The position numbers were made by a program, and so were the translations under genes. A stretch of 64,000 bases of DNA from Erythrobacter donghaensis (GTDB lineage: Bacteria; Pseudomonadota; Alphaproteobacteria; Sphingomonadales; Sphingomonadaceae). The notes under the pieces were generated by a model that saw only the letters and a program-made list of their open reading frames with translations, did not search any database and had not been told where the DNA came from. The stretch spans positions 1 through 64,000 of the forward strand of contig NZ_LSJS01000099.1 of the NCBI RefSeq assembly GCF_001557325.1, in the 5' to 3' direction. Shown one piece after another: positions 1 through 64,000 of this stretch; the stretch's first letter is position 1, and the number at the start of each line of letters is the position of its first letter.

Positions 1-10
1 CCCCCTACCC

Positions 11-28
11 CCCTCCCCCAAGGGAGGG
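11..28. other. small G/C hairpin downstream of the beta-lactamase gene
   Basis: A perfect 7-bp inverted repeat (CCCTCCC, loop CCAA, GGGAGGG) lies 6 bases past the stop of the minus-strand beta-lactamase gene. There is no T-run on the minus side, so it is not a classical intrinsic terminator. It may be the edge of an intergenic palindromic element cut by the window start. Confidence 0.4.
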
Positions 29-33
29 AGGAT

Positions 34-969
34 CTAGTACAGCTTCCCCACCAGCGGAAGCCCGCGCTCGGGCTCGGCGAATTCCTTGATGATGCGGCCC
101 ACGCGGGCGAGCGTCTCCTGTCCCGAGGCAAGCATCTCGTCGACCGTCTGGCGCGCGCGGAAATAGCAGGCGAAGGTCAGTGGACCCTCGCCCTTGGGCC
201 CTTCGGCAAAGCCGATGTCGATGTAGTTGTATTCGGTCGCCCCGATAAGCCCGCTGGTGCCGGTCTTGTCGCCTGCGACCCAGCCTTCCGGCAGCCCCGC
301 CCGCACGCGCTTTAGGCCGGTCTCGGTTGCGACCATCCAGCCCTTGAGCTCGGCGCGTTCCTTCTCCGGCAGCACGTCGCCATAGACGATCTTCGCCACC
401 GTCCGCGCCATGGCGGCGGGCGTGGTGGTGTCTCGGTATTCGGCGGCGGTGACGAGGTTCATCTCGGGCTCGTAGCGGTCGAGGCGGCTGACCTCGTCGC
501 CGATGCTGCGCCAGAAGGCGGTCAGCCCCGCCGGGCCGCCCAGCTCGCGCAGAAGCACGTTGGCGGCGGTATTGTCGGAGGTGATCTGTGTCGCCCGCGC
601 CAGTTCGCGCAAGGTCGCACCGGTCGAAAGCCGCTCACGGGTGAAGGGCGAGACCCACATGAGATCGGCCTCGCTCCAGCGCACCTGTCGGTCCGCGTCG
701 ATCCGTCCCGCCGCATCAAGCGCCAGCACCATTGCCGCGAGCGAGAACTTGAACGAGGAGGCGTGCCCGAAGCGGCGGTCCTGATTGATCCCGACGCTCG
801 CCCCGGTGACGGTGTTGAAAATCTCGACCCCGAGCGTGCCGCCGCCCGCGGCTTCGATGATCCGCAGCTCCGCCACGAGGCGTCCGAGCGGGGACTGGTC
901 GGGCGGAATGCACGCGCCCGCGCCCAGCGCCAGCGTGCCGCCCAGAAAGAAACGCCGATCCATCCTCAT
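34..969 (-). CDS. bla: class A beta-lactamase, Tat-exported putative lipoprotein
   Basis: 311-aa serine beta-lactamase that should hydrolyse beta-lactams in the periplasm. The N-terminus has a twin arginine (RRFFLGG) followed by a hydrophobic stretch and a Cys at residue 20 (GAGAC), suggesting Tat export and possible lipidation. The catalytic SSFK motif is at residues 71-74, SDN at 131-133, EPEMN (the E166/N170 pair) at 167-171 and KTG at 235-237, so every class A motif is intact. It is the last gene of a minus-strand operon, and its ATG overlaps the stop of the RDD gene by 4 bp. Residue 3 is an alternative Met start. The operon setting with MoxR/DUF58 genes suggests a resident chromosomal enzyme rather than acquired resistance. 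Substrate range cannot be read from sequence. Confidence 0.92.
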   Translation of the reverse strand: MRMDRRFFLGGTLALGAGACIPPDQSPLGRLVAELRIIEAAGGGTLGVEIFNTVTGASVGINQDRRFGHASSFKFSLAAMVLALDAAGRIDADRQVRWSEADLMWVSPFTRERLSTGATLRELARATQITSDNTAANVLLRELGGPAGLTAFWRSIGDEVSRLDRYEPEMNLVTAAEYRDTTTPAAMARTVAKIVYGDVLPEKERAELKGWMVATETGLKRVRAGLPEGWVAGDKTGTSGLIGATEYNYIDIGFAEGPKGEGPLTFACYFRARQTVDEMLASGQETLARVGRIIKEFAEPERGLPLVGKLY

Positions 970-1907
970 GCAAACTTGTCCGCCTTGCGCTTGCCGAACC
1001 TCAGGTCGGCCTCCAGTTTCGCCCGCAATTGCGCATAGAAGGCCTCGAGGAAAGCCCGTTCGTCGCCCGCGCCCGGATCCCAGCCGATCTTACGGCAGAT
1101 CGTGGCGTGGACCGCCTGGAGCGCCTCGGGCGGGCTGTCGCGCAGCATCCGCTCGAGGGTCTGGAGCTCCTTCTCGCCATAGATCGAAAGCTCCGCCTCG
1201 CCGAAGGCATAGCGCACCCCGGTGATCTCGCTCGATCCGGCGACGGCCGCGGCACCCTCGACCGAGAGCACCTTGGCGAGCTTGGCGCGCGGGCGCTCGA
1301 CCACCCAGGTGCCCGCGACGATGTCACCCGCGCGCAGGGCGTCGCGGTTGAAGAAGGGGAACAGCAGGAACAGCGCGAACCAGCCGGTCACGACCCAGCC
1401 GAGCACCCCGATCGGCTCGCCCCGCTCGGCCAGCACCGAGAGAATGAACAGGGTGACGAGGGGGTAGAAGAGCTCGATGTCGCGCAGCAGGTTGCGCGCG
1501 ATCACCGCTTCCGGGGTGAGGCGCGTGCCGCCCCGCGCGGCGATACGGATGCCGACGATGCGCTTGCCCAGCGTCGCCCCGCGCGGGCCCAGTTCCTGCA
1601 CCAGGAAATAGCCGTACCACGCGCAGAACACGAACAGCGCCATGCAGATGCCGAGGAATTCGAGCGCGGCGCTCGAGATCTCGTCGGGGTTGAAGCCGCT
1701 CGCTTCGAGCAACCCGCGGGCGATGTAGTAGATCGTGATCTGGACCACGATCAGGCCGAACAGCAGGATCATGAAATCGATGATCAGTGCGCCCGCGCGC
1801 GCGGTGCGGGGGGCGATGGCGATGGGGAGCGCGAGCCCCTCGGGGGTGACAAGGGTGCGCAGGCGCTTCTCGTCGCGCGGGGCAGGGACAAGAGCGCGCG
1901 GGCTCAT
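966..1907 (-). CDS. RDD family integral membrane protein
   Basis: 313-aa protein with an RDD-type membrane domain in the N-terminal half: hydrophobic helices around residues 38-62, 85-110 and 150-195, with conserved Arg/Asp positions such as RTARAGALIIDF near residue 34 and FNRDALRAGDI near residue 186. The C-terminal third is soluble and charged. The function of RDD proteins is mostly unknown, though some are proposed ion or proton transporters. It sits between the SpoIIM-like gene and the beta-lactamase with 4-bp overlaps on both sides, so the genes are translationally coupled. Confidence 0.85.
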   Translation of the reverse strand: MSPRALVPAPRDEKRLRTLVTPEGLALPIAIAPRTARAGALIIDFMILLFGLIVVQITIYYIARGLLEASGFNPDEISSAALEFLGICMALFVFCAWYGYFLVQELGPRGATLGKRIVGIRIAARGGTRLTPEAVIARNLLRDIELFYPLVTLFILSVLAERGEPIGVLGWVVTGWFALFLLFPFFNRDALRAGDIVAGTWVVERPRAKLAKVLSVEGAAAVAGSSEITGVRYAFGEAELSIYGEKELQTLERMLRDSPPEALQAVHATICRKIGWDPGAGDERAFLEAFYAQLRAKLEADLRFGKRKADKFA

Positions 1908-2989
1908 GCGCTGCGCTCCGGCGCGAGGGCGTCACCTGGGGGGGCGGCGGGGCGGTAGAGGAAGAAATAGCTGAGCCAGAACACCAGCATCGTGCCCCCG
2001 ATCATGAAGCGGGAGGCGGTGTCCTCGACCAGCTGGCGCGGATAGGCCTCGAGCAGGGCCGCGACCACCATCATGATGACCACGCCGACCATCACCACCG
2101 CAGAGCGGCGTCCGGCCGCGGCGGCGGCCTGCAGCACCGGGAGCTTGCCCGGGAAGGCCATCGCGCGCCCGATATGCAGCCCCGCCGCGCCCGAGAGCAT
2201 GATGCCGAACAGCTCCGTGGTGCCATGCACAGAAAGCCACGCGGCGAGCTCCACCACCAGGTTCTGCCCGTTGTAGAGCCACAGCAAGACGCCCATCAGC
2301 GCCATGTTGTGCACCAGCAGCAGCAGCGAGGGGATGCCGAAGGCGAAGCCCAGCGCGAAGGCGAGGATGCACACCCCCGAGTTGTTGCTGAACAGCTGCG
2401 CGGCGAACCCGGCGAGCCCGGCGGCGCCTTCGTCGTGCTTCAGCACCTGCAGCAACTCCTCGCGGCTCGCACCGGGCTGGCGCGGGTCCATCATGCCGCC
2501 GGGGAAGAGGCGGAAGAACCACGCCTCGTCCTGCACCACCAGCAGCCAGCCGACGATCGTGCCCGCCACCATCACGAACAGCGCGATGCAGATGTCGAGC
2601 CACAATTCGCGCACTGCGCGGCTCCAGCCGCCGAAGATGAAGCCGCGCAGCCAGCGCACGAAGCCCATGCGGGGGCCATAGACCTGGAACCACGCGCGCT
2701 GCACCAGCGCCTCGAGATAGGCGAGGGTGGCGGCGTCCAGCGACGTCTCGCGCGCCACCGAAAGCGAAGAGGCGGCGGTGCGGTAGAGCGCGGGGAGCGC
2801 GATCAGGTCGTCGTCGGCGATGCGCCTGAGGCCGCCCCTCTCCATGCGGGCAAGGATCGCCTCCAGCCGCTTCCACTCGCCTTCACGCTCCAGCCGGAAG
2901 CGGTCGGAGCGCAGCGCCGCGCTTTCGATATCGGGGGAGGCTTCCACCTGTCCGCGCCCGAACCACGAGGAAATGACGGGAGCCTTCAT
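1904..2989 (-). CDS. stage II sporulation protein M-like (SpoIIM/DUF95) membrane protein
   Basis: About 361-aa integral membrane protein of the SpoIIM (DUF95) family, widespread in non-sporulating bacteria next to moxR, DUF58 and RDD genes. A cytoplasmic N-terminal region of about 110 residues is followed by several hydrophobic segments, including a Gly/Ala-rich [16 protein letters not shown] stretch. I chose the ATG at 2989 ([10 protein letters not shown]) because it overlaps the DUF58 stop by 4 bp like the other junctions. An upstream ATG at 3055 would add 22 residues reading over DUF58. The family is not linked to sporulation here; a role in membrane or envelope remodelling with MoxR is inference. 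Confidence 0.85.
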
Positions 2990-4296
2990 CCGATTGCCTC
3001 GCTGCTGCGGATCGCGAGATAGCGGTCGATCAGGCGCGGGCCGATGCTTTCCCACGGGGCCTCGAGCACGTCGATCCCCAATCGCCGCAGCCGGGTGAGC
3101 ACCAGCTTTCGCTGCTGCGCGAGACTGTCGGCGGTGACGGCGCGGGCGAGGGTGGCGATGTCGCCGGGCGGGGCGGCGATCAGCTCCTCGACCTCGCTGT
3201 CGGTCATGGTGACGAACAGCACGAGATGCTTGTTCACCAGCCGCCCGAGGCTTTCGACCATCAGTTCGGCCGCCGTGGGATCGGTGAAGTCGGAGAACAC
3301 CACCACCAGCGAGCGGCGCTTGAGGCGCGCGGTCAATTCGGCCAGCGCGAGCGTGAAGTTGGGCTCCACGGCTTCGTAATCGAGCCCGGCCGCGGCGCTC
3401 TGCAAGCGGTGGAAGGCGCGGGCGTCACCGATGAAGGGGGTCATCAGCTGCGGCCGCCTTGCAAAGCCGAACAGCGCGACCTTGTCCCCGCCCTTCAGCG
3501 CGACATAGCCGCAGGTCAGCGCCGCGCTGACGGCGCGGTCGATGCGCGGCAGGCCATCGACCGGCTCGCACATCGCCTGTCCGCAATCGAAGGCGAAGAC
3601 GATCTGGTTGTTGCGCTCGCTCTCGTTCTCGCGTGCGAAGAGTCGGGTGTGGCGCGCGCTCGCCTTCCAGTCGATGCGGCGGTTGATGAGGCCGATCTGG
3701 GCATTGCGCAGGAAGGTCTGCAAGTCGGGCGAGCGCACCGGCGAGAGATCGGGCCAGATGCGCACGGTCTTGTCGATGGGATTGGCGGTCTGCCGCGCAC
3801 CGAGCCCGAGCGGGCCTTCCCAGCGCAGCCATGCGCGCTCGACAAGCGCGGTGCCGCGGCGGGTAGGGGTGAGCACGGTCTCGCCGCGCCAGCCATCGCC
3901 ATGGGGTTCGGGGGCGAGAGTCAGGGCTATGCGGCCCTCCTCCGCCAGCCGCGGATCACAGGCCAGCGCGCCCGCCGCACGCGAGGGCTGGCGTCCGGCG
4001 AAGCGCGCGGTGATCGCCATGCGGGTCGGCTGGCCGACCTCGACATCGTCGGCCGAGCGCACCTCCCAGCCCTCGAGCTTGCCTGCCAGCCAGGCGTCGA
4101 TCCCGACCAGGATCAGCAGCACGGCCCCAAGGATCGGCGCGAGCACCCACGCCCCCGGCAGCGCCGCCGCGATCACGACCGCGACCGGCGCGAGCGCGGC
4201 CGCACTCCACGCCGCACGCTCGGTCGGCACCACAAACAGGAACGGCCCCAGCGGCGCGGTGATGAACAGCAGGAAGCGGCGGCGCAGCGGGGTCAT
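2986..4296 (-). CDS. DUF58 domain protein (VWA-like), partner of MoxR ATPase
   Basis: 436-aa protein with two hydrophobic N-terminal segments (about residues 8-25 and 30-65) followed by a soluble domain. The DUF58 signature is visible: the [20 protein letters not shown] stretch, then alternating beta-strand/helix sequence typical of a VWA fold ([16 protein letters not shown]). DUF58 proteins are regularly encoded directly after moxR and are thought to be a client or adaptor of the AAA+ ATPase. It lies 3 bp after moxR and overlaps the SpoIIM-like gene by 4 bp. Confidence 0.88.
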
Positions 4297-4299
4297 GTT

Positions 4300-5258
<959 letters not shown>

Positions 5259-5262
<4 letters not shown>

Positions 5263-6662
5263 TTGGGTCCCTGTTGCAGTCGGTTGGCGAGATCATCGAG
5301 GCCCCGTGCGGCGGCCAGGATGTCGGCGGGCTTCGTCGCCGCCTCCAGCCGCGCGGCGCGGTGGGTGAAGGGCTCTTCGTCGGGAAGGCGGCGGGCAAGG
5401 GCTGCGTCGATCCCCTCCGGATCGGGGCGCGTGAGGCCGAGCCGCTCGGCCAGCCGTCGGCCTGCGAGCGCGGCATAGGGCGCGCCCAGCAGCCGGAAGC
5501 GCCGCGCGCGCAGGATCAGGCCCGCGCCGTTCATGATCAGCTGGCGCTTGCCGAAAGCGATGTCGGGGCCGCCGTTCGCCGCCGCCGGGCCGAAGCGCCG
5601 GAACGCGCGCCAGCCGACGATGAGCAGCGCGACCAGCAGGCACAGCGTCGCGGCAAGGAAGGGCGGGCGGAAGGCGAGGGTCAGCAGGTTTTCCGAGGCG
5701 CCGAAGCCGTTCAACGTCATGTCGAAGACGACGTGATCGATCTCCTCGGGGTCGGCCAGCCGGTCGACCAGCGCGATCGCGGCGGCCGCGCGATTGGCGT
5801 CGGCAAGGCCGTAGTTGTTGGCAAGATCGGGGTCGGCAAGGACGATCACCGGATAGACGCGCTCGGTGAAGATGTCGGCCTCTTCCTCCTCCGGCGTGTC
5901 CGGTTCCTCGCGCAGGCCGAGGTCGATGCCGAAGGCGAGCACCCGCCCCCCGGTGTCGACGATCAGCGCCTGCTGCCCGTCCCCGATCTCGGCATGGAGC
6001 AGCTCCTCGCGCGGGAGCGTGCCCGACAGCCCCATCCCGCTCCAGCGTGCCGGGGGGGCGGGCTTGTTAGGTTTGGCTTTCGGCATGGGGGCGGCGGAGG
6101 GCGCCGCTTGCGGGGGCGCCAGGTCGATGGCCACGGCGTTGGCCTTGCGCGGGTGGATGGCGTGCGCGAAGCGATAGCCGTCCGGCAGTTCGGTCGGCCA
6201 CTCGCTCGGGCTCGCGCCGCCCAGCGTCACCCAGCCGCGCCTGAACTTCGCCTGCACCCGCGGCGGCAGATTGGGGCCGGGCGTGCTCGCCCACCACTTG
6301 CTCATGATGACCAGGGTCGGCCCGAGCATGCGGCGCTCGGTGAGGATATTCTCGAGCTCCTCGGGATCGGCGAAAGGCGCGGGGGTGAGCACCAGCAGGT
6401 CGCGGGTCTCGAGCCCCTGCGCATTGCGCGACAATGCGATGGTGTAGCCCTGCGCCTCGACCAGCTTGACGAGCCCCGCGTAGCCGTTGAGCCCGTTGCT
6501 GGCCGCATGCGCCTGCCCGCGCCCGCGCGTCCCGCCGAAATCGGCGTCCGCGCTCAGCAGCCACAGCAGCGCGAGAAATAGCGCAAACCCGCCCGCGATC
6601 AGCGCGAAGGCCCCGATGCGCGAGAAGGCGGCGGGGCGGGCTGGTGCGGCGGCAGCGCTCAT
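5259..6662 (-). CDS. DUF4350 domain membrane protein
   Basis: 467-aa protein with an N-terminal transmembrane helix (residues about 15-36), a large presumably extracytoplasmic domain with the DUF4350 pattern ([27 protein letters not shown]), and a second transmembrane segment around residue 345 ([19 protein letters not shown]). The start at 6662 is chosen because its ATG overlaps the upstream stop by 4 bp; the open frame extends further but only as antisense-type low-complexity sequence. DUF4350 proteins are usual members of moxR/DUF58/DUF4129 operons. Molecular function unknown. Confidence 0.83.
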
Positions 6663-7369
6663 GCGGCGAGCGCCTTGCGGTCGAATCTTGCAAGCGCGAA
6701 TTCGGCATAGGCGGCGCGCGCGGCCTCCCAGTCGGCGCGTTCGAGCCGGCGCAGCGCGAACAGCGAGGCCTCGACCCGCGTCGCGATCACCCCGAAGGCG
6801 TCGCGCGCCGGGCCGGGGAGCGCGGGCAGCGCGGCCAGTTCGCGCGCGGTGCTCGAAGGCTCCACCCAGTCGGGCCGCGCGGCGCTGATCTGGGCGACGC
6901 TGCGCTGGAGCAGCAGGTGGGTCGCCTCGTCGAACCGGCCTTCGGCGGCGAGCCGGTCGGCATCCTCGAGCAGCGCCAGGCTGGCGGCGGCATCGGGGCG
7001 CCATGTCTCCTCCGGTGCCGGCGCGCCCTCGGCCCGGGCCTTGCGCCCGAAGCGAAACAGCGAGGGGTCGATCAGGCGGATCAGCAGCACCAGCGCGAAC
7101 AGGCCGACCAGCACCACCGGCACCCAGCGCAGCCACCACCAGGAATCCGCCATCGCCTCGCCCAGCGGGGCGAGCACCTCGGCCAGCCACCTGAAGAAGG
7201 CGTCGAGCTGCTGCGACAGCCAGCTGGGCTTGGGCGGGGGCGTTTCAGGGATGATGACGGGGGCGAACTGGATGCTGTCGTCGGCGCGCAGCTCCTCCCA
7301 TCCGACGGGAGGCGATCCGCCTGAATTGGCTGGGCTATCGGAAGGTGCTTGTGCGGCCGCTGCGGTCAT
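6659..7369 (-). CDS. DUF4129-like membrane protein, first gene of the moxR operon
   Basis: 236-aa protein. An N-terminal Ala/Pro-rich segment is followed by a transmembrane helix (WLRWVPVVLVGLFALVLLIRL) and a C-terminal cytoplasmic helical domain with TPR-like spacing (SLALLEDADRLAAEGRFDEATHLLLQ). Together these resemble the DUF4129 C-terminal region found next to DUF4350. Start at 7369 (MTAAAAQ). The open frame continues upstream to 7582, but that part is antisense to pheA and unlikely to be translated. Family assignment rests on context and pattern only. Confidence 0.72.
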   Translation of the reverse strand: MTAAAAQAPSDSPANSGGSPPVGWEELRADDSIQFAPVIIPETPPPKPSWLSQQLDAFFRWLAEVLAPLGEAMADSWWWLRWVPVVLVGLFALVLLIRLIDPSLFRFGRKARAEGAPAPEETWRPDAAASLALLEDADRLAAEGRFDEATHLLLQRSVAQISAARPDWVEPSSTARELAALPALPGPARDAFGVIATRVEASLFALRRLERADWEAARAAYAEFALARFDRKALAA

Positions 7370-7442
7370 CCCGGACGCGGTGGTGGCATGCCCTCGGCGC
7401 AGGTGCAACGGGAAACAGCGTCCGCCGCCGCGCTCTGGCGGC

Positions 7443-8336
7443 TCAGGGCCGTGCGCGCGCCTGTTCGTAGCTGCCCAAGATGCGCAATTCCTTGGAATGG
7501 AAGACGCATTCCTCGAGCGCGCGGTCCACCGCCGGATCGCCCGGCGCGCCGATGATGTCGGCATAGAAAGTGGTCGCGGCAAAGCTGGTGCCCTGCTGGT
7601 AGCTTTCGAGCTTGGTCATGTTGACGCCATTGGTCGCGAACCCGCCCAGCGCCTTGTAGAGCGCGGCGGGGATGTTCTTCACCTCGAAGATGAAGGTGGT
7701 CATCACCGGCTTGCCCGCGAGCGCCGCGGGCGCGAGCGCTTGCTGCGCGAGGATCACGAAGCGCGTCATGTTGTCGGCGCTGTCCTCGACATTGTTCTCG
7801 ATGATCGTGAGCCCGTAGAGCTCGGCCGCGAGCGCGGGGGCGATGGCCGCGACCGAAGGATCGCCGCGCTCGGCGACATAGGCCGCCGCGCCCGCGGTGT
7901 CGGCATGGCTCAGCGGCACGATCCCGCGCTCGCGCAGATAGCGCCGCGACTGGCCCAATGCCTGCGGGTGGCTGTAGGCCGCCTCGAACGGGCCGCTCCC
8001 CAGCGCCATCAGCGCATGGTGGATCGGCATGAAATATTCGCCGACAATGTGGAGCCCGCTTTCGGGCAGCAGGAAGTGGATGTCGGCGACCCTGCCGTGC
8101 TGCGAATTCTCGATCGGGATGATCGCCGCCCCCGCGCGCCCGTCCTTCACCGCCTCCAGCGCGTCCTCGAAGCTGAAGCAGGGGAGCGGGGCGAGATCGG
8201 GGCGCGCTTCGGTCGCTGCGCGGTGGGAATTGGCGCCGGGCGAACCCTGGAAGGCGATCGCGCGCGCCGGATCGGCGGCAGCGCTGCGCTGCATCCGCTC
8301 GACGATTTCGAGGGCCGGGCCGGGAAAGGATCGCAT
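7443..8336 (-). CDS. pheA: prephenate dehydratase (PDT-ACT)
   Basis: 297-aa monofunctional prephenate dehydratase, converting prephenate to phenylpyruvate in phenylalanine synthesis. The catalytic domain starts at about residue 26 (AIAFQGSPGANSHRA). It contains the IPIENSQHGRV element and the active-site NMTRFVIL (TRF) motif near residue 190. The C-terminal ACT domain follows (TTFIFEVKNIPAALYKALGGFA), carrying ESYQQGTSFAATTFYAD in the position of the phenylalanine-binding ESRP region. There is no chorismate mutase domain. It is separated from the moxR operon by 73 bp and is divergent from the cytochrome c gene. Confidence 0.95.
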   Translation of the reverse strand: MRSFPGPALEIVERMQRSAAADPARAIAFQGSPGANSHRAATEARPDLAPLPCFSFEDALEAVKDGRAGAAIIPIENSQHGRVADIHFLLPESGLHIVGEYFMPIHHALMALGSGPFEAAYSHPQALGQSRRYLRERGIVPLSHADTAGAAAYVAERGDPSVAAIAPALAAELYGLTIIENNVEDSADNMTRFVILAQQALAPAALAGKPVMTTFIFEVKNIPAALYKALGGFATNGVNMTKLESYQQGTSFAATTFYADIIGAPGDPAVDRALEECVFHSKELRILGSYEQARARP

Positions 8337-8476
8337 GGGCCCAAGCGCCTAGAGCCGTGCGCGCGGGCGCACAAGTCCCGCATGGGCTCCTTGCGCGCTC
8401 ACTTGCAAAAGGCGCAAGCATATGTGCCACGATCTGTCTTGCGCGCGCCGCGGGGCGTCACTATGGAGCGCGCGGG

Positions 8477-9205
8477 ATGACACAGGACAACTCTTCGCAA
8501 GACAAAGCCGCAGGCCAGAACGGTGGCGGCGATCTGTTCAACACTGCCGCCGGCTGGGTGCTGTTTGCGGCGGGCCTGGGCTTGGGTCTGTCGATCCTCT
8601 CCGGCAAGTATTTCCACGGCGACAAGCCGCAGCGTCCCGAAAAGCTCGGCTACGTGATCGAGGGCGCGGTCGAGGAAGGCGGCGGCGCGGCCGAAATGAC
8701 CATGGCTGAAGCGCTCAACCAGACACCCGCTGCCGAACTGATCGCCGCCGGGCAGAAGGCTTTCGCGAAGTGCCAGAGCTGCCACACCGTCGATGCGGGC
8801 GGCGCCAACGGGATCGGCCCCAACCTTGCCGGCGTGATGGGCGGCCCCGTCGCAGCCAAGGCCGGTTTCGCCTACAGCGCCGAACTCAAGGCGCTGGGCG
8901 GCACCTGGGACTGGGACAAGATGAACGACTGGCTCAAGAACCCCAAGGGCTATGTCCCGGGGACCAAGATGAGCTTCGCCGGCCTCTCCAAGATCGAGGA
9001 TCGCGCCGCGATCGCGATGTATCTCAACTCGATCGGCACCAATCTGCCCGTCCCGGCCTTCGTTGCCGATGCGGCGGCCACGGGGACCGTCGATCCTGCC
9101 GCGGCGGCCGCCCCGGTCGAGGGCGAGGAAGCAAGCGCGCCGGAGGCTGCGGGCGCCAATGCTACCGAGCAGCCGGTTCCCTCGAACCCGGGCGCAGGGC
9201 GCTGA
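8477..9205 (+). CDS. membrane-anchored monohaem cytochrome c (CycM-like)
   Basis: 242-aa c-type cytochrome. An uncleaved N-terminal transmembrane anchor (about residues 22-42) is followed by a short linker. The class I cytochrome c domain has the haem motif CQSCH at residues 99-103 and a likely axial Met at 165 in PGTKMSFAG. This is the layout of alphaproteobacterial CycM/c552-type electron carriers between the bc1 complex and terminal oxidases. The last ~45 residues are an Ala/Pro/Glu-rich tail, probably disordered. ATG at 8477 is preceded by GGAG 8 bp upstream. The upstream in-frame region from 8357 overlaps the divergent promoter and is excluded. Confidence 0.93.
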   Translation: MTQDNSSQDKAAGQNGGGDLFNTAAGWVLFAAGLGLGLSILSGKYFHGDKPQRPEKLGYVIEGAVEEGGGAAEMTMAEALNQTPAAELIAAGQKAFAKCQSCHTVDAGGANGIGPNLAGVMGGPVAAKAGFAYSAELKALGGTWDWDKMNDWLKNPKGYVPGTKMSFAGLSKIEDRAAIAMYLNSIGTNLPVPAFVADAAATGTVDPAAAAAPVEGEEASAPEAAGANATEQPVPSNPGAGR

Positions 9206-9235
9206 GTTACGAAGGGCCGCCGACGCGCGCGGCTC

Positions 9236-9895
9236 TCACCCCTTGAAGCCCTGAGCGATCACATACCACTCCGACGATCCCTTGCGGCTCGCCGGCGGCT
9301 TGGCGTGCTTGACGCTGGCAAAGTGCTTCTTGAGCAGCGCCAGCAGATCGGTGTCGGTCCCCCCGGCGAGCACCTTGGCGACAAAGCCTCCGCCCGGCGC
9401 GAGGTTCTCCACCGCGAACCACGCCGCCGCTTCCACGAGGCCCATGGTGCGCAGGTGATCGGTCTGCTTGTGGCCCACGGTGTTGGCGGCCATGTCCGAG
9501 ATCACCAGATCGGGCGGCCCTCCCAAAGCCTCGGCCAGCATCGCTGGGGCCTTGTCGTCCATGAAATCCATCTGGAAGATCGTCACACCCTCGAGCGGCT
9601 CTACGGCCAGGAGGTCGATCCCCACCACCTCGGCCTTGGGGCGCTTCTGGCGCACCACCTGCGCCCAGCCGCCCGGCGCTATGCCGAGATCGACCACGCG
9701 GGTGGCACCCTTCAAGAGGCCGAACTTCTCGTCGAGCTCGATCAGCTTGTAGGCCGCGCGGCTGCGGTAGCCGTCGGCCTTGGCGGCCCGCACATAGGGG
9801 TCATTGAGCTGCCGTTCGAGCCATCGCACCTGGCTCGCGGTGCGGCCCTTGGCGGTCTTGACGCGCTTGCCGGTGTCCTTGACGCCGCGGGTCAT
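9236..9895 (-). CDS. rlmE: 23S rRNA (uridine-2'-O)-methyltransferase RlmE (FtsJ)
   Basis: 219-aa SAM-dependent methyltransferase of the RrmJ/FtsJ family, which 2'-O-methylates U2552 in the A-loop of 23S rRNA. Visible features are the YRSRAAYKLIELDEKF region carrying the catalytic Lys, the SAM loop VVDLGIAPGGWAQV, the catalytic Asp in DLVISDMAANTVGH, and Lys and Glu near the C-terminus. The ATG at 9895 (MTRGVKD) overlaps the Ppx/GppA stop by 4 bp. The longer upstream frame is an overlap artefact. Confidence 0.95.
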   Translation of the reverse strand: MTRGVKDTGKRVKTAKGRTASQVRWLERQLNDPYVRAAKADGYRSRAAYKLIELDEKFGLLKGATRVVDLGIAPGGWAQVVRQKRPKAEVVGIDLLAVEPLEGVTIFQMDFMDDKAPAMLAEALGGPPDLVISDMAANTVGHKQTDHLRTMGLVEAAAWFAVENLAPGGGFVAKVLAGGTDTDLLALLKKHFASVKHAKPPASRKGSSEWYVIAQGFKG

Positions 9896-11178
9896 CGCCC
9901 GCCGCGCCCGTTGCCGCGCTGGCTCTTGAGCGCCTTCAACGAGCGTTCCGAGTGGCGCTCGGCGGCCATGATGCTCCGAAGAATGCCTTCGCGAATGCCG
10001 CGATCGGCGACCCCCAGGCGCCGCGCCGGCCACAGGTCGAGGATCGCCTCGAGGATCGCGCAGCCCGCCACCACCAGGTCGGCGCGGTCCTGCCCGATGC
10101 AGGGCAAGCTCGCGCGCTCATAGGCGGTCATCACCGCAAGCCGTGCGCTGATTGCGCGCATCTCGGGCGCGGGCACGATCAGGCCATCCACGGCCTTGCG
10201 GTCATAGCTCGGCAGCTCGAGATAGAGGCTGGCGAGCGTCGTCACCGTGCCGCTGGTGCCGAGCAGGCGGATATCGGGATGCTGCGCGGCCCCGGCCACG
10301 CGCGCGGCAAAGGGGGCAAAGCTCTCGGCGACCATGGTTCGCATCGCCGCGAATCGGGCAATGCGCGCGGCCTCGCTGTCCTCGCTGCGCCCGACGGTGT
10401 CGGTGAGCGAGACCACGCCCCACGGCACGCTCTGCCAGTCGAGGATGCGCGGGACGCGGGCACCCGGATCGGCCTCGACCAGCACAAGCTCGGTCGAGCC
10501 CCCGCCGATGTCGAAGATCACTGCGGGCCCCTCGCCGGCCTCGAGCAGGATGTGGCAGCCGAGCACGGCCAGCCGCGCCTCCTCCCCGGCGCTGATGATG
10601 TCGAGCGCGATGCCGGTCTCGGCCCGCACGCGCTCGATGAATTCGAGGCCGTTGGCCGCGCGCCGGCACGCCTCGGTAGCGACCGAGCGGGCAAGGCGGA
10701 CGTTGCGGCGCTGGAGCTTGTCGGCGCAAATCGTGAGCGCCCCCAGCGCGCGGTCCATCGCCGCATCCGAAAGGCGCCCGGTGGTCGCAAGCCCTTCGCC
10801 GAGCTTCACCACCCGGCTGAAGGCGTCGATCACGGTGAAATCCCGGCCCGAGGGCCGCGCGATCAGCAACCGGCAATTGTTGGTGCCGAGGTCCAATGCG
10901 GCATAGGCCTCGCCGTGGGTAGTGCTGCGGACCGTGCCGATATCGGCGAGATCGGGTCGCGCACGCGCGGGGCTGGCGCCTGCGTTCTTGCCGCCGGGCC
11001 GCACCGGTCGGCGCGCATCGCCGCCAGCGGCCTTGGCACGCGGCTCCCGGCCGCCGCCATTGTTGCGAGATTCGGGCTGAGGGGGGCGCTTGTAGCGGAA
11101 ATCGGCTACCTTGCCGGACTTGCCGCCCCGGTTTTTCCCAGCACTTCTTTTCCTGTCCGGCGGGAGTGTTTCCGCCAT
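9892..11178 (-). CDS. ppx: Ppx/GppA family phosphatase with basic N-terminal extension
   Basis: 428-aa member of the exopolyphosphatase/guanosine pentaphosphate phosphatase family (ASKHA fold). The phosphate-1 motif AALDLGTNNCRLLI begins at residue 93 and the phosphate-2 motif DIGGGSTELVLVE lies further in. Residues 1-90 are a Lys/Arg/Gly/Pro-rich, probably disordered tail not present in the canonical enzyme; it may bind nucleic acid or polyphosphate. At about 340 residues the core matches the short single-module Ppx type of alphaproteobacteria. It is co-transcribed with rlmE through a 4-bp overlap. Ppx versus GppA activity cannot be separated from sequence. Confidence 0.88.
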   Translation of the reverse strand: MAETLPPDRKRSAGKNRGGKSGKVADFRYKRPPQPESRNNGGGREPRAKAAGGDARRPVRPGGKNAGASPARARPDLADIGTVRSTTHGEAYAALDLGTNNCRLLIARPSGRDFTVIDAFSRVVKLGEGLATTGRLSDAAMDRALGALTICADKLQRRNVRLARSVATEACRRAANGLEFIERVRAETGIALDIISAGEEARLAVLGCHILLEAGEGPAVIFDIGGGSTELVLVEADPGARVPRILDWQSVPWGVVSLTDTVGRSEDSEAARIARFAAMRTMVAESFAPFAARVAGAAQHPDIRLLGTSGTVTTLASLYLELPSYDRKAVDGLIVPAPEMRAISARLAVMTAYERASLPCIGQDRADLVVAGCAILEAILDLWPARRLGVADRGIREGILRSIMAAERHSERSLKALKSQRGNGRGGR

Positions 11179-11365
11179 TTCGATACAGCTTTCATATCAC
11201 CGCGCGCAAAACTCTCCACGCACGCGGCACCTGACCCGCAAGTTATCGCAAGGGCGTCATACAAGCAAGCAGCCAGCACCACGTCGGTGCTTGACCTCGG
11301 CCCCTCGCGAAACTAGGGAGCGCGCTCGCCAAGGCCGCCGCAAGGCCGCCCGCGCGCATGGCCGA

Positions 11366-11439
11366 TGCCCCGTCCTCTAATGGTAAGAGAGCGGACTCTG
11401 ACTCCGTCAATCAAGGTTCGAATCCTTGCGGGGCATCCA
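11366..11439 (+). tRNA. tRNA-Gln (anticodon CTG)
   Basis: Complete 74-nt cloverleaf including an encoded CCA. The acceptor stem is TGCCCCG/CGGGGCA, the anticodon loop is CTCTGAC (anticodon CTG, reading CAG), and the T arm contains GGTTCGAATCC. It stands alone between the Ppx/GppA gene and the LOG-family gene, with no integrase next to it. Confidence 0.95.
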
Positions 11440-11526
11440 GCCAGCCTTTCGCGCTATCGCCGTCCCCTTCGCCGCTGCCGACCTCGGCTATTGCGGGGGC
11501 AACCGCCCCCCATTAGGGGATGAGCC

Positions 11527-12414
11527 ATGACCGATCATGACCTGACCAACCGCAAGTTCTACCGCGCCGGCGAGGAAACGCGCTTTGCCGAGGGCGGGCC
11601 CGAGCGCACGCCGCAGACCGCGCATCCGGCCTACAAGCTCGCCTTCCGCGACACCGATTTCCTGCTGCGCGACGAGCTCAGGCCCGTGCGCTTCCAGCTC
11701 GAGCTGCTGAAGCCCGAGATGCTGCTCGACGAGGCGCGCGTGGGCTCGACGCTGGTGATGTACGGTTCGGCGCGCATCCCGAGCCCGGCGCAGGCCGAGG
11801 CGCGGATCGAGGCGGCGAAGAACGGCTCCGAATACGACCAGAAGGTCGCCGAGCGCCTCGCCGCCAAGGCGAAGTATTACGACGAGGCCTATGCCCTCGC
11901 GCGGCTGGTGAGCGAGAAGGGCATCATCGAGAACGGCCTCAGGCAGTTCGTGGTCACCACCGGCGGGGGCCCCTCGATCATGGAGGCGGGCAACCGCGGC
12001 GCGTCGGACGCGGGCAGCGAATCGATCGGGCTCAACATCGTGCTGCCCCACGAGCAGGCGCCCAACCCCTATGTGACGCCCTATCTCAGCTTCCAGTTCC
12101 ACTACTTCGCCCTCAGGAAGATGCACTTCCTGCTGCGCGCCCGGGCGGTGGCGGTGTTCCCGGGCGGGTTCGGAACCTTCGACGAATTCTTCGAACTCGT
12201 CACGCTGATCCAGACCGGCAAGATGAAGCCGATGCCGATCATCCTGTTCGGCAAGGAATTCTGGACCCGCGTGGTTGATTTCGAGGCGCTGGCGGAAGAG
12301 GGCGTGATCTCGAAGAGCGACCTCGACCTGTTCACCTGGGTCGAGACGGCGGAGGAGGCCTGGGCCTGCATCGCCGATTTCTACGACATCAAGGATCACG
12401 CGGGCGAGGATTGA
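11527..12414 (+). CDS. LOG family protein (TIGR00730-like, lysine-decarboxylase-like fold)
   Basis: 295-aa Rossmann-fold protein of the LOG/YgdH superfamily. The signature PGGFGTFDE (PGGxGTxxE) is at residues 212-220, and the nucleotide-binding GGGPSIMEAGNRGA at 146-159. Family members hydrolyse the N-glycosidic bond of nucleoside monophosphates such as AMP; the name lysine decarboxylase is a historical misannotation. It is longer than the ~190-aa LOG core, with extra helical residues at the N-terminus. Its stop is 10 bp from the stop of the convergent thiD gene. Confidence 0.88.
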   Translation: MTDHDLTNRKFYRAGEETRFAEGGPERTPQTAHPAYKLAFRDTDFLLRDELRPVRFQLELLKPEMLLDEARVGSTLVMYGSARIPSPAQAEARIEAAKNGSEYDQKVAERLAAKAKYYDEAYALARLVSEKGIIENGLRQFVVTTGGGPSIMEAGNRGASDAGSESIGLNIVLPHEQAPNPYVTPYLSFQFHYFALRKMHFLLRARAVAVFPGGFGTFDEFFELVTLIQTGKMKPMPIILFGKEFWTRVVDFEALAEEGVISKSDLDLFTWVETAEEAWACIADFYDIKDHAGED

Positions 12415-12430
12415 GGGGCGCGGCTCAATC
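12409..12430. terminator. short hairpin spanning convergent stop codons
   Basis: GATTGAG and CTCAATC form a 7-bp inverted repeat around an 8-nt loop and cover both stop codons of the convergent LOG-family and thiD genes. There is no T-run, so terminator function is a guess. Confidence 0.3.
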
Positions 12431-13246
12431 CGTTCCCCGCACTGCCTGATGTCCTAGCGGCCCGCTGCCCGCACCGTAGCCGGGTGCAGCCGCGATGGCG
12501 GCAATCACGAATTCTCGGGCAAGCCGGACTGCCTCGGGCAGGGTCTCGCCGCGCCCGAGCAGCGTCGCGACCGCCGAGGACAGCGTGCAGCCGGTGCCGT
12601 GGGTGTGGCGGGTGGTGATGCGGGGATGCTCGTAGAGACGCGGGGCCTCGCCGGGCGTTACCAGCACGTCAATGATCTGGTCGCCTTCGGCATGACCCCC
12701 CTTGGCCAGCACCGCCGCGCCGCTGGTGGTAGCGAGTTCCTGCGCGGCCTCGACCATGGCGTCGTGACCCGGAAGGGGGCGGCCTGCGAGGTGCGCTAGT
12801 TCGGGGAGGTTGGGGGTGATGAGCGTGGCGCGCGGGAACACCGACGCGCGCAGGACCGCGACCGCTTCCGGCCCCACCAGCACCGCCCCCGAAGTGGCGA
12901 TCATCACCGGATCGAGCACGATCGGCGAGGTGACACCCTCAAGCGCCCCAGCCACGGCGGCGATCACTTGCGGATCGGCCAGCATCCCGATCTTGACCGC
13001 ATCGACCCCGATATCCTCCACGCAGGAGGCGATCTGCGCGAGCACCATGCCCGGCGCGATCCCCGCCACCCCTTGCACGCCGAGCGTGTTCTGCGCGGTG
13101 ATTGCGGTGATGGCGGTCATTGCATAGCCGCCGAGCATGGTGATGGTCTTGATGTCCGCCTGTATCCCCGCCCCGCCCGAAGAGTCGGAACCGGCGATGG
13201 AGAGGATGCGGGGGGGCGCGGCGGGTTCGGTCATGCTGCGCGCCAT
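12425..13246 (-). CDS. thiD: bifunctional hydroxymethylpyrimidine / phosphomethylpyrimidine kinase
   Basis: 273-aa ribokinase-family ThiD that phosphorylates HMP and HMP-P in thiamine synthesis. Visible motifs are SIAGSDSSGGAGIQADIKT with the hydroxymethylpyrimidine-binding region near residue 18, the VLDPVMIATSG element, and the anion-hole motif THGTGCTLSSA carrying the catalytic Cys. The start may instead be the ATG at 13234 (MTEPAAPP); neither has a clear ribosome-binding site. No other thi gene or TPP riboswitch is adjacent. Confidence 0.94.
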   Translation of the reverse strand: MARSMTEPAAPPRILSIAGSDSSGGAGIQADIKTITMLGGYAMTAITAITAQNTLGVQGVAGIAPGMVLAQIASCVEDIGVDAVKIGMLADPQVIAAVAGALEGVTSPIVLDPVMIATSGAVLVGPEAVAVLRASVFPRATLITPNLPELAHLAGRPLPGHDAMVEAAQELATTSGAAVLAKGGHAEGDQIIDVLVTPGEAPRLYEHPRITTRHTHGTGCTLSSAVATLLGRGETLPEAVRLAREFVIAAIAAAPGYGAGSGPLGHQAVRGTD

Positions 13247-13267
13247 AGCAGCCGCGCATTTCGGGCT

Positions 13268-14434
13268 CTAGACCGGCGTCGCTTCCTGAGCCGGGAGCTT
13301 GCGCGCTCCGGCAACGGCCGGGGCACAGTCGGGCTCCGCGATGCTCTCGCACGGCGGCAGTGCTTCTCCCGTCGGCCCGATCGCCGCGGCCGCCTCGTGA
13401 CGCCTGGGGCGCACGATGTCGCGCACCCGCCTGAAGGTGGCAAGGCCCGCTGCGTAGAGCCCCGCGGGCAGGATCCGGCGCAGCCTGCGTTTCAGCGCCT
13501 CGCGGCTCGCCAGCGGCGAATCCGTCATCTGTGCGTGCACCGCGAAGTTGCGCAGCTTGCCGACCTCGCCCGCGAGGCCGCCGGGGGTGACGATCCGCTG
13601 GCCCTCGATCGAGAGCACCGGCTTGCCCGAAACCCGCGCGATCTCGCAGGCCTGGGCATATTCGCTCTCGATGAAGATCATCGCCTTGCTGTCGCGGTAG
13701 ACCTCACCCTTGTACCGCCCGTGGACGCCGAGACGACGGCGCTCTTCGGCCGAGGGCAGATCGAGCATCACCAGCCTGTCGTAAAGGATGCCGTGGCGCG
13801 CCAGCCATGCCTCGGTCTGGGGGCGGTACTTCTCCAGCCGACTGGTGACGAGGCAGGCGATCCGGCGGGTCGGGCGGTAATGCGGCGCGGCCCCGGCGAG
13901 GAAGGCGACGTAGCGGTGGGCGTCGTCGTTGTCCTCCTGACTGGGATCGAGACACAGCACGCCGTCGATGTCGACGCAGGCATGTTCGAGATAGGGGTGG
14001 TGGATGAAGTTCCACTCGAACATGCGCGGAAGCGGTAGGATTTCCAGCGCGAGATCGACCTCGCCGACCCCGTCGGGTACGACATAAGCCGCGGCGAAGG
14101 TGAAGCGGACGTCGCCTTCCAGATGCGCAAGGCGTTTGCGCGCCTCGCGCATGGCGTGGCCGCGGTTGAGGCTGTCATCGATGACGAGGACATGGCGCGC
14201 CTTGCTGAAATCCTCGATCAGGCCCGCATGCTGCTTGGTCGAACCCGCGCCGGAAAGCCGCCCCGCAAGAAAGCCCTCGAGGTCGGCGTAGCGCAGGTTG
14301 AGCAGCAGCGCGATGGTGATCGCGGGCAGGATGCCGCTGCGGGCGATACCGACGACGAGATCGACATCCGGCGGGAAGCGATGGAGATTTCTGGTGATCA
14401 GGTCGGACATGTCCGACAGGCTGCGGTATCGCAT
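13268..14434 (-). CDS. phosphoribosyltransferase-HAD fusion protein
   Basis: 388-aa two-domain protein. Residues about 1-135 form a type I phosphoribosyltransferase domain with the PRPP loop VLVIDDSLNRG at 82-92 and an SGILPAITIALLL segment. Residues about 150-300 form a HAD-like domain with motif I DIDGV at 155-159 and a predicted Thr/Lys pair further on (LVTSRLEK, KGEVYRDSKAMIFIESE). The C-terminus is Arg-rich, then Ala/Pro-rich. Such PRT-HAD fusions are known mainly as predicted proteins, often near polysaccharide genes; their substrate is unknown to me. It stands alone here between thiD and a DUF1272 gene. Confidence 0.8.
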   Translation of the reverse strand: MRYRSLSDMSDLITRNLHRFPPDVDLVVGIARSGILPAITIALLLNLRYADLEGFLAGRLSGAGSTKQHAGLIEDFSKARHVLVIDDSLNRGHAMREARKRLAHLEGDVRFTFAAAYVVPDGVGEVDLALEILPLPRMFEWNFIHHPYLEHACVDIDGVLCLDPSQEDNDDAHRYVAFLAGAAPHYRPTRRIACLVTSRLEKYRPQTEAWLARHGILYDRLVMLDLPSAEERRRLGVHGRYKGEVYRDSKAMIFIESEYAQACEIARVSGKPVLSIEGQRIVTPGGLAGEVGKLRNFAVHAQMTDSPLASREALKRRLRRILPAGLYAAGLATFRRVRDIVRPRRHEAAAAIGPTGEALPPCESIAEPDCAPAVAGARKLPAQEATPV

Positions 14435-14537
14435 GAGGGCCCCCGGGTCGCTGCGCGGGTACCCGGGTAGGGGGGCATCGCGGGGAATGCGATAACCTGG
14501 GTTAGGGCGCCAAGCCTCGGGGGCGGGCGTCGGGGGT

Positions 14538-14762
14538 TCAGCCCTTGAACTTGCGCTGCGTCGAGGGCGGGAACTTCGCGTGCAGCGCCTTGGCGCGCGT
14601 CGGCCGGTCCATCAGCTCGCCGCCGCAATTGGGGCAGCGGTCGTCGAGGTCCTCGGCGCATTCGGCGCAGAAGGTGCACTCGAACGAGCAGATGAAGGCG
14701 CCCGGTGCCTCGGCCGGGAGCAGCACGCCGCAGGTTTCGCAATCGGGACGCATTTCGAGCAT
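14538..14762 (-). CDS. DUF1272 zinc-ribbon-like small protein
   Basis: 74-aa Cys-rich protein matching DUF1272: MLEMRPDCETCG at the N-terminus, then CSFECTFCAECAE and CPNCGG. The Cys pairs could bind one or two zinc ions in a RING- or ribbon-like fold. Function unknown. It lies 12 bp after glmM on the same strand and is probably co-transcribed. Confidence 0.9.
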   Translation of the reverse strand: MLEMRPDCETCGVLLPAEAPGAFICSFECTFCAECAEDLDDRCPNCGGELMDRPTRAKALHAKFPPSTQRKFKG

Positions 14763-14774
14763 CGTGCCTTCTCC

Positions 14775-16112
14775 TCAGACCGCCGCGCGCACCGCCTCGC
14801 AGATCGCGTCGACCACTTCTTCCACCTGGCTCTGGTCATCGCCTTCGGCCATCACCCGGATCACCGGCTCGGTGCCCGAGGGGCGGATCACCAGGCGGCC
14901 CTTGCCCGCAAGGCTCGCCTCGGCCTCGGCGATCACCGCCTTGACGGCCGCGTTGTCGAGCGGCTTGCCGCCCTCGTAGCGCACGTTCTTGAGCAGCTGC
15001 GGCACGGGATCGAAGACGTGGAGCAACTCGCTGGCGGGCTTGCCCGAGCGCACCAGGCTCGCCAGCACGCGCAAGGCCGCGACCGTTCCGTCGCCGGTGG
15101 TGGCATAGTCCAGCAGGATCATGTGCCCCGACTGCTCGCCGCCGACATTGTATCCGCCCGCCTTCATCGCCTCGAGCACGTAGCGGTCACCCACTTTGGC
15201 GCGCACCAGATCGAGGCCAAGACCATTCAGGTAGCGTTCGAGCCCGAGATTGCTCATCACCGTCGCGACGATCCCGCCGCCCCTCAGCGACCCGCGCTCC
15301 TGCATCCGCCCGGCGATCAGTCCCATTATCTGGTCGCCGTCGACCGCGCGGCCTTTCTCGTCGACCACGATCAGCCGGTCAGCATCGCCATCCAGTGCGA
15401 TGCCGATGTCCGCGCCCTCTTCGACCACCTTGGCCTGGAGCGCCGCGATCGCGGTCGAGCCGACGCCGTCGTTGATGTTGGTGCCGTTGGGCGAGACGCC
15501 CAGTGCCACCACATCCGCCCCCAGCTCCCAGATCGCCGAGGGGGCCACCTGATAGGCCGCACCGTGGGCGCAATCGACGACGACCTTCAGGCCGTCGAAG
15601 CGGATTTCCGAGGAGACCGAATCCTTGACCGCGTGGATATAGCGCCCGCGCGCATCCTCGATCCGGCGCGCGCGGCCGATCAGTTCGGCGGGGACGAGCG
15701 GGATCTCGGTCTCCATCAGCCGCTCGATCTCGGCTTCGGCCGCGTCGGAAAGCTTGAAGCCGTCGGGGCCGAACAGCTTGATGCCGTTGTCGGCGAAGGG
15801 GTTGTGGCTGGCCGAGATCATCACGCCGAGATCGGCGCGCATCTCGCGGGTGAGGAGCGCGATCGCGGGGGTGGGGAGCGGGCCGGTCATGATCACGTCG
15901 ATCCCGACCGAGGTGAACCCGGCGACCAGCGCGCTTTCCATCATGTAGCCCGACAGGCGCGTGTCCTTGCCGATCACCACCCGGTGGCGGTGGCCGCCGC
16001 GCACGAAATGGCGGCCCGCGGCCTGCCCGACCTTCATCGCGGTTGCGGCGGTCATCACGCCGGCATTGGTGCGGCCCCTGATCCCGTCGGTTCCGAACAG
16101 CTTGCGTCCCAT
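14775..16112 (-). CDS. glmM: phosphoglucosamine mutase
   Basis: 445-aa alpha-D-phosphohexomutase converting glucosamine-6-phosphate to glucosamine-1-phosphate for UDP-GlcNAc (peptidoglycan and LPS). The N-terminus [12 protein letters not shown], the phosphoserine loop MISASHNPF with Ser102, the metal loop ALDGDADR and the sugar-phosphate loop [14 protein letters not shown] are all present. The start at 16112 has AGGGGAA just upstream; the frame extends to 16142 but lacks such a site. Length is standard for GlmM. Confidence 0.97.
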
Positions 16113-16212
16113 CAATTCCCCTGCCTTCGCCCTTCTCGCCAATATTGTCTCGCGCTTCTGGCGCGGTTAGGGCGCAAAGGGAAGGGCAAGCCGCCCGCAT
16201 AAGGATTGACCA

Positions 16213-17502
16213 TTGCACGATAGCGAGAGCGCCGGCGGCGCCGGACAGGGGAAATTCGCGCTGGTCTCGATCCGCCTGCCGGTGGCGCTGACCTTCGCCG
16301 CGCTGATCGGCGGACTGGCTGCCGGGATAGCGGGCGCGATGGCCGGAGCGCCGCAGGGGGCGTCGGACATTGCCGGGCTGGTCGGCGGGCTGTGGCTGCG
16401 CGCGCTGCAGATGACGATCATCCCGCTGGTCGCCGCACTGCTGGTGCTGGGCCTCGTCCAGATGATCCTCGCCGCGCGGGTCGGCACCGTGGCGCGGCGG
16501 ATGCTCGCGATCCTGGTGGCCGCGCAGCTGGCGGGCGGGGCCTTCACCACCTTCGCCATGCCTCCGCTGCTAGCCGCATGGCCCGTTCCCGCCGGGGCCG
16601 AGGCCTTCCTCGCCCAGACCCCTTCCGAGGTCGGCGAGGTGCCCAAGGTGCTCGATTTCCTCGCCTCGCTGGTCAGCCCCAACATCGTCGCCGCCGCCGC
16701 CGAGACCGCGATGCTGCCGCTGACGCTGTTCTTCGTGATGTTCGCGGTCGCGATCACCCGCCTGCCGGAGGATCAGGGCGAACGGCTGCTCGGCTTCTTC
16801 CACGCGCTTGGCAACGCGATGCTGCTGATCATCGGGTGGGTGCTGAGCGCCGCGCCGGTCGGCGTCTTCGCGCTCGCCTATGGCGTCGGCATCCAGAGCG
16901 GCAGCGGGGTGTTCGCCGCGCTCGGCCATTATGTTGTCACGGTGACGCTGATGGGCACCTTCGTGCTGGCGCTCGCCTATGCCATCGCGGTGCTCGGCGG
17001 GCGGATCGGCCTTGCGCGCTTTGCCAGCGCGGTGCTGCCCGCGCAGGCAGTGGCGCTGTCGACCCAGTCCTCGCTCGCGAGCCTGCCCGCCATGCTCGAC
17101 AGCGCCGGGCGGCTGGGCCTGCGCGCCTCGACCGCCGAATTCGTCCTGCCGCTCGCGGTGGTGGTGTTCCGTGCGACCAGCGCGGCGATGAACCTCGCGG
17201 TGGTCTACTACGTCGCCGCGCTTGCCGGGGTGGAGGTGCCGCTCACCGTCGCCATCGCCGGCATCCTCATCGCCAGCGTCATCAGCCTTTCCGCGGTCAG
17301 CCTGCCCGGCTCGATCAGCTTCGTCGTCTCGATCGGCCCGATCGCCCTGGCGATGGGCGTCCCCGTCGAGCCGCTCGCGCTGCTGGTCGCGGTGGAGATG
17401 CTGCCCGATCTGATGCGCACTTTGGCCAACGTCACCATGAACGTGGCTGTGACGAGCGCGGTTGACCGCAGCGCACGAACGGACAAGACGCCTGCGACTT
17501 GA
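16213..17502 (+). CDS. dicarboxylate/amino acid:cation symporter (DAACS/SDF family)
   Basis: 429-aa polytopic inner-membrane carrier. About eight to ten hydrophobic segments and the re-entrant serine-rich region (ALSTQSSLASLPAML) are typical of GltP/DctA-type sodium or proton:dicarboxylate symporters. The canonical NMDGT-type motif in TM7 is replaced by FRATSAAMN, so the substrate may differ from glutamate or C4-dicarboxylates. Start is TTG at 16213, with AAGGA 8 bp upstream. It is divergent from glmM. Confidence 0.88.
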   Translation: MHDSESAGGAGQGKFALVSIRLPVALTFAALIGGLAAGIAGAMAGAPQGASDIAGLVGGLWLRALQMTIIPLVAALLVLGLVQMILAARVGTVARRMLAILVAAQLAGGAFTTFAMPPLLAAWPVPAGAEAFLAQTPSEVGEVPKVLDFLASLVSPNIVAAAAETAMLPLTLFFVMFAVAITRLPEDQGERLLGFFHALGNAMLLIIGWVLSAAPVGVFALAYGVGIQSGSGVFAALGHYVVTVTLMGTFVLALAYAIAVLGGRIGLARFASAVLPAQAVALSTQSSLASLPAMLDSAGRLGLRASTAEFVLPLAVVVFRATSAAMNLAVVYYVAALAGVEVPLTVAIAGILIASVISLSAVSLPGSISFVVSIGPIALAMGVPVEPLALLVAVEMLPDLMRTLANVTMNVAVTSAVDRSARTDKTPAT

Positions 17503-17572
17503 AGCTGCAACCCTTAGCGCACATCTGCGTTACCGATCCGAGACCTGCAACACCGATCCTGGAGGACTGCCC

Positions 17573-18181
17573 ATGGCTTTCGCACTTTCCCCGCTGCCCT
17601 ATGCCGACACCGCGCTCGAGCCCGCCATCTCGGCCGAGACGCTGTCGTTCCACCACGGCAAGCACCACCAGACTTACGTGGACAAGATGAACGCCGCGAT
17701 CGCGGGCACCGAGCATGAGACGAAGTCGCTCGAAGAGATCGTCGCCGCCTCGCGCGGCACCAACCAGGGCCTGTTCAACAACTCGGCGCAGACCTGGAAC
17801 CACGCCTTCTACTGGCACTCGATGGCGCCTTCGACCACCGAGGCTTCGGCAGACCTCGCCGCCAAGATCGACGAGGCTTTCGGCTCGGTCGATGCGCTCA
17901 AGCAGCAGCTCAAGGACCGCGGCACCGGGCACTTCGCGTCGGGCTGGGTGTGGCTCGCCGAGAAGGACGGCAAGCTCTCGATCGAGGAAACCCACGATGC
18001 CGACACGCTCGCCGACAGCGGTTTCAACCCGCTGCTGGTGCTCGACGTGTGGGAGCACGCCTATTACCTCGATCACCAGAACAAGCGCCCCGCCTATCTC
18101 GACGCTGTGGTCGAGAACAAGCTCAACTGGGCCTTCGCCAGCGAGAACCTCGCGCGCGGGACGGTGTGGACCTACGCCTGA
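17573..18181 (+). CDS. sodB: superoxide dismutase, iron type
   Basis: 202-aa Fe/Mn superoxide dismutase that disproportionates superoxide in the cytosol. Metal ligands H27 (SFHHGKHH), H77 (WNHAFYW), D159 and H162 (DVWEHAYY) are all present. Gln73 in AQTWNH supports the iron form. GGAGG lies 7 bp before the ATG. A strong intrinsic terminator follows, so it is monocistronic at its 3' end. Confidence 0.97.
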   Translation: MAFALSPLPYADTALEPAISAETLSFHHGKHHQTYVDKMNAAIAGTEHETKSLEEIVAASRGTNQGLFNNSAQTWNHAFYWHSMAPSTTEASADLAAKIDEAFGSVDALKQQLKDRGTGHFASGWVWLAEKDGKLSIEETHDADTLADSGFNPLLVLDVWEHAYYLDHQNKRPAYLDAVVENKLNWAFASENLARGTVWTYA

Positions 18182-18203
18182 TTTTCTCGGGTTCGGGATG
18201 AGG

Positions 18204-18238
18204 AAGGCCCGGGGCGCAAGACGCTTCCGGGCCTTTTT
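18204..18238 (+). terminator. intrinsic terminator of sodB
   Basis: Perfect 9-bp outer stem AAGGCCCGG/CCGGGCCTT (18204-18212, 18227-18235), with an inner GCG/CGC pairing and a 5-T run from 18234, 22 bp after the sodB stop. Confidence 0.92.
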
Positions 18239-18310
18239 CTTGTAGCCTCCTACCCTTCAGGGGAGAGGGTTGGGAGAGGGGGCGTGCGCGGCCATGCCCC
18301 TCGCAACTCC

Positions 18311-18362
18311 GGCTAGGCAGCCAGCTGCCAAGCCTGCGTATCTCTCCCTTGAACGGGAGAGA
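18311..18362. repeat. two adjacent intergenic hairpins between sodB and ecfG
   Basis: GGCT-A-GGCAG/CTGCC-A-AGCC (18311-18334) and TCTCTCCC/GGGAGAGA (18341-18362, loop TTGAAC) occupy the space between the sodB terminator and the ecfG stop. The G/C-rich purine/pyrimidine style matches the interspersed palindromes seen elsewhere in the window. One may end ecfG transcripts, though there is no T-run. Confidence 0.5.
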
Positions 18363-18371
18363 GCATGAGGC

Positions 18372-18995
18372 TTACCCCCGCGAACTCACCCCATTGCCCG
18401 CCGCCACCTCGTCGAGCTCCTCGAGGATTGCGCTGTGGGCGACATCGTCGTCGGTCGAGCGGCGGGGGATCGAGCCGTTCGCCAGCATTTCGGTGAGCGT
18501 CGCCCGCGCGCGGCCGACGCGGCTCTTGATCGTGCCGACCGCGCAGCCGCAGATCGCCGCGGCCTCCTCGTAGGAAAAGCCGCCCGCGCCGACCAAGAGC
18601 AGCGCCTCGCGCCGTTCGGCCGGCAGCGTCAGCAGCGCGCGGTGCAGGTCGGAGAGGTGGATCGGCTCCTCCTGCCCGGCGGGCGCGGTCAGGATGCGTT
18701 CGGCCACCCCCTCGTCATACTCGCCGCGAAAGCGGTTCCTGCGCATGTCGGTGAGATAGGCGTTGCGCAGGATCACGAAGGTCCAGGCGCGCATCGATGT
18801 GCCGGGCTCGAAGCGGTCCTGCGCCGCCCAGGCCTTGAGCAGCGTCTCCTGCACCAGATCGTCGGCCAGATCGGGCCGCCCGCACAGGCCCCGCGCAAAG
18901 GCGCGCAGGTGCGGCACCACGGCCGTCAGCTCGCGCTTGAAATCGGATTTCTGGCCCGCGCTGCGCCCGCTTCCCGAAGGCTGGTCCGCGCTCAC
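18372..18995 (-). CDS. ecfG: general stress response ECF sigma factor EcfG
   Basis: 207-aa ECF sigma factor of the EcfG group. Region 2 runs from DFKRELTAVVPHLRAFARGLCGRPDLADDLVQETLLKAW through MRAWTFVILRNAYLTDMRRNR. Region 4 contains LLTLPAERREALLLVGAGGFSYEEAAAICGCAVGTIKSRVGRAR. Together with nepR, phyR and a histidine kinase this is the alphaproteobacterial general stress response locus. The start is GTG at 18995 in a GTGA overlap with the nepR stop, so translation is coupled to the anti-sigma factor. The upstream frame to 19118 lies inside nepR. Expected to autoregulate through the GGAAC-N16-CGTT promoter upstream of nepR. Confidence 0.93.
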   Translation of the reverse strand: MSADQPSGSGRSAGQKSDFKRELTAVVPHLRAFARGLCGRPDLADDLVQETLLKAWAAQDRFEPGTSMRAWTFVILRNAYLTDMRRNRFRGEYDEGVAERILTAPAGQEEPIHLSDLHRALLTLPAERREALLLVGAGGFSYEEAAAICGCAVGTIKSRVGRARATLTEMLANGSIPRRSTDDDVAHSAILEELDEVAAGNGVSSRG

Positions 18996-19189
18996 TTGCC
19001 GCCATCCCGGCCGCGGGCAGGGGGTAGCGCGTCGAGCCGGTCGATCAGATCCTTGAAGCTGTCGGGCAGGGCCTCTTCGACCACCGAGTCGTAAAGCTGC
19101 TTCAGCCCGTCGGCCCATTCGGGCGGTCGGCGCCGGGCGCCGTGGTCGCCTCCGCCCTGATTGCCGCCCTGTCCGTCTGTCGAGGCCAT
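18992..19189 (-). CDS. nepR: anti-sigma factor NepR
   Basis: 65-aa protein. A low-complexity Gly/Gln-rich N-terminus is followed by the NepR core PEWADGLKQLYDSVVEEALPDSFKDLIDRLDAL (residues about 24-56), with the two amphipathic helices that bind either EcfG or the sigma-like domain of PhyR. It sits directly before ecfG with a 4-bp overlap. The ATG at 19189 fits the family length; the longer open frame reaches into the promoter region. It should hold EcfG inactive until phosphorylated PhyR titrates it. Confidence 0.92.
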   Translation of the reverse strand: MASTDGQGGNQGGGDHGARRRPPEWADGLKQLYDSVVEEALPDSFKDLIDRLDALPPARGRDGGK

Positions 19190-19256
19190 GTGCTCGGTCA
19201 ATCCCTGTCCCGTGTCCCGGCCCGCCTTGAGGCCGATACCGCTAGGGGGAAGCGCC

Positions 19257-21134
19257 GTGCCGGGCACGGACCGCTTACCCCGATGCGAGTTTGGACGATT
19301 CGGGAACGATGCGCTACCTGTTTGGTTCCGCCTCCGGCCGCGAACATCCCGTTGCGGCCCCCCGGCCCCGCAGGAACCGCGCATCATCGACCCGCTCGCC
19401 CTCCAACCGGAACCCGATGCGGCCGCCCAGCCGCCGCCGGATACATCGGGCCGCGCGCGGCGCTGGCTGGTGCTCTATCCGCGCGCGATCCCGCTGCTGA
19501 TCTTCCTCGCGTTGACCGCAATCACCGCGCTCAGCGTCTTCTCGATCGAGAGCAATGCCCGCGCCCGCGAGCGCGCGCAGATGCGCGAATATGCGCAAGG
19601 GCTCGCCGCCGCGCTCGACCGCAGCGGGAGCGGCTTTACCTCCTACCTGCGCGCGGGCGCGGCGCTGTTTGCGAGCGTCGAGGAAGTCAGCCCGGACACC
19701 TTCGACAGCTTCGTGCGCGCGCTGAAGCTCAACACCGAGGATTCGGGGGCGGAGGGGATCGGCTGGATCCCGGTGCTCGAGGCGCGCGATCTGCCCGGCT
19801 TTCTCGCGCGCACCCGGGCGAGCCAGCCGGCCTATCCCGACATCTTCCCCGCGCCGGCCAAAGGCAGCACGGGCCGGGTCGCGCCGGTCGCCATGTTCGC
19901 GCCCGCTACCGCGGTGAACCGCCGGGCGCTGGGCTACGACATGTATTCCGATCCCGACCGCGCCGCCGCCATGGCCGAGGCGGAGCTCAACCTGCGCCCG
20001 GCGGCCTCGGGCCGGATCGTGCTGGTGCAGAAAACCAGCGGCACCGCACCCGCTTTTGCGATCTACATGCCGGTGTTCCGCATGGGCACCGGCCCCGAGC
20101 GGCGGCTCGCGGGTTTCGTCTACACCCCTTTCCGTGCGCGCGAATTCCTCGATGCGGCGATCGACCGCGCCGGGCAGGCCCGGTTCGGGGTGCGGCTCTA
20201 CGACGGCGAGGTGGCGACCGGGCACCTGCTGGTGGCGGACACGATCGCCGATGCCGCGCGCGACACCGTGACGCAGGCAGTCACCATCGCCGATCGCAAG
20301 CTGATGCTGGTGATCGAACATGCCGACCATCGGGTGCTCTCCCCGCTGTCGATGGTGACGCTGGTGTTCGGCCTCGCGCTCGCCAGCCTGCTGATGCTGC
20401 TGGCGCGGCTGCTGACGCAGCAGGCCTTCGAGGATCAGGCGCGGCTGGCCTTCTTCGAGGAACAGCATTCGATCCGCAACTCCCTGACGCGCGAACTCAA
20501 TCACCGGGTCAAGAACACGCTCGCCAATGTGCTCTCGATCCTGTCGCTGACGCGGCGCCGGGCGAGCGGGCTCGACGATTTCGCGGATTCGCTGGAGGGC
20601 CGCATCCGCGCGCTCTCGGCGACGCATGACCTCCTGACCGTGACCGATTGGGGCACGACCCCGATCCGCGCGGTGATCGAGGCCGAGCTCCAGCATTTCC
20701 GCATCGCGCTGGGCGATGCGATCCTGCTCGAGGGGCCGGAGCTGGAGCTGGCGCCCAACGACGCGCTGTCCTTCGGGCTGGCGGTGCACGAGCTCGCCAC
20801 CAATGCGGCCAAGTATGGCGCGCTGAGCGTGCCGGGCGGCAAGGTCACGATCCGCTGGAGCCGGGGCCCGAAGAACGCCGCCGACCCTGCCGCCGAGACC
20901 GAGTGGGCCGAGGTCGAATGGCAGGAGACCGGCGGGCCGCCGGTGCCCGGCGAGCGCCGCCGCGGCTTCGGCACCGAGCTGATCGAAAAGGTCGTCGCCC
21001 ATGAGCTGCGCCAGCCGGTGACGCTCGACTTCGCCCCGAGCGGGGTGCGCTGCGTGTTGCGCGTGCCGGTGCGCAGGCCGGCCGATTTCCGGATTAGGGA
21101 GAAGGAAGCGGATCGGCGGGTGAAGAAGCCTTGA
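19257..21134 (+). CDS. CHASE-domain HWE/HisKA_2 sensor histidine kinase of the general stress response
   Basis: About 625-aa membrane sensor kinase. A transmembrane helix (IPLLIFLALTAITALSVFS), a periplasmic CHASE-type domain (GFTSYLRAGAALFASVEEVSPDTF, AEGIGWIPVLEA, ALGYDMYSDPDRAAAM), a second transmembrane helix, then a HisKA_2/HWE core with the phosphoacceptor His in ELNHRVKNTLANV (codon at 20502). The ATPase domain has VHELATNAAKYGAL and RRGFGTELIEKVV. Such kinases phosphorylate PhyR. The start is uncertain: GTG 19257 has AGGGGG 7 bp upstream, ATG 19161 overlaps nepR in antisense, and GTG 19470 sits directly before the first helix and downstream of the EcfG-like promoter. Confidence 0.87.
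   Translation: MPGTDRLPRCEFGRFGNDALPVWFRLRPRTSRCGPPAPQEPRIIDPLALQPEPDAAAQPPPDTSGRARRWLVLYPRAIPLLIFLALTAITALSVFSIESNARARERAQMREYAQGLAAALDRSGSGFTSYLRAGAALFASVEEVSPDTFDSFVRALKLNTEDSGAEGIGWIPVLEARDLPGFLARTRASQPAYPDIFPAPAKGSTGRVAPVAMFAPATAVNRRALGYDMYSDPDRAAAMAEAELNLRPAASGRIVLVQKTSGTAPAFAIYMPVFRMGTGPERRLAGFVYTPFRAREFLDAAIDRAGQARFGVRLYDGEVATGHLLVADTIADAARDTVTQAVTIADRKLMLVIEHADHRVLSPLSMVTLVFGLALASLLMLLARLLTQQAFEDQARLAFFEEQHSIRNSLTRELNHRVKNTLANVLSILSLTRRRASGLDDFADSLEGRIRALSATHDLLTVTDWGTTPIRAVIEAELQHFRIALGDAILLEGPELELAPNDALSFGLAVHELATNAAKYGALSVPGGKVTIRWSRGPKNAADPAAETEWAEVEWQETGGPPVPGERRRGFGTELIEKVVAHELRQPVTLDFAPSGVRCVLRVPVRRPADFRIREKEADRRVKKP
19303..19327 (+). promoter_or_regulatory. overlapping plus-strand EcfG-like promoter toward the kinase
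   Basis: On the plus strand, GGAAC (19303-19307), 16 nt, then GGTT (19324-19327) differ from the EcfG consensus at one -10 base. The site nearly superimposes on the minus-strand promoter, giving a quasi-palindrome. If active, the kinase would have to start downstream, for example at GTG 19470. Confidence 0.5.
19305..19329 (-). promoter_or_regulatory. EcfG-type promoter of nepR-ecfG
   Basis: Read on the minus strand, GGAAC (19329-19325), a 16-nt spacer and CGTT (19308-19305) match the EcfG consensus GGAAC-N16/17-CGTT exactly. It lies 116 bp upstream of the nepR ATG. Confidence 0.88.
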
Positions 21135-21290
21135 CCCTTCAGTCCCTCCCCGTCCCGAAGGGATGGGGAGGTGGGCGCGCGTCAGCGCGGTCGGGGAGGT
21201 CTTGCTTGCCGCCTTACCCTTCCGTCAGCCCTACGGGCTGCCACCTCCCCCTTCGCGGGGCGAACGGGGAGGGACTTGGCATCACAACGG
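21129..21290. repeat. interspersed palindromic element between kinase and phyR
   Basis: A ~136-bp block bounded by a perfect 13-bp inverted repeat (AGTCCCTCCCCGT at 21141-21153, its complement at 21264-21276). Internal palindromes include CAGCCC-TAC-GGGCTG. It fills the gap between the convergent kinase and phyR genes and slightly overlaps the end of phyR. It resembles the non-coding REP/MITE-like repeats scattered in sphingomonad genomes. Confidence 0.75.
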
Positions 21291-22073
21291 CCTGGTCGAT
21301 CCGAAGAACAGCGCCTGGCTGATCGCCGCGCGCACGGTCGCTTCCTGGAAGGGCTTGGTGACGAGATAGGTCGGCTCGGGCCGGTCGCCGGTCAGCAGGC
21401 GTTCGGGATAGGCGGTGATGAAGATCACCGGCATCGCGCCGACCGACAGGATGTCGTCGACCGCATCGAGCCCCGAGGAGCCGTCGGCGAGCTGGATGTC
21501 GGCGAGCACAAGCCCCGGCATGGCCTCGGCCACCGCGCTGCGCGCCTGGGTGCGGGTCGCCGCGGTGCCGCTGACCGTGTGGCCGAGGCCGGTGACGAGG
21601 TCCTCCAGCTGCATCGCGATCAGCGGCTCGTCCTCGATGATGAGCACGCTGGTGGTCTGCTCGCGCTCGATCTCGGCGATGGCCTCGGCGACGAGGGCTT
21701 CGACCTCTTGCGGGGTGCGCTCGAGGATCGCGGCGGCCTCGGGGATCGCGAAATCCTCGAGCGTGGTCAGCAGCAGCGCCTGCCGCGCCGGGGGCGTGAT
21801 CGCGCCGAGGCGCGCCTGCGCCCCGGCCTCGTGCTCGCTCGCCGGATCGCCGCCCGACCCGGCCGCGCCCGAACCGCTCGCCCAGACCTTGCCGAAGGCG
21901 CGGTAGAGCGGCACGCGCCCGCCCGCCAGGCTCTCCATGAGCGCGCTGTCGGCCAGCGCGGCCTCGAGCATCTCGCGCACGAAGGCATCGCCGCTCGCCT
22001 GCGATCCGGTCAGCGCGCGGGCATAGCGCCGCAGGTACGGGAGTTGGGCCGCGATCTGGCTTCCGAGGGACAT
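21282..22073 (-). CDS. phyR: PhyR response regulator / anti-anti-sigma factor
   Basis: 263-aa PhyR. Residues about 1-135 form a degenerate sigma-like (region 2/4) domain that mimics EcfG and binds NepR. Residues 142-263 form a receiver domain with acidic pocket EDE (147-149), phosphoacceptor Asp192 in LVLADIQLADG, Thr220 and Lys240 in VTKPF. Phosphorylation exposes the sigma-like domain, which sequesters NepR and frees EcfG. The Ala/Gly-rich linker within the sigma-like part (ASGSGAAGSGG, residues about 65-75) is longer than I expect. It carries its own EcfG-like promoter. Confidence 0.95.
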   Translation of the reverse strand: MSLGSQIAAQLPYLRRYARALTGSQASGDAFVREMLEAALADSALMESLAGGRVPLYRAFGKVWASGSGAAGSGGDPASEHEAGAQARLGAITPPARQALLLTTLEDFAIPEAAAILERTPQEVEALVAEAIAEIEREQTTSVLIIEDEPLIAMQLEDLVTGLGHTVSGTAATRTQARSAVAEAMPGLVLADIQLADGSSGLDAVDDILSVGAMPVIFITAYPERLLTGDRPEPTYLVTKPFQEATVRAAISQALFFGSTRPL

Positions 22074-22102
22074 GAGGGACCTTTCGCTGGTCTTTGCAAG
22101 GC

Positions 22103-22128
22103 AACCGATTCATGCCCATAGCGGTTCC
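22103..22128 (-). promoter_or_regulatory. EcfG-type promoter of phyR
   Basis: On the minus strand GGAAC (22128-22124), 17 nt, then GGTT (22106-22103): the EcfG consensus with one -10 mismatch, 30 bp upstream of the phyR ATG. The same GGTT variant appears at the kinase-side promoter. Confidence 0.72.
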
Positions 22129-22220
22129 CTGCGCCTCCGTCGCCCCCGTCGCGCAAGGTACTGGTTCCTCGGGGTTTCCTGCGTAGTGTCCCTGGGGTCA
22201 AAAAAATTTCACGGGCGCCG

Positions 22221-22245
22221 GGAACCGCCCGCAAGGACGATCATT
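22221..22245 (+). promoter_or_regulatory. possible EcfG-like promoter of the candidate small RNA
   Basis: GGAAC (22221-22225), 16 nt, CATT (22242-22245): one mismatch to GGAAC-N16-CGTT, at the right distance to start an RNA near 22252 that ends at the strong terminator at 22304-22340. Confidence 0.45.
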
Positions 22246-22251
22246 ATCGTC

Positions 22252-22340
22252 TTGTCACCGCCGAGACCCCCCTCCCGTCCAAGCGGCTGGTGATACGATC
22301 CCGAAAGGCCTCCGTTGTTTACGCAACGGAGGCCTTTTTT
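22252..22340 (+). ncRNA. candidate stress-response small RNA with exposed C-rich loop
   Basis: A ~90-nt predicted transcript. Hairpin 1 is TCACCGCCG (22255-22263) paired with CGGC-T-GGTGA (22284-22293), one bulged T. Its 20-nt loop AGACCCCCCTCCCGTCCAAG is nearly pure C/T around the centre and complementary to purine-rich Shine-Dalgarno sequences. Hairpin 2 is the 14-bp intrinsic terminator. No open reading frame on the plus strand needs this terminator. Architecture (C-rich loop plus Rho-independent terminator, beside phyR) recalls Caulobacter GsrN and other alphaproteobacterial anti-Shine-Dalgarno sRNAs. Transcription is inferred. Confidence 0.55.
22304..22340 (+). terminator. strong intrinsic terminator, plus strand
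   Basis: Perfect 14-bp stem AAAGGCCTCCGTTG/CAACGGAGGCCTTT with a 6-nt loop and a T-run at 22335-22340. It points to plus-strand transcription arising after phyR, since the nearest plus-strand gene upstream ends 1.2 kb away. Confidence 0.9.
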
Positions 22341-22395
22341 CGTTTCGGCCATCTTCGGTGGGCGGGAGGCCTGCGGCGCGCGCCAGCGCGACCGC

Positions 22396-23571
22396 TCAAC
22401 CAAGACTCCGCTCGTAGATCACATACTCTCGGTTGATCTTCGACTGGATCGTGTCGGCGATCGCCACCATCCCCTGGTTGTCCTCGAGGATCCAGCCGAT
22501 CTCGCCGCGCACCGAGCCGAATTTGGTGTTCGATTCATGCCGGATTGCCTCGATCATCATGAAGGCGAGCTGGCTGGCGAGCCGGCTGTTGTGCAGCTCC
22601 TTCAGCACCCCCATCAGCGGCACCCGCATCCCCGCGCCCTTGGGGAAGCGCAGCCAGCGCAGCATCGTGATCCAGCCAAAGGGGAAGAGCTTGCCCCTGA
22701 TCTTCGCCAGCGGAGCGTTCATGTCGGGCCAGGTCAGCATGAAGGCCACCGGCCGTCCGTCGACCTCGGCGATCATGTTCAGCTCCTCGAAGATCAGCGG
22801 GCGCAGCTTCTTGCCGGCATAGGCGACCTCGGCCGGGGTGAAGGGTACGAAGCCCCAATTGTCCGACCACGCATCGTTGAGAATGCCGAGGATGATCGCG
22901 ACCTCGGAATCCCAGTCCTGCTTGCGCACCCGGCGCACGTTGATCCGGGCGTTCTTCTCCCCCGATTGCACGATCCGCTGCACCAGCGGCGGGAAGGGCT
23001 TCGAGATGTCGAGATCATAGGTGTAGAGCGTCTTGGCGCGGGCATATCCCGCGGCCTCGATCCAGGCGGCGTAATGCGCGGGGTGGTGGCCCATCATCAC
23101 CATCGGCGCGTGATCCTGGCCCTTGACCAGCAGGCCCGGCTCCTCCCAGACCGAGAGCGAGACGGGGCCGAGCACCCGCGTCATCCCCTCGCCCGCCAGC
23201 CAGCCTTCCGCCGCGGTCAGCAGCGCGCGGGCGACGGCCTCGTTCTCGGCGTCGAAATAGCCGAAGAAGCCGGTTCCGGGGCCGAAGCCCTGCTGCGCGG
23301 GCACGGCGAGCGCCAGTTCGTCGATATGCGCCGAGATGCGCCCGACCGGCCTGCCGTCCTGTTTCGCGATGAACAGCTGCACCCGCGCGTGGCTGAAGAA
23401 GGGGTTCTTGTCCGGGTCGACCAGCTCGATCTGTTCGGAGCGGATCTGGGGCACGAAATGCGGCAGGCGTTCGGAGAAGGCGCGGCCCAGGTCGACGAAG
23501 GCGGCCCGGCCGCGCTTGTCGCTGACCGGCTCGATCACTATCTGGGGCACGTTCGCCGATACATCCGTCAC
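22396..23571 (-). CDS. GNAT-fold N-acyltransferase-like protein of unknown substrate
   Basis: 391-aa protein, conserved in sphingomonads and often labelled N-acetyltransferase or (doubtfully) dATP pyrophosphohydrolase. The sequence suggests two GNAT-like halves: an N-terminal part with QLFIAKQDGRPVGRISAH and a GYFDAENEAVARALLTAAEGWLAGEG stretch, and a C-terminal part with EELNMIAEVDGRPVAFMLTWPDMN. The start is GTG 23571, preceded by GAGGGA; the ATG at 23634 has no such site. Function unknown. Confidence 0.75.
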   Translation of the reverse strand: MTDVSANVPQIVIEPVSDKRGRAAFVDLGRAFSERLPHFVPQIRSEQIELVDPDKNPFFSHARVQLFIAKQDGRPVGRISAHIDELALAVPAQQGFGPGTGFFGYFDAENEAVARALLTAAEGWLAGEGMTRVLGPVSLSVWEEPGLLVKGQDHAPMVMMGHHPAHYAAWIEAAGYARAKTLYTYDLDISKPFPPLVQRIVQSGEKNARINVRRVRKQDWDSEVAIILGILNDAWSDNWGFVPFTPAEVAYAGKKLRPLIFEELNMIAEVDGRPVAFMLTWPDMNAPLAKIRGKLFPFGWITMLRWLRFPKGAGMRVPLMGVLKELHNSRLASQLAFMMIEAIRHESNTKFGSVRGEIGWILEDNQGMVAIADTIQSKINREYVIYERSLG

Positions 23572-23716
23572 GCCGCTTCCCTCGTATTTGCGGTTGATCA
23601 AGGTGTCTGTGTCGCGCCCGCGCCATTCGCGCAAGGCTATCGATCACATTGACCAACAACCCGCGTTTGGCTTGCCTCCCGATTTGGGGTAGGGCGCGCC
23701 CTAGGATCTAGCCCGA

Positions 23717-24796
23717 ATGACCATGCACCAGCCCCTTCCCGCCGCGCCCCAGAAGGCCACCCGCGTCCAGTTCATGGCCGAGGACGACAAGGCGATGCTG
23801 CGCGCCGCGCGCGACCTGACCAAGGGGCTGGGCGAGGCGAAGCCTGCCATCTACTGGACCGACATGCTGGTCTCGGCGGGCGTCGGCTATGCCGGGATCG
23901 CGGTGGCGATCGCCGCCGGGAGCGTGGCGGTCAAGCTTGCCGCCGGGCTGGTCGCGGCGCTGGCGCTCTACCGCGCGCTGATGTTCATCCACGAGCTCAC
24001 CCATATCCACCGCGACGCCCTACCGGGCTTCCGCACCGCCTGGAACCTGCTCGTCGGCATCCCGATGCTCACGCCCTCCTTCATGTATGAAGGCGTGCAC
24101 GTGATCCACCACAAGCGCACCCAATACGGCACGGTGGAGGACCCCGAATACCTCCCGCTCGCGCTGATGAAGCCGTGGAGCCTGCCGCTGTTCGTGCTCG
24201 TCGCGATGCTGCTGCCGGTGGCGTTGATCCTGCGCTTCGGGGTGCTCTACCCGCTCGGCTTGGCTGTCCCGCCCTTGCGGACCTTCGTGTGGGAGCGGTT
24301 CTCGTCGCTCTCGATCAACCCCGAGTTCCGCCGCCGCGCGCCCGAGGGCGAGCTCGCCGGCCGGGTGCGCTGGCAGGAAGCGGGCGCGAGCCTGTGGGCG
24401 ATGGCGCTGATCGCGTCGGTGTTCGTGTTCGGCTGGCAGCCGCTGGCGACCGCGCTCGCGATCCTCTCGCTCGCTGCGGTCTTGAACCAGCTCCGCACCC
24501 TTGTCGCCCACCTGTGGGAGAACGAGGGCGAGGCGATGACGGTGACCGCGCAGTTCCTCGATTCGGTCAACGTCCCGCCCCCGGGGATCGCCGCCGAGAT
24601 CTGGGCGCCGGTGGGGCTGCGCTATCATGCGCTCCACCACCTGATGCCTTCGATGCCCTATCATGACCTCCCCGAAGCGCACCGGCGGCTTGTCCGCGAG
24701 CTCGGCACGGGTTCGACCTATGAGGGCGCGAACCATCCGGGCATGCTGACGCTGGTGGGCCGGATCGCCAGGAGCACGATGGTCAGGCGGGCGTAA
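23717..24796 (+). CDS. membrane fatty acid desaturase family protein
   Basis: 359-aa integral membrane di-iron enzyme of the fatty acid desaturase/hydroxylase superfamily. Three His boxes are present: HELTH (HELTHIH), HVIHHKR and HALHH. Hydrophobic pairs flank the boxes. The substrate (acyl lipid, carotenoid or sphingolipid) cannot be told from sequence, though sphingomonads make both carotenoids and sphingolipids. It is divergent from the GNAT-like gene. Confidence 0.86.
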   Translation: MTMHQPLPAAPQKATRVQFMAEDDKAMLRAARDLTKGLGEAKPAIYWTDMLVSAGVGYAGIAVAIAAGSVAVKLAAGLVAALALYRALMFIHELTHIHRDALPGFRTAWNLLVGIPMLTPSFMYEGVHVIHHKRTQYGTVEDPEYLPLALMKPWSLPLFVLVAMLLPVALILRFGVLYPLGLAVPPLRTFVWERFSSLSINPEFRRRAPEGELAGRVRWQEAGASLWAMALIASVFVFGWQPLATALAILSLAAVLNQLRTLVAHLWENEGEAMTVTAQFLDSVNVPPPGIAAEIWAPVGLRYHALHHLMPSMPYHDLPEAHRRLVRELGTGSTYEGANHPGMLTLVGRIARSTMVRRA

Positions 24797-24809
24797 GTCC
24801 GCCCCCCTC

Positions 24810-25337
24810 TCAATCCAGAAAACAGATCATCGCGCAGCGGCGGTCGGCGGGGAGGCCGTCGTCGACCTCGTTGGCGAGCTCGCCCGCAAGGCGCGGGTGG
24901 GCGTCCAGGGCAGTAACCTCCTCGAAGCCGAGGCGGGCGTAGAACGGGGCGTTCCAGGCGAGGTCGCGGAAGGTGGTGAGGGTCAGTGCCTTGAACCCGG
25001 TGTTGCGCGCGTCGATCTGCGCGGCCCGGATCAACCCAGACCCGATCCCGCGCCGTCCGAAGGCCGGCAGGACGTCCATCTCCCAGATGTGCAGTTCGCG
25101 GCTGAAAGGCTGGGCGAGCAGGAAACCTGCCATGGCCTCGCCCACATGGGCGACAAGACTGTGCCCCTTGCGGATCAGGCGCTGCAGGTCGGGAACCTCC
25201 CAGGTGTCGTCCGGGTCGAAGCCTTCGAGGCCCGCGCCATGGGTGAACAGCTCTGCCGCAGCGCGCTCGATCGCGGGCATGGCAGCGGCATCCTCCACCC
25301 GCGCGAGGCGGAGCGACCAGTCGCCCCCCGGCCTCAC
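24810..25337 (-). CDS. GNAT family N-acetyltransferase
   Basis: 175-aa acetyltransferase. The acetyl-CoA loop FGRRGIGSGLIRAAQ follows the beta-strand HIWEMDVLP, and the C-terminal NAPFYARLGFEEV motif is typical of GNAT. It starts at GTG 25337 in a GTGA overlap with the lptG stop; the longer frame upstream lies inside lptG. The acceptor is unknown. Being the last gene of the lptF-lptG unit does not by itself imply an LPS role. Confidence 0.85.
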   Translation of the reverse strand: MRPGGDWSLRLARVEDAAAMPAIERAAAELFTHGAGLEGFDPDDTWEVPDLQRLIRKGHSLVAHVGEAMAGFLLAQPFSRELHIWEMDVLPAFGRRGIGSGLIRAAQIDARNTGFKALTLTTFRDLAWNAPFYARLGFEEVTALDAHPRLAGELANEVDDGLPADRRCAMICFLD

Positions 25338-26443
25338 TCTTCGGTCCGGATCAGCACCGTCTCGCCGACCAGCAGGAACAGCACGAAGGGCGCCCATGCG
25401 GCGAGCAGCGGCGGGTAGCCGCCGAAGCTGCCCATCGCGAGGGCGGCGTTGTCGACCACGAAATAGGCGAACCCCAGCGCCATGCCGATGATCGCGCGCA
25501 CGAACAACTGGCCCGAACGCGCGAGGCCGAATGCGGCGATCGAGCCCAGAAGTGGCATCAGCAGCGCCGAGAGCGGCCCCGACAGGCGGTGCCACCACTT
25601 GGCGCGCATCTCGTCGGTGTTGCGGCCCGCGGTCTCGTAGGCGTCGATCGATTCCTTCAGCTCCCAGAAGCTCTGCGCGTCGGGATCGACCGATTGCAGC
25701 ATGATCCGCTCAGGCGAAAGATTCTGCCCCACCACCAGCGCGGCCGGGCGTTCGGTGATGGCGCCCGCCACATCGAACCTCACCGGGTTCTCGAGCCGCC
25801 AGCCCGGCCCGGCATAGACTGCGCGCGGGGCGCGGACCTGCTCGCGGATGATCCCGCCGGGGCCACGCGCATACCAGGTGACGCCGGTCAGCACGATGTT
25901 CTGTCCGGCACCGCTCAGCGTGGCGGCCGAGAGGATGTTCTCGCCATCGGTGAGGTAGATGTTGGCGCGCGGGGCTCCGGCGGCGGCGTCGGTCTCAGGG
26001 ATCGGGCCGTAGTCGGCCGCCTCCCAGGCCTTGAGCGTCGCATTGGCGCGGGTGAGGATGCGCTCGTTGAAGCCGAAGCTCACCGCCGCGACCAGCACCG
26101 CGGTGAGCAGCATCGGCGCGAGCACCTGATGGGCGGAAAGCCCCGCCGCGCGCATCGCGATCACCTCGCTGTTCGCGTTCAGCGGCCAGAAGGTCAGCAG
26201 CGAGGCGAGCAGCACCGAATAGGGCAGGAAGTTCGCCACCAGCTGCGGCAGGCGCAGGCTGGCATAGCGCAGCACCTCGGCCTGCCCGTTGCCGGGGGCG
26301 GCGAGGATGTCGCCGGTCTTCGACAAGAGGTCGAGCGCCAGCAGCACCAGCACCAGCATGAACAGCACCGCGATGATCCGCACCACGAACAGCCGGGCAA
26401 GGTAGAGCGTCAGCGTGCGCGAAGGGAAGAAATCGAGCTGCAT
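25334..26443 (-). CDS. lptG: LPS export ABC transporter permease LptG
   Basis: 369-aa YjgP/YjgQ-family permease. With LptF and LptB it forms the inner-membrane machine that extracts LPS for delivery to the outer membrane. Three N-terminal transmembrane helices (residues about 15-40, 60-80, 100-120), a periplasmic beta-jellyroll-like domain and three C-terminal helices are visible. It follows lptF after 6 bp. lptB, lptA and lptC are not in the window. Confidence 0.92.
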   Translation of the reverse strand: MQLDFFPSRTLTLYLARLFVVRIIAVLFMLVLVLLALDLLSKTGDILAAPGNGQAEVLRYASLRLPQLVANFLPYSVLLASLLTFWPLNANSEVIAMRAAGLSAHQVLAPMLLTAVLVAAVSFGFNERILTRANATLKAWEAADYGPIPETDAAAGAPRANIYLTDGENILSAATLSGAGQNIVLTGVTWYARGPGGIIREQVRAPRAVYAGPGWRLENPVRFDVAGAITERPAALVVGQNLSPERIMLQSVDPDAQSFWELKESIDAYETAGRNTDEMRAKWWHRLSGPLSALLMPLLGSIAAFGLARSGQLFVRAIIGMALGFAYFVVDNAALAMGSFGGYPPLLAAWAPFVLFLLVGETVLIRTEE

Positions 26444-26449
26444 CGCGGA

Positions 26450-27757
26450 TTACTCGGCCGGTGCCGCTTCCGGAGCGGGGCGGTAGGCGCGTGGGCGGCG
26501 GCGGGTGAACAGCTTGGCGATGCGCTTCGACAGCTTGGCGAAGGCCATCTCCAACGCCCCGATCGCCTGCCCGCCCGGGACATAGGCGACGCGGTAGAAC
26601 ATCCACAAAATCAGCCCCGCGAACAGCGCGAAGGGCACCCAGAAGGCGAGCATCGGATCGAGCCTCCCGAGCGCAGCCACGTCCTCGCCGTACTGGTTCA
26701 CCTTGTGATAGGCGACCACCATGATGATCGAGACGAACACGCCCAAGGCGCTGGTCGAGCGCTTGGGCGGGATCGCCAGCGCCACCGCGAGCAGCGGCAT
26801 CAGCAGCATCATCAGGATCTCGACCAGGCGGAAGTTGAAGCTGGCGACGCTCGCATCGCGCTGCCCTGGTGCGCTGTCGCGGCTCCAGCCCATCTGGAGG
26901 AGTTCGGGGAGGATGTATTCGCGCGTCTCGTCGCCGCGCGCGCGGAACTTCTCGATCGCGGGCAGATCGATCGGCAGGTCGTGGCGGCTGAAGCTCAGCA
27001 CGCGCGGGGTCTGGCCGCGCATCCCGGTATCCTGGATGATCGTGCCTTCGGTCAGGCGCAGGATGATCGTGTCGGGATTGTCGCGCGTGGCGAGGAACGC
27101 CCCCTCGCGCGCCGAGATCGAGAGCACCTGGCCCTTTTCGTTCGCGACGCGGGCGAAGATTCCGACCAGCCGCCGCCCCTCGTCCTCGCTCGCCTCGATC
27201 CTGAGCGCCATGCGGTCGGCCAGCGTGGTGAATTCGCCGACCTTGATCGAGGCCCCGAGCGCGCCCGAGCGCAGCTCGTATTCGAGCTGTTCGTAATAGT
27301 AGCGGGAGAGCGGCTGGATGTAGAACACCAGCGCGATGTTGACCGCGACCAGCACCAGCGTGATCGCATAGGGCATGCGCAGCAGCCGGAAATAGGACAT
27401 GCCCACGCCCCGCATGGTGTCGAGCTCGGAAGAGGTCGAGAGCTTCCTGAAGGCCAGCAGCACGCCGAGCAGCAGCCCGAGCGGGATCGCGAGGCTGGCA
27501 TATTCGGGGATCAGCGCGCCGAGCATCTTGAACACCACACCCACCGGGCCGCCTTCGACCGCGACGAAATCGAACAGCCGCAGCATCTTGTCGAGCATCA
27601 GCAGCGAGGCCGCGAGCGCGAAGACGCCCAGCATCGGCACGATCGTGAGCCGCAGGATGTAGCGATCGATGGCGGGGATGAGGTTGAACAAGGCGCTTGG
27701 GGTCCGTCGTTTGCGCGAGGGCAGGATTGCCCTAGCTGCTTCGCGCGGGCGCGTCAT
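26450..27757 (-). CDS. lptF: LPS export ABC transporter permease LptF
   Basis: 435-aa YjgP/YjgQ-family permease, partner of LptG. It begins its core at IPAIDRYILRLTIVPMLGVFALAAS; the ~25 basic residues before it may be extra if a TTG start at about residue 23 is used. Six transmembrane helices surround the periplasmic domain, and the C-terminus has a basic Arg/Lys-rich tail (KRIAKLFTRRRPR). First gene of the lptF-lptG-GNAT unit. Confidence 0.93.
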   Translation of the reverse strand: MTRPREAARAILPSRKRRTPSALFNLIPAIDRYILRLTIVPMLGVFALAASLLMLDKMLRLFDFVAVEGGPVGVVFKMLGALIPEYASLAIPLGLLLGVLLAFRKLSTSSELDTMRGVGMSYFRLLRMPYAITLVLVAVNIALVFYIQPLSRYYYEQLEYELRSGALGASIKVGEFTTLADRMALRIEASEDEGRRLVGIFARVANEKGQVLSISAREGAFLATRDNPDTIILRLTEGTIIQDTGMRGQTPRVLSFSRHDLPIDLPAIEKFRARGDETREYILPELLQMGWSRDSAPGQRDASVASFNFRLVEILMMLLMPLLAVALAIPPKRSTSALGVFVSIIMVVAYHKVNQYGEDVAALGRLDPMLAFWVPFALFAGLILWMFYRVAYVPGGQAIGALEMAFAKLSKRIAKLFTRRRPRAYRPAPEAAPAE

Positions 27758-27796
27758 GCCCCCAATTGCTATGAAAGCGCAGACCCGGGCGGTGAT

Positions 27797-28303
27797 CTAC
27801 CAGAAGCGGCTGTTCGGGATGCCCTTGAACGGCCCCGCCTCGCGCGAGGTCACCCAGCCGCCGTAGAAACCTCCGGGCTGGGGGAAGACCTTTTCGCCGT
27901 CGATGGTGATGTCGTCGAAGGGGGCGGCGTAAAAGGCGATGTGCCCCGCGATCGGCTCGAAGCCGCGTGCGGGCGCCGGGTAGGACCAGCCCGCGCCCAC
28001 CAGCCGCGCATCGCCCACGATCACGTCCCAGTAGCGCGCCATCCCCTTCCATTCGCACAGCGAACTTCCGGCATTGGGCACGAGGCGCTCCATCGCGATG
28101 TCGGCCTGGGGGATGTAGTAGGTCGGCGGATGCGAGGTTTCAAGCGTCCGCCACGCGGCGCGGGTGTCGGCCAGCACCACACCGCGGTGGAGGATGCGGA
28201 TATGGCGCGCGGTCGGCTCGGCGCGGGGCGGGCGGGGGTAGTCCCACACGCTCTCCTGCCCGGGGCGCACCGGATCGGGCACGGGGTGGTGCGGCTGCCT
28301 CAC
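27797..28303 (-). CDS. DUF427 domain protein
   Basis: 168-aa protein of the DUF427 family: SVWDYPRPPRAEP, ILHRGVVLADTRAAWRTLETSHPPTYYIPQADI, CEWKGMARYWDV and IAFYAAPFD are typical. Structures of the family show a small beta-rich fold; no enzyme activity is established to my knowledge. It lies just after clpS on the same strand. Confidence 0.9.
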   Translation of the reverse strand: MRQPHHPVPDPVRPGQESVWDYPRPPRAEPTARHIRILHRGVVLADTRAAWRTLETSHPPTYYIPQADIAMERLVPNAGSSLCEWKGMARYWDVIVGDARLVGAGWSYPAPARGFEPIAGHIAFYAAPFDDITIDGEKVFPQPGGFYGGWVTSREAGPFKGIPNSRFW

Positions 28304-28327
28304 GCGCTGGTCACGCCCGCTTGAGCC

Positions 28328-28732
28328 TCACGCCTTTTCCAGCGTGCACTGGAGCGGATGCTGGTTCTGGCGGGCGAAGTCCATCACCTGGTTCACCTTG
28401 GTCTCGGCGACCTCGTAGGTGAAGATCCCGCACACCCCGACACCGCGCTGGTGGACGTGGAGCATCACGCGGGTGGCCTGTTCCAGATCCATCCCGAAGA
28501 AGCGCTTCAGCACGAGCACCACGAATTCCATCGGGGTGTAATCGTCGTTGAGCATCAGCACCTTGTACTGGCTGGGCTTCTTGGGCTTGGCGCGGGTCTT
28601 GGTGGCGACGCCGACCTGGCCTTGTCCGCCGCCGTCCTTCCCGTCGTCCTCGTCCTCGGCGCGCACGCGAGGCAGCTGCGACAAGGGCAGCTTCGCCGGT
28701 GCGACGTGATCGAGAAGGCGCGGATGCAGCAT
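28328..28732 (-). CDS. clpS: ATP-dependent Clp protease adaptor ClpS
   Basis: 134-aa N-end-rule adaptor that delivers N-degron substrates to ClpA(P). The core [24 protein letters not shown] contains the Asn/Asp residues that bind the substrate amino group, followed by [25 protein letters not shown] with the conserved His and the ClpA-binding surface. The N-terminal ~50 residues (Asp/Gly/Lys-rich) are a flexible extension; GTG 28666 is a possible shorter start. clpA is not adjacent. Confidence 0.94.
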
Positions 28733-28805
28733 GCGGCTCCATTATGGGATTCGCTGGGCGAGGTGCAAGCGATTGCGTTGGAATTGTTTGGGGCGCAGCG
28801 CGCCG

Positions 28806-28840
28806 AAAAAAGGCCCGAGCAAGCCGTGCTTGCTCGGGCC
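28806..28840 (-). terminator. intrinsic terminator of the phasin gene
   Basis: Perfect 13-bp stem GGCCCGAGCAAGC/GCTTGCTCGGGCC with a 3-nt loop, followed on the minus strand by six T residues (28811-28806). Confidence 0.93.
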
Positions 28841-28914
28841 AGCGCCTTGCGGCGCGCTCTCGTGGGCCGGGTTGGGAGAGAGAGGAGAGAGGCCCGGCCG
28901 GAGAATTCGTGTGC

Positions 28915-29751
28915 TTACGCGGCGGTCTTCACCTTCTCGACCGCGACGCTGACGCGGTTCGAGATCGGGGCGAAGGCGTCGTTGTAGAGCTTCACCCAGG
29001 CTTCGGTGCGCTTCGAGCCGTAGGAGACCAGCGCGTCGAAGTTGCGACGGGCGATCTCGCCCTGAAGCTGCATGAGCTCGGTCGGCGACTTGACGGCGGC
29101 GACCTTCTTGGCGTCTTCGGTGACGGTCTCGATCACGGTCTTGCCGGTCTCGACATTGTCCTTGAGCAGTTCCTGCGCGCCGGTGAAGAAGATCTTGCCG
29201 CTTTCGACGACGGCTTCGACGTTCGCCTTGGTGAATTCGGTCGCTTCGGCGGTGAGCTCGGCGCTCTTGGCGTAGGCGGTCTTGGCGCGCGCCTGGAGGT
29301 CGGCGACGACGTTCTTGGCGGTGGCGGTGATGTCGGCGTTGTTGGCAGTGGCCATGATGGTATCCTTGAGCTTGATGACGGGGTTGGTCTTGGGCGCGGC
29401 GGCCGGCTTCTCAGCCTTCTTGGCCAGCACGGGCTTCCTGACCGGGAGCTTGGTTGCGGCAGTCTTGGTTTTGGCGGCCGTCTTCTTGACGGTCTTGGCA
29501 GCAGCCTTCTTCGCCGGGGCCGCCTTCTTGGCGACCGGGGCGGCCTGGGGTGCGGCGGGGGTCTTGGCAGCGGGCGCGGCCTTCACAACCTTGGCAGCGG
29601 GAGCGGCCGCGACCGGCTTGGCAACCGGAGCAACCTTGGCGGCAGCTTCGGCATAGGCCTTCTCGGCAGCGGCATCGATCTTGGCGACCGGCGCGGCCTT
29701 GGGCGCAGCTTCGGTCTTCACTTCACCAGCGGTATTTTCAACTTCGGACAT
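28915..29751 (-). CDS. phaP: phasin with Ala/Lys/Pro-rich histone-like N-terminal region
   Basis: 278-aa polyhydroxyalkanoate granule protein. The C-terminal half (residues about 135-278) is a Phasin_2-type helical domain (ANVEAVVESGKIFFTGAQELLKDNVETGKTVIETV). The first ~125 residues are almost only Ala, Lys, Pro, Val and Thr with repeated APVAK and AAKT/KKAA units, like the DNA-binding tails of PhaF, PhaM and histone H1-like proteins. This could tie granules to the nucleoid. An internal Met (MATANNADI, residue ~133) could give a short phasin. It follows phaC on the same strand, with a palindromic operator and its own terminator. Confidence 0.9.
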   Translation of the reverse strand: MSEVENTAGEVKTEAAPKAAPVAKIDAAAEKAYAEAAAKVAPVAKPVAAAPAAKVVKAAPAAKTPAAPQAAPVAKKAAPAKKAAAKTVKKTAAKTKTAATKLPVRKPVLAKKAEKPAAAPKTNPVIKLKDTIMATANNADITATAKNVVADLQARAKTAYAKSAELTAEATEFTKANVEAVVESGKIFFTGAQELLKDNVETGKTVIETVTEDAKKVAAVKSPTELMQLQGEIARRNFDALVSYGSKRTEAWVKLYNDAFAPISNRVSVAVEKVKTAA

Positions 29752-29769
29752 GGCGACCTCGCTTCATGT

Positions 29770-29783
29770 TGCACTGCACAAAA
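29770..29783. promoter_or_regulatory. second, imperfect PhaR-like site
   Basis: TGCACTGCACAAAA, sharing TGCACAAAA with the perfect palindrome 30 bp away, 19 bp upstream of the phasin ATG. Probably a second binding site for the same repressor. Confidence 0.6.
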
Positions 29784-29811
29784 TAGTGAATGCGAATGCG
29801 AAGTCAAGCAC

Positions 29812-29830
29812 TTTTGTGCAGTGCACAAAA
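29812..29830. promoter_or_regulatory. palindromic operator upstream of the phasin gene (PhaR-like)
   Basis: TTTTGTGCAGTGCACAAAA is a perfect 9-1-9 inverted repeat, 61 bp upstream of the phasin ATG. TGC/GCA-centred palindromes are the known type of site for PhaR, the PHA-responsive repressor that controls phasin genes in Rhodobacter and Paracoccus. The phaR gene is not in the window. Confidence 0.75.
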
Positions 29831-29901
29831 ATGATGGAAACTCATAGTTTCCAGACACTTCATGCGTGCTGGTGCAAAATGGCGCGCAGGCGCGTGCCGA
29901 C

Positions 29902-31815
29902 TCAGCGCGTCTTCACATAGCGCCCGGGCGCGTCCTCGATCACGCGGTCGCCCTTACCGCCCGGCACCCGCTTGCCTTCGGCGGGCACGCGGGCGTCGGA
30001 TTGCTTGTGCAGCCATTTCAGCCAATGCGGCCACCAGCTGCCCGGATGCTCGGTCGCGCCCGCGACGAAGTCCTTGAGGCTGGGTGCATGGCTGTCGCCG
30101 ACCCAGTACTGGTACTTGCCTGCAGCGGGCGGATTGACCACGCCCGCGATATGCCCCGAGCCCGCCAGCAGGAACTCGACCGGCCCGGTGAAGTGCTTCG
30201 TGATGCGCCACACGCTCTCGGCGGGCGCGATGTGATCCTCGCGCCCGGCTTGCACGAAGCTCGGGGTGGCGACCTTCGTCAGGTCGATCGGCGTCCCGTC
30301 GGCCTCCAGCGCATCGGGCACCACCAGCTTGTTGTCGCGGTAGAGGTCGCGCAGATAGGCATTGTGCCACTTGGAGGGCAGGTTGGTGACGTCGCCGTTC
30401 CAGTGGAGCAGGTCGAAGGCCGGGTAATCCTCGCCCAGCAGGTAGTTGTTGACGACGTAGTTCCAGATCAGGTCGCGCCCGCGCAATGCATTGAAGGTCG
30501 CGGCGAGATAGCGCCCGTCGAGATAGCCCTGCGGTGAGAGTTGCCCGATCATCTCGAGCTGGCCTTCGTCGATGAAGTGCTTGAGGTCGCCGCTCTTCTC
30601 GAAATCGACCTGCGCGGTGAAGAAGGTCGCGCTCTTGACCTTGTCCGCCGCGCCGCGCCGCGCCAGCACTGCCAGCGTTGCCGCCAGCGTCGTCCCCGCC
30701 ACGCAATAGCCGATGGTGTGGACGGCGGGCACATCGAGCCGCGCGCGCACATGCTCGATCGCCTCGATCTGGGCGCGGATGTAATCGTCCCACACCACGT
30801 CTGCCATGGTCTCGTCGGCGCTCTTCCAGCTGACCACGAACACCGTGATCCCCTGATCGACCGCCCACTTGATGAAGCTCTTCTTCGGGGTGAGGTCCAG
30901 GATGTAGAAGCGGTTGATCCACGGCGGGAAGATCACCAGCGGCACCTCGAGCACTTCCCCGGTCGAGGGCGAATACTGGATCAGCTGGTAGAGCGGCGTC
31001 TCATGCACCACCTTGCCGGGGCTCGCGGCGAGGTTCTCGCCGAGGCGGAAGGCGTTGGGATCGGTGTGGGTCAGCTGCCCGCGCTTCAGATCATTGACGA
31101 GATGCTGCATCCCGCGGACCAGGTTGGCGCCCTTGGTCTCCATCGTGCGCTTGAGCACCACGGGGTTCAAGGCGAGGAAATTGTCCGGGCTCATCGCCTC
31201 GGCAAGCGCCGTCACTGCGAATTCGAGCTGCTGGCGCTTGGGTCTATCGAGCCCGTCCATGCTTTTCACCGCATTGCGGAAATAGTCGGCGAGCATCAGG
31301 TAGGTCTGGTGCAGCAGCAGGAAGGCGGGGTGTTCACGCCACGCCGGATCGGCGAAGCGGCGGTCCGATTTGGGGAGCGCGGCAGCCTCCGGCGCCTCGG
31401 CGGTCTTTCCCCCCGACGCGCCTGCGGCGAAGCTCTGCATCACCCCCGACCACAGCTTCACCTGGTCCTGCGCGAGCCGGGCCGAGGCCTCGAACATCCC
31501 CTTGGGCATCTGCCCGAGCATTGCCTGTGACATCACCAGCCATTGTGCCGGATCGAGCATGTTGGTGCCTGTGGCCGCCTTTTCCGCCGCGGCCTTGGCC
31601 TGGTGGGTCGCGAAATCGAGCCAAAGCTGCTGGAGCTGCGCGGCGGTGGCGGCCCATTCGGCCATGTCGCCCGGCTCGATGCCGGGGGGAATCGCCGAAT
31701 CGGGCGCGCCGCCCGCCATCATCCCGCGCAGGCTTTCGGCCTGCATGTCGAAGAAGCCCTTCAGGCTCTCGCCGGCCACCGCCAGAGGGTCCTTGTCCTG
31801 TGCCATCGCTGCCAA
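29902..31815 (-). CDS. phaC: class I poly(3-hydroxyalkanoate) synthase
   Basis: 637-aa PHA polymerase (ATG 31815, or the in-frame ATG at 31806, MAQDKDPL). The N-terminal PhaC_N region is followed by an alpha/beta hydrolase domain with the catalytic Cys in GYCVAGTT (the G-x-C-x-G lipase-like box). The Asp is in the REDHIAPAESVW region and the His in GSGHIAGVVNPPA. Other landmarks are PPWINRFYILDLTPKKSFIKW and TFFTAQVDF. Length and motifs fit class I short-chain synthases that work without PhaE or PhaR subunits. phaA and phaB are not adjacent; the phasin follows. Confidence 0.96.
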   Translation of the reverse strand: MAAMAQDKDPLAVAGESLKGFFDMQAESLRGMMAGGAPDSAIPPGIEPGDMAEWAATAAQLQQLWLDFATHQAKAAAEKAATGTNMLDPAQWLVMSQAMLGQMPKGMFEASARLAQDQVKLWSGVMQSFAAGASGGKTAEAPEAAALPKSDRRFADPAWREHPAFLLLHQTYLMLADYFRNAVKSMDGLDRPKRQQLEFAVTALAEAMSPDNFLALNPVVLKRTMETKGANLVRGMQHLVNDLKRGQLTHTDPNAFRLGENLAASPGKVVHETPLYQLIQYSPSTGEVLEVPLVIFPPWINRFYILDLTPKKSFIKWAVDQGITVFVVSWKSADETMADVVWDDYIRAQIEAIEHVRARLDVPAVHTIGYCVAGTTLAATLAVLARRGAADKVKSATFFTAQVDFEKSGDLKHFIDEGQLEMIGQLSPQGYLDGRYLAATFNALRGRDLIWNYVVNNYLLGEDYPAFDLLHWNGDVTNLPSKWHNAYLRDLYRDNKLVVPDALEADGTPIDLTKVATPSFVQAGREDHIAPAESVWRITKHFTGPVEFLLAGSGHIAGVVNPPAAGKYQYWVGDSHAPSLKDFVAGATEHPGSWWPHWLKWLHKQSDARVPAEGKRVPGGKGDRVIEDAPGRYVKTR

Positions 31816-31970
31816 ACCGTCCCTTCATCGCCGCGCACCGGCGATAGTGCCGTTTATCGGGCACCATCGCAACTTTCCGAAAAGCGCCCTTCCCACGATC
31901 CGAACCTTTGGCCTAGGAGGGGCGCTGCGGCGCCTCTTCTATGCCGCACAAGACAAGGTGATGACCTGCC

Positions 31971-33170
31971 ATGAATGACCAGTTCTATCGCATGAAGCGG
32001 ATGCCTCCGTATGTGATCGCGGAGGTCAACGCCATGCGCCATGCAGCCCGTCTGGCCGGGCAGGACATCATCGACCTCGGCATGGGCAATCCCGACCAGC
32101 CCCCGCCCCAGCACGTGATCGACAAGCTGTGCGAGGTGGCGGCCAAGCCCGACGCACATGGCTATTCGCAGTCCAAGGGCATCCCGGGCCTGCGCCGCGC
32201 GCAGGCTGGCTATTATGCGCGCCGCTTCGGGGTCGAGCTCGATCCCGAGAGCGAGGTGGTGGTGACGATGGGCTCGAAGGAGGGCCTGTCGAGCCTCGCC
32301 ACCGCGATCATCGCGCCGGGCGACGTGGTGCTTGCGCCCAACCCCTCCTACCCGATCCACACCTTCGGCTTCATCATCGCGGGCGCGACGATCCGTTCGG
32401 TGCCGACCACGCCCGACGAACATTACTGGGAATCGCTCGACCGGGCGATGAACTACACCGTGCCGCGTCCCTCGGTGCTGGTGGTGAGCTATCCCTCCAA
32501 CCCCACGGCCGAGACGGTCGAGCTGCCGTTCTACGAGCGGCTGGTGGCCTGGGCGAAGGAGAATCAGGTCTGGATTGTCTCCGATCTGGCCTATTCCGAG
32601 CTTTATTTCGATGGCAAGCCGACCCGCTCGATCATGGAAGTGCCCGGCGCCAAGGACGTCGCGATCGAATTCACCTCGATGTCGAAGACCTATTCGATGG
32701 CGGGCTGGCGGATGGGCTTTGCGGTCGGCAACAAGCAGCTGATCGCGGCGCTGACGCGGGTGAAGTCCTACCTCGATTACGGCGCCTTCACCCCGATCCA
32801 GGCCGCGGCCTGCGCGGCATTGAACGGGCCGCAGGACATCATCGAGGCGAATCGCGAGCTCTATCACCGCCGCCGCGACGTGATGGTCGAGGCCTTCGGG
32901 CGCGCGGGGTGGGACATTCCGCCGCCACCCGCCTCGATGTTCGCCTGGGCCCCGCTGCCGCCGGCGCTCAAGTCGATGGGCAGCCTCGAATTCTCCAAGC
33001 AGCTCCTGACCCAGGCGCAGGTCGCCGTCGCGCCCGGCGTCGGCTATGGCGAGAATGGCGAGGGCTTCGTGCGGATCGCGATGGTCGAGAACGAGCAGCG
33101 CCTGCGCCAGGCGGCGCGCAACATCAAGCGCTACCTCCAGTCAGTGGGCGTTAACAGTTCCGCAGCCTAA
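31971..33170 (+). CDS. alaC: PLP-dependent class I/II aminotransferase (AlaC-like)
   Basis: 399-aa fold-type I aminotransferase. The PLP Lys is in SMSKTYSMAGWRMGF, with YPSNPTAETV and GYSQSKGIPGLRRA motifs. Overall it resembles the AlaC/YfdZ and LL-diaminopimelate aminotransferase-related group, which makes alanine from pyruvate and glutamate. It is divergent from phaC, giving a 155-bp shared promoter region. The exact donor and acceptor are inferred from resemblance only. Confidence 0.85.
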   Translation: MNDQFYRMKRMPPYVIAEVNAMRHAARLAGQDIIDLGMGNPDQPPPQHVIDKLCEVAAKPDAHGYSQSKGIPGLRRAQAGYYARRFGVELDPESEVVVTMGSKEGLSSLATAIIAPGDVVLAPNPSYPIHTFGFIIAGATIRSVPTTPDEHYWESLDRAMNYTVPRPSVLVVSYPSNPTAETVELPFYERLVAWAKENQVWIVSDLAYSELYFDGKPTRSIMEVPGAKDVAIEFTSMSKTYSMAGWRMGFAVGNKQLIAALTRVKSYLDYGAFTPIQAAACAALNGPQDIIEANRELYHRRRDVMVEAFGRAGWDIPPPPASMFAWAPLPPALKSMGSLEFSKQLLTQAQVAVAPGVGYGENGEGFVRIAMVENEQRLRQAARNIKRYLQSVGVNSSAA

Positions 33171-33275
33171 GCCGTTCGCAGACCGTCAGGACAATCTCGT
33201 CCAAAACGGGAGAAATCCTGTCCGGTTTGCGTTAGTTTGCGCGTAACATGGGATGAAGTTCGCAAGGAGTTGGCA

Positions 33276-33878
33276 ATGGCGTCCGGAGCCGCAAAGCGGC
33301 TGACCGACAGACAGCGCGCCGTCATGGAACGGATCGACCGGCGCGTCCCGATCAAGGTGATCGCGACCGAGCTCGGGGTGTCCGAGACCCGGATAAACCA
33401 GCACATCTGCGCGCTGAAGGACTTCTACGATGCCGCCAGCCTTGGCGAGCTGGTCGAGAACTACCGCGCCACGCTCAGTCCCGAAGCAGCCGAGGCAGCA
33501 GCGGAAAACGACCTCGGCACAATTGCGGATGGAGGTTTGCTGAAGCCCTTCAGCGAACCTGCATACACAAATTCTCAGATTAACGCGGCAGTCGATCTGG
33601 CTGAATTCGGTGGCCGGGATGATCCGGGCCGCCTGGTCCTCAGCGATGCACTGCCTCTCACAGAACAGGCACCATGGCTGAAACCGGGCGAGCCGCGGGT
33701 GGTCCCCGGAGTGCTCGATGGTGAGCATGCCGTCCTGATGCGACTGGGGGCGATCGTCGGGATCGCCGCAGGCATCCTGGCATCGGTGATCCTGGTGATC
33801 ACGGCCGCGATGACCCTGAGCCAGGCAACGGAAGGCAAGGCTTATCTCTCCGTGGAAACCGAGGCCGCTGCCGGGTGA
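33276..33878 (+). CDS. LuxR-type HTH protein with C-terminal membrane anchor
   Basis: 200-aa putative one-pass membrane regulator. Residues about 9-60 are a GerE/LuxR-type helix-turn-helix (LTDRQRAVMERIDRR...VIATELGVSETRINQHICALKDFY). A poorly conserved linker (65-155) follows, then a hydrophobic helix at about 157-180 (LGAIVGIAAGILASVILVITAAM) and a short tail. The ATG at 33276 has AAGGAG 6 bp upstream; a TTG further up (33237) has none. First gene of a five-gene cluster. The linker is somewhat less G/C-rich than its surroundings. Ligand and targets unknown. Confidence 0.72.
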   Translation: MASGAAKRLTDRQRAVMERIDRRVPIKVIATELGVSETRINQHICALKDFYDAASLGELVENYRATLSPEAAEAAAENDLGTIADGGLLKPFSEPAYTNSQINAAVDLAEFGGRDDPGRLVLSDALPLTEQAPWLKPGEPRVVPGVLDGEHAVLMRLGAIVGIAAGILASVILVITAAMTLSQATEGKAYLSVETEAAAG

Positions 33879-33903
33879 GCGCCGGCGGGGCAGGAGACCG
33901 ACG

Positions 33904-34254
33904 ATGGAAGATCGTATTGTCGCTGACGCACGCGATCTCAAGAAGCTGATCCGTGAAGCCGAAGCCCTTGCCGACGAAGCGATCATCGCTATGGCACGGC
34001 TCAAGCAGGCCATGCTCGCCGCCCGGCAGAACCCGATGGTCGAAGTCTCGACGGGCCAGCGCGCGCTGGTGCGGCTGACCGAGGCCGAAAGCCAGGCGCT
34101 GTCGATGTCGACCAACCTGCTGCGGGTGCATGACGAGCTCAGCAAGGTCGCCCGAGTTCACGCCGGAGGCGACGAGGGCCTGCCCACCAAGGTCCCGTCG
34201 GCCGAAGTCGAGCCGCCCCAGGTCCTCGGCATGGCGGAAGAGCTTGCCGCCTGA
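33904..34254 (+). CDS. small helical protein of unknown function
   Basis: 116-aa soluble protein with no family I recognise. Residues 5-85 are rich in Ala, Leu, Glu and Lys in heptad-like spacing (DARDLKKLIREAEALADEAIIAMARLKQAML), suggesting a helical hairpin or coiled coil. It is 25 bp after the HTH-membrane protein, and its stop overlaps the ATG of the next membrane protein by 1 bp (TGATG). Confidence 0.7.
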   Translation: MEDRIVADARDLKKLIREAEALADEAIIAMARLKQAMLAARQNPMVEVSTGQRALVRLTEAESQALSMSTNLLRVHDELSKVARVHAGGDEGLPTKVPSAEVEPPQVLGMAEELAA

Positions 34255-34760
34255 TGGCCGAACTGCTCGATTTTCTGAACTTGTATCGGGCCCCCACCCA
34301 GCACATCCTCGCCATCTTGCTCGCAGGAGCAATGTGGCGCTGGGGCGGGGCGCCCGAACGCTGGCTGGGCGCCGCCTTCGTCCTGACGATGGTGGCGTCG
34401 GTCTATGTGCTGCGATGGTTTGCCCCGCTCCGCTCGCTCGACGATCCGACCTTGAAGTACCGCCTGATCGTCGATGTGGTGGCGGCCGCCGCCTTTGTCG
34501 CCATCGCGCTCAAAGCCAACCGCAATTATCCCTTGTGGATCGCCGGATTCCAGCTGGTCGCGCTCGGGGCCTATCTGGTCAAAACCATTGCCCCGGATGT
34601 CTCGCAGCTGGCGCTGGTCATCCTGATCGTCGGCCCGTCCTATTGCCAGCTGCTGGTGCTGCTTGCCGGCTTCATTCGCCACGTCCGGCGCGAGCGCCGC
34701 TTCGGGCCCTATCGCGACTGGCGCATCACGCCTCCTGCCATCGGAGGGCTGGCCGCATGA
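34254..34760 (+). CDS. small polytopic membrane protein of unknown function
   Basis: 168-aa protein with about five hydrophobic segments (residues 17-32, 38-55, 72-88, 93-110, 117-137) and a basic C-terminal tail (RHVRRERRFGPYRDWR). I recognise no family. Translational coupling to the preceding coiled-coil-like gene suggests the two act together, perhaps as a membrane complex with the HTH-membrane protein upstream. Confidence 0.7.
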   Translation: MAELLDFLNLYRAPTQHILAILLAGAMWRWGGAPERWLGAAFVLTMVASVYVLRWFAPLRSLDDPTLKYRLIVDVVAAAAFVAIALKANRNYPLWIAGFQLVALGAYLVKTIAPDVSQLALVILIVGPSYCQLLVLLAGFIRHVRRERRFGPYRDWRITPPAIGGLAA

Positions 34761-34806
34761 TGCCGGCCTGTTCCCTGTCGCCCTCTGCCGCCGCCACGGT
34801 GTGCCG

Positions 34807-35229
34807 ATGCTGATGCAGGCCCTTGCCCGCAGCGGCGTGAGCGCGCTCTCGCAGGATCAGCGCACGGCGGCGATGATCGCCTATCTGCGCAGCCTCGTCC
34901 TCGCCCCGCCCGCCCAGTACGAGCGCGGGCATGCGATCTTCCTCGACGCGCACAGCGCCTGGCTCGGCGATGCACCCTGCGGGATCGGCACGATGACGAC
35001 GCTCGCGATCCGGATGCGCGCGCTGCTCGGCGAGGCGCTGCGCCACGAAGCGGCCGGCATCATCCTTCCGCACAGCCACCCTTCCGGCCACTGCCGCCCG
35101 AGCGGCTGCGACATCGCTACCACCCGCCGCCTCGCCAGCGTCGCGCGGGCGCTGGAGATCACGCTGATCGATCACCTGATCTTCACCACCGACGCGGTCT
35201 ATTCGATGCGCGCAGGAGGCCTGCTGTGA
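34807..35229 (+). CDS. RadC-like JAB/MPN domain protein (short form)
   Basis: About 140-aa JAB1/MPN metalloprotease-fold protein equivalent to the C-terminal domain of RadC. The metal site H-x-H-PSG-(5)-PSG-x-D is intact: HSHPSG at residues 89-94 and Asp102. The N-terminal helix-hairpin-helix part of full RadC is missing. Start is unclear: ATG 34807, ATG 34813 or GTG 34801, none with a strong ribosome-binding site. It follows the membrane protein and overlaps the winged-helix gene by 4 bp (GTGA). Despite the name, RadC JAB proteins have no proven repair role. Confidence 0.78.
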   Translation: MLMQALARSGVSALSQDQRTAAMIAYLRSLVLAPPAQYERGHAIFLDAHSAWLGDAPCGIGTMTTLAIRMRALLGEALRHEAAGIILPHSHPSGHCRPSGCDIATTRRLASVARALEITLIDHLIFTTDAVYSMRAGGLL

Positions 35230-35612
35230 ACGCGCCGCTGCCCACGGATCACTTCCCTTGCAACGACATGCCCGGTCCGCGCTTCCGCGAGGCAGGCGAG
35301 ATGGTGCTCGATCAGTTCCACCGCGACGGGCGGATCGATGCCCAGTGGCTCGGCCTCCACCCGCGCGAATTCGCGCTGCTGTGGCGGCTCGCCGCGCAGC
35401 CGGGCGAGCGCCTGTGCGACCAGCAGCTGCGCACCGAAGCCTTCCGCATCTCGCAGGGGCCCGGGCCGGAGGGCATCATTGCCGACATCGCGCGCCTGCG
35501 CGGCAAGCTTGCCGCGGCCGGCGCGGGTCACCTCATCTGCACCGATGGCGATGGCCGCTACTTCCTCGAAGTGCCCCCCGATCACGGCCTCTCGCGCTTC
35601 GCTGCAGGGTGA
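35226..35612 (+). CDS. stand-alone OmpR/PhoB-type winged-helix protein
   Basis: 128-aa DNA-binding protein: LHPREFALLWRLAAQPGERLCDQQL, then DIARLRGKLAAAGAGHLICTDGDGRYFLEV, is the Trans_reg_C winged helix. No receiver domain is attached, so activity is not set by a phosphorelay on the same chain. GTG 35226 overlaps the stop of the JAB gene by 4 bp. It closes the five-gene cluster; whether it regulates the cluster is open. Confidence 0.75.
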   Translation: MNAPLPTDHFPCNDMPGPRFREAGEMVLDQFHRDGRIDAQWLGLHPREFALLWRLAAQPGERLCDQQLRTEAFRISQGPGPEGIIADIARLRGKLAAAGAGHLICTDGDGRYFLEVPPDHGLSRFAAG

Positions 35613-35700
35613 GGCGGGGCTCCGGACGGGGGCCTATGGACACCGTGGGGTGGATCGGTCAATCTTGGCCCAGACACGAACCCCGAGGGATCCGCCTGAC

Positions 35701-36525
35701 ATGTCCGCCACCACCCCCGCAACCACCATTGCCAATGACCGCGTCTCCATCGTGCTGGGCGAGGACGGCGTCGCGGACGTCCGCTTCGTGCGCGCGGAGA
35801 AGATGAACGCGCTCGATCCCGAGATGTTCGAACGCATTATCGAGGCCGGTCACGCGCTCCAGCGGATGAAGGGCCTGCGCGCGGTGGTGCTTTCGGGCGA
35901 GGGCCGGGCGTTCTGCGCCGGGCTCGACCTGTCGAACTTCGCACGCAAGCCGGCCGAGGACGAGCCCCCCCTGACCGAGCGCACCTATGGCAACGCCAAC
36001 CGCCCGCAGCAGGTGGCGATGCAGTGGCGGAAGCTCCCCGTGCCGGTGATCGCCGCGATCCACGGGGTGTGCTTCGGCGGGGGGCTCCAGATCGCGAGCG
36101 GCGCGGACATCCGCATCGTCCATCCCGAAACGCGGCTTGCGATCATGGAGATGAAGTGGGGCCTCGTCCCCGACATGGGCGGCTATGTGCTGTGGCGCGG
36201 GCTGGTGCGCGACGACGTTCTGCGTGAGCTCGTCTACACCAACCGCGAATTCAACGGCGCCGAGGCACAGGCGCTGGGCCTTGCGACCCATGTCGATGAC
36301 AACCCCCGCGACCGGGCCTTTGCCATCGCCCGCCAGATCGCGCTCAAGAACCCGCACGCTATCCGTGCCGCCAAGCGGCTCCAGGCCGGGATGTGGGAGC
36401 AGGACACCAATGCAATCCTGATGGAGGAAAGCATCGAGCAGCACGGCATCATGCGCAGCCGCAACCAGGTCGAGGCGGTGATGGCCGAGATGGAGCGCAG
36501 GAAGCCGAACTTCGAGGACCTCTAG
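35701..36525 (+). CDS. crotonase / enoyl-CoA hydratase family protein
   Basis: 274-aa enoyl-CoA hydratase/isomerase family member. The oxyanion-hole segments are [12 protein letters not shown] and [20 protein letters not shown], and the third region is [20 protein letters not shown]. The glutamate in MKWGLVPD aligns with the second hydratase glutamate less well, so exact chemistry (hydratase, isomerase or other) is uncertain. The ATG at 35701 is chosen; the frame is open far upstream but overlaps the winged-helix gene. Its stop overlaps the arsH stop by 3 bp, tail to tail. Confidence 0.88.
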
Positions 36526-37280
36526 CGCGCCCCGCCCGTGGTGATCCCGGCGCTGTCCGCCGGGGTTTCTACCGGCGCATCACGCTCGACCCGCTCGGAG
36601 TAGCGATCGACGAGGCTTTCGGCGTGGGGCCGCAACAGCACGGTGAAGCGCACCAGCTCCTCCATCACGTCGACGATCCGGTCGTAATAGGCCGACGGCT
36701 TCATCCGTCCGTCCTCGTGGAACTCCATATAGGCCTTGGCGACCGAGGACTGGTTGGGGATGGTGAACATCCGCATCCAGCGCCCGAGGATGCGCAGGGT
36801 GTTGACGGTGTTGAAGCTCTGCGATCCGGCATTGACCTGCATCACCGCCAGTGTGCGCCCCTGCGTCGGGCGCAGGCCCTTGTAGGCGAGCGGCAGGTGA
36901 TCGATCTGCGCCTTCATGATGCCGGTGATCGTGCCGTGGCGCTCGGGACTGCACCACACCTGCGCCTCGGACCACAAGGAATGCTCGCGCAGTTCGTGCA
37001 CCGCGGGGTGATCGTCGAAGGGGTGCTGGTCGGGCGACGGCAGGTCGGCAGGGTCGAAGATCCGCGTTTCGCAGCCGAAGAATTGCAGCAGCCGCGCCGC
37101 CTCCTCCACCGCAAGGCGGGAGAAGGACCGTTCGCGCAGCGATCCGTAGAGCAGCAGCACCCGCGGCGGCGGGTCCATCGGCCCGAGGCCGAGCGCGGGG
37201 CGGGCGTGGGCGTATTCGGGCTTGAGTGCGGGCAGGTGCGCCGGATCGGGCAGGGCGCGAAGGCGGGTGAATTGACTCAT
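36522..37280 (-). CDS. arsH: organoarsenical resistance flavoprotein ArsH
   Basis: 252-aa NADPH-dependent FMN reductase. The FMN-binding [20 protein letters not shown] motif and the [20 protein letters not shown] segment are typical of ArsH. ArsH oxidises trivalent organoarsenicals such as methylarsenite to less toxic pentavalent forms. Last gene of the ars operon; its ATG overlaps the acr3 stop by 4 bp. Confidence 0.94.
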
Positions 37281-38332
37281 GCGGGGCTATCCGGGAAACG
37301 GGCGCGGGTGCGGTTGGCGAAGGCCACCAGCGAGAGCATCACCGGCACCTCGACCAGCACGCCGACGACAGTGGCGAGCGCCGCGCCGCTCGACAGGCCG
37401 AACAGGCCGATCGCGACCGCCACCGCCAGCTCGAAGAAGTTCGAGGTGCCGATCAGCGCGCAGGGCGCGGCAATCGCGTGGGGCACGCGCCACGCCCAGG
37501 CCCAGGCATAGGCGGCCGCGAAGATGCCGTAGGACTGGATGATGATCGGCACCGCGATCAGCGCGATCAGCAGCGGATTGGCAAGGATCGTGCCCGCCTG
37601 GAAGGCGAACAGCAGTACCACCGTTGCCAAGAGGCCGATGATCGACCACGGCTTCAACCGCGCGGTGAACGCATCGATCGCCGCCGCCTCGCCGCCGCGC
37701 GCCGCGATCACCCTCGCGCGCGTCCACGCGCCCGCCGCCAGCGGGATCACCACGTAGAGCACCACCGACAGCAGCAGCGTCTCCCACGGCACGACGATGT
37801 CGGTCACCCCCAGCAGCAGCGCGACGATCGGCGCGAAGGCGACGATCATCACGAGGTCGTTGGCCGCCACCTGCACCAGCGTGTAGGCGGGGTCGCCGCG
37901 GGTCATCTGCGACCAGACGAACACCATCGCGGTGCAGGGGGCCGCGCCGAGCAGGATCAGCCCGGCGATGTATTCCTGCGCGTCGGCACGCGGCAGCAGG
38001 CCCGCATAGAGGTAGTCGAAGAACAGCACGCCCAAGGCCGCCATGGTGAAGGGCTTGATCAGCCAGTTGACCACCAGCGTGATCACCAGCCCCTTGGGCC
38101 GCTTGCCGATGTCGCGGATGCTGGCGAAGTCGACCCCGACCATCATCGGGAAGATCATCGCCCAGATCAGCACCGCGACGACGAGATTGACCGAGGCATA
38201 TTCGAGCCCCGCCAGCACGCCGACCGCATCCGGCGCGGCAATGCCCAGCGCGAGCCCGGCCAGAATGGCAAGCAGCACCCAGACCGAAAGGTAACGCTCG
38301 AACAGGCCGAGCGGGGAGGCGGCGGCGCTCAT
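37277..38332 (-). CDS. acr3: arsenite efflux permease Acr3
   Basis: 351-aa ten-helix arsenite/H+ antiporter of the ACR3 (BART) family. The conserved Cys of transmembrane helix 4 lies in [25 protein letters not shown], and [13 protein letters not shown] follows. It exports As(III) made by ArsC. The ATG at 38332 (MSAAASPLG) overlaps the arsC stop by 4 bp; the upstream frame is an arsC shadow. Confidence 0.95.
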
Positions 38333-38820
38333 GCCGCGCCCTCCATCGCGCCGATCTCGGCAAGCGCGGCCTGCCACGCGGCCTTGTCCAGCGCCGTCCG
38401 GTCGAGCGCAAGGAAGGCCCGGACCCGCATCTCGAGCAGCCGCCAGGTTTCCTCGAAGGCGGCGTCCACCTCCGCCTCGCTGCCGGTCACGTCGGCCGGA
38501 TCGGGCAGGCCCCAATGGGCCTTCAATGGGCTGCCGAGGAACACCGGGCATGTCTCGCCCGCCGCATTGCCGCACACGGTGATCGCAAGGTCGATGGCCG
38601 GGGCATCGGGGCCGGTGAATTCGTTCCAGCTCTTGGAGCGGAAAGCGGCGGTGTCGATCCCGCGCCGCGCAAGCAGCCGGAGCGCGCCCGGATGGACCGC
38701 GCCCTTGGGCTTGCTCCCCGCGCTGAAGGCGGTGACCCGCCCCGCGCCGAGACGGCCAAGGATCGCCTCGCCAAGGATCGATCGGGCGGAATTGCCCGTG
38801 CACAGCACCAGAATGTTCAT
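38329..38820 (-). CDS. arsC: arsenate reductase ArsC, LMW-phosphatase type
   Basis: 163-aa cytosolic arsenate reductase with the P-loop CTGNSARS (C7-x5-R13) of the low-molecular-weight protein tyrosine phosphatase fold. Further Cys residues lie at [15 protein letters not shown], the redox Cys pair region of the thioredoxin-coupled class. Start at 38820 (MNILVLC); the longer frame upstream is not supported. It lies 19 bp after arsI and overlaps acr3 by 4 bp. Confidence 0.93.
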
Positions 38821-38839
38821 GTGTCGCCCCGCGATCCTG

Positions 38840-39319
38840 TCAGCAGCAACCGGTGTTGGCCGCCGGAGCGGTGGCAGCCTGCGGCACGCAGCACGCACCC
38901 GTGGCCGCACCGGCATTGGCGAGCTGTTCGAGATCGGGGCTGCCGCCATAGGTGGTGCTGCCGCCGCTGGTGAGGAAGGCCTCCCACACCACGCCATCGG
39001 GATCGGCGATCCAGCTCTTCTCCGACTTGGCATAGCAGCAGGTGGTTGCGCCCTCTTCCAGCACCGGGCGGTCGGCCGCCTTCAATCGGGCATAGACCTC
39101 GGCCAGTTCGCCAGCGTCCTCGACCTGCAGGCCGACATGCTCGATGCCCTTCGTGGCGCCCTCGCGCATCGAGATCGCGAAGTTGATGCGCGGATCTTCG
39201 AGCATCCACTTGGCGTAGTCGGCCTTCGTCACGCTCGGCGCGGCGCCGAACAGGTGGGTGTAGAAGGCGATCGAGGCATCGAGGTCGGTCACGCCGACGT
39301 GCAGGTGGAAGCGTTTCAT
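38840..39319 (-). CDS. arsI: ArsI-type C-As lyase (VOC/glyoxalase fold)
   Basis: 159-aa vicinal-oxygen-chelate dioxygenase-like protein. The predicted Fe(II) ligands are a His in FHLHVGV, H61 (GIEHVGLQ) and E113 (VWEAF). The vicinal Cys pair C94-C95 in TTCCYAKSEKSW is the organoarsenical-binding hallmark of ArsI. ArsI cleaves the C-As bond of methylarsenite and trivalent aromatic arsenicals. The C-terminal ~35 residues carry extra cysteines (GACCVPQ and a terminal CC). Its ATG overlaps the arsR stop by 4 bp. Cadmium-induced CadI is the close relative, but context favours ArsI. Confidence 0.92.
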   Translation of the reverse strand: MKRFHLHVGVTDLDASIAFYTHLFGAAPSVTKADYAKWMLEDPRINFAISMREGATKGIEHVGLQVEDAGELAEVYARLKAADRPVLEEGATTCCYAKSEKSWIADPDGVVWEAFLTSGGSTTYGGSPDLEQLANAGAATGACCVPQAATAPAANTGCC

Positions 39320-39657
39320 CGGGCGGTCTCCATTTCAGCTTGGGGGGTGCAGGCGGCCGTGTCCTCGCAAGGCACGCCCCCGCAGCAGTTTTCCGTCAGG
39401 TAGGCCATCAGCCCGGCCATCGCAGCATAGTCGGCCGCGTAGATGATCGACCGGCTCTCGCGCCGCTGGGTGACGAGCCCGGCATGGGCGAGCTGTGCGA
39501 GATGGAAGCTCATCGAGGAGGGCGGCACGCCGATCCGCTCGGCCAGCGCGCCTGCGGCGATGCCCTCGGCCCCGGCCTGCACCAGCAGGCGGAAGGCGGC
39601 AAGGCGGTGCTCCTGCGCCAATGCGCCGAGGGCACGGATGATCAGATCGGGCTGCAC
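39316..39657 (-). CDS. arsR: arsenic-responsive repressor ArsR
   Basis: 113-aa winged-helix ArsR/SmtB repressor: LGALAQEHRLAAFRLLVQAG, then the recognition helix PPSSMSFHLAQLAHAGLV. Likely As(III)-binding cysteines are C-terminal (C91, C92, C97, with C103), as in ArsR proteins whose site is not in the DNA-binding helix. GTG 39657 has GGAG 6-7 bp upstream and is preferred to the ATG at 39714, which would place the operator inside the gene. First gene of arsR-arsI-arsC-acr3-arsH. Confidence 0.93.
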   Translation of the reverse strand: MQPDLIIRALGALAQEHRLAAFRLLVQAGAEGIAAGALAERIGVPPSSMSFHLAQLAHAGLVTQRRESRSIIYAADYAAMAGLMAYLTENCCGGVPCEDTAACTPQAEMETAR

Positions 39658-39672
39658 GTGACACTCCAATGA

Positions 39673-39688
39673 TTCGATGAATATCGAA
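39673..39688. promoter_or_regulatory. ArsR operator palindrome
   Basis: TTCGAT-GAAT-ATCGAA is a perfect 6-4-6 inverted repeat, 15 bp upstream of the arsR GTG. It is of the AT-rich type bound by proteobacterial ArsR repressors. Confidence 0.8.
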
Positions 39689-39740
39689 ATATGCGAGCCA
39701 GCGCGGCCCGTCAAGGGTGCGGCTGGGAAAGCTTCAGCCG

Positions 39741-39802
39741 AACACGGCCCCGGCTGACGTGCTCAGCCAAAAACAGCCCCGGCTGACGTGCTCAGCCGAA
39801 AA
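39741..39802. repeat. 29-bp tandem repeat at the 3' end of the thioesterase gene
   Basis: A 22-bp identical core (GCCCCGGCTGACGTGCTCAGCC) occurs at 39747-39768 and 39776-39797, period 29, with a third degenerate piece at about 39734-39746. Each unit carries a copy of the last codons and stop of the thioesterase gene, so the 3' tail has been duplicated downstream of the functional stop. Confidence 0.85.
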
Positions 39803-40571
39803 CCGCGACGCATTGCAGTCCGTCGAGCACCTGCCGGCCCTCAGTGTCCCACAGCCGCAGGCGCTCGGAGGAATAGCCCGCGTCGGCGTGCTGGCTGGCG
39901 TTCTCGGCGAGATACCAGCCATCCCGCGACCGGCTCTCGGGATCGAGCACGTTGAACGACCAGTTGATCGAGCTGATCGGGCCCTGGCGCTGCATCGCCC
40001 GCATCGCGCCGGGGGGCATGACGTCGCCCATCAGCACCAGCTTGGACACAGGGTCGAGATCATGCGCCTCGGTCAGCCGTGCCCAGCGCCGCACGGTCGC
40101 GCCGCGGTCGGTGCCCCTGGCCTGCCCGTGGCGCAGCTCGAAGTTCCTGGCGACGAAAGCCGGGGCGAACTGGTGGGTTACCTCGGCGTTGTCCTCGGGC
40201 GGGCCGGGCCAGTCCTCAGGGAAGGCCGAGGGGTGGACGGCATTGGCCTCGCGCCCCTCGCCGAACAGCCAGAAGGCGCTCAAGGCGACGCGGCCCTCGG
40301 CGATGATCTCGCTGCGCAGCTGGGTGACGTTGCGGCCCTGGCGGACGATCTCGGCCCGCAGTTCGATTGCCTCGCCCACCGGCGCGACGAACGCGACCTG
40401 TCCGGCGCGCAGGGGTGGCAGGCCCGGGAAGGCGCGCACCGCCATGGTATAGGCCACCAGCGCCGAGGCCCCGCCATAGAGCGTGCGTCCCTGCATCCAG
40501 TCGGTGGCATGAGCAAGATGGGCAGGCCCGGGCTGGCCGGTGACGGGTTCGAGAAGGCTCGCGATGGTCAT
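39792..40571 (-). CDS. acyl-CoA thioesterase family protein (double hot-dog, TesB-like)
   Basis: About 259-aa protein with two hot-dog-like halves: GRTLYGGASALVAYTMAVRAFPGLPPLRAGQVAFVAPV in the first, and a C-terminal half with PISSINWSFNVLDPESRSRDGWYLAENASQHADAGYSSERLRLWD. This is the layout of TesB/acyl-CoA thioesterase II-like proteins that hydrolyse acyl-CoA. Start at 40571 (MTIASLL) or 40583; the frame to 40640 is less likely. Confidence 0.82.
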   Translation of the reverse strand: MTIASLLEPVTGQPGPAHLAHATDWMQGRTLYGGASALVAYTMAVRAFPGLPPLRAGQVAFVAPVGEAIELRAEIVRQGRNVTQLRSEIIAEGRVALSAFWLFGEGREANAVHPSAFPEDWPGPPEDNAEVTHQFAPAFVARNFELRHGQARGTDRGATVRRWARLTEAHDLDPVSKLVLMGDVMPPGAMRAMQRQGPISSINWSFNVLDPESRSRDGWYLAENASQHADAGYSSERLRLWDTEGRQVLDGLQCVAVFG

Positions 40572-40708
40572 GCAGGGCGCCATGCCGCGCGCGCGCAGCG
40601 CCGTCCAGACTGACGTTAGGGAAGGCGGCGCGCCAATCACACATTGCCAAGCCGCCGCCGAATCGCTAGGGCGCGCCTTCCGTCCGGGGCCTCGTCCCCG
40701 GAAGGCTC

Positions 40709-40782
40709 GGCCCGATGGCGGAGTGGTGACGCAGCGGACTGCAAATCCGTATACGCCGGTTCGATTCCGGCTCGGGCCTCCA
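40709..40782 (+). tRNA. tRNA-Cys (anticodon GCA)
   Basis: 74-nt cloverleaf with encoded CCA. The acceptor is GGCCCGA/TCGGGCC, the anticodon loop CTGCAAA (GCA), and the T arm contains GGTTCGATTCC. It lies 56 bp before a tRNA-Thr on the same strand. Confidence 0.95.
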
Positions 40783-40838
40783 CGTCTTTTTGCGATTGCG
40801 AACCCGCGGCCTTGGCCCTAGGGCGCGCAGACCGGAAT

Positions 40839-40914
40839 GCCGCTTTAGCTCAGTCGGTAGAGCACATCATTCGTAATGATGGGGTCACGTGTTCGAGTCA
40901 CGTAAGCGGCACCA
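40839..40914 (+). tRNA. tRNA-Thr (anticodon CGT)
   Basis: 76-nt cloverleaf with encoded CCA. The acceptor is GCCGCTT/AAGCGGC, the anticodon stem-loop CATCA-TTCGTAA-TGATG (CGT, reading ACG), and the T arm contains GTTCGAGTC. No integrase or duplicated 3' end follows. Confidence 0.95.
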
Positions 40915-41023
40915 TTCCCCTGTTTTCTGACATCGCCGGAACAGAGCGCTTTCCGAAGGGCTTGGCGCCGCTGTCGCGGGTCGTGCGCGCCACCTGCGGG
41001 CCGCTCTGGTCGAACCCGCCCGC

Positions 41024-42790
41024 TTACAGCGGTGCCCCCGCGCGCTGGGCCACTCGCTCGAGCAGCGCGTCGTCTTCTGCGCGGCCCGGCAGGCCGGCAT
41101 AGTCGAAGAAGGCGCGGATCTGGGCGAATTCGCCGTCATTGACCGGGTTGGCACCATAGGGCGCAATGGCTCCGCTGGTGAGTGCCTCCTCATGCAGCAG
41201 CAGGCTCATGCGGAAGAAGTTCGCGGCGGTGCGCTTGTAGGCGGCAAGCTGCGCGTTCTTGATGTCCTGACTGACCGCCGTGTTGCCCGCGCTGTTCCAG
41301 CGGCTGGGCATCTGCCGGTTGTACTTGGCGAAATAGCCGAAGAACAAGCGGTAGGGCGGGGGCGTGCCGGCCGAGGCCTCGGGCCGATACGACCGATTGA
41401 CGAGCCGAAAGGCCTCGATGAACACGCGGTGGTTGAAGTAATCCAGATCATGCAGGTTCGCGTGCATGTACTCGCCCAGCAGCGTCGCATTGGACTGGTG
41501 GGTGCGTTGCAGGCCCGGATCGAAGCGCAGGCCCATCACGAACCAGGCGATCCGGATGTCGGTTTCGGACTGGCCAGCCGTCAGCCCCGGATCGACGCTG
41601 TCGACCACGAATTGCGGATAGCCCATGTTGGCGAGCCGGTCGCGCAGGGCATCGCGCGAGGAGATGTTGCCGACCTGCCCGGCGGTGGAGGGGTCCGCAT
41701 CGAAGCCGACCCGCGCGTAATCGCCCAGCTCCCAGATCGGATTGGGGAGGAAGCGCGGCAGGCGCTCGCCCGAACCGCCGGTGGCGCTCTCCTTGTCGAA
41801 CTGGGTGCGGAACGGTTCGGCGGTGGCGAGGTAGGAGAAGGGCACCGCCCCGCGCAGGAACTGGTCGCGCCGCCCGAGCGCCTCGGTGCGCAGGATGTGC
41901 TGCCCGATCATGGCATTGCGCAGCTTGAGATCGGCCACGCGCGCGATCTTCGCGTCGTGCGCGGGCAGGTTGCCGGGACGCAGCGCGAAGGGCTGGGTCA
42001 TGGTCGGCATGGCAAAGTAGATCTTCCAGAAATTGAGATCGCTCGGGTCGGCGAGGTAGGCGTCCTGCAAGGCGAGCCATTCGGCGCGCCGCTCGGGCCG
42101 CGGGGTGAGCGCGACGTCGGCGACCCAGTCGTTGAGATTGCCCTCGGCGGCCCCGTGGAACTTGTCGGTTGACCAGATCGGGAAGGGGATTCCGATCTTC
42201 ATCCGGTCGAAATCGATCGCCAGCAGCTCGTCCCGCGCGCGCCTGGCGTCGGCAAGGGTGCGGACCGGCTGAGCGGAGGTGAGCGTGGGCGCAAAGCGGG
42301 CCAGCTCGCCCGCGAAGGCGAGGTCGCGCTCGATCGTGCTCGCGCCGGGCAGCACCGCGCCGCCGGGCTGGAGCGGGCGGAAGGTGCGCGGGTTCTCGGG
42401 CTTGAGGCTGTAGGCCTGCCGCACCAGCTTGATCCCGGCGATCAGCTGCTCGACCTCGGCGGGCGAGGCGCCGTCGATCTGACCGCGGCGGCTGATGTCG
42501 CTATCGGGCGACCCCGTGCGTGCCAGGTCGAAGAAATCGGGGCCATGGCATGACATGCACTCGCCCTTGACCCGCGGCGCGCGCCACACCGCGAGCGCGC
42601 TCTGGTAGGCCGGGTTGCTGGCAAGCGTGGCCGGGGTCACGGGGGCCGGAGTGGTGGAGGCCTGCGCCGAACCCGGCACCGGGGTGACACCGGCTGCGGG
42701 AGGTGCGGTCTCCCCGCCGCCGCCGCAGGCGGTCAGCGCGAGTGTTGCGAAGGCGGCGGTGAGGATCACCTGCGGGGGCGAAATCGGCAT
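41024..42790 (-). CDS. monohaem cytochrome c-type lipoprotein of unknown function
   Basis: 588-aa exported protein. The signal peptide ends in the lipobox LALTAC (Cys22), followed by a Gly/Ala/Pro/Thr-rich linker. One haem c motif, CMSCH, is at residues 78-82. The remaining ~500 residues are helical and contain no other CxxCH. They include WSTDKFHGAAEGNLNDWV, ANLHDLDYFNHRVF and RTAANFFRMSLLLHEEAL, which have His/Tyr-rich positions. I do not recognise the family. The start at 42790 is supported by the signal peptide; the frame continues upstream into the neighbour as a shadow. It lies 125 bp after a second large lipoprotein, and the two probably act together. Confidence 0.8.
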   Translation of the reverse strand: MPISPPQVILTAAFATLALTACGGGGETAPPAAGVTPVPGSAQASTTPAPVTPATLASNPAYQSALAVWRAPRVKGECMSCHGPDFFDLARTGSPDSDISRRGQIDGASPAEVEQLIAGIKLVRQAYSLKPENPRTFRPLQPGGAVLPGASTIERDLAFAGELARFAPTLTSAQPVRTLADARRARDELLAIDFDRMKIGIPFPIWSTDKFHGAAEGNLNDWVADVALTPRPERRAEWLALQDAYLADPSDLNFWKIYFAMPTMTQPFALRPGNLPAHDAKIARVADLKLRNAMIGQHILRTEALGRRDQFLRGAVPFSYLATAEPFRTQFDKESATGGSGERLPRFLPNPIWELGDYARVGFDADPSTAGQVGNISSRDALRDRLANMGYPQFVVDSVDPGLTAGQSETDIRIAWFVMGLRFDPGLQRTHQSNATLLGEYMHANLHDLDYFNHRVFIEAFRLVNRSYRPEASAGTPPPYRLFFGYFAKYNRQMPSRWNSAGNTAVSQDIKNAQLAAYKRTAANFFRMSLLLHEEALTSGAIAPYGANPVNDGEFAQIRAFFDYAGLPGRAEDDALLERVAQRAGAPL

Positions 42791-42915
42791 GCGGACAGGT
42801 CCTGGCTTTGCGGCCGGCCGACGTTCCCGGCATCGGCCGCAGGGGCAGCTGCGATGGAGGTTGCGCGCAGGACAGGGCCGTATCACGCGCCGACCCTGCC
42901 CTGCGCGCGGGGGGC

Positions 42916-45072
42916 TCAGATGATCTCCTCCTGGTCGACCGCGAAGGGCTTGCCGGGGAAGGGTCGGCGCGAACCGAACAGCACGTCCACCGCCCCGCTC
43001 GGCGCGCGGAAGGGATAGAGCTCGCCATTGGGCCGCGCCGGCCGCGGATTGACGGCGTAGGTCAGGATCGCCTTGCCGTTGTAGTCCATGATCGAGATGA
43101 AGGGCGTGTTCACCGCCAGTCCCGGCCCGCGCCCGCCGAAGCCGCCCTGGTTGAACGAGACCGATCCCGTGACCGGATCGACCAGCCGGCTGTCGGTGAA
43201 GCTGTATTGCACGTCGCCCGTGGGCCAGGCGAAGGTGATGCGGCGGTCCCCCCGGCTGACCAGCCACAGATCGTCCGATGCGGTCGAGGTGGCGTTGACC
43301 TGCGCGAAGTTCGGGTTGCGACCGGCGGCGAAGCTGAACAGCGGGGTCGCCGACACGGTCTTGCCCACCGGCGAAGTCGGGAAGGTCAGCCCCTGCACGT
43401 TGAACCCGCGCACCGTCCCGTCCATCGAGGCCACGAAGGCGCGGCTGCGGGCGAGATAGCGCTCGGGCTCGACCCCGGACCAGTTCTCGCGCGGGGAGCG
43501 CCGGACATATTCGAAATATTCGAGGCTGCGGGTGTTGATGTAGCCATTGGCCATGATCCCGGCGCTGACGCCGGTCGGCTGCGGCATGCTCAGCGTGGTC
43601 GTCACCACCGGACGCTGGCCGGGCTCGGCGGCGAAGCTGAACGGGAACTTCGCCCCGTCGGTCAGCGAGGTGTCGAGCGTGCGGTTGAAGTTCGCCTGCG
43701 TGGTCAGGTAGAGATCGCGGTAGTGCTGGTAGAGCGGCGTCATGTCGACGAAGCTCACCCGCCCTTCCGCACGCGATGCGACCACGGCATAGCCGCCCGA
43801 GGCCAGCTGGTGCCACATGACATCGCCCGCCGGATAGACCTGATTCACGCCCCGCCACAGATCGCGTACCGACTGCCGCGACAGATCGCCGCGCGCCGGA
43901 TCGTCATTGTTTCCGAAGCCGCGCGTGTTCTGGAGATAGAGGTTGTTCGACACATCGAGGCTCGTCGGCGCGGCGAAGGGCAGGTCGACGAAGCCCAGCA
44001 GCTTCATCCCCCGGTTCGTCCATGCCCCGGGCGTGCCCCAATACCAGCGGGTGTTCTGCGTCTGGCTCGGGCTGCCGACCGCCATCTGCCGCGGTCGCAG
44101 CGCGATGAAGGCGAGCTTTCCGGTCACCGTGTTGGTGTCCCAGATGCTCACCACGAGGAACTCGTTGTAGGGGGTCACCGCCATCGCCGTGGGAACCATG
44201 CCCGCAGGCAGGCGGATGCCGGCCGGATCGAAGAATTCGGGTGCCGAATTGCCCACGACCGTCGGCAGGATCGTCCCGTCGCGGAAGGCGGCAAAGCCGA
44301 CCTGGCTCGAATTGGCGCGGCCGCGTGCGATCGCGGTGGGCACCAGCGGGAGGTCAGGGCGACGGCTGGCGACCGCCTCGCGCACCTGCGGGTTGGCGCG
44401 CGCGGCAATGTTGTTGCGCACCCAGAAATCGCCGTCCCACTGGCCGAACATCCGCATGCACAGCCCGCCCGAGGGCTCGAACACGAGCCCGTCGGCGCCC
44501 TTGAAGTTGCCGACGCCGAAGCGGAAGTCGGGATCATTGGGATTGTCGGGCAGGTAGGCGAAGGCCCCGCCCACCAGCCACGCCGGCCCCTCCATGCCGC
44601 GCTCCCGCGCCTCCTGGTCGCTGCGCGGCAGGTTGGCGGGCGCGGCGCACTTGGCGCGTTCCGTCGGGTTGTTCTCGGCGAAGGTGCCGAAGGGCCACAG
44701 GCCGAAGCCGCTGGTCTGATCCGGCCCCCACAGCTGCGGCGCGGTGTTCGTCGCATTGCCGAAATCCGCCGCGGTCGGGTCGAGGCGGTAGTCCATGATC
44801 TCGGCGGTGTTGTAGTTGTTCGCGACGCGCACGTATTCGTCACGGTTGATCGTGCCGTTGGCGTTGATGATCAGCTCGCGCCATTGCCCGATCTGGCGAT
44901 CGCCGAGGGCGACGGGCGAGGGCGTGGGCGTCGGCGTCGGGGTGGGTGTCACGCCGGTTGCGGGCGGAGCGCCCCCTTCATCCCCTCCGCCGCAAGCGGC
45001 GAGCAGCAGGCAAGCAGCCAGAGCGCCGACGATACCGCGAGCGCGCGGCGGGCGAATTGTGCGTTTGGTCAT
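42916..45072 (-). CDS. large lipoprotein of unknown function, probably beta-propeller-like
   Basis: 718-aa exported protein. The signal peptide has lipobox LLLAAC (Cys27), then GGG and a (TP)n spacer. The mature part alternates short beta-strand-like segments with Asp/Gly/Asn-rich turns (AVTPYNEFLVVSIWDTNTVTGKLAFIAL, DDLWLVSRGDRRITFAWPTGDVQYSFTDS, SIMDYNGKAILTYAV). This is compatible with a quinoprotein- or YncE-like propeller. No haem motif. The start at 45072 keeps the signal peptide; residues upstream in the same frame are excluded. Followed by the monohaem lipoprotein. Substrate and partner unknown. Confidence 0.78.
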   Translation of the reverse strand: MTKRTIRPPRARGIVGALAACLLLAACGGGDEGGAPPATGVTPTPTPTPTPSPVALGDRQIGQWRELIINANGTINRDEYVRVANNYNTAEIMDYRLDPTAADFGNATNTAPQLWGPDQTSGFGLWPFGTFAENNPTERAKCAAPANLPRSDQEARERGMEGPAWLVGGAFAYLPDNPNDPDFRFGVGNFKGADGLVFEPSGGLCMRMFGQWDGDFWVRNNIAARANPQVREAVASRRPDLPLVPTAIARGRANSSQVGFAAFRDGTILPTVVGNSAPEFFDPAGIRLPAGMVPTAMAVTPYNEFLVVSIWDTNTVTGKLAFIALRPRQMAVGSPSQTQNTRWYWGTPGAWTNRGMKLLGFVDLPFAAPTSLDVSNNLYLQNTRGFGNNDDPARGDLSRQSVRDLWRGVNQVYPAGDVMWHQLASGGYAVVASRAEGRVSFVDMTPLYQHYRDLYLTTQANFNRTLDTSLTDGAKFPFSFAAEPGQRPVVTTTLSMPQPTGVSAGIMANGYINTRSLEYFEYVRRSPRENWSGVEPERYLARSRAFVASMDGTVRGFNVQGLTFPTSPVGKTVSATPLFSFAAGRNPNFAQVNATSTASDDLWLVSRGDRRITFAWPTGDVQYSFTDSRLVDPVTGSVSFNQGGFGGRGPGLAVNTPFISIMDYNGKAILTYAVNPRPARPNGELYPFRAPSGAVDVLFGSRRPFPGKPFAVDQEEII

Positions 45073-45626
45073 CCATGGTCCCCTAAAGCCCGACGTGAGC
45101 CGCGCAAAAATCCCGATTTCAGGGATAACATCGGGTAAATGCAGCAATTAAAGCGCAATATTTTGAAAGGGCTGGTTGCAGCGAATTAACCATCGCATGA
45201 CCCCGAGGCGGTCGCCGCGGCATGCCGCGGGGGCGTGTCGCGGTGCAGGCGGTAACGGTGTTTCCGGCACCCCGAAGCGCTCTTGTCATTGCCGGTCGAT
45301 CCGGTTCGCACGGCGCGCGATGCGCGAATCAGCCCCGGCCCCCGTTCGGCGGCGACCGGCCGGCCAGCCGCCTGCACGTGCGGGCGCGACGGCGCTGCAA
45401 GTGCGAAATGTGGCCGCAATGGGGCAAAAACGGTTGCCCCGCGCGCAAAGATCGTTCAATGCCGATCCACGGGCCTCCCACGTCGGAATCACGGGGGCGC
45501 ATGCCCTTCGCGCAGGGGCATGCCCGGGGCAGGCAGCCGGGGGTGCGCGACAGACCATGTGTTTCGGCCCAGCGTTCCGGTTGGACGTTCCGCCCGCGTC
45601 GTCCAGGCTTCAGGAGGACTGAGAAC
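45073..45626. other. 554-bp intergenic region between the lipoprotein pair and the glycosyltransferase operon
   Basis: No convincing gene. The first ~120 bp are A/T-rich relative to the window and probably hold the promoter of the minus-strand lipoprotein genes. An 8-bp inverted repeat GCATGCCC/GGGCATGC brackets a 9-nt loop near 45499-45523. Several short frames are open, but only by G/C bias. AGGAGG at 45612-45617 is the ribosome-binding site of the next gene. Confidence 0.6.
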
Positions 45627-46667
45627 TTGCAGCTTCCGCACCATCTTCCCGGCTCGATCGAGCTGTCCATCGTCATCCCGGTCTACAACGAGGAAGCCGG
45701 GCTCGATGCGCTGATCGCGCGCGTCACCGCGGCCGCGCATGCCCAGTTCGGCGAGCGCTATGAGTTCATCCTCGTCAATGACGGGTCGAAGGACGGCAGC
45801 TGGAACGCGATCTGTCAGCACGCCGACCATGATCCGCGCATCGTCGCGATCAACCTCTCGCGCAACCACGGGCACCAGCTGGCGCTGACCGCAGGGCTCA
45901 ATCACGTGCGCGGCGACATCATCTTCGTGCTCGATGCCGACCTGCAGGACCCGCCCGAGCTGCTCGGGCCGATGCTCGAACAGCTGCGGCAGGGCTATGA
46001 CGTGGTCTATGGCCAGCGCACCAAGCGCCACGGCGAGACCGCCTTCAAGCGCGGCACCGCATCGCTGTTCTACCGCACGCTCGCCAGCATGGTCGACACC
46101 CACATCCCGCGCGACACCGGCGATTTCCGCCTGATGACGCGCCGGGTGGTCGACCAATTGAACGCCATGCCGGAACGCTACCGCTTCATCCGCGGGCTGG
46201 TGAGCTACATCGGCTTCAACCAGATCGCCTTTCCCTATGAACGCGACGCGCGCTTTGCGGGCGAGACCCACTACCCCTTGCGCAAGATGCTCGCGCTGGC
46301 GGTGGATGCGGTCACGAGCTTCTCGGTCGTTCCGCTGCGCTTCGCCTCGCATCTCGGCATGCTGTTCGGGCTTGCGGGCCTGGTCTCGCTGGTCGGCATC
46401 CTGTGGGTGTGGCTGGCGGGCGGCACGGTGCAGGGCTGGGCAAGCCTAGCCGCGCTGACGCTCATCATGGGCTCGGTGCAGCTGCTGGTGCTCGGCGTGT
46501 TCGGCGAATATCTCGGCCGCATGTACATGGAGGGCAAGAGCCGTCCGCTGTTCATCATCTCCGAAGTGCGCCGCCACCCGATCGCCGCCAACGAGGAACC
46601 GGCCGACTTGGCTGAGGGCGGCACGATCGAAACCAAGCGCAGCGAGGGCATCCGTGTCGCAGGCTGA
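45627..46667 (+). CDS. family 2 glycosyltransferase with C-terminal membrane helices (GtrB/DPM1-like)
   Basis: 346-aa membrane-attached GT2. SIVIPVYNEEAGLDALI and VLDADLQDPPELL supply the nucleotide-sugar site (DAD), and RDTGDFRLMTRR the acceptor side. Two C-terminal transmembrane helices follow (residues about 245-270, 280-305). This is the GtrB/ArnC/DPM1 type that charges polyprenyl phosphate with a sugar. The TTG at 45627 is chosen because AGGAGG lies 9 bp upstream; the frame is open further but the added residues have no GT2 similarity. With the GtrA-like protein and a polytopic protein it probably modifies an envelope glycan. Confidence 0.88.
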   Translation: MQLPHHLPGSIELSIVIPVYNEEAGLDALIARVTAAAHAQFGERYEFILVNDGSKDGSWNAICQHADHDPRIVAINLSRNHGHQLALTAGLNHVRGDIIFVLDADLQDPPELLGPMLEQLRQGYDVVYGQRTKRHGETAFKRGTASLFYRTLASMVDTHIPRDTGDFRLMTRRVVDQLNAMPERYRFIRGLVSYIGFNQIAFPYERDARFAGETHYPLRKMLALAVDAVTSFSVVPLRFASHLGMLFGLAGLVSLVGILWVWLAGGTVQGWASLAALTLIMGSVQLLVLGVFGEYLGRMYMEGKSRPLFIISEVRRHPIAANEEPADLAEGGTIETKRSEGIRVAG

Positions 46668-47343
46668 ATTCGACGCCTATGTTGACGAATATGACGCCCA
46701 GCACGCCCAATCGGTCAAGCTGAGCGGGGAAGACCCGGAGTTCTTCGCCGAATACAAGGCGAAGGAGGCCGCGCGCGCGATGGCGGCGGCGGGCCTCGCG
46801 CCGCAGCGGATCATGGATTTCGGCGCGGGGCGGGGCAATTGCATCGCCCACCTGCAGCGCGCATTCCCCGAGGCGGCAGTGACCGCGCTCGACGTGTCCT
46901 CGCGCTCGCTGACGCATTGCGCCGCACGTGCGATCCGCCCGCTCGAGACGGTGTGCTACGATGGCCAGACCCTGCCCTTCGCGGATGCGAGCTTCGACCT
47001 CGTCTTCACCGCCTGCGTGTTCCACCACATCCCGGCCGAAGACCACATCCGCCTGCTCGCCGAGATCCGCCGCACGCTGACCCCCAAGGGGCGGTTCGTG
47101 CTGTTCGAGCACAACCCCTGGAACCCGCTCACCCGCCATGCAGTGGCGACCTGCCCCTTTGACGTGAACGCCGTGCTGATCAGCGCGCCCGAAATGCGCC
47201 GCCGCTTCCGCGCGGCGGGATTCGAGGACATCGACCTCAAGTGGACGCTGTTCTTCCCCGCCTTCGCCGCGCCCCTGCGCCCGCTCGAGGCGGGGCTCGG
47301 CTGGCTGCCGCTGGGCGCGCAATACCGCCTGCTCGCGCGCTGA
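46654..47343 (+). CDS. class I SAM-dependent methyltransferase
   Basis: 229-aa methyltransferase with the SAM motif IMDFGAGRGNCIAHLQ, the second-strand region TALDVSSRSL, and the post-II region LPFADASFDLVFTACVFHHI. GTG 46654 overlaps the glycosyltransferase gene by 14 bp, so translation is coupled. Its target is unknown; the operon suggests a lipid or sugar intermediate. Confidence 0.87.
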   Translation: MSQAEFDAYVDEYDAQHAQSVKLSGEDPEFFAEYKAKEAARAMAAAGLAPQRIMDFGAGRGNCIAHLQRAFPEAAVTALDVSSRSLTHCAARAIRPLETVCYDGQTLPFADASFDLVFTACVFHHIPAEDHIRLLAEIRRTLTPKGRFVLFEHNPWNPLTRHAVATCPFDVNAVLISAPEMRRRFRAAGFEDIDLKWTLFFPAFAAPLRPLEAGLGWLPLGAQYRLLAR

Positions 47344-47357
47344 GGGGCCCCGACACC

Positions 47358-47741
47358 ATGCTTGCCCGCCTGCTGCGTTTCGGGCTGACCGGCCTTGCCA
47401 ATTCGGCGGTGGGCTGGGCGGTGATCTTCGGCGGGCTGTGGGCCGGGATGAGCGGGCTTGCCGCCAATGCGGCGGGCTACGCTGTCGGCCTGGTGCTGTC
47501 CTTCACCTTGAACCGCCGCTTCGTCTTCGGGGTGACGGGCAAGGTCCGCGCGGGCGAGGTGCTGCGCTTCCTTGCCGCCTTCGCGATCGCCTACGGCGTC
47601 AACGTGGCGGTGCTGCTCGCCGCGCAGGGCGTGCTCGGCGAGGGCAGTCCGCTGGCGCAGTTGCCCGCGATCGGCGCCTATATCGTGATCTTCTTTCTCC
47701 TTTCCCAGTTCGTCGTCTTCAGGCCTGCATCATCCGAATGA
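47358..47741 (+). CDS. GtrA family membrane protein
   Basis: 127-aa protein with four transmembrane helices (RLLRFGLTGLANSAVGWAVIFGGL, LSFTLNRRFVF and others) matching GtrA/DPMS, which is thought to flip or anchor polyprenyl-phosphate sugars made by the partner GT2. The ATG at 47358 is 15 bp after the methyltransferase. Its stop overlaps the next gene by 4 bp. Confidence 0.9.
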   Translation: MLARLLRFGLTGLANSAVGWAVIFGGLWAGMSGLAANAAGYAVGLVLSFTLNRRFVFGVTGKVRAGEVLRFLAAFAIAYGVNVAVLLAAQGVLGEGSPLAQLPAIGAYIVIFFLLSQFVVFRPASSE

Positions 47742-49300
47742 GCCCCGCCACTCCCGAGCCCATCGTGCCGCTGGGCGGCACGCGGCAGCCGCTGTTCGGC
47801 CTGCTCGACCGCTGGTGGGCGATCGCGCTCGCCTGCCTGATCGCGCTCGCCCCGCTGCTGGTGGTGGGGATCGCCCCGCTGACCGACCTTTACGGCCATC
47901 TCGGTCGCCACGCGGTGCAGACCGAACTCGCCCAGCGTCCGGGCCTCCAGCCCTTCTTCAGCTACGAATGGAAGCTGATCGGCAATCTGGGCGGGGACAT
48001 TCTGGTCGAGCTGTTCCACCCGCTGTTCGGGGTCGAGGGCGCGGTCAGGGCGACGGTGATGGTCACGCAGGCGCTCGGCGCGCTCGGCATCGTGCTGGTG
48101 AGCCGCGCCGTGCACGGCCGTGTCACGCCCTTCGCGCTCGCCGCGATCCCGCTGCTCTACGGCTTTCCCTTCAACTACGGCTTCATCAACTACACGCTGA
48201 GCATGGCGCTGGCGCTGCTGGCCTACGCGGCGTGGCTGGGCCTGCGCCGCACGGGCCGTGAGGGGCTGGCGGCGCTGTGGCTGGGGGTGGCCGGAGCGGC
48301 CATCTGGGTCGCGCACACCTATGGTTGGGCGTTCCTCGGCCTGCTTGCCGGATCGACCATGCTGGCCGAGGTGTGGACCGCGCGGAAGCATCCGCTGCGC
48401 GCGGCCGGGCGCATCCTTGCCGCATGCTGGCCGCTGCTGATTCCGATCGTGCCGATGGTGATCTGGCGCGCGGAAAGCTCGGGCGCGGCGATTTCGGGCT
48501 GGGCCTGGCAGTTCAAGCTCGTCTGGCTGCTTTCCGCCTTGCGCACCTATTGGCGCGATTTCGACATGGCCTCGCTCGCCGTGCTGGCGGTGCTGCTCGG
48601 CTGGGCGCTGGCGTCGCAGGCGGTGCGGTTCGACCGCGCGACGGGGATCGCGGCGCTGCTGTGCCTCGTGTTCTTCCTGGCCCTGCCGTTCCGGGTGTTC
48701 GGATCGGCCTTCGCCGACATGCGGCTGCTGCCCTATGCGCTGGCGCTGGCGCTGGTGGCGATCGGGGCGGGGAAGCCGGGGGCGAAGGCATGGCTGGTGG
48801 CGGGTACGCTCGCACTCGCCTTCTTCGGGGTGCGGATGGCGACCACGACCATCGCCTTCGCGCGGCAGGACGCGCTGGTGCAGGCCGCGCTTCCGGCGCT
48901 GGAGCGCATGCCCAAGGGCGCGCGGGTCGCGTTCTTCTCGGTCAAGCCGTGCCGCACGCGCTGGGCGCTCGCCCCGCTCGATCACCTCGCAGGCGCGGCG
49001 ATGGCGCGGCGCGATGCCTTCGTCAACGACCAGTGGCAGCAGCCGGGGGTGAACCCGCTGAAGGTGCGCTACCCGGCGGCCGAGCCCTTCGTGCGCGATC
49101 CCTCGCACCTGGTGGTGCGCGAGGATTGCATGGAAACCCGCTCGCGCGTCAGGCTCTCGACCGCGCTCGCCCGCCTGCCGCGCGGCGCCTTCACCCACAT
49201 CTGGATCGTCGGCGAGATCCCGAAGACGGTCACCCCGCCGCCGGGCTTCGTGGAAGTGCCCGACGCGGGCAGCGGGCGGCTCTACGCCGCCGCGCGATAG
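47738..49300 (+). CDS. polytopic membrane protein, putative GT-C-like glycosyltransferase
   Basis: 520-aa protein with about ten transmembrane helices and a C-terminal soluble domain from about residue 390 (ALERMPKGARVAFFSVKPC...). An acidic pair (PLTDLYGHLGRHA) follows the first helix, as in GT-C transferases that use polyprenyl-phosphate sugars. I recognise no precise family. The ATGA overlap with gtrA and operon order GT2-methyltransferase-GtrA-this protein fit a GtrABC-type glycan modification unit, with this as the transferase. That role is inference. Confidence 0.75.
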   Translation: MSPATPEPIVPLGGTRQPLFGLLDRWWAIALACLIALAPLLVVGIAPLTDLYGHLGRHAVQTELAQRPGLQPFFSYEWKLIGNLGGDILVELFHPLFGVEGAVRATVMVTQALGALGIVLVSRAVHGRVTPFALAAIPLLYGFPFNYGFINYTLSMALALLAYAAWLGLRRTGREGLAALWLGVAGAAIWVAHTYGWAFLGLLAGSTMLAEVWTARKHPLRAAGRILAACWPLLIPIVPMVIWRAESSGAAISGWAWQFKLVWLLSALRTYWRDFDMASLAVLAVLLGWALASQAVRFDRATGIAALLCLVFFLALPFRVFGSAFADMRLLPYALALALVAIGAGKPGAKAWLVAGTLALAFFGVRMATTTIAFARQDALVQAALPALERMPKGARVAFFSVKPCRTRWALAPLDHLAGAAMARRDAFVNDQWQQPGVNPLKVRYPAAEPFVRDPSHLVVREDCMETRSRVRLSTALARLPRGAFTHIWIVGEIPKTVTPPPGFVEVPDAGSGRLYAAAR

Positions 49301-51006
49301 CCGCTGCCGCGCACCAGCTTGCCCGGGCGCGCGCCGGTGCTTGCGTCGCCGCGGCGGATCACTTCGCCCGCGACGATGGTAGCCTCGTAGCCGCTCGCGC
49401 GCTGATGCAGGCGGCGGCCGCCGGCGGGCAGATCGCGCACCACTTCGGGCAGGTGCAGGGTGAGGCGGTCGAGGTCGATCACGTTCACGTCTGCGCGCCC
49501 GCCCGGGCGAAGCGTCCCCCGATCGGTGAACCCCACCGCGCGCGCCGCCTTGGCGCCAAGCATGTGCACTGCCTCGGCAAGGCCGAGCTGTAGCGGCCCC
49601 TGCTGCTGCACGAACTGCGTCAGCAGGTAGGTCGAATAGCTCGCATCGCAGATCGCCCCGTAATGCGCCCCGCCATCGCCGAGGCCGGGGACGCAGTAGG
49701 GGTGGCGCAGCATCTCGTGCGCGCTGGCGAGGCTGGCGTTCTCGTAATTGCCGAGCGCGGCGAGGAACAGCCCGCGCCCCTCGGTGGCGAGCAGCCGGTC
49801 ATAGGCGACCTCCTGCGGGCTGCAGCCCCGCGCCGCCGCCTGCCCGGCCATGCTCATATGCGCGGGCGGGGCATAGTCGGGCGGGTTGTCGAGCGGGAAC
49901 AGCCAGCGCCAGTTGCGGGCGAGTTCGTTGAAGGGGTGGCCCGGCGTGAAGTCCTCGGACAGCAGCGCCGCACGCAAGCCCGGATCGCGCATCGCCGCGA
50001 CTTGCTCCGGGATCGGCAGGCGCGCAATCTTCGCCCATGACGGGCACAGCACGAAGGGATGCACTGTCAGCTCGAGACCCGCGATCAGCCCGATCGGGCG
50101 CGGCATGACCTGCGCGTGGGCGACGCCGCCGGAAGCGTTGGTCGCCTCGAGCATCTCGAGCACCCGCCGCCAGCGCGGCGGCGCGTCATTGCCCGAGGCG
50201 AGGGTGAAGGTCGCCGGTCGGCCCGATGCGGCGATGACCCGCTCGATCACCCGGTATTCCCTGTCCCACCCGACGAAGGCGTCGAGCACCACCTGGAACG
50301 TCCCCGCGCCCGCATCCTTCATGCCGCTGGTGATGGCTTCAAGCTCGGCAATGTCGGTGTCAAAGGTGGGTATTGCCTCGCCATTGGCGGTCTTGTGGAT
50401 CGACAGGCGCGAGGTGGCAAAGCCCAGCGCGCCCGCCCGCATGGCGTCGGCGGTCAGTCGCCGCATCATCGCGAGTTCGTCGGCGGTTGCCGGCTCGCGC
50501 TTTGCGCCCCGCTCGCCCATGGCGTAGACCCGCAAGGGCGAGTGCGGGAGATAGGCGGCAACGTCGATGTCGCGCTTTCCGGCGGCGACCTTGTCGAGAT
50601 ATTCGGGGAAGGTCTCCCAGTCCCAGCCGAGCCCCTCGGTCATCACCACGCCGGGGATGTCCTCGACCCCCTCCATCACGTTGATGAGCATGTCGTGATC
50701 GGCTTTGCGGCAGGGCGCGAAGCCGACGCCGCAATTGCCCATCACCGCGGTGGTGACGCCGTGCGAAGACGAGGGCGAGAGCTCCTCGGCCCAGATGCAC
50801 TGGCCATCGTAATGCGTGTGGACGTCGATGAAGCCGGGGGTGACGATCTTGCCGCGCGCGTCGATTTCCTCGGCCCCGCGCCCGCTCACGCTGCCCAGCA
50901 TCGCGATGCGTCCCCCGGCGATCGCGACGTCGCCCTCGATCAGATCGCCGCCCGTCCCGTCGGCGATGGTGCCGCTGCGGATCACCAAGTCGTATTCGGC
51001 TGCCAT
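49282..51006 (-). CDS. N-acyl-D-amino-acid deacylase / amidohydrolase family 3
   Basis: 574-aa TIM-barrel metal-dependent hydrolase. YDLVIRSGTIADGTGGDLIEGDVAIAGGRIAMLG is the N-terminal beta-sandwich, TPGFIDVHTHYDGQ the metal-binding HxH motif, and GDGGAHYGAICDAS the late Asp/His region. Similar to D-aminoacylases. The ATG at 51006 has GGAG 9 bp upstream; residues upstream in the frame are excluded. Its 3' end overlaps the polytopic protein gene by 19 bp in antisense. Substrate not certain. Confidence 0.87.
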   Translation of the reverse strand: MAAEYDLVIRSGTIADGTGGDLIEGDVAIAGGRIAMLGSVSGRGAEEIDARGKIVTPGFIDVHTHYDGQCIWAEELSPSSSHGVTTAVMGNCGVGFAPCRKADHDMLINVMEGVEDIPGVVMTEGLGWDWETFPEYLDKVAAGKRDIDVAAYLPHSPLRVYAMGERGAKREPATADELAMMRRLTADAMRAGALGFATSRLSIHKTANGEAIPTFDTDIAELEAITSGMKDAGAGTFQVVLDAFVGWDREYRVIERVIAASGRPATFTLASGNDAPPRWRRVLEMLEATNASGGVAHAQVMPRPIGLIAGLELTVHPFVLCPSWAKIARLPIPEQVAAMRDPGLRAALLSEDFTPGHPFNELARNWRWLFPLDNPPDYAPPAHMSMAGQAAARGCSPQEVAYDRLLATEGRGLFLAALGNYENASLASAHEMLRHPYCVPGLGDGGAHYGAICDASYSTYLLTQFVQQQGPLQLGLAEAVHMLGAKAARAVGFTDRGTLRPGGRADVNVIDLDRLTLHLPEVVRDLPAGGRRLHQRASGYEATIVAGEVIRRGDASTGARPGKLVRGSGYRAAA

Positions 51007-51115
51007 CGGCTGCGCTCCTCTCTCCGCCGCGAATGATGCGCGCGGATGCTGGGGCGGGCAAGGGGGAGCGGCAACTCGCACTTTTGCGCCCGGGCGCGCC
51101 GCGCTAGGGTAGGGC

Positions 51116-52012
51116 ATGACCGAGGCCCCTGCACCCCCGCGCCGCATCGCCCTGGCCGGGGCGAGCGGGACAATCGGCTCGGCGGTGCTGCGGCGGCTCG
51201 AGGCGGAGGGGCACACGGTGACCACCGTCCCGCGCGCCGCGCTCGCCGATCCCGATGCCCTCGCTGCGGTCATGGCCGGGGCCCAGCCGGAGGTGATCAT
51301 ATCCTGCATCGCCTCGCGATCGGGGGCGCCCAGGGATGCGCTCGCGGTCGATTACGATATGAATATCAAACTTTTGGACGGGGCCGTGGCGGCAGGAGTG
51401 GAGCACTTCATCCTGCTCTCCGCGATCTGCGTGCAGAAACCGCTGCTGGCCTTCCAGCACGCCAAGCTGAAGTTCGAGGCCGAGCTGCAAGCGAGCGGGA
51501 TGAGCTACACGATCGTCCGCCCGACAGCCTTTTTCAAGTCGCTCTCGGGGCAGGTCAGCCGTGTGAAAGCGGGCAAGCCCTTTCTCATATTCGGCGACGG
51601 CAACCTCACCCGCTGCAAGCCGATCAGCGACGATGATCTGGCGCGCTTCATCGCGTCGTGCATCGGCAACCCCGACGCCTTGGGCAAGGTGCTCCCCATC
51701 GGCGGCCCGGGCCCGGCTTTATCCTTGCGCGATGCAGGGGAGTTGCTGTTCGCGGCGGCGGGGAAGGCGCCGCGCTTCCGCTCGGTCAGCCCGGCGATGT
51801 TCACCTTCGCCGAGCGGGTGCTGAGCCTCGGCGCGCCCTTCTCGGGCTGGTTCGCCGAGAAGGCCGAATATGCCCGCATCGCGCGCTACTATGCGACCGA
51901 GTCGATGCTGGTGCTCGATCCTGCAACGGGAGTATATTCCGCCGACCTCACCCCCGAATACGGGAGCGAGACCCTCTCCGACTACTACCGGCGGCTGCTC
52001 GCGGAGAACTAG
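51116..52012 (+). CDS. bciA: divinyl (proto)chlorophyllide a 8-vinyl-reductase, BciA type
   Basis: 298-aa NAD(P)H-binding atypical SDR. The N-terminal GASGTIGSAVLRRL is the dinucleotide loop. The stretch QHAKLKFEAELQASGMSYTI, followed by RPTAFFKSLSGQVSRVK, GKPFLIFGDG and CKPISDDDLARFIASC, matches BciA, which reduces the C8 vinyl group of divinyl chlorophyllide during (bacterio)chlorophyll synthesis. It therefore suggests a phototrophic host. No other photosynthesis gene is in the window; it lies alone between an amidohydrolase gene (divergent) and the beta-galactosidase gene (convergent, 4-bp stop overlap). Confidence 0.85.
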   Translation: MTEAPAPPRRIALAGASGTIGSAVLRRLEAEGHTVTTVPRAALADPDALAAVMAGAQPEVIISCIASRSGAPRDALAVDYDMNIKLLDGAVAAGVEHFILLSAICVQKPLLAFQHAKLKFEAELQASGMSYTIVRPTAFFKSLSGQVSRVKAGKPFLIFGDGNLTRCKPISDDDLARFIASCIGNPDALGKVLPIGGPGPALSLRDAGELLFAAAGKAPRFRSVSPAMFTFAERVLSLGAPFSGWFAEKAEYARIARYYATESMLVLDPATGVYSADLTPEYGSETLSDYYRRLLAEN

Positions 52013-53910
52013 CGCGCGGCGATGTGCCAGCTGGCGGGGGCGAGCGTCTCGCCAAGGTGCGGGACGAACACCGGCTCGGCGGCATAGTTGAAGGTGAAGA
52101 TATGGCCGAGCGTGCCCCGGCATCGGATACCCTCGGGCAGATCGAGCAGTTCCACCTTGGCCTCGTCCGCCATCCGTTCGACGAGAAGGCGCAGCAGCGC
52201 CCGGTCGGGCCAGATCGCGCAATAACGGATGTGGCCGTGGCGGTAGACCACCCCGCGCCCCGCGTTGTCCGATAGCTCAGGGGCGAGGTCCGACGCCACA
52301 TCCTCGCGCCAGCGGGTGACGGTGAAGCCCTCGGCTTCCTCCAAAACCCCATCGCGCAAGGATTCGACGCGGGTGACGGTGAGGGGGATCGCCGCCTTCA
52401 GCCCGCCCGGCGCAAGGTCTTCCGGGATGCGGAAGCTTTCGGTCTTGCTCCCCGAGCGGGGGCCGAGCAGCACGGGGCAGTCGAGCGCGGCCAGCTTCTG
52501 CGCGAAGCCTTGCGGCACTATCGGCAGAGTCGGGACGACCACCATGCGGTAGGCCGCAAGCTCCGCGTCGGGCGCGACGATATCGACATCGAGCCCGCGC
52601 TGCCGGAGCGCCGAATAGGTCTCGAACACCAGCTCCAGATAGCGGAAGCTCTTCCCCTGCGGCTGGATGCCGATGGTCCACGCCGCTTCGTAGGAGAACA
52701 CCAGCGCCGCCGGAGCCTTGGCGCAGGGCTGCGGCCCGATTTCCGCCAGCACCTTCGCTGCCTGCCGTACCTCGTCCGCCGCCTCGGCCTCGCTGCTGTC
52801 GGGGCGCAGCAGGCCTGCGTGCATCTGCTCCTGCGCGAACGGGGCCTGCCGCCAGCGGAAGTAGGAGGTGAGCTCGGCTCCGTGCGCGCAGGCTTCCAGC
52901 GTCCAAAGCGCCACCATCCCCGGCAGCGGCGCAGGGTTGAAGCGCGCCCAGTTCACCGGGCCGGGCTGCTGCTCCATCACTCCCCAGCGGCCCTTCGAGC
53001 ATCCGCGATAGAGATCGTGGTGGAAGGCGGCGATATCGGGGTGCCCTTGCCTGAGGTAGGCGGCCTTTTCCTCGGAGGAGAACCAGAACTGTTCGAGAAA
53101 GCCGAGCGGATAGGAATCCCACGTCGCCACGTCGATGTCGCGGCCCACGGCGTGATGATCGAACTCGGTGAAGAAGCCCATGAAGTTGTGGGTGATGTCC
53201 TTGCCCGGAGACAAGGCGCGGATGATCTCCACCTGCTCGCGGTTGAAGCTCGCCACCTGATCCGAGGCGAAGCGGCGGTAGTCGAGCCAGTGCGCGGGGT
53301 TCGCCTCGGTGACGGTGAGGTTGGGCGGGTCGATCTCGGCGAAGCTCCGGTATTCCATGCTCCAGAACACGTTGCCCCAGGCCGCGTTGAGCGCCTCCAC
53401 GGTGCCGTATCGCGCCGCACACCAACCGCGGAAAGCGGATGCGGCGGCAGGCGAGAAGCTGAGGACGGTGTCGTGGCAGCCATATTCGTTGTCGGTCTGC
53501 CACATGTGGAGCGCGGGGTGCTGGCCGTATCGCTCGGCCAGCGCGGTGACGATCCGGCGGCACTCGGCGCGATAGTCTTCGTGGCTGAAGCAGTAATGGC
53601 GGCGCGAGCCGAAGCCACGCGGGCGGCCTTGTTCGTCGATGGCGACCATGTCCGGCATCCGGTCGACCAGCCACTTGGGCGGGGTGGCCGTGGGCGTGCC
53701 GAGGATGACCTTGAGCCCCTCCGCGTGAAGGGTGTCGATGGCCCGGTCGAGCCAGTCCCAGTCGTAGCGGCCGGGCTCCGGCTCAAGACGGCTCCACGCG
53801 AATTCGCCGATCCTGACCAGCGAGAGGCCCATTTCGCGCATCCGCCGCGCATCCTCGGCCCACATGCCCTCGGGCCAGTGTTCGGGGTAGTAGCAGCAGC
53901 CGAGTTTCAT
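52009..53910 (-). CDS. family 42 beta-galactosidase
   Basis: 633-aa cytosolic glycoside hydrolase. The GH42 signature KLGCCYYPEHWPEGMWAEDARRMREMGLSLVRIGEFAWSRLEP opens the protein, the acid/base Glu is in WQTDNEYGCHDT, and beta-trimerisation and C-terminal domains follow. It hydrolyses terminal beta-galactosides. The ATG at 53910 overlaps the GH36 stop by 4 bp, so the two are coupled. No signal peptide is seen, so substrates must be imported, probably as short oligosaccharides. Confidence 0.93.
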   Translation of the reverse strand: MKLGCCYYPEHWPEGMWAEDARRMREMGLSLVRIGEFAWSRLEPEPGRYDWDWLDRAIDTLHAEGLKVILGTPTATPPKWLVDRMPDMVAIDEQGRPRGFGSRRHYCFSHEDYRAECRRIVTALAERYGQHPALHMWQTDNEYGCHDTVLSFSPAAASAFRGWCAARYGTVEALNAAWGNVFWSMEYRSFAEIDPPNLTVTEANPAHWLDYRRFASDQVASFNREQVEIIRALSPGKDITHNFMGFFTEFDHHAVGRDIDVATWDSYPLGFLEQFWFSSEEKAAYLRQGHPDIAAFHHDLYRGCSKGRWGVMEQQPGPVNWARFNPAPLPGMVALWTLEACAHGAELTSYFRWRQAPFAQEQMHAGLLRPDSSEAEAADEVRQAAKVLAEIGPQPCAKAPAALVFSYEAAWTIGIQPQGKSFRYLELVFETYSALRQRGLDVDIVAPDAELAAYRMVVVPTLPIVPQGFAQKLAALDCPVLLGPRSGSKTESFRIPEDLAPGGLKAAIPLTVTRVESLRDGVLEEAEGFTVTRWREDVASDLAPELSDNAGRGVVYRHGHIRYCAIWPDRALLRLLVERMADEAKVELLDLPEGIRCRGTLGHIFTFNYAAEPVFVPHLGETLAPASWHIAAR

Positions 53911-56024
53911 TGCGGCAATCTCTCCAGCGCGACGAGCCACGCGGTTTCGGGGTGGGTGAGGGGGAGGGCAAGGCCCTGCGTCATCAGCGCGGTGCCGGAG
54001 AGGACGAGCCCCTCGCGCCAGGCATCGGGGTTGGCGAGGTAGTGGCGGGCCTTGGGCGCCCACGGTTCGGGCAGGGTCACGCGGTAGCGCGCCTCGGGCT
54101 CGAGCCCCGCGAGCCGCAAGGGCGCGGCGTCGAACACCGGCGAGAAGGCGGTCTGCGCGACCAGCGCCAGCGCCTTGTCCGCGTGCGTCACCATCATCCC
54201 GGTGACGTTAGGATCGGGGTGGGCAAGGCGGTGGAGTGCGCCCGCGTGCAGCACCCCGCGCCATTGCTTGTAGAGCGCGATATGCGCGGCGAGGCACTCG
54301 CGCTCCTTGTCGGTCATGCGCGCAGGGTCCGCCTCAACCCCCATGTGGCCGAAGACCGCCACCTTGGCGCGGAAGTCCATCGCGAGCCTGCGCCCCGTGA
54401 TCGGATTGGGCGATGGGCCGACATGGCTGCCGAGCACCTCCAGCGGCAGGAACTGGCTCCACGCCGGGATGATCCGCAGGCGCTCGATCGCGTCATTGTT
54501 GTCTGAGGGCCAGACTCGGTGGACGCGCGAGAGCACCCCGAAATCGATCCGCCCCCCGCCGCTCGAACAGCTTTCGATCTCCACCTGCGGATGCGCGGCG
54601 CGCAGGCGGTGGAGGAGGGCGTAGAAGCCGAAAGTCTGGATGAACCGCTGGCCGCCTGCGGGGAAAAGGTCGCGATTGTGATCCCACTTGAGGTAGGCGA
54701 TGGGGTGATCGCGCAGCAGCGCGTCGAGCCGTTCGAACAGGTATTCCTGCACCTCGGCCCGCGTCAGGTCGAGCGCGAGCTGGCCGCGCATGGTCGGGCG
54801 TTCGCGGCCCTCGACATGGAGGCACCAGTCGGGATGGGCGCGGTAGAGGTCGCTGTCGGGCGAGACCATCTCGGGCTCGACCCACAGGCCGAAATCCATG
54901 CCGAGCTCGTGGACCCGCGCGATCAGCGGGGCGAGGCCGTTCGGGAACACGTCCGGCGAGACGAACCAGTCGCCGAGGCTGGTCCGGTCATCCCGTCGCC
55001 CGCCGAACCACCCGTCGTCGAGCACGAAGCGTTCGATGCCGAGCGCGGCGGCGCTTTCGGCGAGTGCGATCAGCCCGGCCTCGGACAGGTCGAAGCCCAG
55101 CGCCTCCCACGAATTGAGGTGGACCTTGCGCTCCGGCCAGTCGGCTCGGGCGGGAAGCACGGCCTTGCGCAGGAAGCCGTGGAAGGCCTGCGCCAGCGCC
55201 GAGCGGTCGGGGGCGAGCGCCAGAACCGCTTGAGGCGACGCGAAGTTCTCGCCTGGCCCGAGCACCACCTCGCCCGCCTCCAGCACCGCGCCCATCAGCA
55301 GCATCGCCCGCCCGTCGCCCGCGCCTTGCGCGTCGGGTTCGAGTGCCAGCCAATGATCGCCGCTCCAGCCGAGATGCGCAGCCAGCACTTCCCCATCCTC
55401 CTTGGCTGCCCCCGCGTGCAGCAGCAGCCAGTTGGCGCCGCTGAAGCCGGGCTTGCCGGTGGCGCTCGCGTGCGACACGCCGTCGGGCGCGATTGTCCGG
55501 CGGTGTTCCTGCATCTCGTCCGCCCAGCGGCCCGAATAGCGGGTCACTTCGGTGAACCGCGCAGGCACGGGCAGGGCGAGCGCGGCGAGGCGCTCGACCT
55601 CGACCGGCGCCTTGCCGGTATTAGCCAGCGTCAGCCCGACCGTGACGGCATCGCCCTCACCGATCACCCAGCGCACGCCGACGTCGATCCCCGTGGACCG
55701 GTCGTGAAACATGAAGTGCACCGCCTGCGAGCCCGTGGCCCAGCGAGTGAGGCGGCAATCGGTCTCGATCCGCACGCCGCCGCGCCGCAATTCCAGCGCG
55801 GGCGTGCCGCTCCAGCCGTGCTTGCGCTCGGGCAGCACGCCCGGGACCGGCGGCGTATCGGGCTGGCTCTCGTGCCGCCCGCGCGCCGTGGCGGCGGCGA
55901 CCATCGCCAAGTCCTCGCCCTCGGGCAAGCGGGCGCCGCAATAGACGCAGTCCGCTGTCCCGCCGCCCACGTCCAGCGCGAAAACCAGCGTCAGCCGCTC
56001 GCCGTCGAGCCTTACGAATTCCAC
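53907..56024 (-). CDS. family 36 alpha-galactosidase
   Basis: 705-aa alpha-galactosidase. The N-terminal beta-supersandwich covers residues 1-300. The TIM barrel contains FVLDDGWFGGRRDDRTSLGDW, the nucleophile Asp in YLKWDHNRD, and the acid/base Asp region SCSSGGGRIDFGVL with WPSDNNDAIERLRI. It is cytosolic. GTG 56024 has AGAGGA just upstream; the frame is open to 56165 but antisense to the divergent transporter. First gene of the GH36-GH42 unit, divergent from the transporter-galT-galK unit. Confidence 0.93.
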   Translation of the reverse strand: MEFVRLDGERLTLVFALDVGGGTADCVYCGARLPEGEDLAMVAAATARGRHESQPDTPPVPGVLPERKHGWSGTPALELRRGGVRIETDCRLTRWATGSQAVHFMFHDRSTGIDVGVRWVIGEGDAVTVGLTLANTGKAPVEVERLAALALPVPARFTEVTRYSGRWADEMQEHRRTIAPDGVSHASATGKPGFSGANWLLLHAGAAKEDGEVLAAHLGWSGDHWLALEPDAQGAGDGRAMLLMGAVLEAGEVVLGPGENFASPQAVLALAPDRSALAQAFHGFLRKAVLPARADWPERKVHLNSWEALGFDLSEAGLIALAESAAALGIERFVLDDGWFGGRRDDRTSLGDWFVSPDVFPNGLAPLIARVHELGMDFGLWVEPEMVSPDSDLYRAHPDWCLHVEGRERPTMRGQLALDLTRAEVQEYLFERLDALLRDHPIAYLKWDHNRDLFPAGGQRFIQTFGFYALLHRLRAAHPQVEIESCSSGGGRIDFGVLSRVHRVWPSDNNDAIERLRIIPAWSQFLPLEVLGSHVGPSPNPITGRRLAMDFRAKVAVFGHMGVEADPARMTDKERECLAAHIALYKQWRGVLHAGALHRLAHPDPNVTGMMVTHADKALALVAQTAFSPVFDAAPLRLAGLEPEARYRVTLPEPWAPKARHYLANPDAWREGLVLSGTALMTQGLALPLTHPETAWLVALERLPQ

Positions 56025-56133
56025 TGGCTGTCCTCTCCCGTCACCGACACGCCGGTGATGATCCGGCCTGCGGGCTTGCCGCCTGCCCGCCATTGCGCTG
56101 TAACCGCCGCGAGAGAGAGGGGAAAGCGCGCAA

Positions 56134-57627
56134 ATGCCACAAACCGCCGGAGGGGGAGACCCCACACAGATCGCCGTGTGCCTCGGCCTGACGCTCGCGA
56201 TTGCGCTGGCGACGTGGCTGACCCTGCGGCGCGAGGGGCATGACGGTTCGAAGAAGGACGTCTACCTCGCGGGCGGCAAGCTCAACTGGCTGTTCGTGGC
56301 AGGCGCGATCACGCTCACGAACCTCTCGACCGACCAGCTCGTCGGCATGAACGGCAACCAGATGCTGCTGCTCGCCTGGTGGGAGATCAGCGGCTTCGTG
56401 GGCCTGCTGATCCTCGCCTATGTGTTTGTGCCGATCTATTACCGCGCGAAAGTCACGACCGTGACCGAACTGCTCGAACAGCGTTATGGCGGCGGGGGCA
56501 TCCGCACGCTGGTGTCGGCGCTGTTCCTGTTCGGGATGGTGCTGATCTACCTGCCCGCCGGGCTCTATTCGGGGGCGCTGTTCCTCAAGACCGCGGGGAT
56601 CGACTTCCCGCTGCTGGTGCTGGCGGCGCTGCTCGGGGTGATCGCGGCGGCCTATACCATGACGGGCGGTCTGCGTGCGGTGGCGGTGATGGAGACCTAT
56701 TCGGGCATCGGCGTGCTCGCCATCGCGGTGCTGGTGGTGGTGCTGGCATTGAATGCGGTCGATTGGGACATTGCCCGCGGGGTGCCGCCCGAGCGCCTCA
56801 CCATGGTGGGCGCGGCGGATTCGCCGATCCCGTTCCACACCCTGTTCACCGGCATGATCTTCATCCAGATCTACTACTGGTCGACCAACCAGCCGATCAC
56901 CCAGAAGGCCATGGCCGCGCCGTCGGTGAAGGAGGCGCAGAAGGGCGTGCTCGCCGCGGCGGTGGTGCGCATCCTGATCATTCCGGCGATCGTGGTGATC
57001 CCGGGCGTGGTCGCCTTCCAGCTGTTCGGCGATATCGACGATGCAGCTTACGGCCGACTGGTGGGCGAGGTGCTGCCACCGTGGCTGTCGGGCGTGTTTG
57101 CCGCCGCCATCGCTGCCGCGGTGATCGCGCACACCGCTGCCGTGATGAACGCAGCCGTGGGGCTCTACGCCGTCGACTTCCACGAGAAGTTCGTCGGCAA
57201 GGTCGCCAACCACTGGCGGCTGTCGGGGATCGTCACGGTGGTGCTGACGCTCGCCTCAATCGCGCTCGTGCCGGTGTTCCAGAACGCGCAGTCGATCATC
57301 AACCTGCTCCAGCAATTGAACGGCCTCAGCTCGATGCCGATCCTTTCGGCCTTCATCGTCGGGCTGCTGTTTACAGGCGTCGAGAGCCGCGCGGCGATTG
57401 TCGGCGTGCTGTGGGGCTTTGCGCTCTACGCGGTGTTCAGCTTCATCGCCGAGCCTGCCGGGGCTATCGGGCTCCACTATATCGACTTCATGGTGGTGAC
57501 GCTGGCGACGAGCGTGATCGCGGCGCTCGCCTTCAACCGCTTTGTTCTGGGCGGGCGGGCGCGCTTCGCCCCGCGCGAGGTCTTCGCGCAACTGGCACGG
57601 CGCCCCGAGGAGGAGGTGTTCGGATGA
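56134..57627 (+). CDS. sodium:solute symporter family (SSS) sugar transporter
   Basis: 497-aa carrier with about 13-14 transmembrane helices. GGKLNWLFVAGAITLTNLSTDQLVGMNGNQM is the SSS TM1-TM2 signature with the sodium-site region, and YYWSTNQPITQKAMAA is the conserved middle region, resembling SglT-type galactose/glucose transporters. Together with galT and galK downstream, galactose is the likely substrate. The stop overlaps the galT ATG by 4 bp. Confidence 0.9.
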   Translation: MPQTAGGGDPTQIAVCLGLTLAIALATWLTLRREGHDGSKKDVYLAGGKLNWLFVAGAITLTNLSTDQLVGMNGNQMLLLAWWEISGFVGLLILAYVFVPIYYRAKVTTVTELLEQRYGGGGIRTLVSALFLFGMVLIYLPAGLYSGALFLKTAGIDFPLLVLAALLGVIAAAYTMTGGLRAVAVMETYSGIGVLAIAVLVVVLALNAVDWDIARGVPPERLTMVGAADSPIPFHTLFTGMIFIQIYYWSTNQPITQKAMAAPSVKEAQKGVLAAAVVRILIIPAIVVIPGVVAFQLFGDIDDAAYGRLVGEVLPPWLSGVFAAAIAAAVIAHTAAVMNAAVGLYAVDFHEKFVGKVANHWRLSGIVTVVLTLASIALVPVFQNAQSIINLLQQLNGLSSMPILSAFIVGLLFTGVESRAAIVGVLWGFALYAVFSFIAEPAGAIGLHYIDFMVVTLATSVIAALAFNRFVLGGRARFAPREVFAQLARRPEEEVFG

Positions 57628-58649
57628 GCATCGATTTCGCCCGTCCGCACCGGCGCCACAATCCGCTCTCCGGCGGCTGGGTGCAGGTCTCCCCGCAGCG
57701 CATGGGCCGCCCATGGCAGGGCGAGGTGAGCGAGCCCGATCCACCGTCGCCCCACTATGATCCGGCTTGCTACCTGTGCCCCGGCAACGCGCGGGTGGGC
57801 GGCGAGGCGAACCCGGCTTATGAAGGCGTCTACGTCTTCGACAATGATTTCCCGGCGCTCGAGGACGCGCCCGGCGGCGAGGCGCAGCACGATCCGCTGC
57901 TGCGCGCCGAGGCCTCCACCGGCGTGTGCCGGGTGATTTGCTTCTCGCCCGATCACGGCAAGTCGCTCCCGCTGCTGACCCCCGAGCAGCTGCGCGCGGT
58001 GATCGACTCCTGGGCCGAGCAGACCGAGGAACTCGGCGCGCGCTTCGGGAATGTGCAGGTGTTCGAGAACAAGGGTGCGATGATGGGCTGCTCCAACCCT
58101 CACCCGCATGGGCAGGTGTGGGCAAGTGCGCACTGGCCGCAGGAAATCGCGACCGAGGACGAGCGCCAGCGCGAATATCTCGCCGCGCACGGCAGGCCCA
58201 TGCTGCTCGACCTGGCGGAGCGCGAGGCGGCCAGCGAGCGCGTGATCGAGATCGACGACGACTGGCTCGCCATCATCCCCTTCTGGGCGGCATGGCCGTT
58301 CGAGACCCTGCTGCTGCCGCGCTTTGCCGTCCAGCGTCTGCCGCAGCTGACCGGCAGCCAGCGCGAGAGCCTCGCGGCGATCCTCAAGGCGCTCACCACC
58401 CGCTACGACAACCTGTTTCGCACGAGCTTTCCCTATTCGATGGGCTGGCACGGGGCACCCTTCACCGAGGGGGCGCAGGATCACTGGCAGCTCCACGCCC
58501 ATTTCTACCCGCCGCTGCTGCGCTCGGCGAGCGTGCGCAAGTTCATGGTCGGCTACGAGATGCTCGCCGAGCCGCAGCGCGACCTCACCCCCGAGCGGGC
58601 GGCGGAGATGTTGCGTTCCGTCAGCGGCCTGGTGCATTACCGCAACTGA
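57624..58649 (+). CDS. galT: galactose-1-phosphate uridylyltransferase
   Basis: 341-aa HIT-superfamily GalT of the Leloir pathway. Zinc ligands include CYLCPGN, and the catalytic HPH is in MGCSNPHPHGQVW. HAHFYPPLLRSA lies in the C-terminal half. It transfers UMP from UDP-glucose to galactose-1-phosphate. Coupled to the transporter by an ATGA overlap and followed by galK. The longer open frame upstream is a shadow of the transporter gene. Confidence 0.95.
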   Translation: MSIDFARPHRRHNPLSGGWVQVSPQRMGRPWQGEVSEPDPPSPHYDPACYLCPGNARVGGEANPAYEGVYVFDNDFPALEDAPGGEAQHDPLLRAEASTGVCRVICFSPDHGKSLPLLTPEQLRAVIDSWAEQTEELGARFGNVQVFENKGAMMGCSNPHPHGQVWASAHWPQEIATEDERQREYLAAHGRPMLLDLAEREAASERVIEIDDDWLAIIPFWAAWPFETLLLPRFAVQRLPQLTGSQRESLAAILKALTTRYDNLFRTSFPYSMGWHGAPFTEGAQDHWQLHAHFYPPLLRSASVRKFMVGYEMLAEPQRDLTPERAAEMLRSVSGLVHYRN

Positions 58650-58670
58650 TTGAGGGGACACGCGCAAGAC

Positions 58671-59855
58671 ATGGATCGCCGCGAAAGACTGATCGCCCGC
58701 GCCCGGCAGGGCTTCCGGCTGGCCTACGGGGTCGAGCCGACGCGCTTCTTTGCCGCGCCCGGCCGGGTGAACCTGATCGGCGAGCATGTCGATTACAACG
58801 ACGGCTTCGTGCTCCCTTGCGCGATCGACCGCGAGACGATCGTCGCCGCCGGGCCGCCCGCGCCGCAGATCAGGGAAAAGCTGTTCGAGGCAGTCGCGCT
58901 CGACATGGGCGAGATGGCGAGCGCGCGCGACCGCTTCGATCTGGTCGCGCCGATCCGCCCCGGCGAGAACAACTGGCAGAACCACGTGCGCGGGGTGGTG
59001 CAGGCGCTCGGGCGCTACGGGCACCGGGTGCGCCCGATGCGGATCGCCATCGCTGGCGACGTGCCGATCGGAGCAGGCCTGTCCTCCTCGGCGGCCTTCG
59101 GCGTCGCGGTGGCGCTGGCGTGCTCGGACTATTCGGGGCTCGATCTCGCGCCCGAGATGCTCGCCAAGGTGGCCCAGCTCGCCGAGAACGACTTCGTCGG
59201 CTGCGCCTGCGGGATCATGGATCAGATGGCCTCGGCCGCGAGTGTCGCCGATCATGCGCTGCTGCTCGATTGCCGCAGCCTCGATTTCATGCCCGTGCCG
59301 ATCCACCAGAGCCTTGCGATCACCGTGATCGACACCGGCATCCGTCGCAGCCTCACCGAAAGCGCCTTCAACCAGCGCCGCGCCGAGTGCGAGGCAGTGG
59401 CGCGGCATTTCGGGGTGAAGGCATTGCGCGATCTCGATTTCGGCACGCTGCTGCGGGGCGAGCCCGATCTCGACCACACCCTGTTCCGCCGCGCCCGCCA
59501 CGTGGTGGGCGAGCTTGACCGTGTCGAACCGGTCGGCGTCGCGCTCGCCAAGGGCGACACCGCCGTGCTGGCCCAGGTGATGCGCGAGGCGCACCTTTCG
59601 CTGGCGGAGGATTTCGACGTCTCGCTCCCGCCGATCGACCGGCTGGCGCAGATGGTGGCCGAGGCGCTTGGCGATGCCGGCGGGGTGCGGCTCACCGGCG
59701 CGGGCTTCGGCGGGTGCCTGGTCGCGGTGGCCCGCGATGACGCGGGCGCGGCGATCGACGAAGCCATTGGGCGCTACAACGACGAGGCCGACCTGCCTGC
59801 GCGGGCCGAGGTGTTCCGGCCGATCAGCGGAGCGGCGGAGATCATGGTGGGCTAG
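58671..59855 (+). CDS. galK: galactokinase
   Basis: 394-aa GHMP kinase. Motif 1 is APGRVNLIGEHVDYNDGFVLP (the galactokinase signature), motif 2 is VPIGAGLSSSAAFGVA, motif 3 is RLTGAGFGGCLVAV, and the catalytic Asp lies in GIMDQMASA. Phosphorylates galactose at C1. The ATG at 58671 is 21 bp after galT; a TTG at 58650 is less likely. galE and galM are not in the window. Confidence 0.95.
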   Translation: MDRRERLIARARQGFRLAYGVEPTRFFAAPGRVNLIGEHVDYNDGFVLPCAIDRETIVAAGPPAPQIREKLFEAVALDMGEMASARDRFDLVAPIRPGENNWQNHVRGVVQALGRYGHRVRPMRIAIAGDVPIGAGLSSSAAFGVAVALACSDYSGLDLAPEMLAKVAQLAENDFVGCACGIMDQMASAASVADHALLLDCRSLDFMPVPIHQSLAITVIDTGIRRSLTESAFNQRRAECEAVARHFGVKALRDLDFGTLLRGEPDLDHTLFRRARHVVGELDRVEPVGVALAKGDTAVLAQVMREAHLSLAEDFDVSLPPIDRLAQMVAEALGDAGGVRLTGAGFGGCLVAVARDDAGAAIDEAIGRYNDEADLPARAEVFRPISGAAEIMVG

Positions 59856-59934
59856 GCCAGGCTCTGGTTCACAAAAGCGTGCGGTCGCCGCTCGTGGCGG
59901 CGGCATGGACAAAGTCCGCGCTTAGGCGATTTAC

Positions 59935-59956
59935 AGATATAAAAATATCTTTATAT
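59935..59956. promoter_or_regulatory. AT-rich palindrome, likely operator of the ArsR-methyltransferase regulator
   Basis: AGATAT-AAAA-ATATCT (59935-59950) is a perfect 6-4-6 inverted repeat. An overlapping 7-6-7 repeat (ATATAAA, AATATC, TTTATAT; 59937-59956) runs into the first possible ATG. The strong A/T content in a G/C-rich genome marks a promoter with an embedded operator. Probably bound by the adjacent ArsR-family protein. Confidence 0.72.
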
Positions 59957-59969
59957 GCTCCCCGTCACG

Positions 59970-60953
59970 ATGGTGATCGAGGACATCTTCAAGGCACTGG
60001 GCGATCCCACCCGGCTGCGCATCGCCCGACTGCTCGGCGCGATGGAGCTCGCCGTGGGCGAACTGGCGCAGGTGCTGGGGCAAAGCCAGCCGCGCGTCTC
60101 GCGCCACGTCGGCATCCTGTGCGACGCCGGCCTCGCCGAGCGCCGCCGCGAGGGCAGCTGGGTGTTCCTGCGCCAGAGCGAATCGGCCGGGCCCGTGGTC
60201 GAGGCGATGCAGGCGCTGCTCGCGCTCGCCGAGGCGCACGAACCCGCCTTTGCCGCGCTGTGCGAGGCCGATCGCAAGAAGCTCGCCGCGATCCGGCAGG
60301 CGCGCGAGACGGCGGCCGAGACCTATTTCGCCCGCCACGCCGGCGAGTGGGACGAGCTGCGCGCGCTCCACAGCGCCGATGCCGAAGTCGAGACCCGCCT
60401 CGCCGAGGCGCTCGCCGAAGCGCCGCTCGGAGCCCTTCTCGACATCGGCACCGGCACGGGCCGCATCGCCGAGCTTTTCGCCGAGCAGGCCGAGCGCGTC
60501 GTCGCGCTCGACAAGAACCTCGAGATGCTGCGCGTCGCGCGCGCCAAGCTCCAGCACCTGCCGGCAACCCGCGTGGAGCTGGTGCAGGGCGATTTCGCCG
60601 ACCTGCCCTTTGCCGATGCCAGCTTCGACACGGTGATCCTCCACCAGGTGCTGCACTTCGCCCCCGATCCCGCCCCGGTGCTGGCCGAGGCGGCGCGGGT
60701 GCTGCGCGGCGGCGGGCGGATCGCGATCGTCGATTTCGCCAGCCACGACCACGAGGAGCTGCGCACCCGCCACCAGCACGTGCGCCTCGGATTCTCGGAC
60801 CGCCAGATGGCCGAGCTGCTCAAGGCCGCGGGCTTCACCGCCAGCCCGCCCAGGGCGCTCGAGGGCGGCGCACTGGTGGTCAAGATCTGGACCGCCACAC
60901 GCCGCAGCCCCGCCGTCTCCAAGAAATCCCCCGCTCTGGAATCTGCCAAATGA
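59970..60953 (+). CDS. ArsR-family regulator fused to a SAM-dependent methyltransferase domain
   Basis: 327-aa two-domain protein. An ArsR/SmtB winged helix covers residues 1-90 (MVIEDIFKALGDPTRLRIARLLG, QSQPRVSRHVGILCDAGLAE). A class I methyltransferase domain follows from about residue 145 (LLDIGTGTGRIAELFAE, LPFADASFDTVILHQVLHFA). No metal-binding Cys pair is seen. Located directly before metF and metH, it is probably the SAM- or SAH-sensing regulator of methionine synthesis, using the methyltransferase fold as sensor. An ATG at 59955 is possible but lies inside the operator. Its stop overlaps metF by 4 bp. Confidence 0.87.
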   Translation: MVIEDIFKALGDPTRLRIARLLGAMELAVGELAQVLGQSQPRVSRHVGILCDAGLAERRREGSWVFLRQSESAGPVVEAMQALLALAEAHEPAFAALCEADRKKLAAIRQARETAAETYFARHAGEWDELRALHSADAEVETRLAEALAEAPLGALLDIGTGTGRIAELFAEQAERVVALDKNLEMLRVARAKLQHLPATRVELVQGDFADLPFADASFDTVILHQVLHFAPDPAPVLAEAARVLRGGGRIAIVDFASHDHEELRTRHQHVRLGFSDRQMAELLKAAGFTASPPRALEGGALVVKIWTATRRSPAVSKKSPALESAK

Positions 60954-61882
60954 CCCCCACGCTAAACCAGCTCCATGAATACCGAACCGCTACCGACACG
61001 CCGCTGTTCTCGGGCCTGCCGGGCGATGTCGCGGTGAGCTTCGAGTTCTTCCCGCCCAAGAGCGCGAAGATGGAAGAGCAGCTGTGGGATGCGGTGACGC
61101 AGCTGAAGCCCTTGGGGCCGAGCTTCGTTTCGGTCACCTACGGTGCGGGCGGATCGACCCGCGAGCGTACCCATGCGACGGTCGCGCGGATCATCGGCGA
61201 GGCGAAGCTCCCGGCCGCCGCGCACCTCACCTGCGTTGCGGCGAGCAAGGCGGAAATCCGCGAGGTCGCCGAACAATATTGGGAAGCGGGCGTGCGCCAC
61301 ATCGTCGCCCTGCGCGGCGATGCGGGCGAGCCCGGCGCGCCCTTCACCCCGCACCCCGAAGGCTATACCGGCGCGGCTGATCTTGTGGCTGGTTTGAAGG
61401 CCATCGCCCCGTTCGAGATCAGCGTCGCCGCCTATCCTGAAACGCACCCCGACGCGCATTCGCCGCAGGCGGACATCGACAATCTGAAGCGCAAGCTCGA
61501 CGCCGGGGCGACCCGCGCGATCAGCCAGTTCTTCTTCTCGGCCGAAACCTTCTTCCGCTTCCGCGACGCCTGCGCCGCCGCCGGGATCGATGCGCCGATC
61601 CTGCCGGGCATTCTCCCCGTCACCAACGTCGCCCAGGCGCGAAAGTTCGCAGGTGCCTGCGGGGCGGCGATCCCGGCGTGGATGGACGGGCTGTTCGAAG
61701 GCCTCGACGAGAAACCCGCCGCACGCCAGCTGGTCGCCGCCACGGTCGCGGCCGAACTGTGCCGCCGGCTCTATGCGGGCGGCGTGCGCGACTTCCACTT
61801 CTACACCCTCAACCGCCCCGAGCTCGCCTATGCGATCTGCCACATGCTCGGAAAGCGCCCGCTCACGGAGAATGTCGCATGA
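60950..61882 (+). CDS. metF: methylenetetrahydrofolate reductase
   Basis: 310-aa FAD-dependent TIM-barrel enzyme making 5-methyl-THF for MetH. SFEFFPPKSAKMEEQLW carries the catalytic Glu, and VTYGAGGSTRERT and RHIVALRGDAGEPGAPF are family motifs. ATGA overlaps link it to the regulator upstream and metH downstream, so the cluster is one operon. Confidence 0.96.
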   Translation: MTPTLNQLHEYRTATDTPLFSGLPGDVAVSFEFFPPKSAKMEEQLWDAVTQLKPLGPSFVSVTYGAGGSTRERTHATVARIIGEAKLPAAAHLTCVAASKAEIREVAEQYWEAGVRHIVALRGDAGEPGAPFTPHPEGYTGAADLVAGLKAIAPFEISVAAYPETHPDAHSPQADIDNLKRKLDAGATRAISQFFFSAETFFRFRDACAAAGIDAPILPGILPVTNVAQARKFAGACGAAIPAWMDGLFEGLDEKPAARQLVAATVAAELCRRLYAGGVRDFHFYTLNRPELAYAICHMLGKRPLTENVA

Positions 61883-62922
61883 GCAAGCGTGACCAACTCC
61901 TCGCCGCCGCGCGCGAGCGGGTGCTGATCTTCGACGGCGCCTTCGGGACGCAGATCCAGTTGCGGAAGCTGACCGAGGAGGACTACGCCGGGTCGCTGGG
62001 CCTGCCGGCCGACCAGAAGGGCAACAACGACATCCTCGCCCTGACCCGTCCCGATGTGCTGAGCGACATCACGCGGGCCTATTTCGAGGCGGGCTCGGAC
62101 ATCGTCTCGACCAACACCTTCTCGGCCAACCGCATAAGCCAGGCCGATTACGCCGCCGAGGGCCTGGTGCGCGAGATCAATGTCGCAAGCGGCAAGCTTG
62201 CCCGCGCGCTGGCGGATGAATATGCGGCGAAGGACGGCCGCCCGCGCTTTGTCGCAGGCGCGATCGGCCCGACCAACAAGACGCTTTCGCTCAGCCCCGA
62301 TGTCGAGGACCCCGGCTTCCGCGAGATCGACTTCGACTATCTGGTCGACGTCTATCTCGAGCAGGCGCGCGCGCTGGTCGAAGGGGGGGTGGACTTCATC
62401 CTGATCGAGACCGTGTTCGACACCTTGAACGCCAAGGCCGGGATCATGGCGGTGAAGAAGCTGGAGCGGGAACTGGGCCGCGAGGTGCCGGTGATGATCT
62501 CGATGACACTCACCGACCTGTCGGGTCGCAACCTCTCGGGCCACACGGTCGAGGCCTTCTGGTATGCGGTGCGCCACGCCAAGCCGCTGACCATCGGTTT
62601 GAATTGCAGCTTCGGCGCCGAACAGCTGCGCCCGCATGTGAAGGTGCTCTCGCAGATCGCCGACACGCTGCTGATGATCTACCCCAATGCAGGGCTGCCC
62701 AACGAGCTCGGCGAGTATGACGAGCAGCCCGACACCACCGCCGGGCTGGTCAAGGACTGGGCCGATCACGGCCAGGTCAACATCCTCGGCGGGTGCTGCG
62801 GTTCCTCGCCCGCGCATATCGCCGCGATCGCCAAGGCGGTGGCGAACAGCGCACCGCGCACAGTGCCCTCGCCGGAACCGGCGATGAAGCTGGCGGGGCT
62901 CGAGGCGTTTATCGCGGCGTGA
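61879..62922 (+). CDS. metH: methionine synthase, homocysteine-binding subunit (split MetH, part 1)
   Basis: 347-aa homocysteine S-methyltransferase domain equivalent to the N-terminal module of cobalamin-dependent MetH. LIFDGAFGTQIQ starts the barrel, and the zinc ligands are the Cys in GLNCSFG and the pair in GGCCGSSP. The folate, cobalamin and reactivation modules are in the next gene. Splitting after the first domain is a known arrangement in sphingomonads. The ATG at 61879 overlaps the metF stop. Confidence 0.95.
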   Translation: MSKRDQLLAAARERVLIFDGAFGTQIQLRKLTEEDYAGSLGLPADQKGNNDILALTRPDVLSDITRAYFEAGSDIVSTNTFSANRISQADYAAEGLVREINVASGKLARALADEYAAKDGRPRFVAGAIGPTNKTLSLSPDVEDPGFREIDFDYLVDVYLEQARALVEGGVDFILIETVFDTLNAKAGIMAVKKLERELGREVPVMISMTLTDLSGRNLSGHTVEAFWYAVRHAKPLTIGLNCSFGAEQLRPHVKVLSQIADTLLMIYPNAGLPNELGEYDEQPDTTAGLVKDWADHGQVNILGGCCGSSPAHIAAIAKAVANSAPRTVPSPEPAMKLAGLEAFIAA

Positions 62923-62935
62923 ACCCACATCCGCT

Positions 62936-63016
62936 CGTCCTGAGCTTGTCGAAGGACTGTCCTTCTTCGAGCCGCCGGTCCGAAAGAAAGTGCAGCCCTT
63001 CGACAAGCTCAGGGCG
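62936..63016. repeat. sphingomonad-type inverted repeat between the two metH genes
   Basis: CCTGAGCTTGTCGAAGG (62939-62955) and its exact complement (62997-63013) face each other across 41 bp and could form a large hairpin. This TGAGCTTGTCGAAGG motif is a well-known dispersed extragenic repeat in sphingomonads. It separates genes of what is probably one operon. Confidence 0.88.
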
Positions 63017-63039
63017 AACGGAAATAGAGAACTGAAACC

Positions 63040-64000
63040 GTGACCCAACCCTCCTCCTCTTCCCGCTTCATCAATATCGGCGAGCGCACCAACGTCACCG
63101 GATCGGCGGCGTTCAAGAAGCTGATCATGGCGGGCGACTACCCCGCTGCGGTCGAAGTTGCGCGCCAGCAGGTCGAGAACGGCGCGCAGGTGATCGACGT
63201 CAACATGGACGAGGGCCTGCTCGACGCCGTCCACGCCATGACGACCTTCCTCAAGCTGATTGCCGCCGAGCCGGACATCGCCCGCGTGCCGGTGATGATC
63301 GATTCGTCGAAGTTCGAGGTGATCGAGGCGGGGCTGAAGTGCGTTTCGGGCAAGCCGATCGTCAATTCGATCAGCATGAAGGAGGGCGAAGAGGCCTTCC
63401 TCCACCACGCCCGTATCTGCATGGATTACGGCGCGGCGGTGGTCGTCATGGCCTTCGATACGGTCGGTCAGGCCGACACCAAGCAGCGCAAGGTCGAAAT
63501 CTGCAAGCGCGCCTACGACCTGCTCGTCAATGAGGGCTTCCCGCCCGAGGACATCATCTTCGATCCTAACATCTTCGCGGTCGCCACGGGGATCGAGGAG
63601 CACAACAATTACGGCGTCGACTTCATCGAAGCCGTCAAGGAACTGCGCGAGCTGTGCCCCCACGCGCACTACTCGGGCGGCCTCTCCAACCTCTCCTTCT
63701 CCTTCCGCGGCAACGAGCCGGTGCGCCGGGCGATGCACTCGGTGTTCCTCTACCACGCGATCCCCGCGGGCCTCGACATGGCGATCGTCAATGCAGGGCA
63801 GCTCGACGTCTACGACCAGATCGACCCGGCGCTGCGCGAGGCCTGCGAGGACGTGATCCTCAACCGCGATCCTGACGCGACCGAGCGCCTCATCGCGCTC
63901 GCCGAAAGCTTCAAGGGCAAGAACGTCGCCGACGAGAAGGCCGCCGAGGAATGGCGCGGCTGGGCGGTCGAAAAGCGGCTCGAACACGCGCTGGTCAAGG
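63040..64000 (+). CDS. metH: methionine synthase, folate/cobalamin subunit (split MetH, part 2), 3' end outside the window
   Basis: First ~320 residues of the second MetH polypeptide, cut by the window end. [21 protein letters not shown] starts the pterin-binding (methyl-THF) barrel, followed by [44 protein letters not shown] and [23 protein letters not shown]. The last visible part enters the linker to the cobalamin cap domain. GTG 63040 has no strong ribosome-binding site (GAGAA about 9 bp upstream). The cobalamin and activation domains should follow. Confidence 0.94.

Follow-up and report, generated by a model that had tools for sequence, protein, structure and literature searches.

The element examined here occupies positions 22221-22340 on the plus strand of the window, as the whole 64-kb stretch of analysed DNA is called, with phyR on one side and a convergent gene (22396-23634, minus strand) on the other. 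Its neighbourhood contains the following genes and promoter-like sites.

18372-19118, minus strand: ecfG-like ECF sigma factor open reading frame (PF04542, PF08281)
18992-19387, minus strand: nepR open reading frame with a C-terminal NepR domain (PF18557, E 1.7e-13)
19161-21134, plus strand: CHASE-HWE sensor histidine kinase, longest open frame, start uncertain (PF03924, PF07536)
19303-19327, plus strand: GGAAC-N16-GGTT, overlapping the minus-strand nepR-ecfG promoter (looser motif scan)
19305-19329, minus strand: EcfG-type promoter before nepR-ecfG, GGAAC-N16-CGTT (motif scan)
21282-22073, minus strand: phyR, divergent from the small RNA (PF22029, PF22233, PF00072)
22103-22128, minus strand: EcfG-like site upstream of phyR, GGAAC-N17-GGTT (looser motif scan)
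22221-22245, plus strand: sigma-EcfG-type promoter, with GGAAC at 22221-22225, N16, and CATT at 22242-22245 (read from the sequence)

Judged by the encoded domains this is a general-stress locus, with nepR, an ecfG-like sigma factor and a CHASE-HWE kinase at 18372-21134 next to phyR, and the placement of the element within a stress locus, proposed in an earlier note on this DNA, is borne out. The ecfG-like frame overlaps that of nepR, and therefore the true ecfG start probably lies further in. At the junction of the kinase gene and nepR-ecfG (19303-19329) EcfG-type sites on opposite strands overlap, and this single overlapping site may drive both directions. Between the kinase gene and phyR, which are convergent, a palindromic, REP-like C/G-rich sequence (21135-21282) was noticed by eye.

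The motif GGAAC-N16/17-CRTT occurs at two sites in the 64 kb, the one at 22221 and one just upstream of nepR-ecfG. Shuffling gives an expectation of 0.87 and two or more sites in 23 of 100 shuffles; the count in the window alone is within chance. Four looser EcfG-like sites are present, against a chance expectation of 2.21. Downstream of the site at 22221 lies a putative RNA gene with these parts.

22254-22340, plus strand: small RNA gene of about 87 nt, predicted 5' end at 22253 or 22254 (start of the conserved block and model matches)
22254-22294, plus strand: 5' hairpin of 10 bp, 22254-22263 with 22284-22294, bulged U at 22288 (fold and alignment)
22264-22283, plus strand: C-rich loop of 20 nt, core CCCCCCUCCCGUCCAA at 22267-22282 (99% mean identity to the window)
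22295-22302, plus strand: linker ACGAUCCC, also given as ACGATCCC (96% conserved)
22303-22340, plus strand: intrinsic terminator of 14-16 bp with a U-run (alignment covariation)

The RNA from 22254 to 22340 folds at -42.5 kcal/mol (z -6.6), a value that none of 200 shuffles reached; taken by itself, the 5' hairpin stretch (22254-22302) stands out less, with a z of -2.3 and 2 of 200 shuffles as good. The full loop reads AGACCCCCCUCCCGUCCAAG, its core has the complement GGACGGGAGGG, and the loop is probably a pairing seed. In the terminator, a 14-bp stem formed by AAAGGCCTCCGTTG (22304-22317) and CAACGGAGGCCTTT (22324-22337) is followed by a T-run, and this site has the most pairs of the five terminator-like sites in 17000-27000, a region in which shuffling expects 4.2. 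Since the gene that follows (22396-23634) runs towards it, no plus-strand gene of annotated size in the window makes use of this terminator. The earlier note had thus been right to describe a strong 14-bp plus-strand terminator that no gene needs, and an RNA of about 90 nt starting from a promoter at a fitting distance agrees with the 87-90 nt predicted by sequence comparison. Its hairpin with a 20-nt loop also stands; the stem has 10 bp with a bulged U instead of the 9 bp that had been given.

A PhyR search of genome contigs yielded at least 516 relatives, and the small RNA element is present in 30 of the best 80 of these, which were examined (L001-L030). The named carriers include Erythrobacter, Porphyrobacter, Allopontixanthobacter, Pontixanthobacter, Pseudopontixanthobacter, Altererythrobacter and Novosphingobium. 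One of them, L010, which was left out of the covariance model (R1), scores 104.5 bits; its element lies beyond another stretch, at a distance of about 1 kb from phyR. The other 50 of the best 80 loci, from Sphingomonas, Sphingopyxis, Rhizobium and others, give no match above 24 bits within the searched sequence, which for most of them extends 3 kb to either side of phyR. In 298 genomes sampled from the family of Porphyrobacter sp. AAP82 (G001) the model finds 122 at E 0.001, 119 of them at 59 bits or more, and in the genus of the same strain 91 of 100 genomes, 89 of them at 64 bits or more; the two samples overlap, and some of their genomes also supplied training loci. Every one of the 119 strong copies in the family is divergent from a phyR homologue, at a distance of 133-1096 nt, and phyR is likewise the neighbour of two further copies that sit at contig ends (L304, L306). 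None of the 119 genomes has more than one strong copy; any second match stays below 40 bits. At class level 8 of 385 genomes match, of which the four strong ones also belong to the family sample and one, at 43 bits, has no EcfG promoter in the preceding 45 nt.

Weak model matches of about 30-43 bits (L114-L119, L208-L210, L212-L215) were rejected: they have no GGAAC-N-CRTT in the preceding 45 nt and resemble other hairpin-terminator stretches. The elements at L209 (1501-1584) and L212 (1501-1582), which have a hairpin, a terminator and a C-rich loop, and no EcfG promoter in the preceding 45 nt, are possibly unrelated small RNAs.

One carrier bears on a published survey. Erythrobacter litoralis is described in section 14 of PMC5869019, with no strain named in that text, as having no apparent gsrN-like gene. 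Genome G209 contains a 130-residue stretch 100% identical to PDB 4r39 (blue-light-activated histidine kinase 2), and at E 1e-50 only two others of 397 genomes match this stretch, at 78% and 68%. The structure is of a protein that we take to come from E. litoralis HTCC2594, and by this identity and presumed origin G209 was identified as that strain. It has the small RNA gene next to phyR, preceded by GGAAC-N16-CATT (L187).

The relatives remove the doubt that chance casts on the promoter: it is perfect, nine positions of nine, in 112 of the 119 loci and has eight of nine in the other 7, with GGAAC in all 119, whereas random 47-nt windows from the same loci contain a perfect promoter in 2 of 5721 cases. 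The EcfG -10 consensus is CGTT; most loci of this lineage (108 of 119) have CATT there. The one-mismatch EcfG-like promoter of the earlier note therefore survives as a promoter, its mismatch holding only against CGTT. Over the window and the 119 loci, mean identity to the window is 1.00 for GGAAC, 0.39 for the spacer, 0.97 for CATT and 0.36 for the next 7 nt. The conserved block begins 7 nt past the -10 in 112 loci and 8-9 nt past it in 7, which is the position, about 7 nt past the -10, where a transcription start would be expected.

Within the RNA, identity to the window over the 119 loci is 0.95 in the 5' arm of the hairpin stem, 0.99 in the loop core, 0.91 in the 3' arm, 0.96 in the linker, 0.71 in the 5' arm of the terminator and 0.23 in the terminator loop. 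The sequence CCCCCTCCCGTCC is intact in 117 of the 119, the exceptions being L206 and L207; the C-rich loop has a different sequence in the latter, as it does in L023-L025, L027 and L028 among the named loci. In L023 and L025-L028 the 3' hairpin is kept with no directly following U-run (e.g. CTCAAAG), and termination may work differently in these five.

Pairing was followed in two alignments, one of 30 sequences (A1; the window and 29 named loci) and one of 46 (A2; the window plus 45 loci chosen by hand among the 119, from both the best and the weaker matches). Paired cells make up 95.0% in A1 and 94.1% in A2, as compared with at most 49.1% and 51.8%, respectively, for slid structures, figures that are favoured by the derivation of the structures from the same sequences. 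Both-sided changes occur in 13 of 23 pairs in A1 and 14 of 26 in A2, and none of 500 shuffles of A1 reaches the real value on any of five measures. Most of this covariation sits in the terminator, where 11 of 13 pairs (A1) and 11 of 16 (A2) show such changes. In the loop stem 95.8% and 88.3% of cells are paired in the two A1 helices and 98.0% in A2, and since the cells with both-sided changes are few, 3 in A1 and 5 in A2, the support there is mostly conserved pairing. The alignments thus support covariation in both stems, far stronger in the terminator than in the loop stem, where it is modest. The earlier note had looked to relatives for covariation of the stems and conservation of the C-rich loop, and both are found, to these unequal degrees; it had also named as contrary evidence a loss of stem and loop with the terminator kept, and no such loss is seen in the relatives, the loop being the best-conserved stretch of the RNA.

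GsrN (CCNA_R0081) of Caulobacter crescentus, as presented in PMC5869019, is a stress small RNA with an EcfG/SigT promoter and a C-rich loop in its 5' part, whose best-proven action is the pairing of that loop with the katG leader. It is cut endonucleolytically to a 5' isoform of 51-54 nt; its BLASTn matches are confined to Caulobacteraceae, and its predicted homologues are typically found near phyR, nepR or ecfG, with C. crescentus itself an exception (PMC5869019). The RNA described here resembles GsrN in its EcfG/SigT-type promoter, recognized by sequence alone, its size (a predicted 87 nt, to be compared with about 90-100 nt), its C-rich 5' loop, conserved above the rest of the molecule, and its nearness to phyR. 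GsrN ends in a 3' terminator, as do the predicted 87 nt, which suit the length of about 100 nt expected of a GsrN-like RNA. The linker, RNA positions 43-50 with 22253 as 1, is a plausible site for GsrN-like endonucleolytic processing; cleavage or a second contact is a possible role for it.

The two RNAs appear to differ at katG. From 34 full-length katG matches found in 33 of 35 genomes, 30 leaders were used, and in prediction their pairing with the loop of their own small RNA is no better than that of random windows from the same locus (median rank 0.775, with 0 of 30 below 0.05); prediction thus gives no support to katG as a target. Because of this result, and because homology is unproven, the RNA is not filed as GsrN. 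It looks and probably works like GsrN, beside which it is set by its features, not by GsrN sequence. A sphingomonad counterpart of GsrN, as the earlier note had it, is therefore supported in promoter, size, loop and place, and finds no support in predicted katG pairing.

Rhizobial loci provide a positive control of the idea. GsrN-like RNAs with an EcfG promoter near phyR, C-rich loops and a terminator are described for Rhizobiaceae in section 14 of PMC5869019. A scan for an EcfG promoter, a C-rich run and a terminator over L031-L080 and L010 is positive in L010, where it detects the small RNA gene itself, and in 7 of the 50 others, all rhizobial (L058, L069, L071, L074, L075, L076, L078), and these seven fit the published RNAs. 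They share with the RNA of the window an EcfG promoter near phyR, C-rich loops and a terminator, and all contain an identical GGTCCCCTCCCG, which has CCCCTCCCG in common with its loop; unlike it, they are longer, about 120-125 nt, and lie on the minus strand about 1.4 kb beyond the phyR 3' end. The model gives no match at the candidate place in the seven loci. The same scan found a promoter and a hairpin with no C-rich run in L037, L038, L041 and L079. A weak model match (L060:5052-5114, minus strand, 18 bits, E 0.14) falls at about the same place as the rhizobial candidates.

In the window the Rfam gathering score is reached by tRNAs only, and by no small-RNA family. The Caulobacter small RNA CC1840 (RF01521), which likewise has a 5' hairpin with a C-rich loop and a terminator, aligns over its full length at 25.1 bits, below the gathering score of 50 that membership requires; it matches 0 of 385 class genomes, with a Caulobacter control that does match, and we know of no link between CC1840 and EcfG. 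At a relaxed threshold two other families score above CC1840, namely Bp2_287 on the minus strand (30.2 bits for a cut-off of 70) and BASRCI408 (27.8 bits for one of 398), and were set aside as far below their cut-offs and matching mainly the terminator hairpin. The anti-Shine-Dalgarno small RNAs of rhizobia and Rhodobacter (alpha-r14, cuckoo RNAs) have loops of the CCUCC type, with which they could cover ribosome binding sites, and their promoters and loci are other than those of the phyR-linked RNA.

The features of the locus are best accounted for by a sigma-EcfG-dependent, trans-acting RNA gene that belongs to the general stress response run by PhyR, NepR and EcfG, a reading to which we give a probability of roughly 80%. 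Sequence comparison supplies the promoter, the start of the conserved block, the structure, the loop invariance and the phyR linkage; transcription, EcfG dependence, mRNA pairing and the direction of the effect are what we infer. Under stress, EcfG would transcribe an RNA of about 87 nt from 22253 or 22254 to the terminator at 22340, the 5' hairpin would present the loop, and the loop core would form short seed pairings with mRNA segments that are G-rich or resemble Shine-Dalgarno sites, altering the translation or stability of several messages.

Searches for partners of the loop gave the following results. The perfect 10-nt loop complement before a start codon, GGACGGGAGG-N2-12-ATG, occurs 17 times in 25 genomes and the reversed control 13 times, with no clear enrichment, and recurs at one gene start only, in two loci (MurG-like by reading). 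Genome-wide, the 12-nt complement outside the RNA gene likewise shows no clear enrichment, with 7 occurrences to 27 reversed in 25 carriers and the same 7 to 27 in 19 non-carriers. Avoidance in carriers was rejected as an explanation of this depletion, since equal counts in the two groups indicate word bias. In the window outside the gene the longest contiguous loop pairings, G-U pairs included, reach 13 nt, none of them convincing. If the RNA pairs with mRNAs, it probably does so through short seeds, as GsrN does.

The loop sequence itself recurs on other stems. Its 14-mer CCCCCTCCCGTCCA is found at 126 places in 122 of the 298 genomes, 7 of them outside the small RNA gene, a count not striking by itself as the reversed control gives 20. 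In three of the seven (L211, L300, L301) a GGAAC-type promoter on the strand of the copy begins 47-65 nt upstream of it.

L211:1495-1602, minus strand (genome G081): second sRNA-like gene, EcfG-like promoter with -10 CGTA, identical loop
L300:1939-2069, plus strand: Hsp20 gene leader (PF00011), long hairpin with the loop 14-mer, EcfG-type promoter
L301:1941-2079, minus strand: Hsp20 gene leader (PF00011), long hairpin with the loop 14-mer, EcfG-type promoter

In L211 the loop stem differs, pairing AGCGACCGG with CCGGTTGCT, and a hairpin comes after; an open reading frame nearby resembles a transposase by eye. Recurrence of the loop behind EcfG-type promoters on other stems supports the loop as the working part of the RNA.

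These copies also suggest a decoy. The loop might be a portable module of an EcfG RNA regulon, shared by the phyR-linked RNA, the second sRNA-like gene and the hsp20 leaders, such that the C-rich hairpin binds a protein or G-rich RNA which also binds the same hairpin in the leaders and controls those stress mRNAs; the small RNA, as a mimic competing for this partner, would titrate it instead of pairing with many messages. The three promoter-linked copies and the lack of clear enrichment of mRNA complementarity are in its favour. However, outside copies are fewer than in the reversed control, the partner is hypothetical, and the two hsp20 copies are relatives (69% identical) of a type present in 5 of the 32 genomes tried (26 carriers and 6 non-carriers; E 1e-30), whose other three leaders (L309-L311) lack the loop sequence. 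We consider the decoy improbable, if worth keeping in mind.

Much less likely still is a leader or attenuator of a downstream gene in place of a free RNA. Read-through is conceivable in the 58 of 118 loci in which a same-strand open frame follows the terminator (judged by the longest open frame; one further locus was too short), but in the window the next gene is convergent, the other 60 loci are so by the same crude test, with the RNA kept, and all 119 copies match a model that includes a terminator hairpin. A mere terminator or insulator between phyR and its neighbour, with an incidental 5' hairpin, can be practically dismissed: the 3' hairpin is strong enough that it could stop transcription, yet the loop and 5' hairpin are conserved above it and a perfect EcfG promoter stands at a near-fixed distance in 112 of the 119 loci. 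A very short coding gene is equally implausible, for although 31 of the 119 RNAs contain an ATG, 88 have none, and the C-run, which is 5, 6 or 7 long in 5, 58 and 43 of the 119 (13 unread), would shift any reading frame.

As far as the searches show, this conserved family of small RNA genes, each behind a promoter of the sigma-EcfG type, is new within Rfam and the literature covered, which is thin for subscription papers and preprints and in which no paper on an EcfG-controlled small RNA of sphingomonads was recognised. The gene is small, fixed in place and usually single-copy, and the near-constancy of its loop across a sample of the whole family suggests that its partners are many or important. 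If the trans-acting RNA is real, Novosphingobium and the relatives of Erythrobacter would gain a post-transcriptional arm of the general stress response, encoded beside its switch gene phyR and present where the published survey of PMC5869019 saw none in E. litoralis. Many sphingomonads would then have their own counterpart of the Caulobacter stress RNA.
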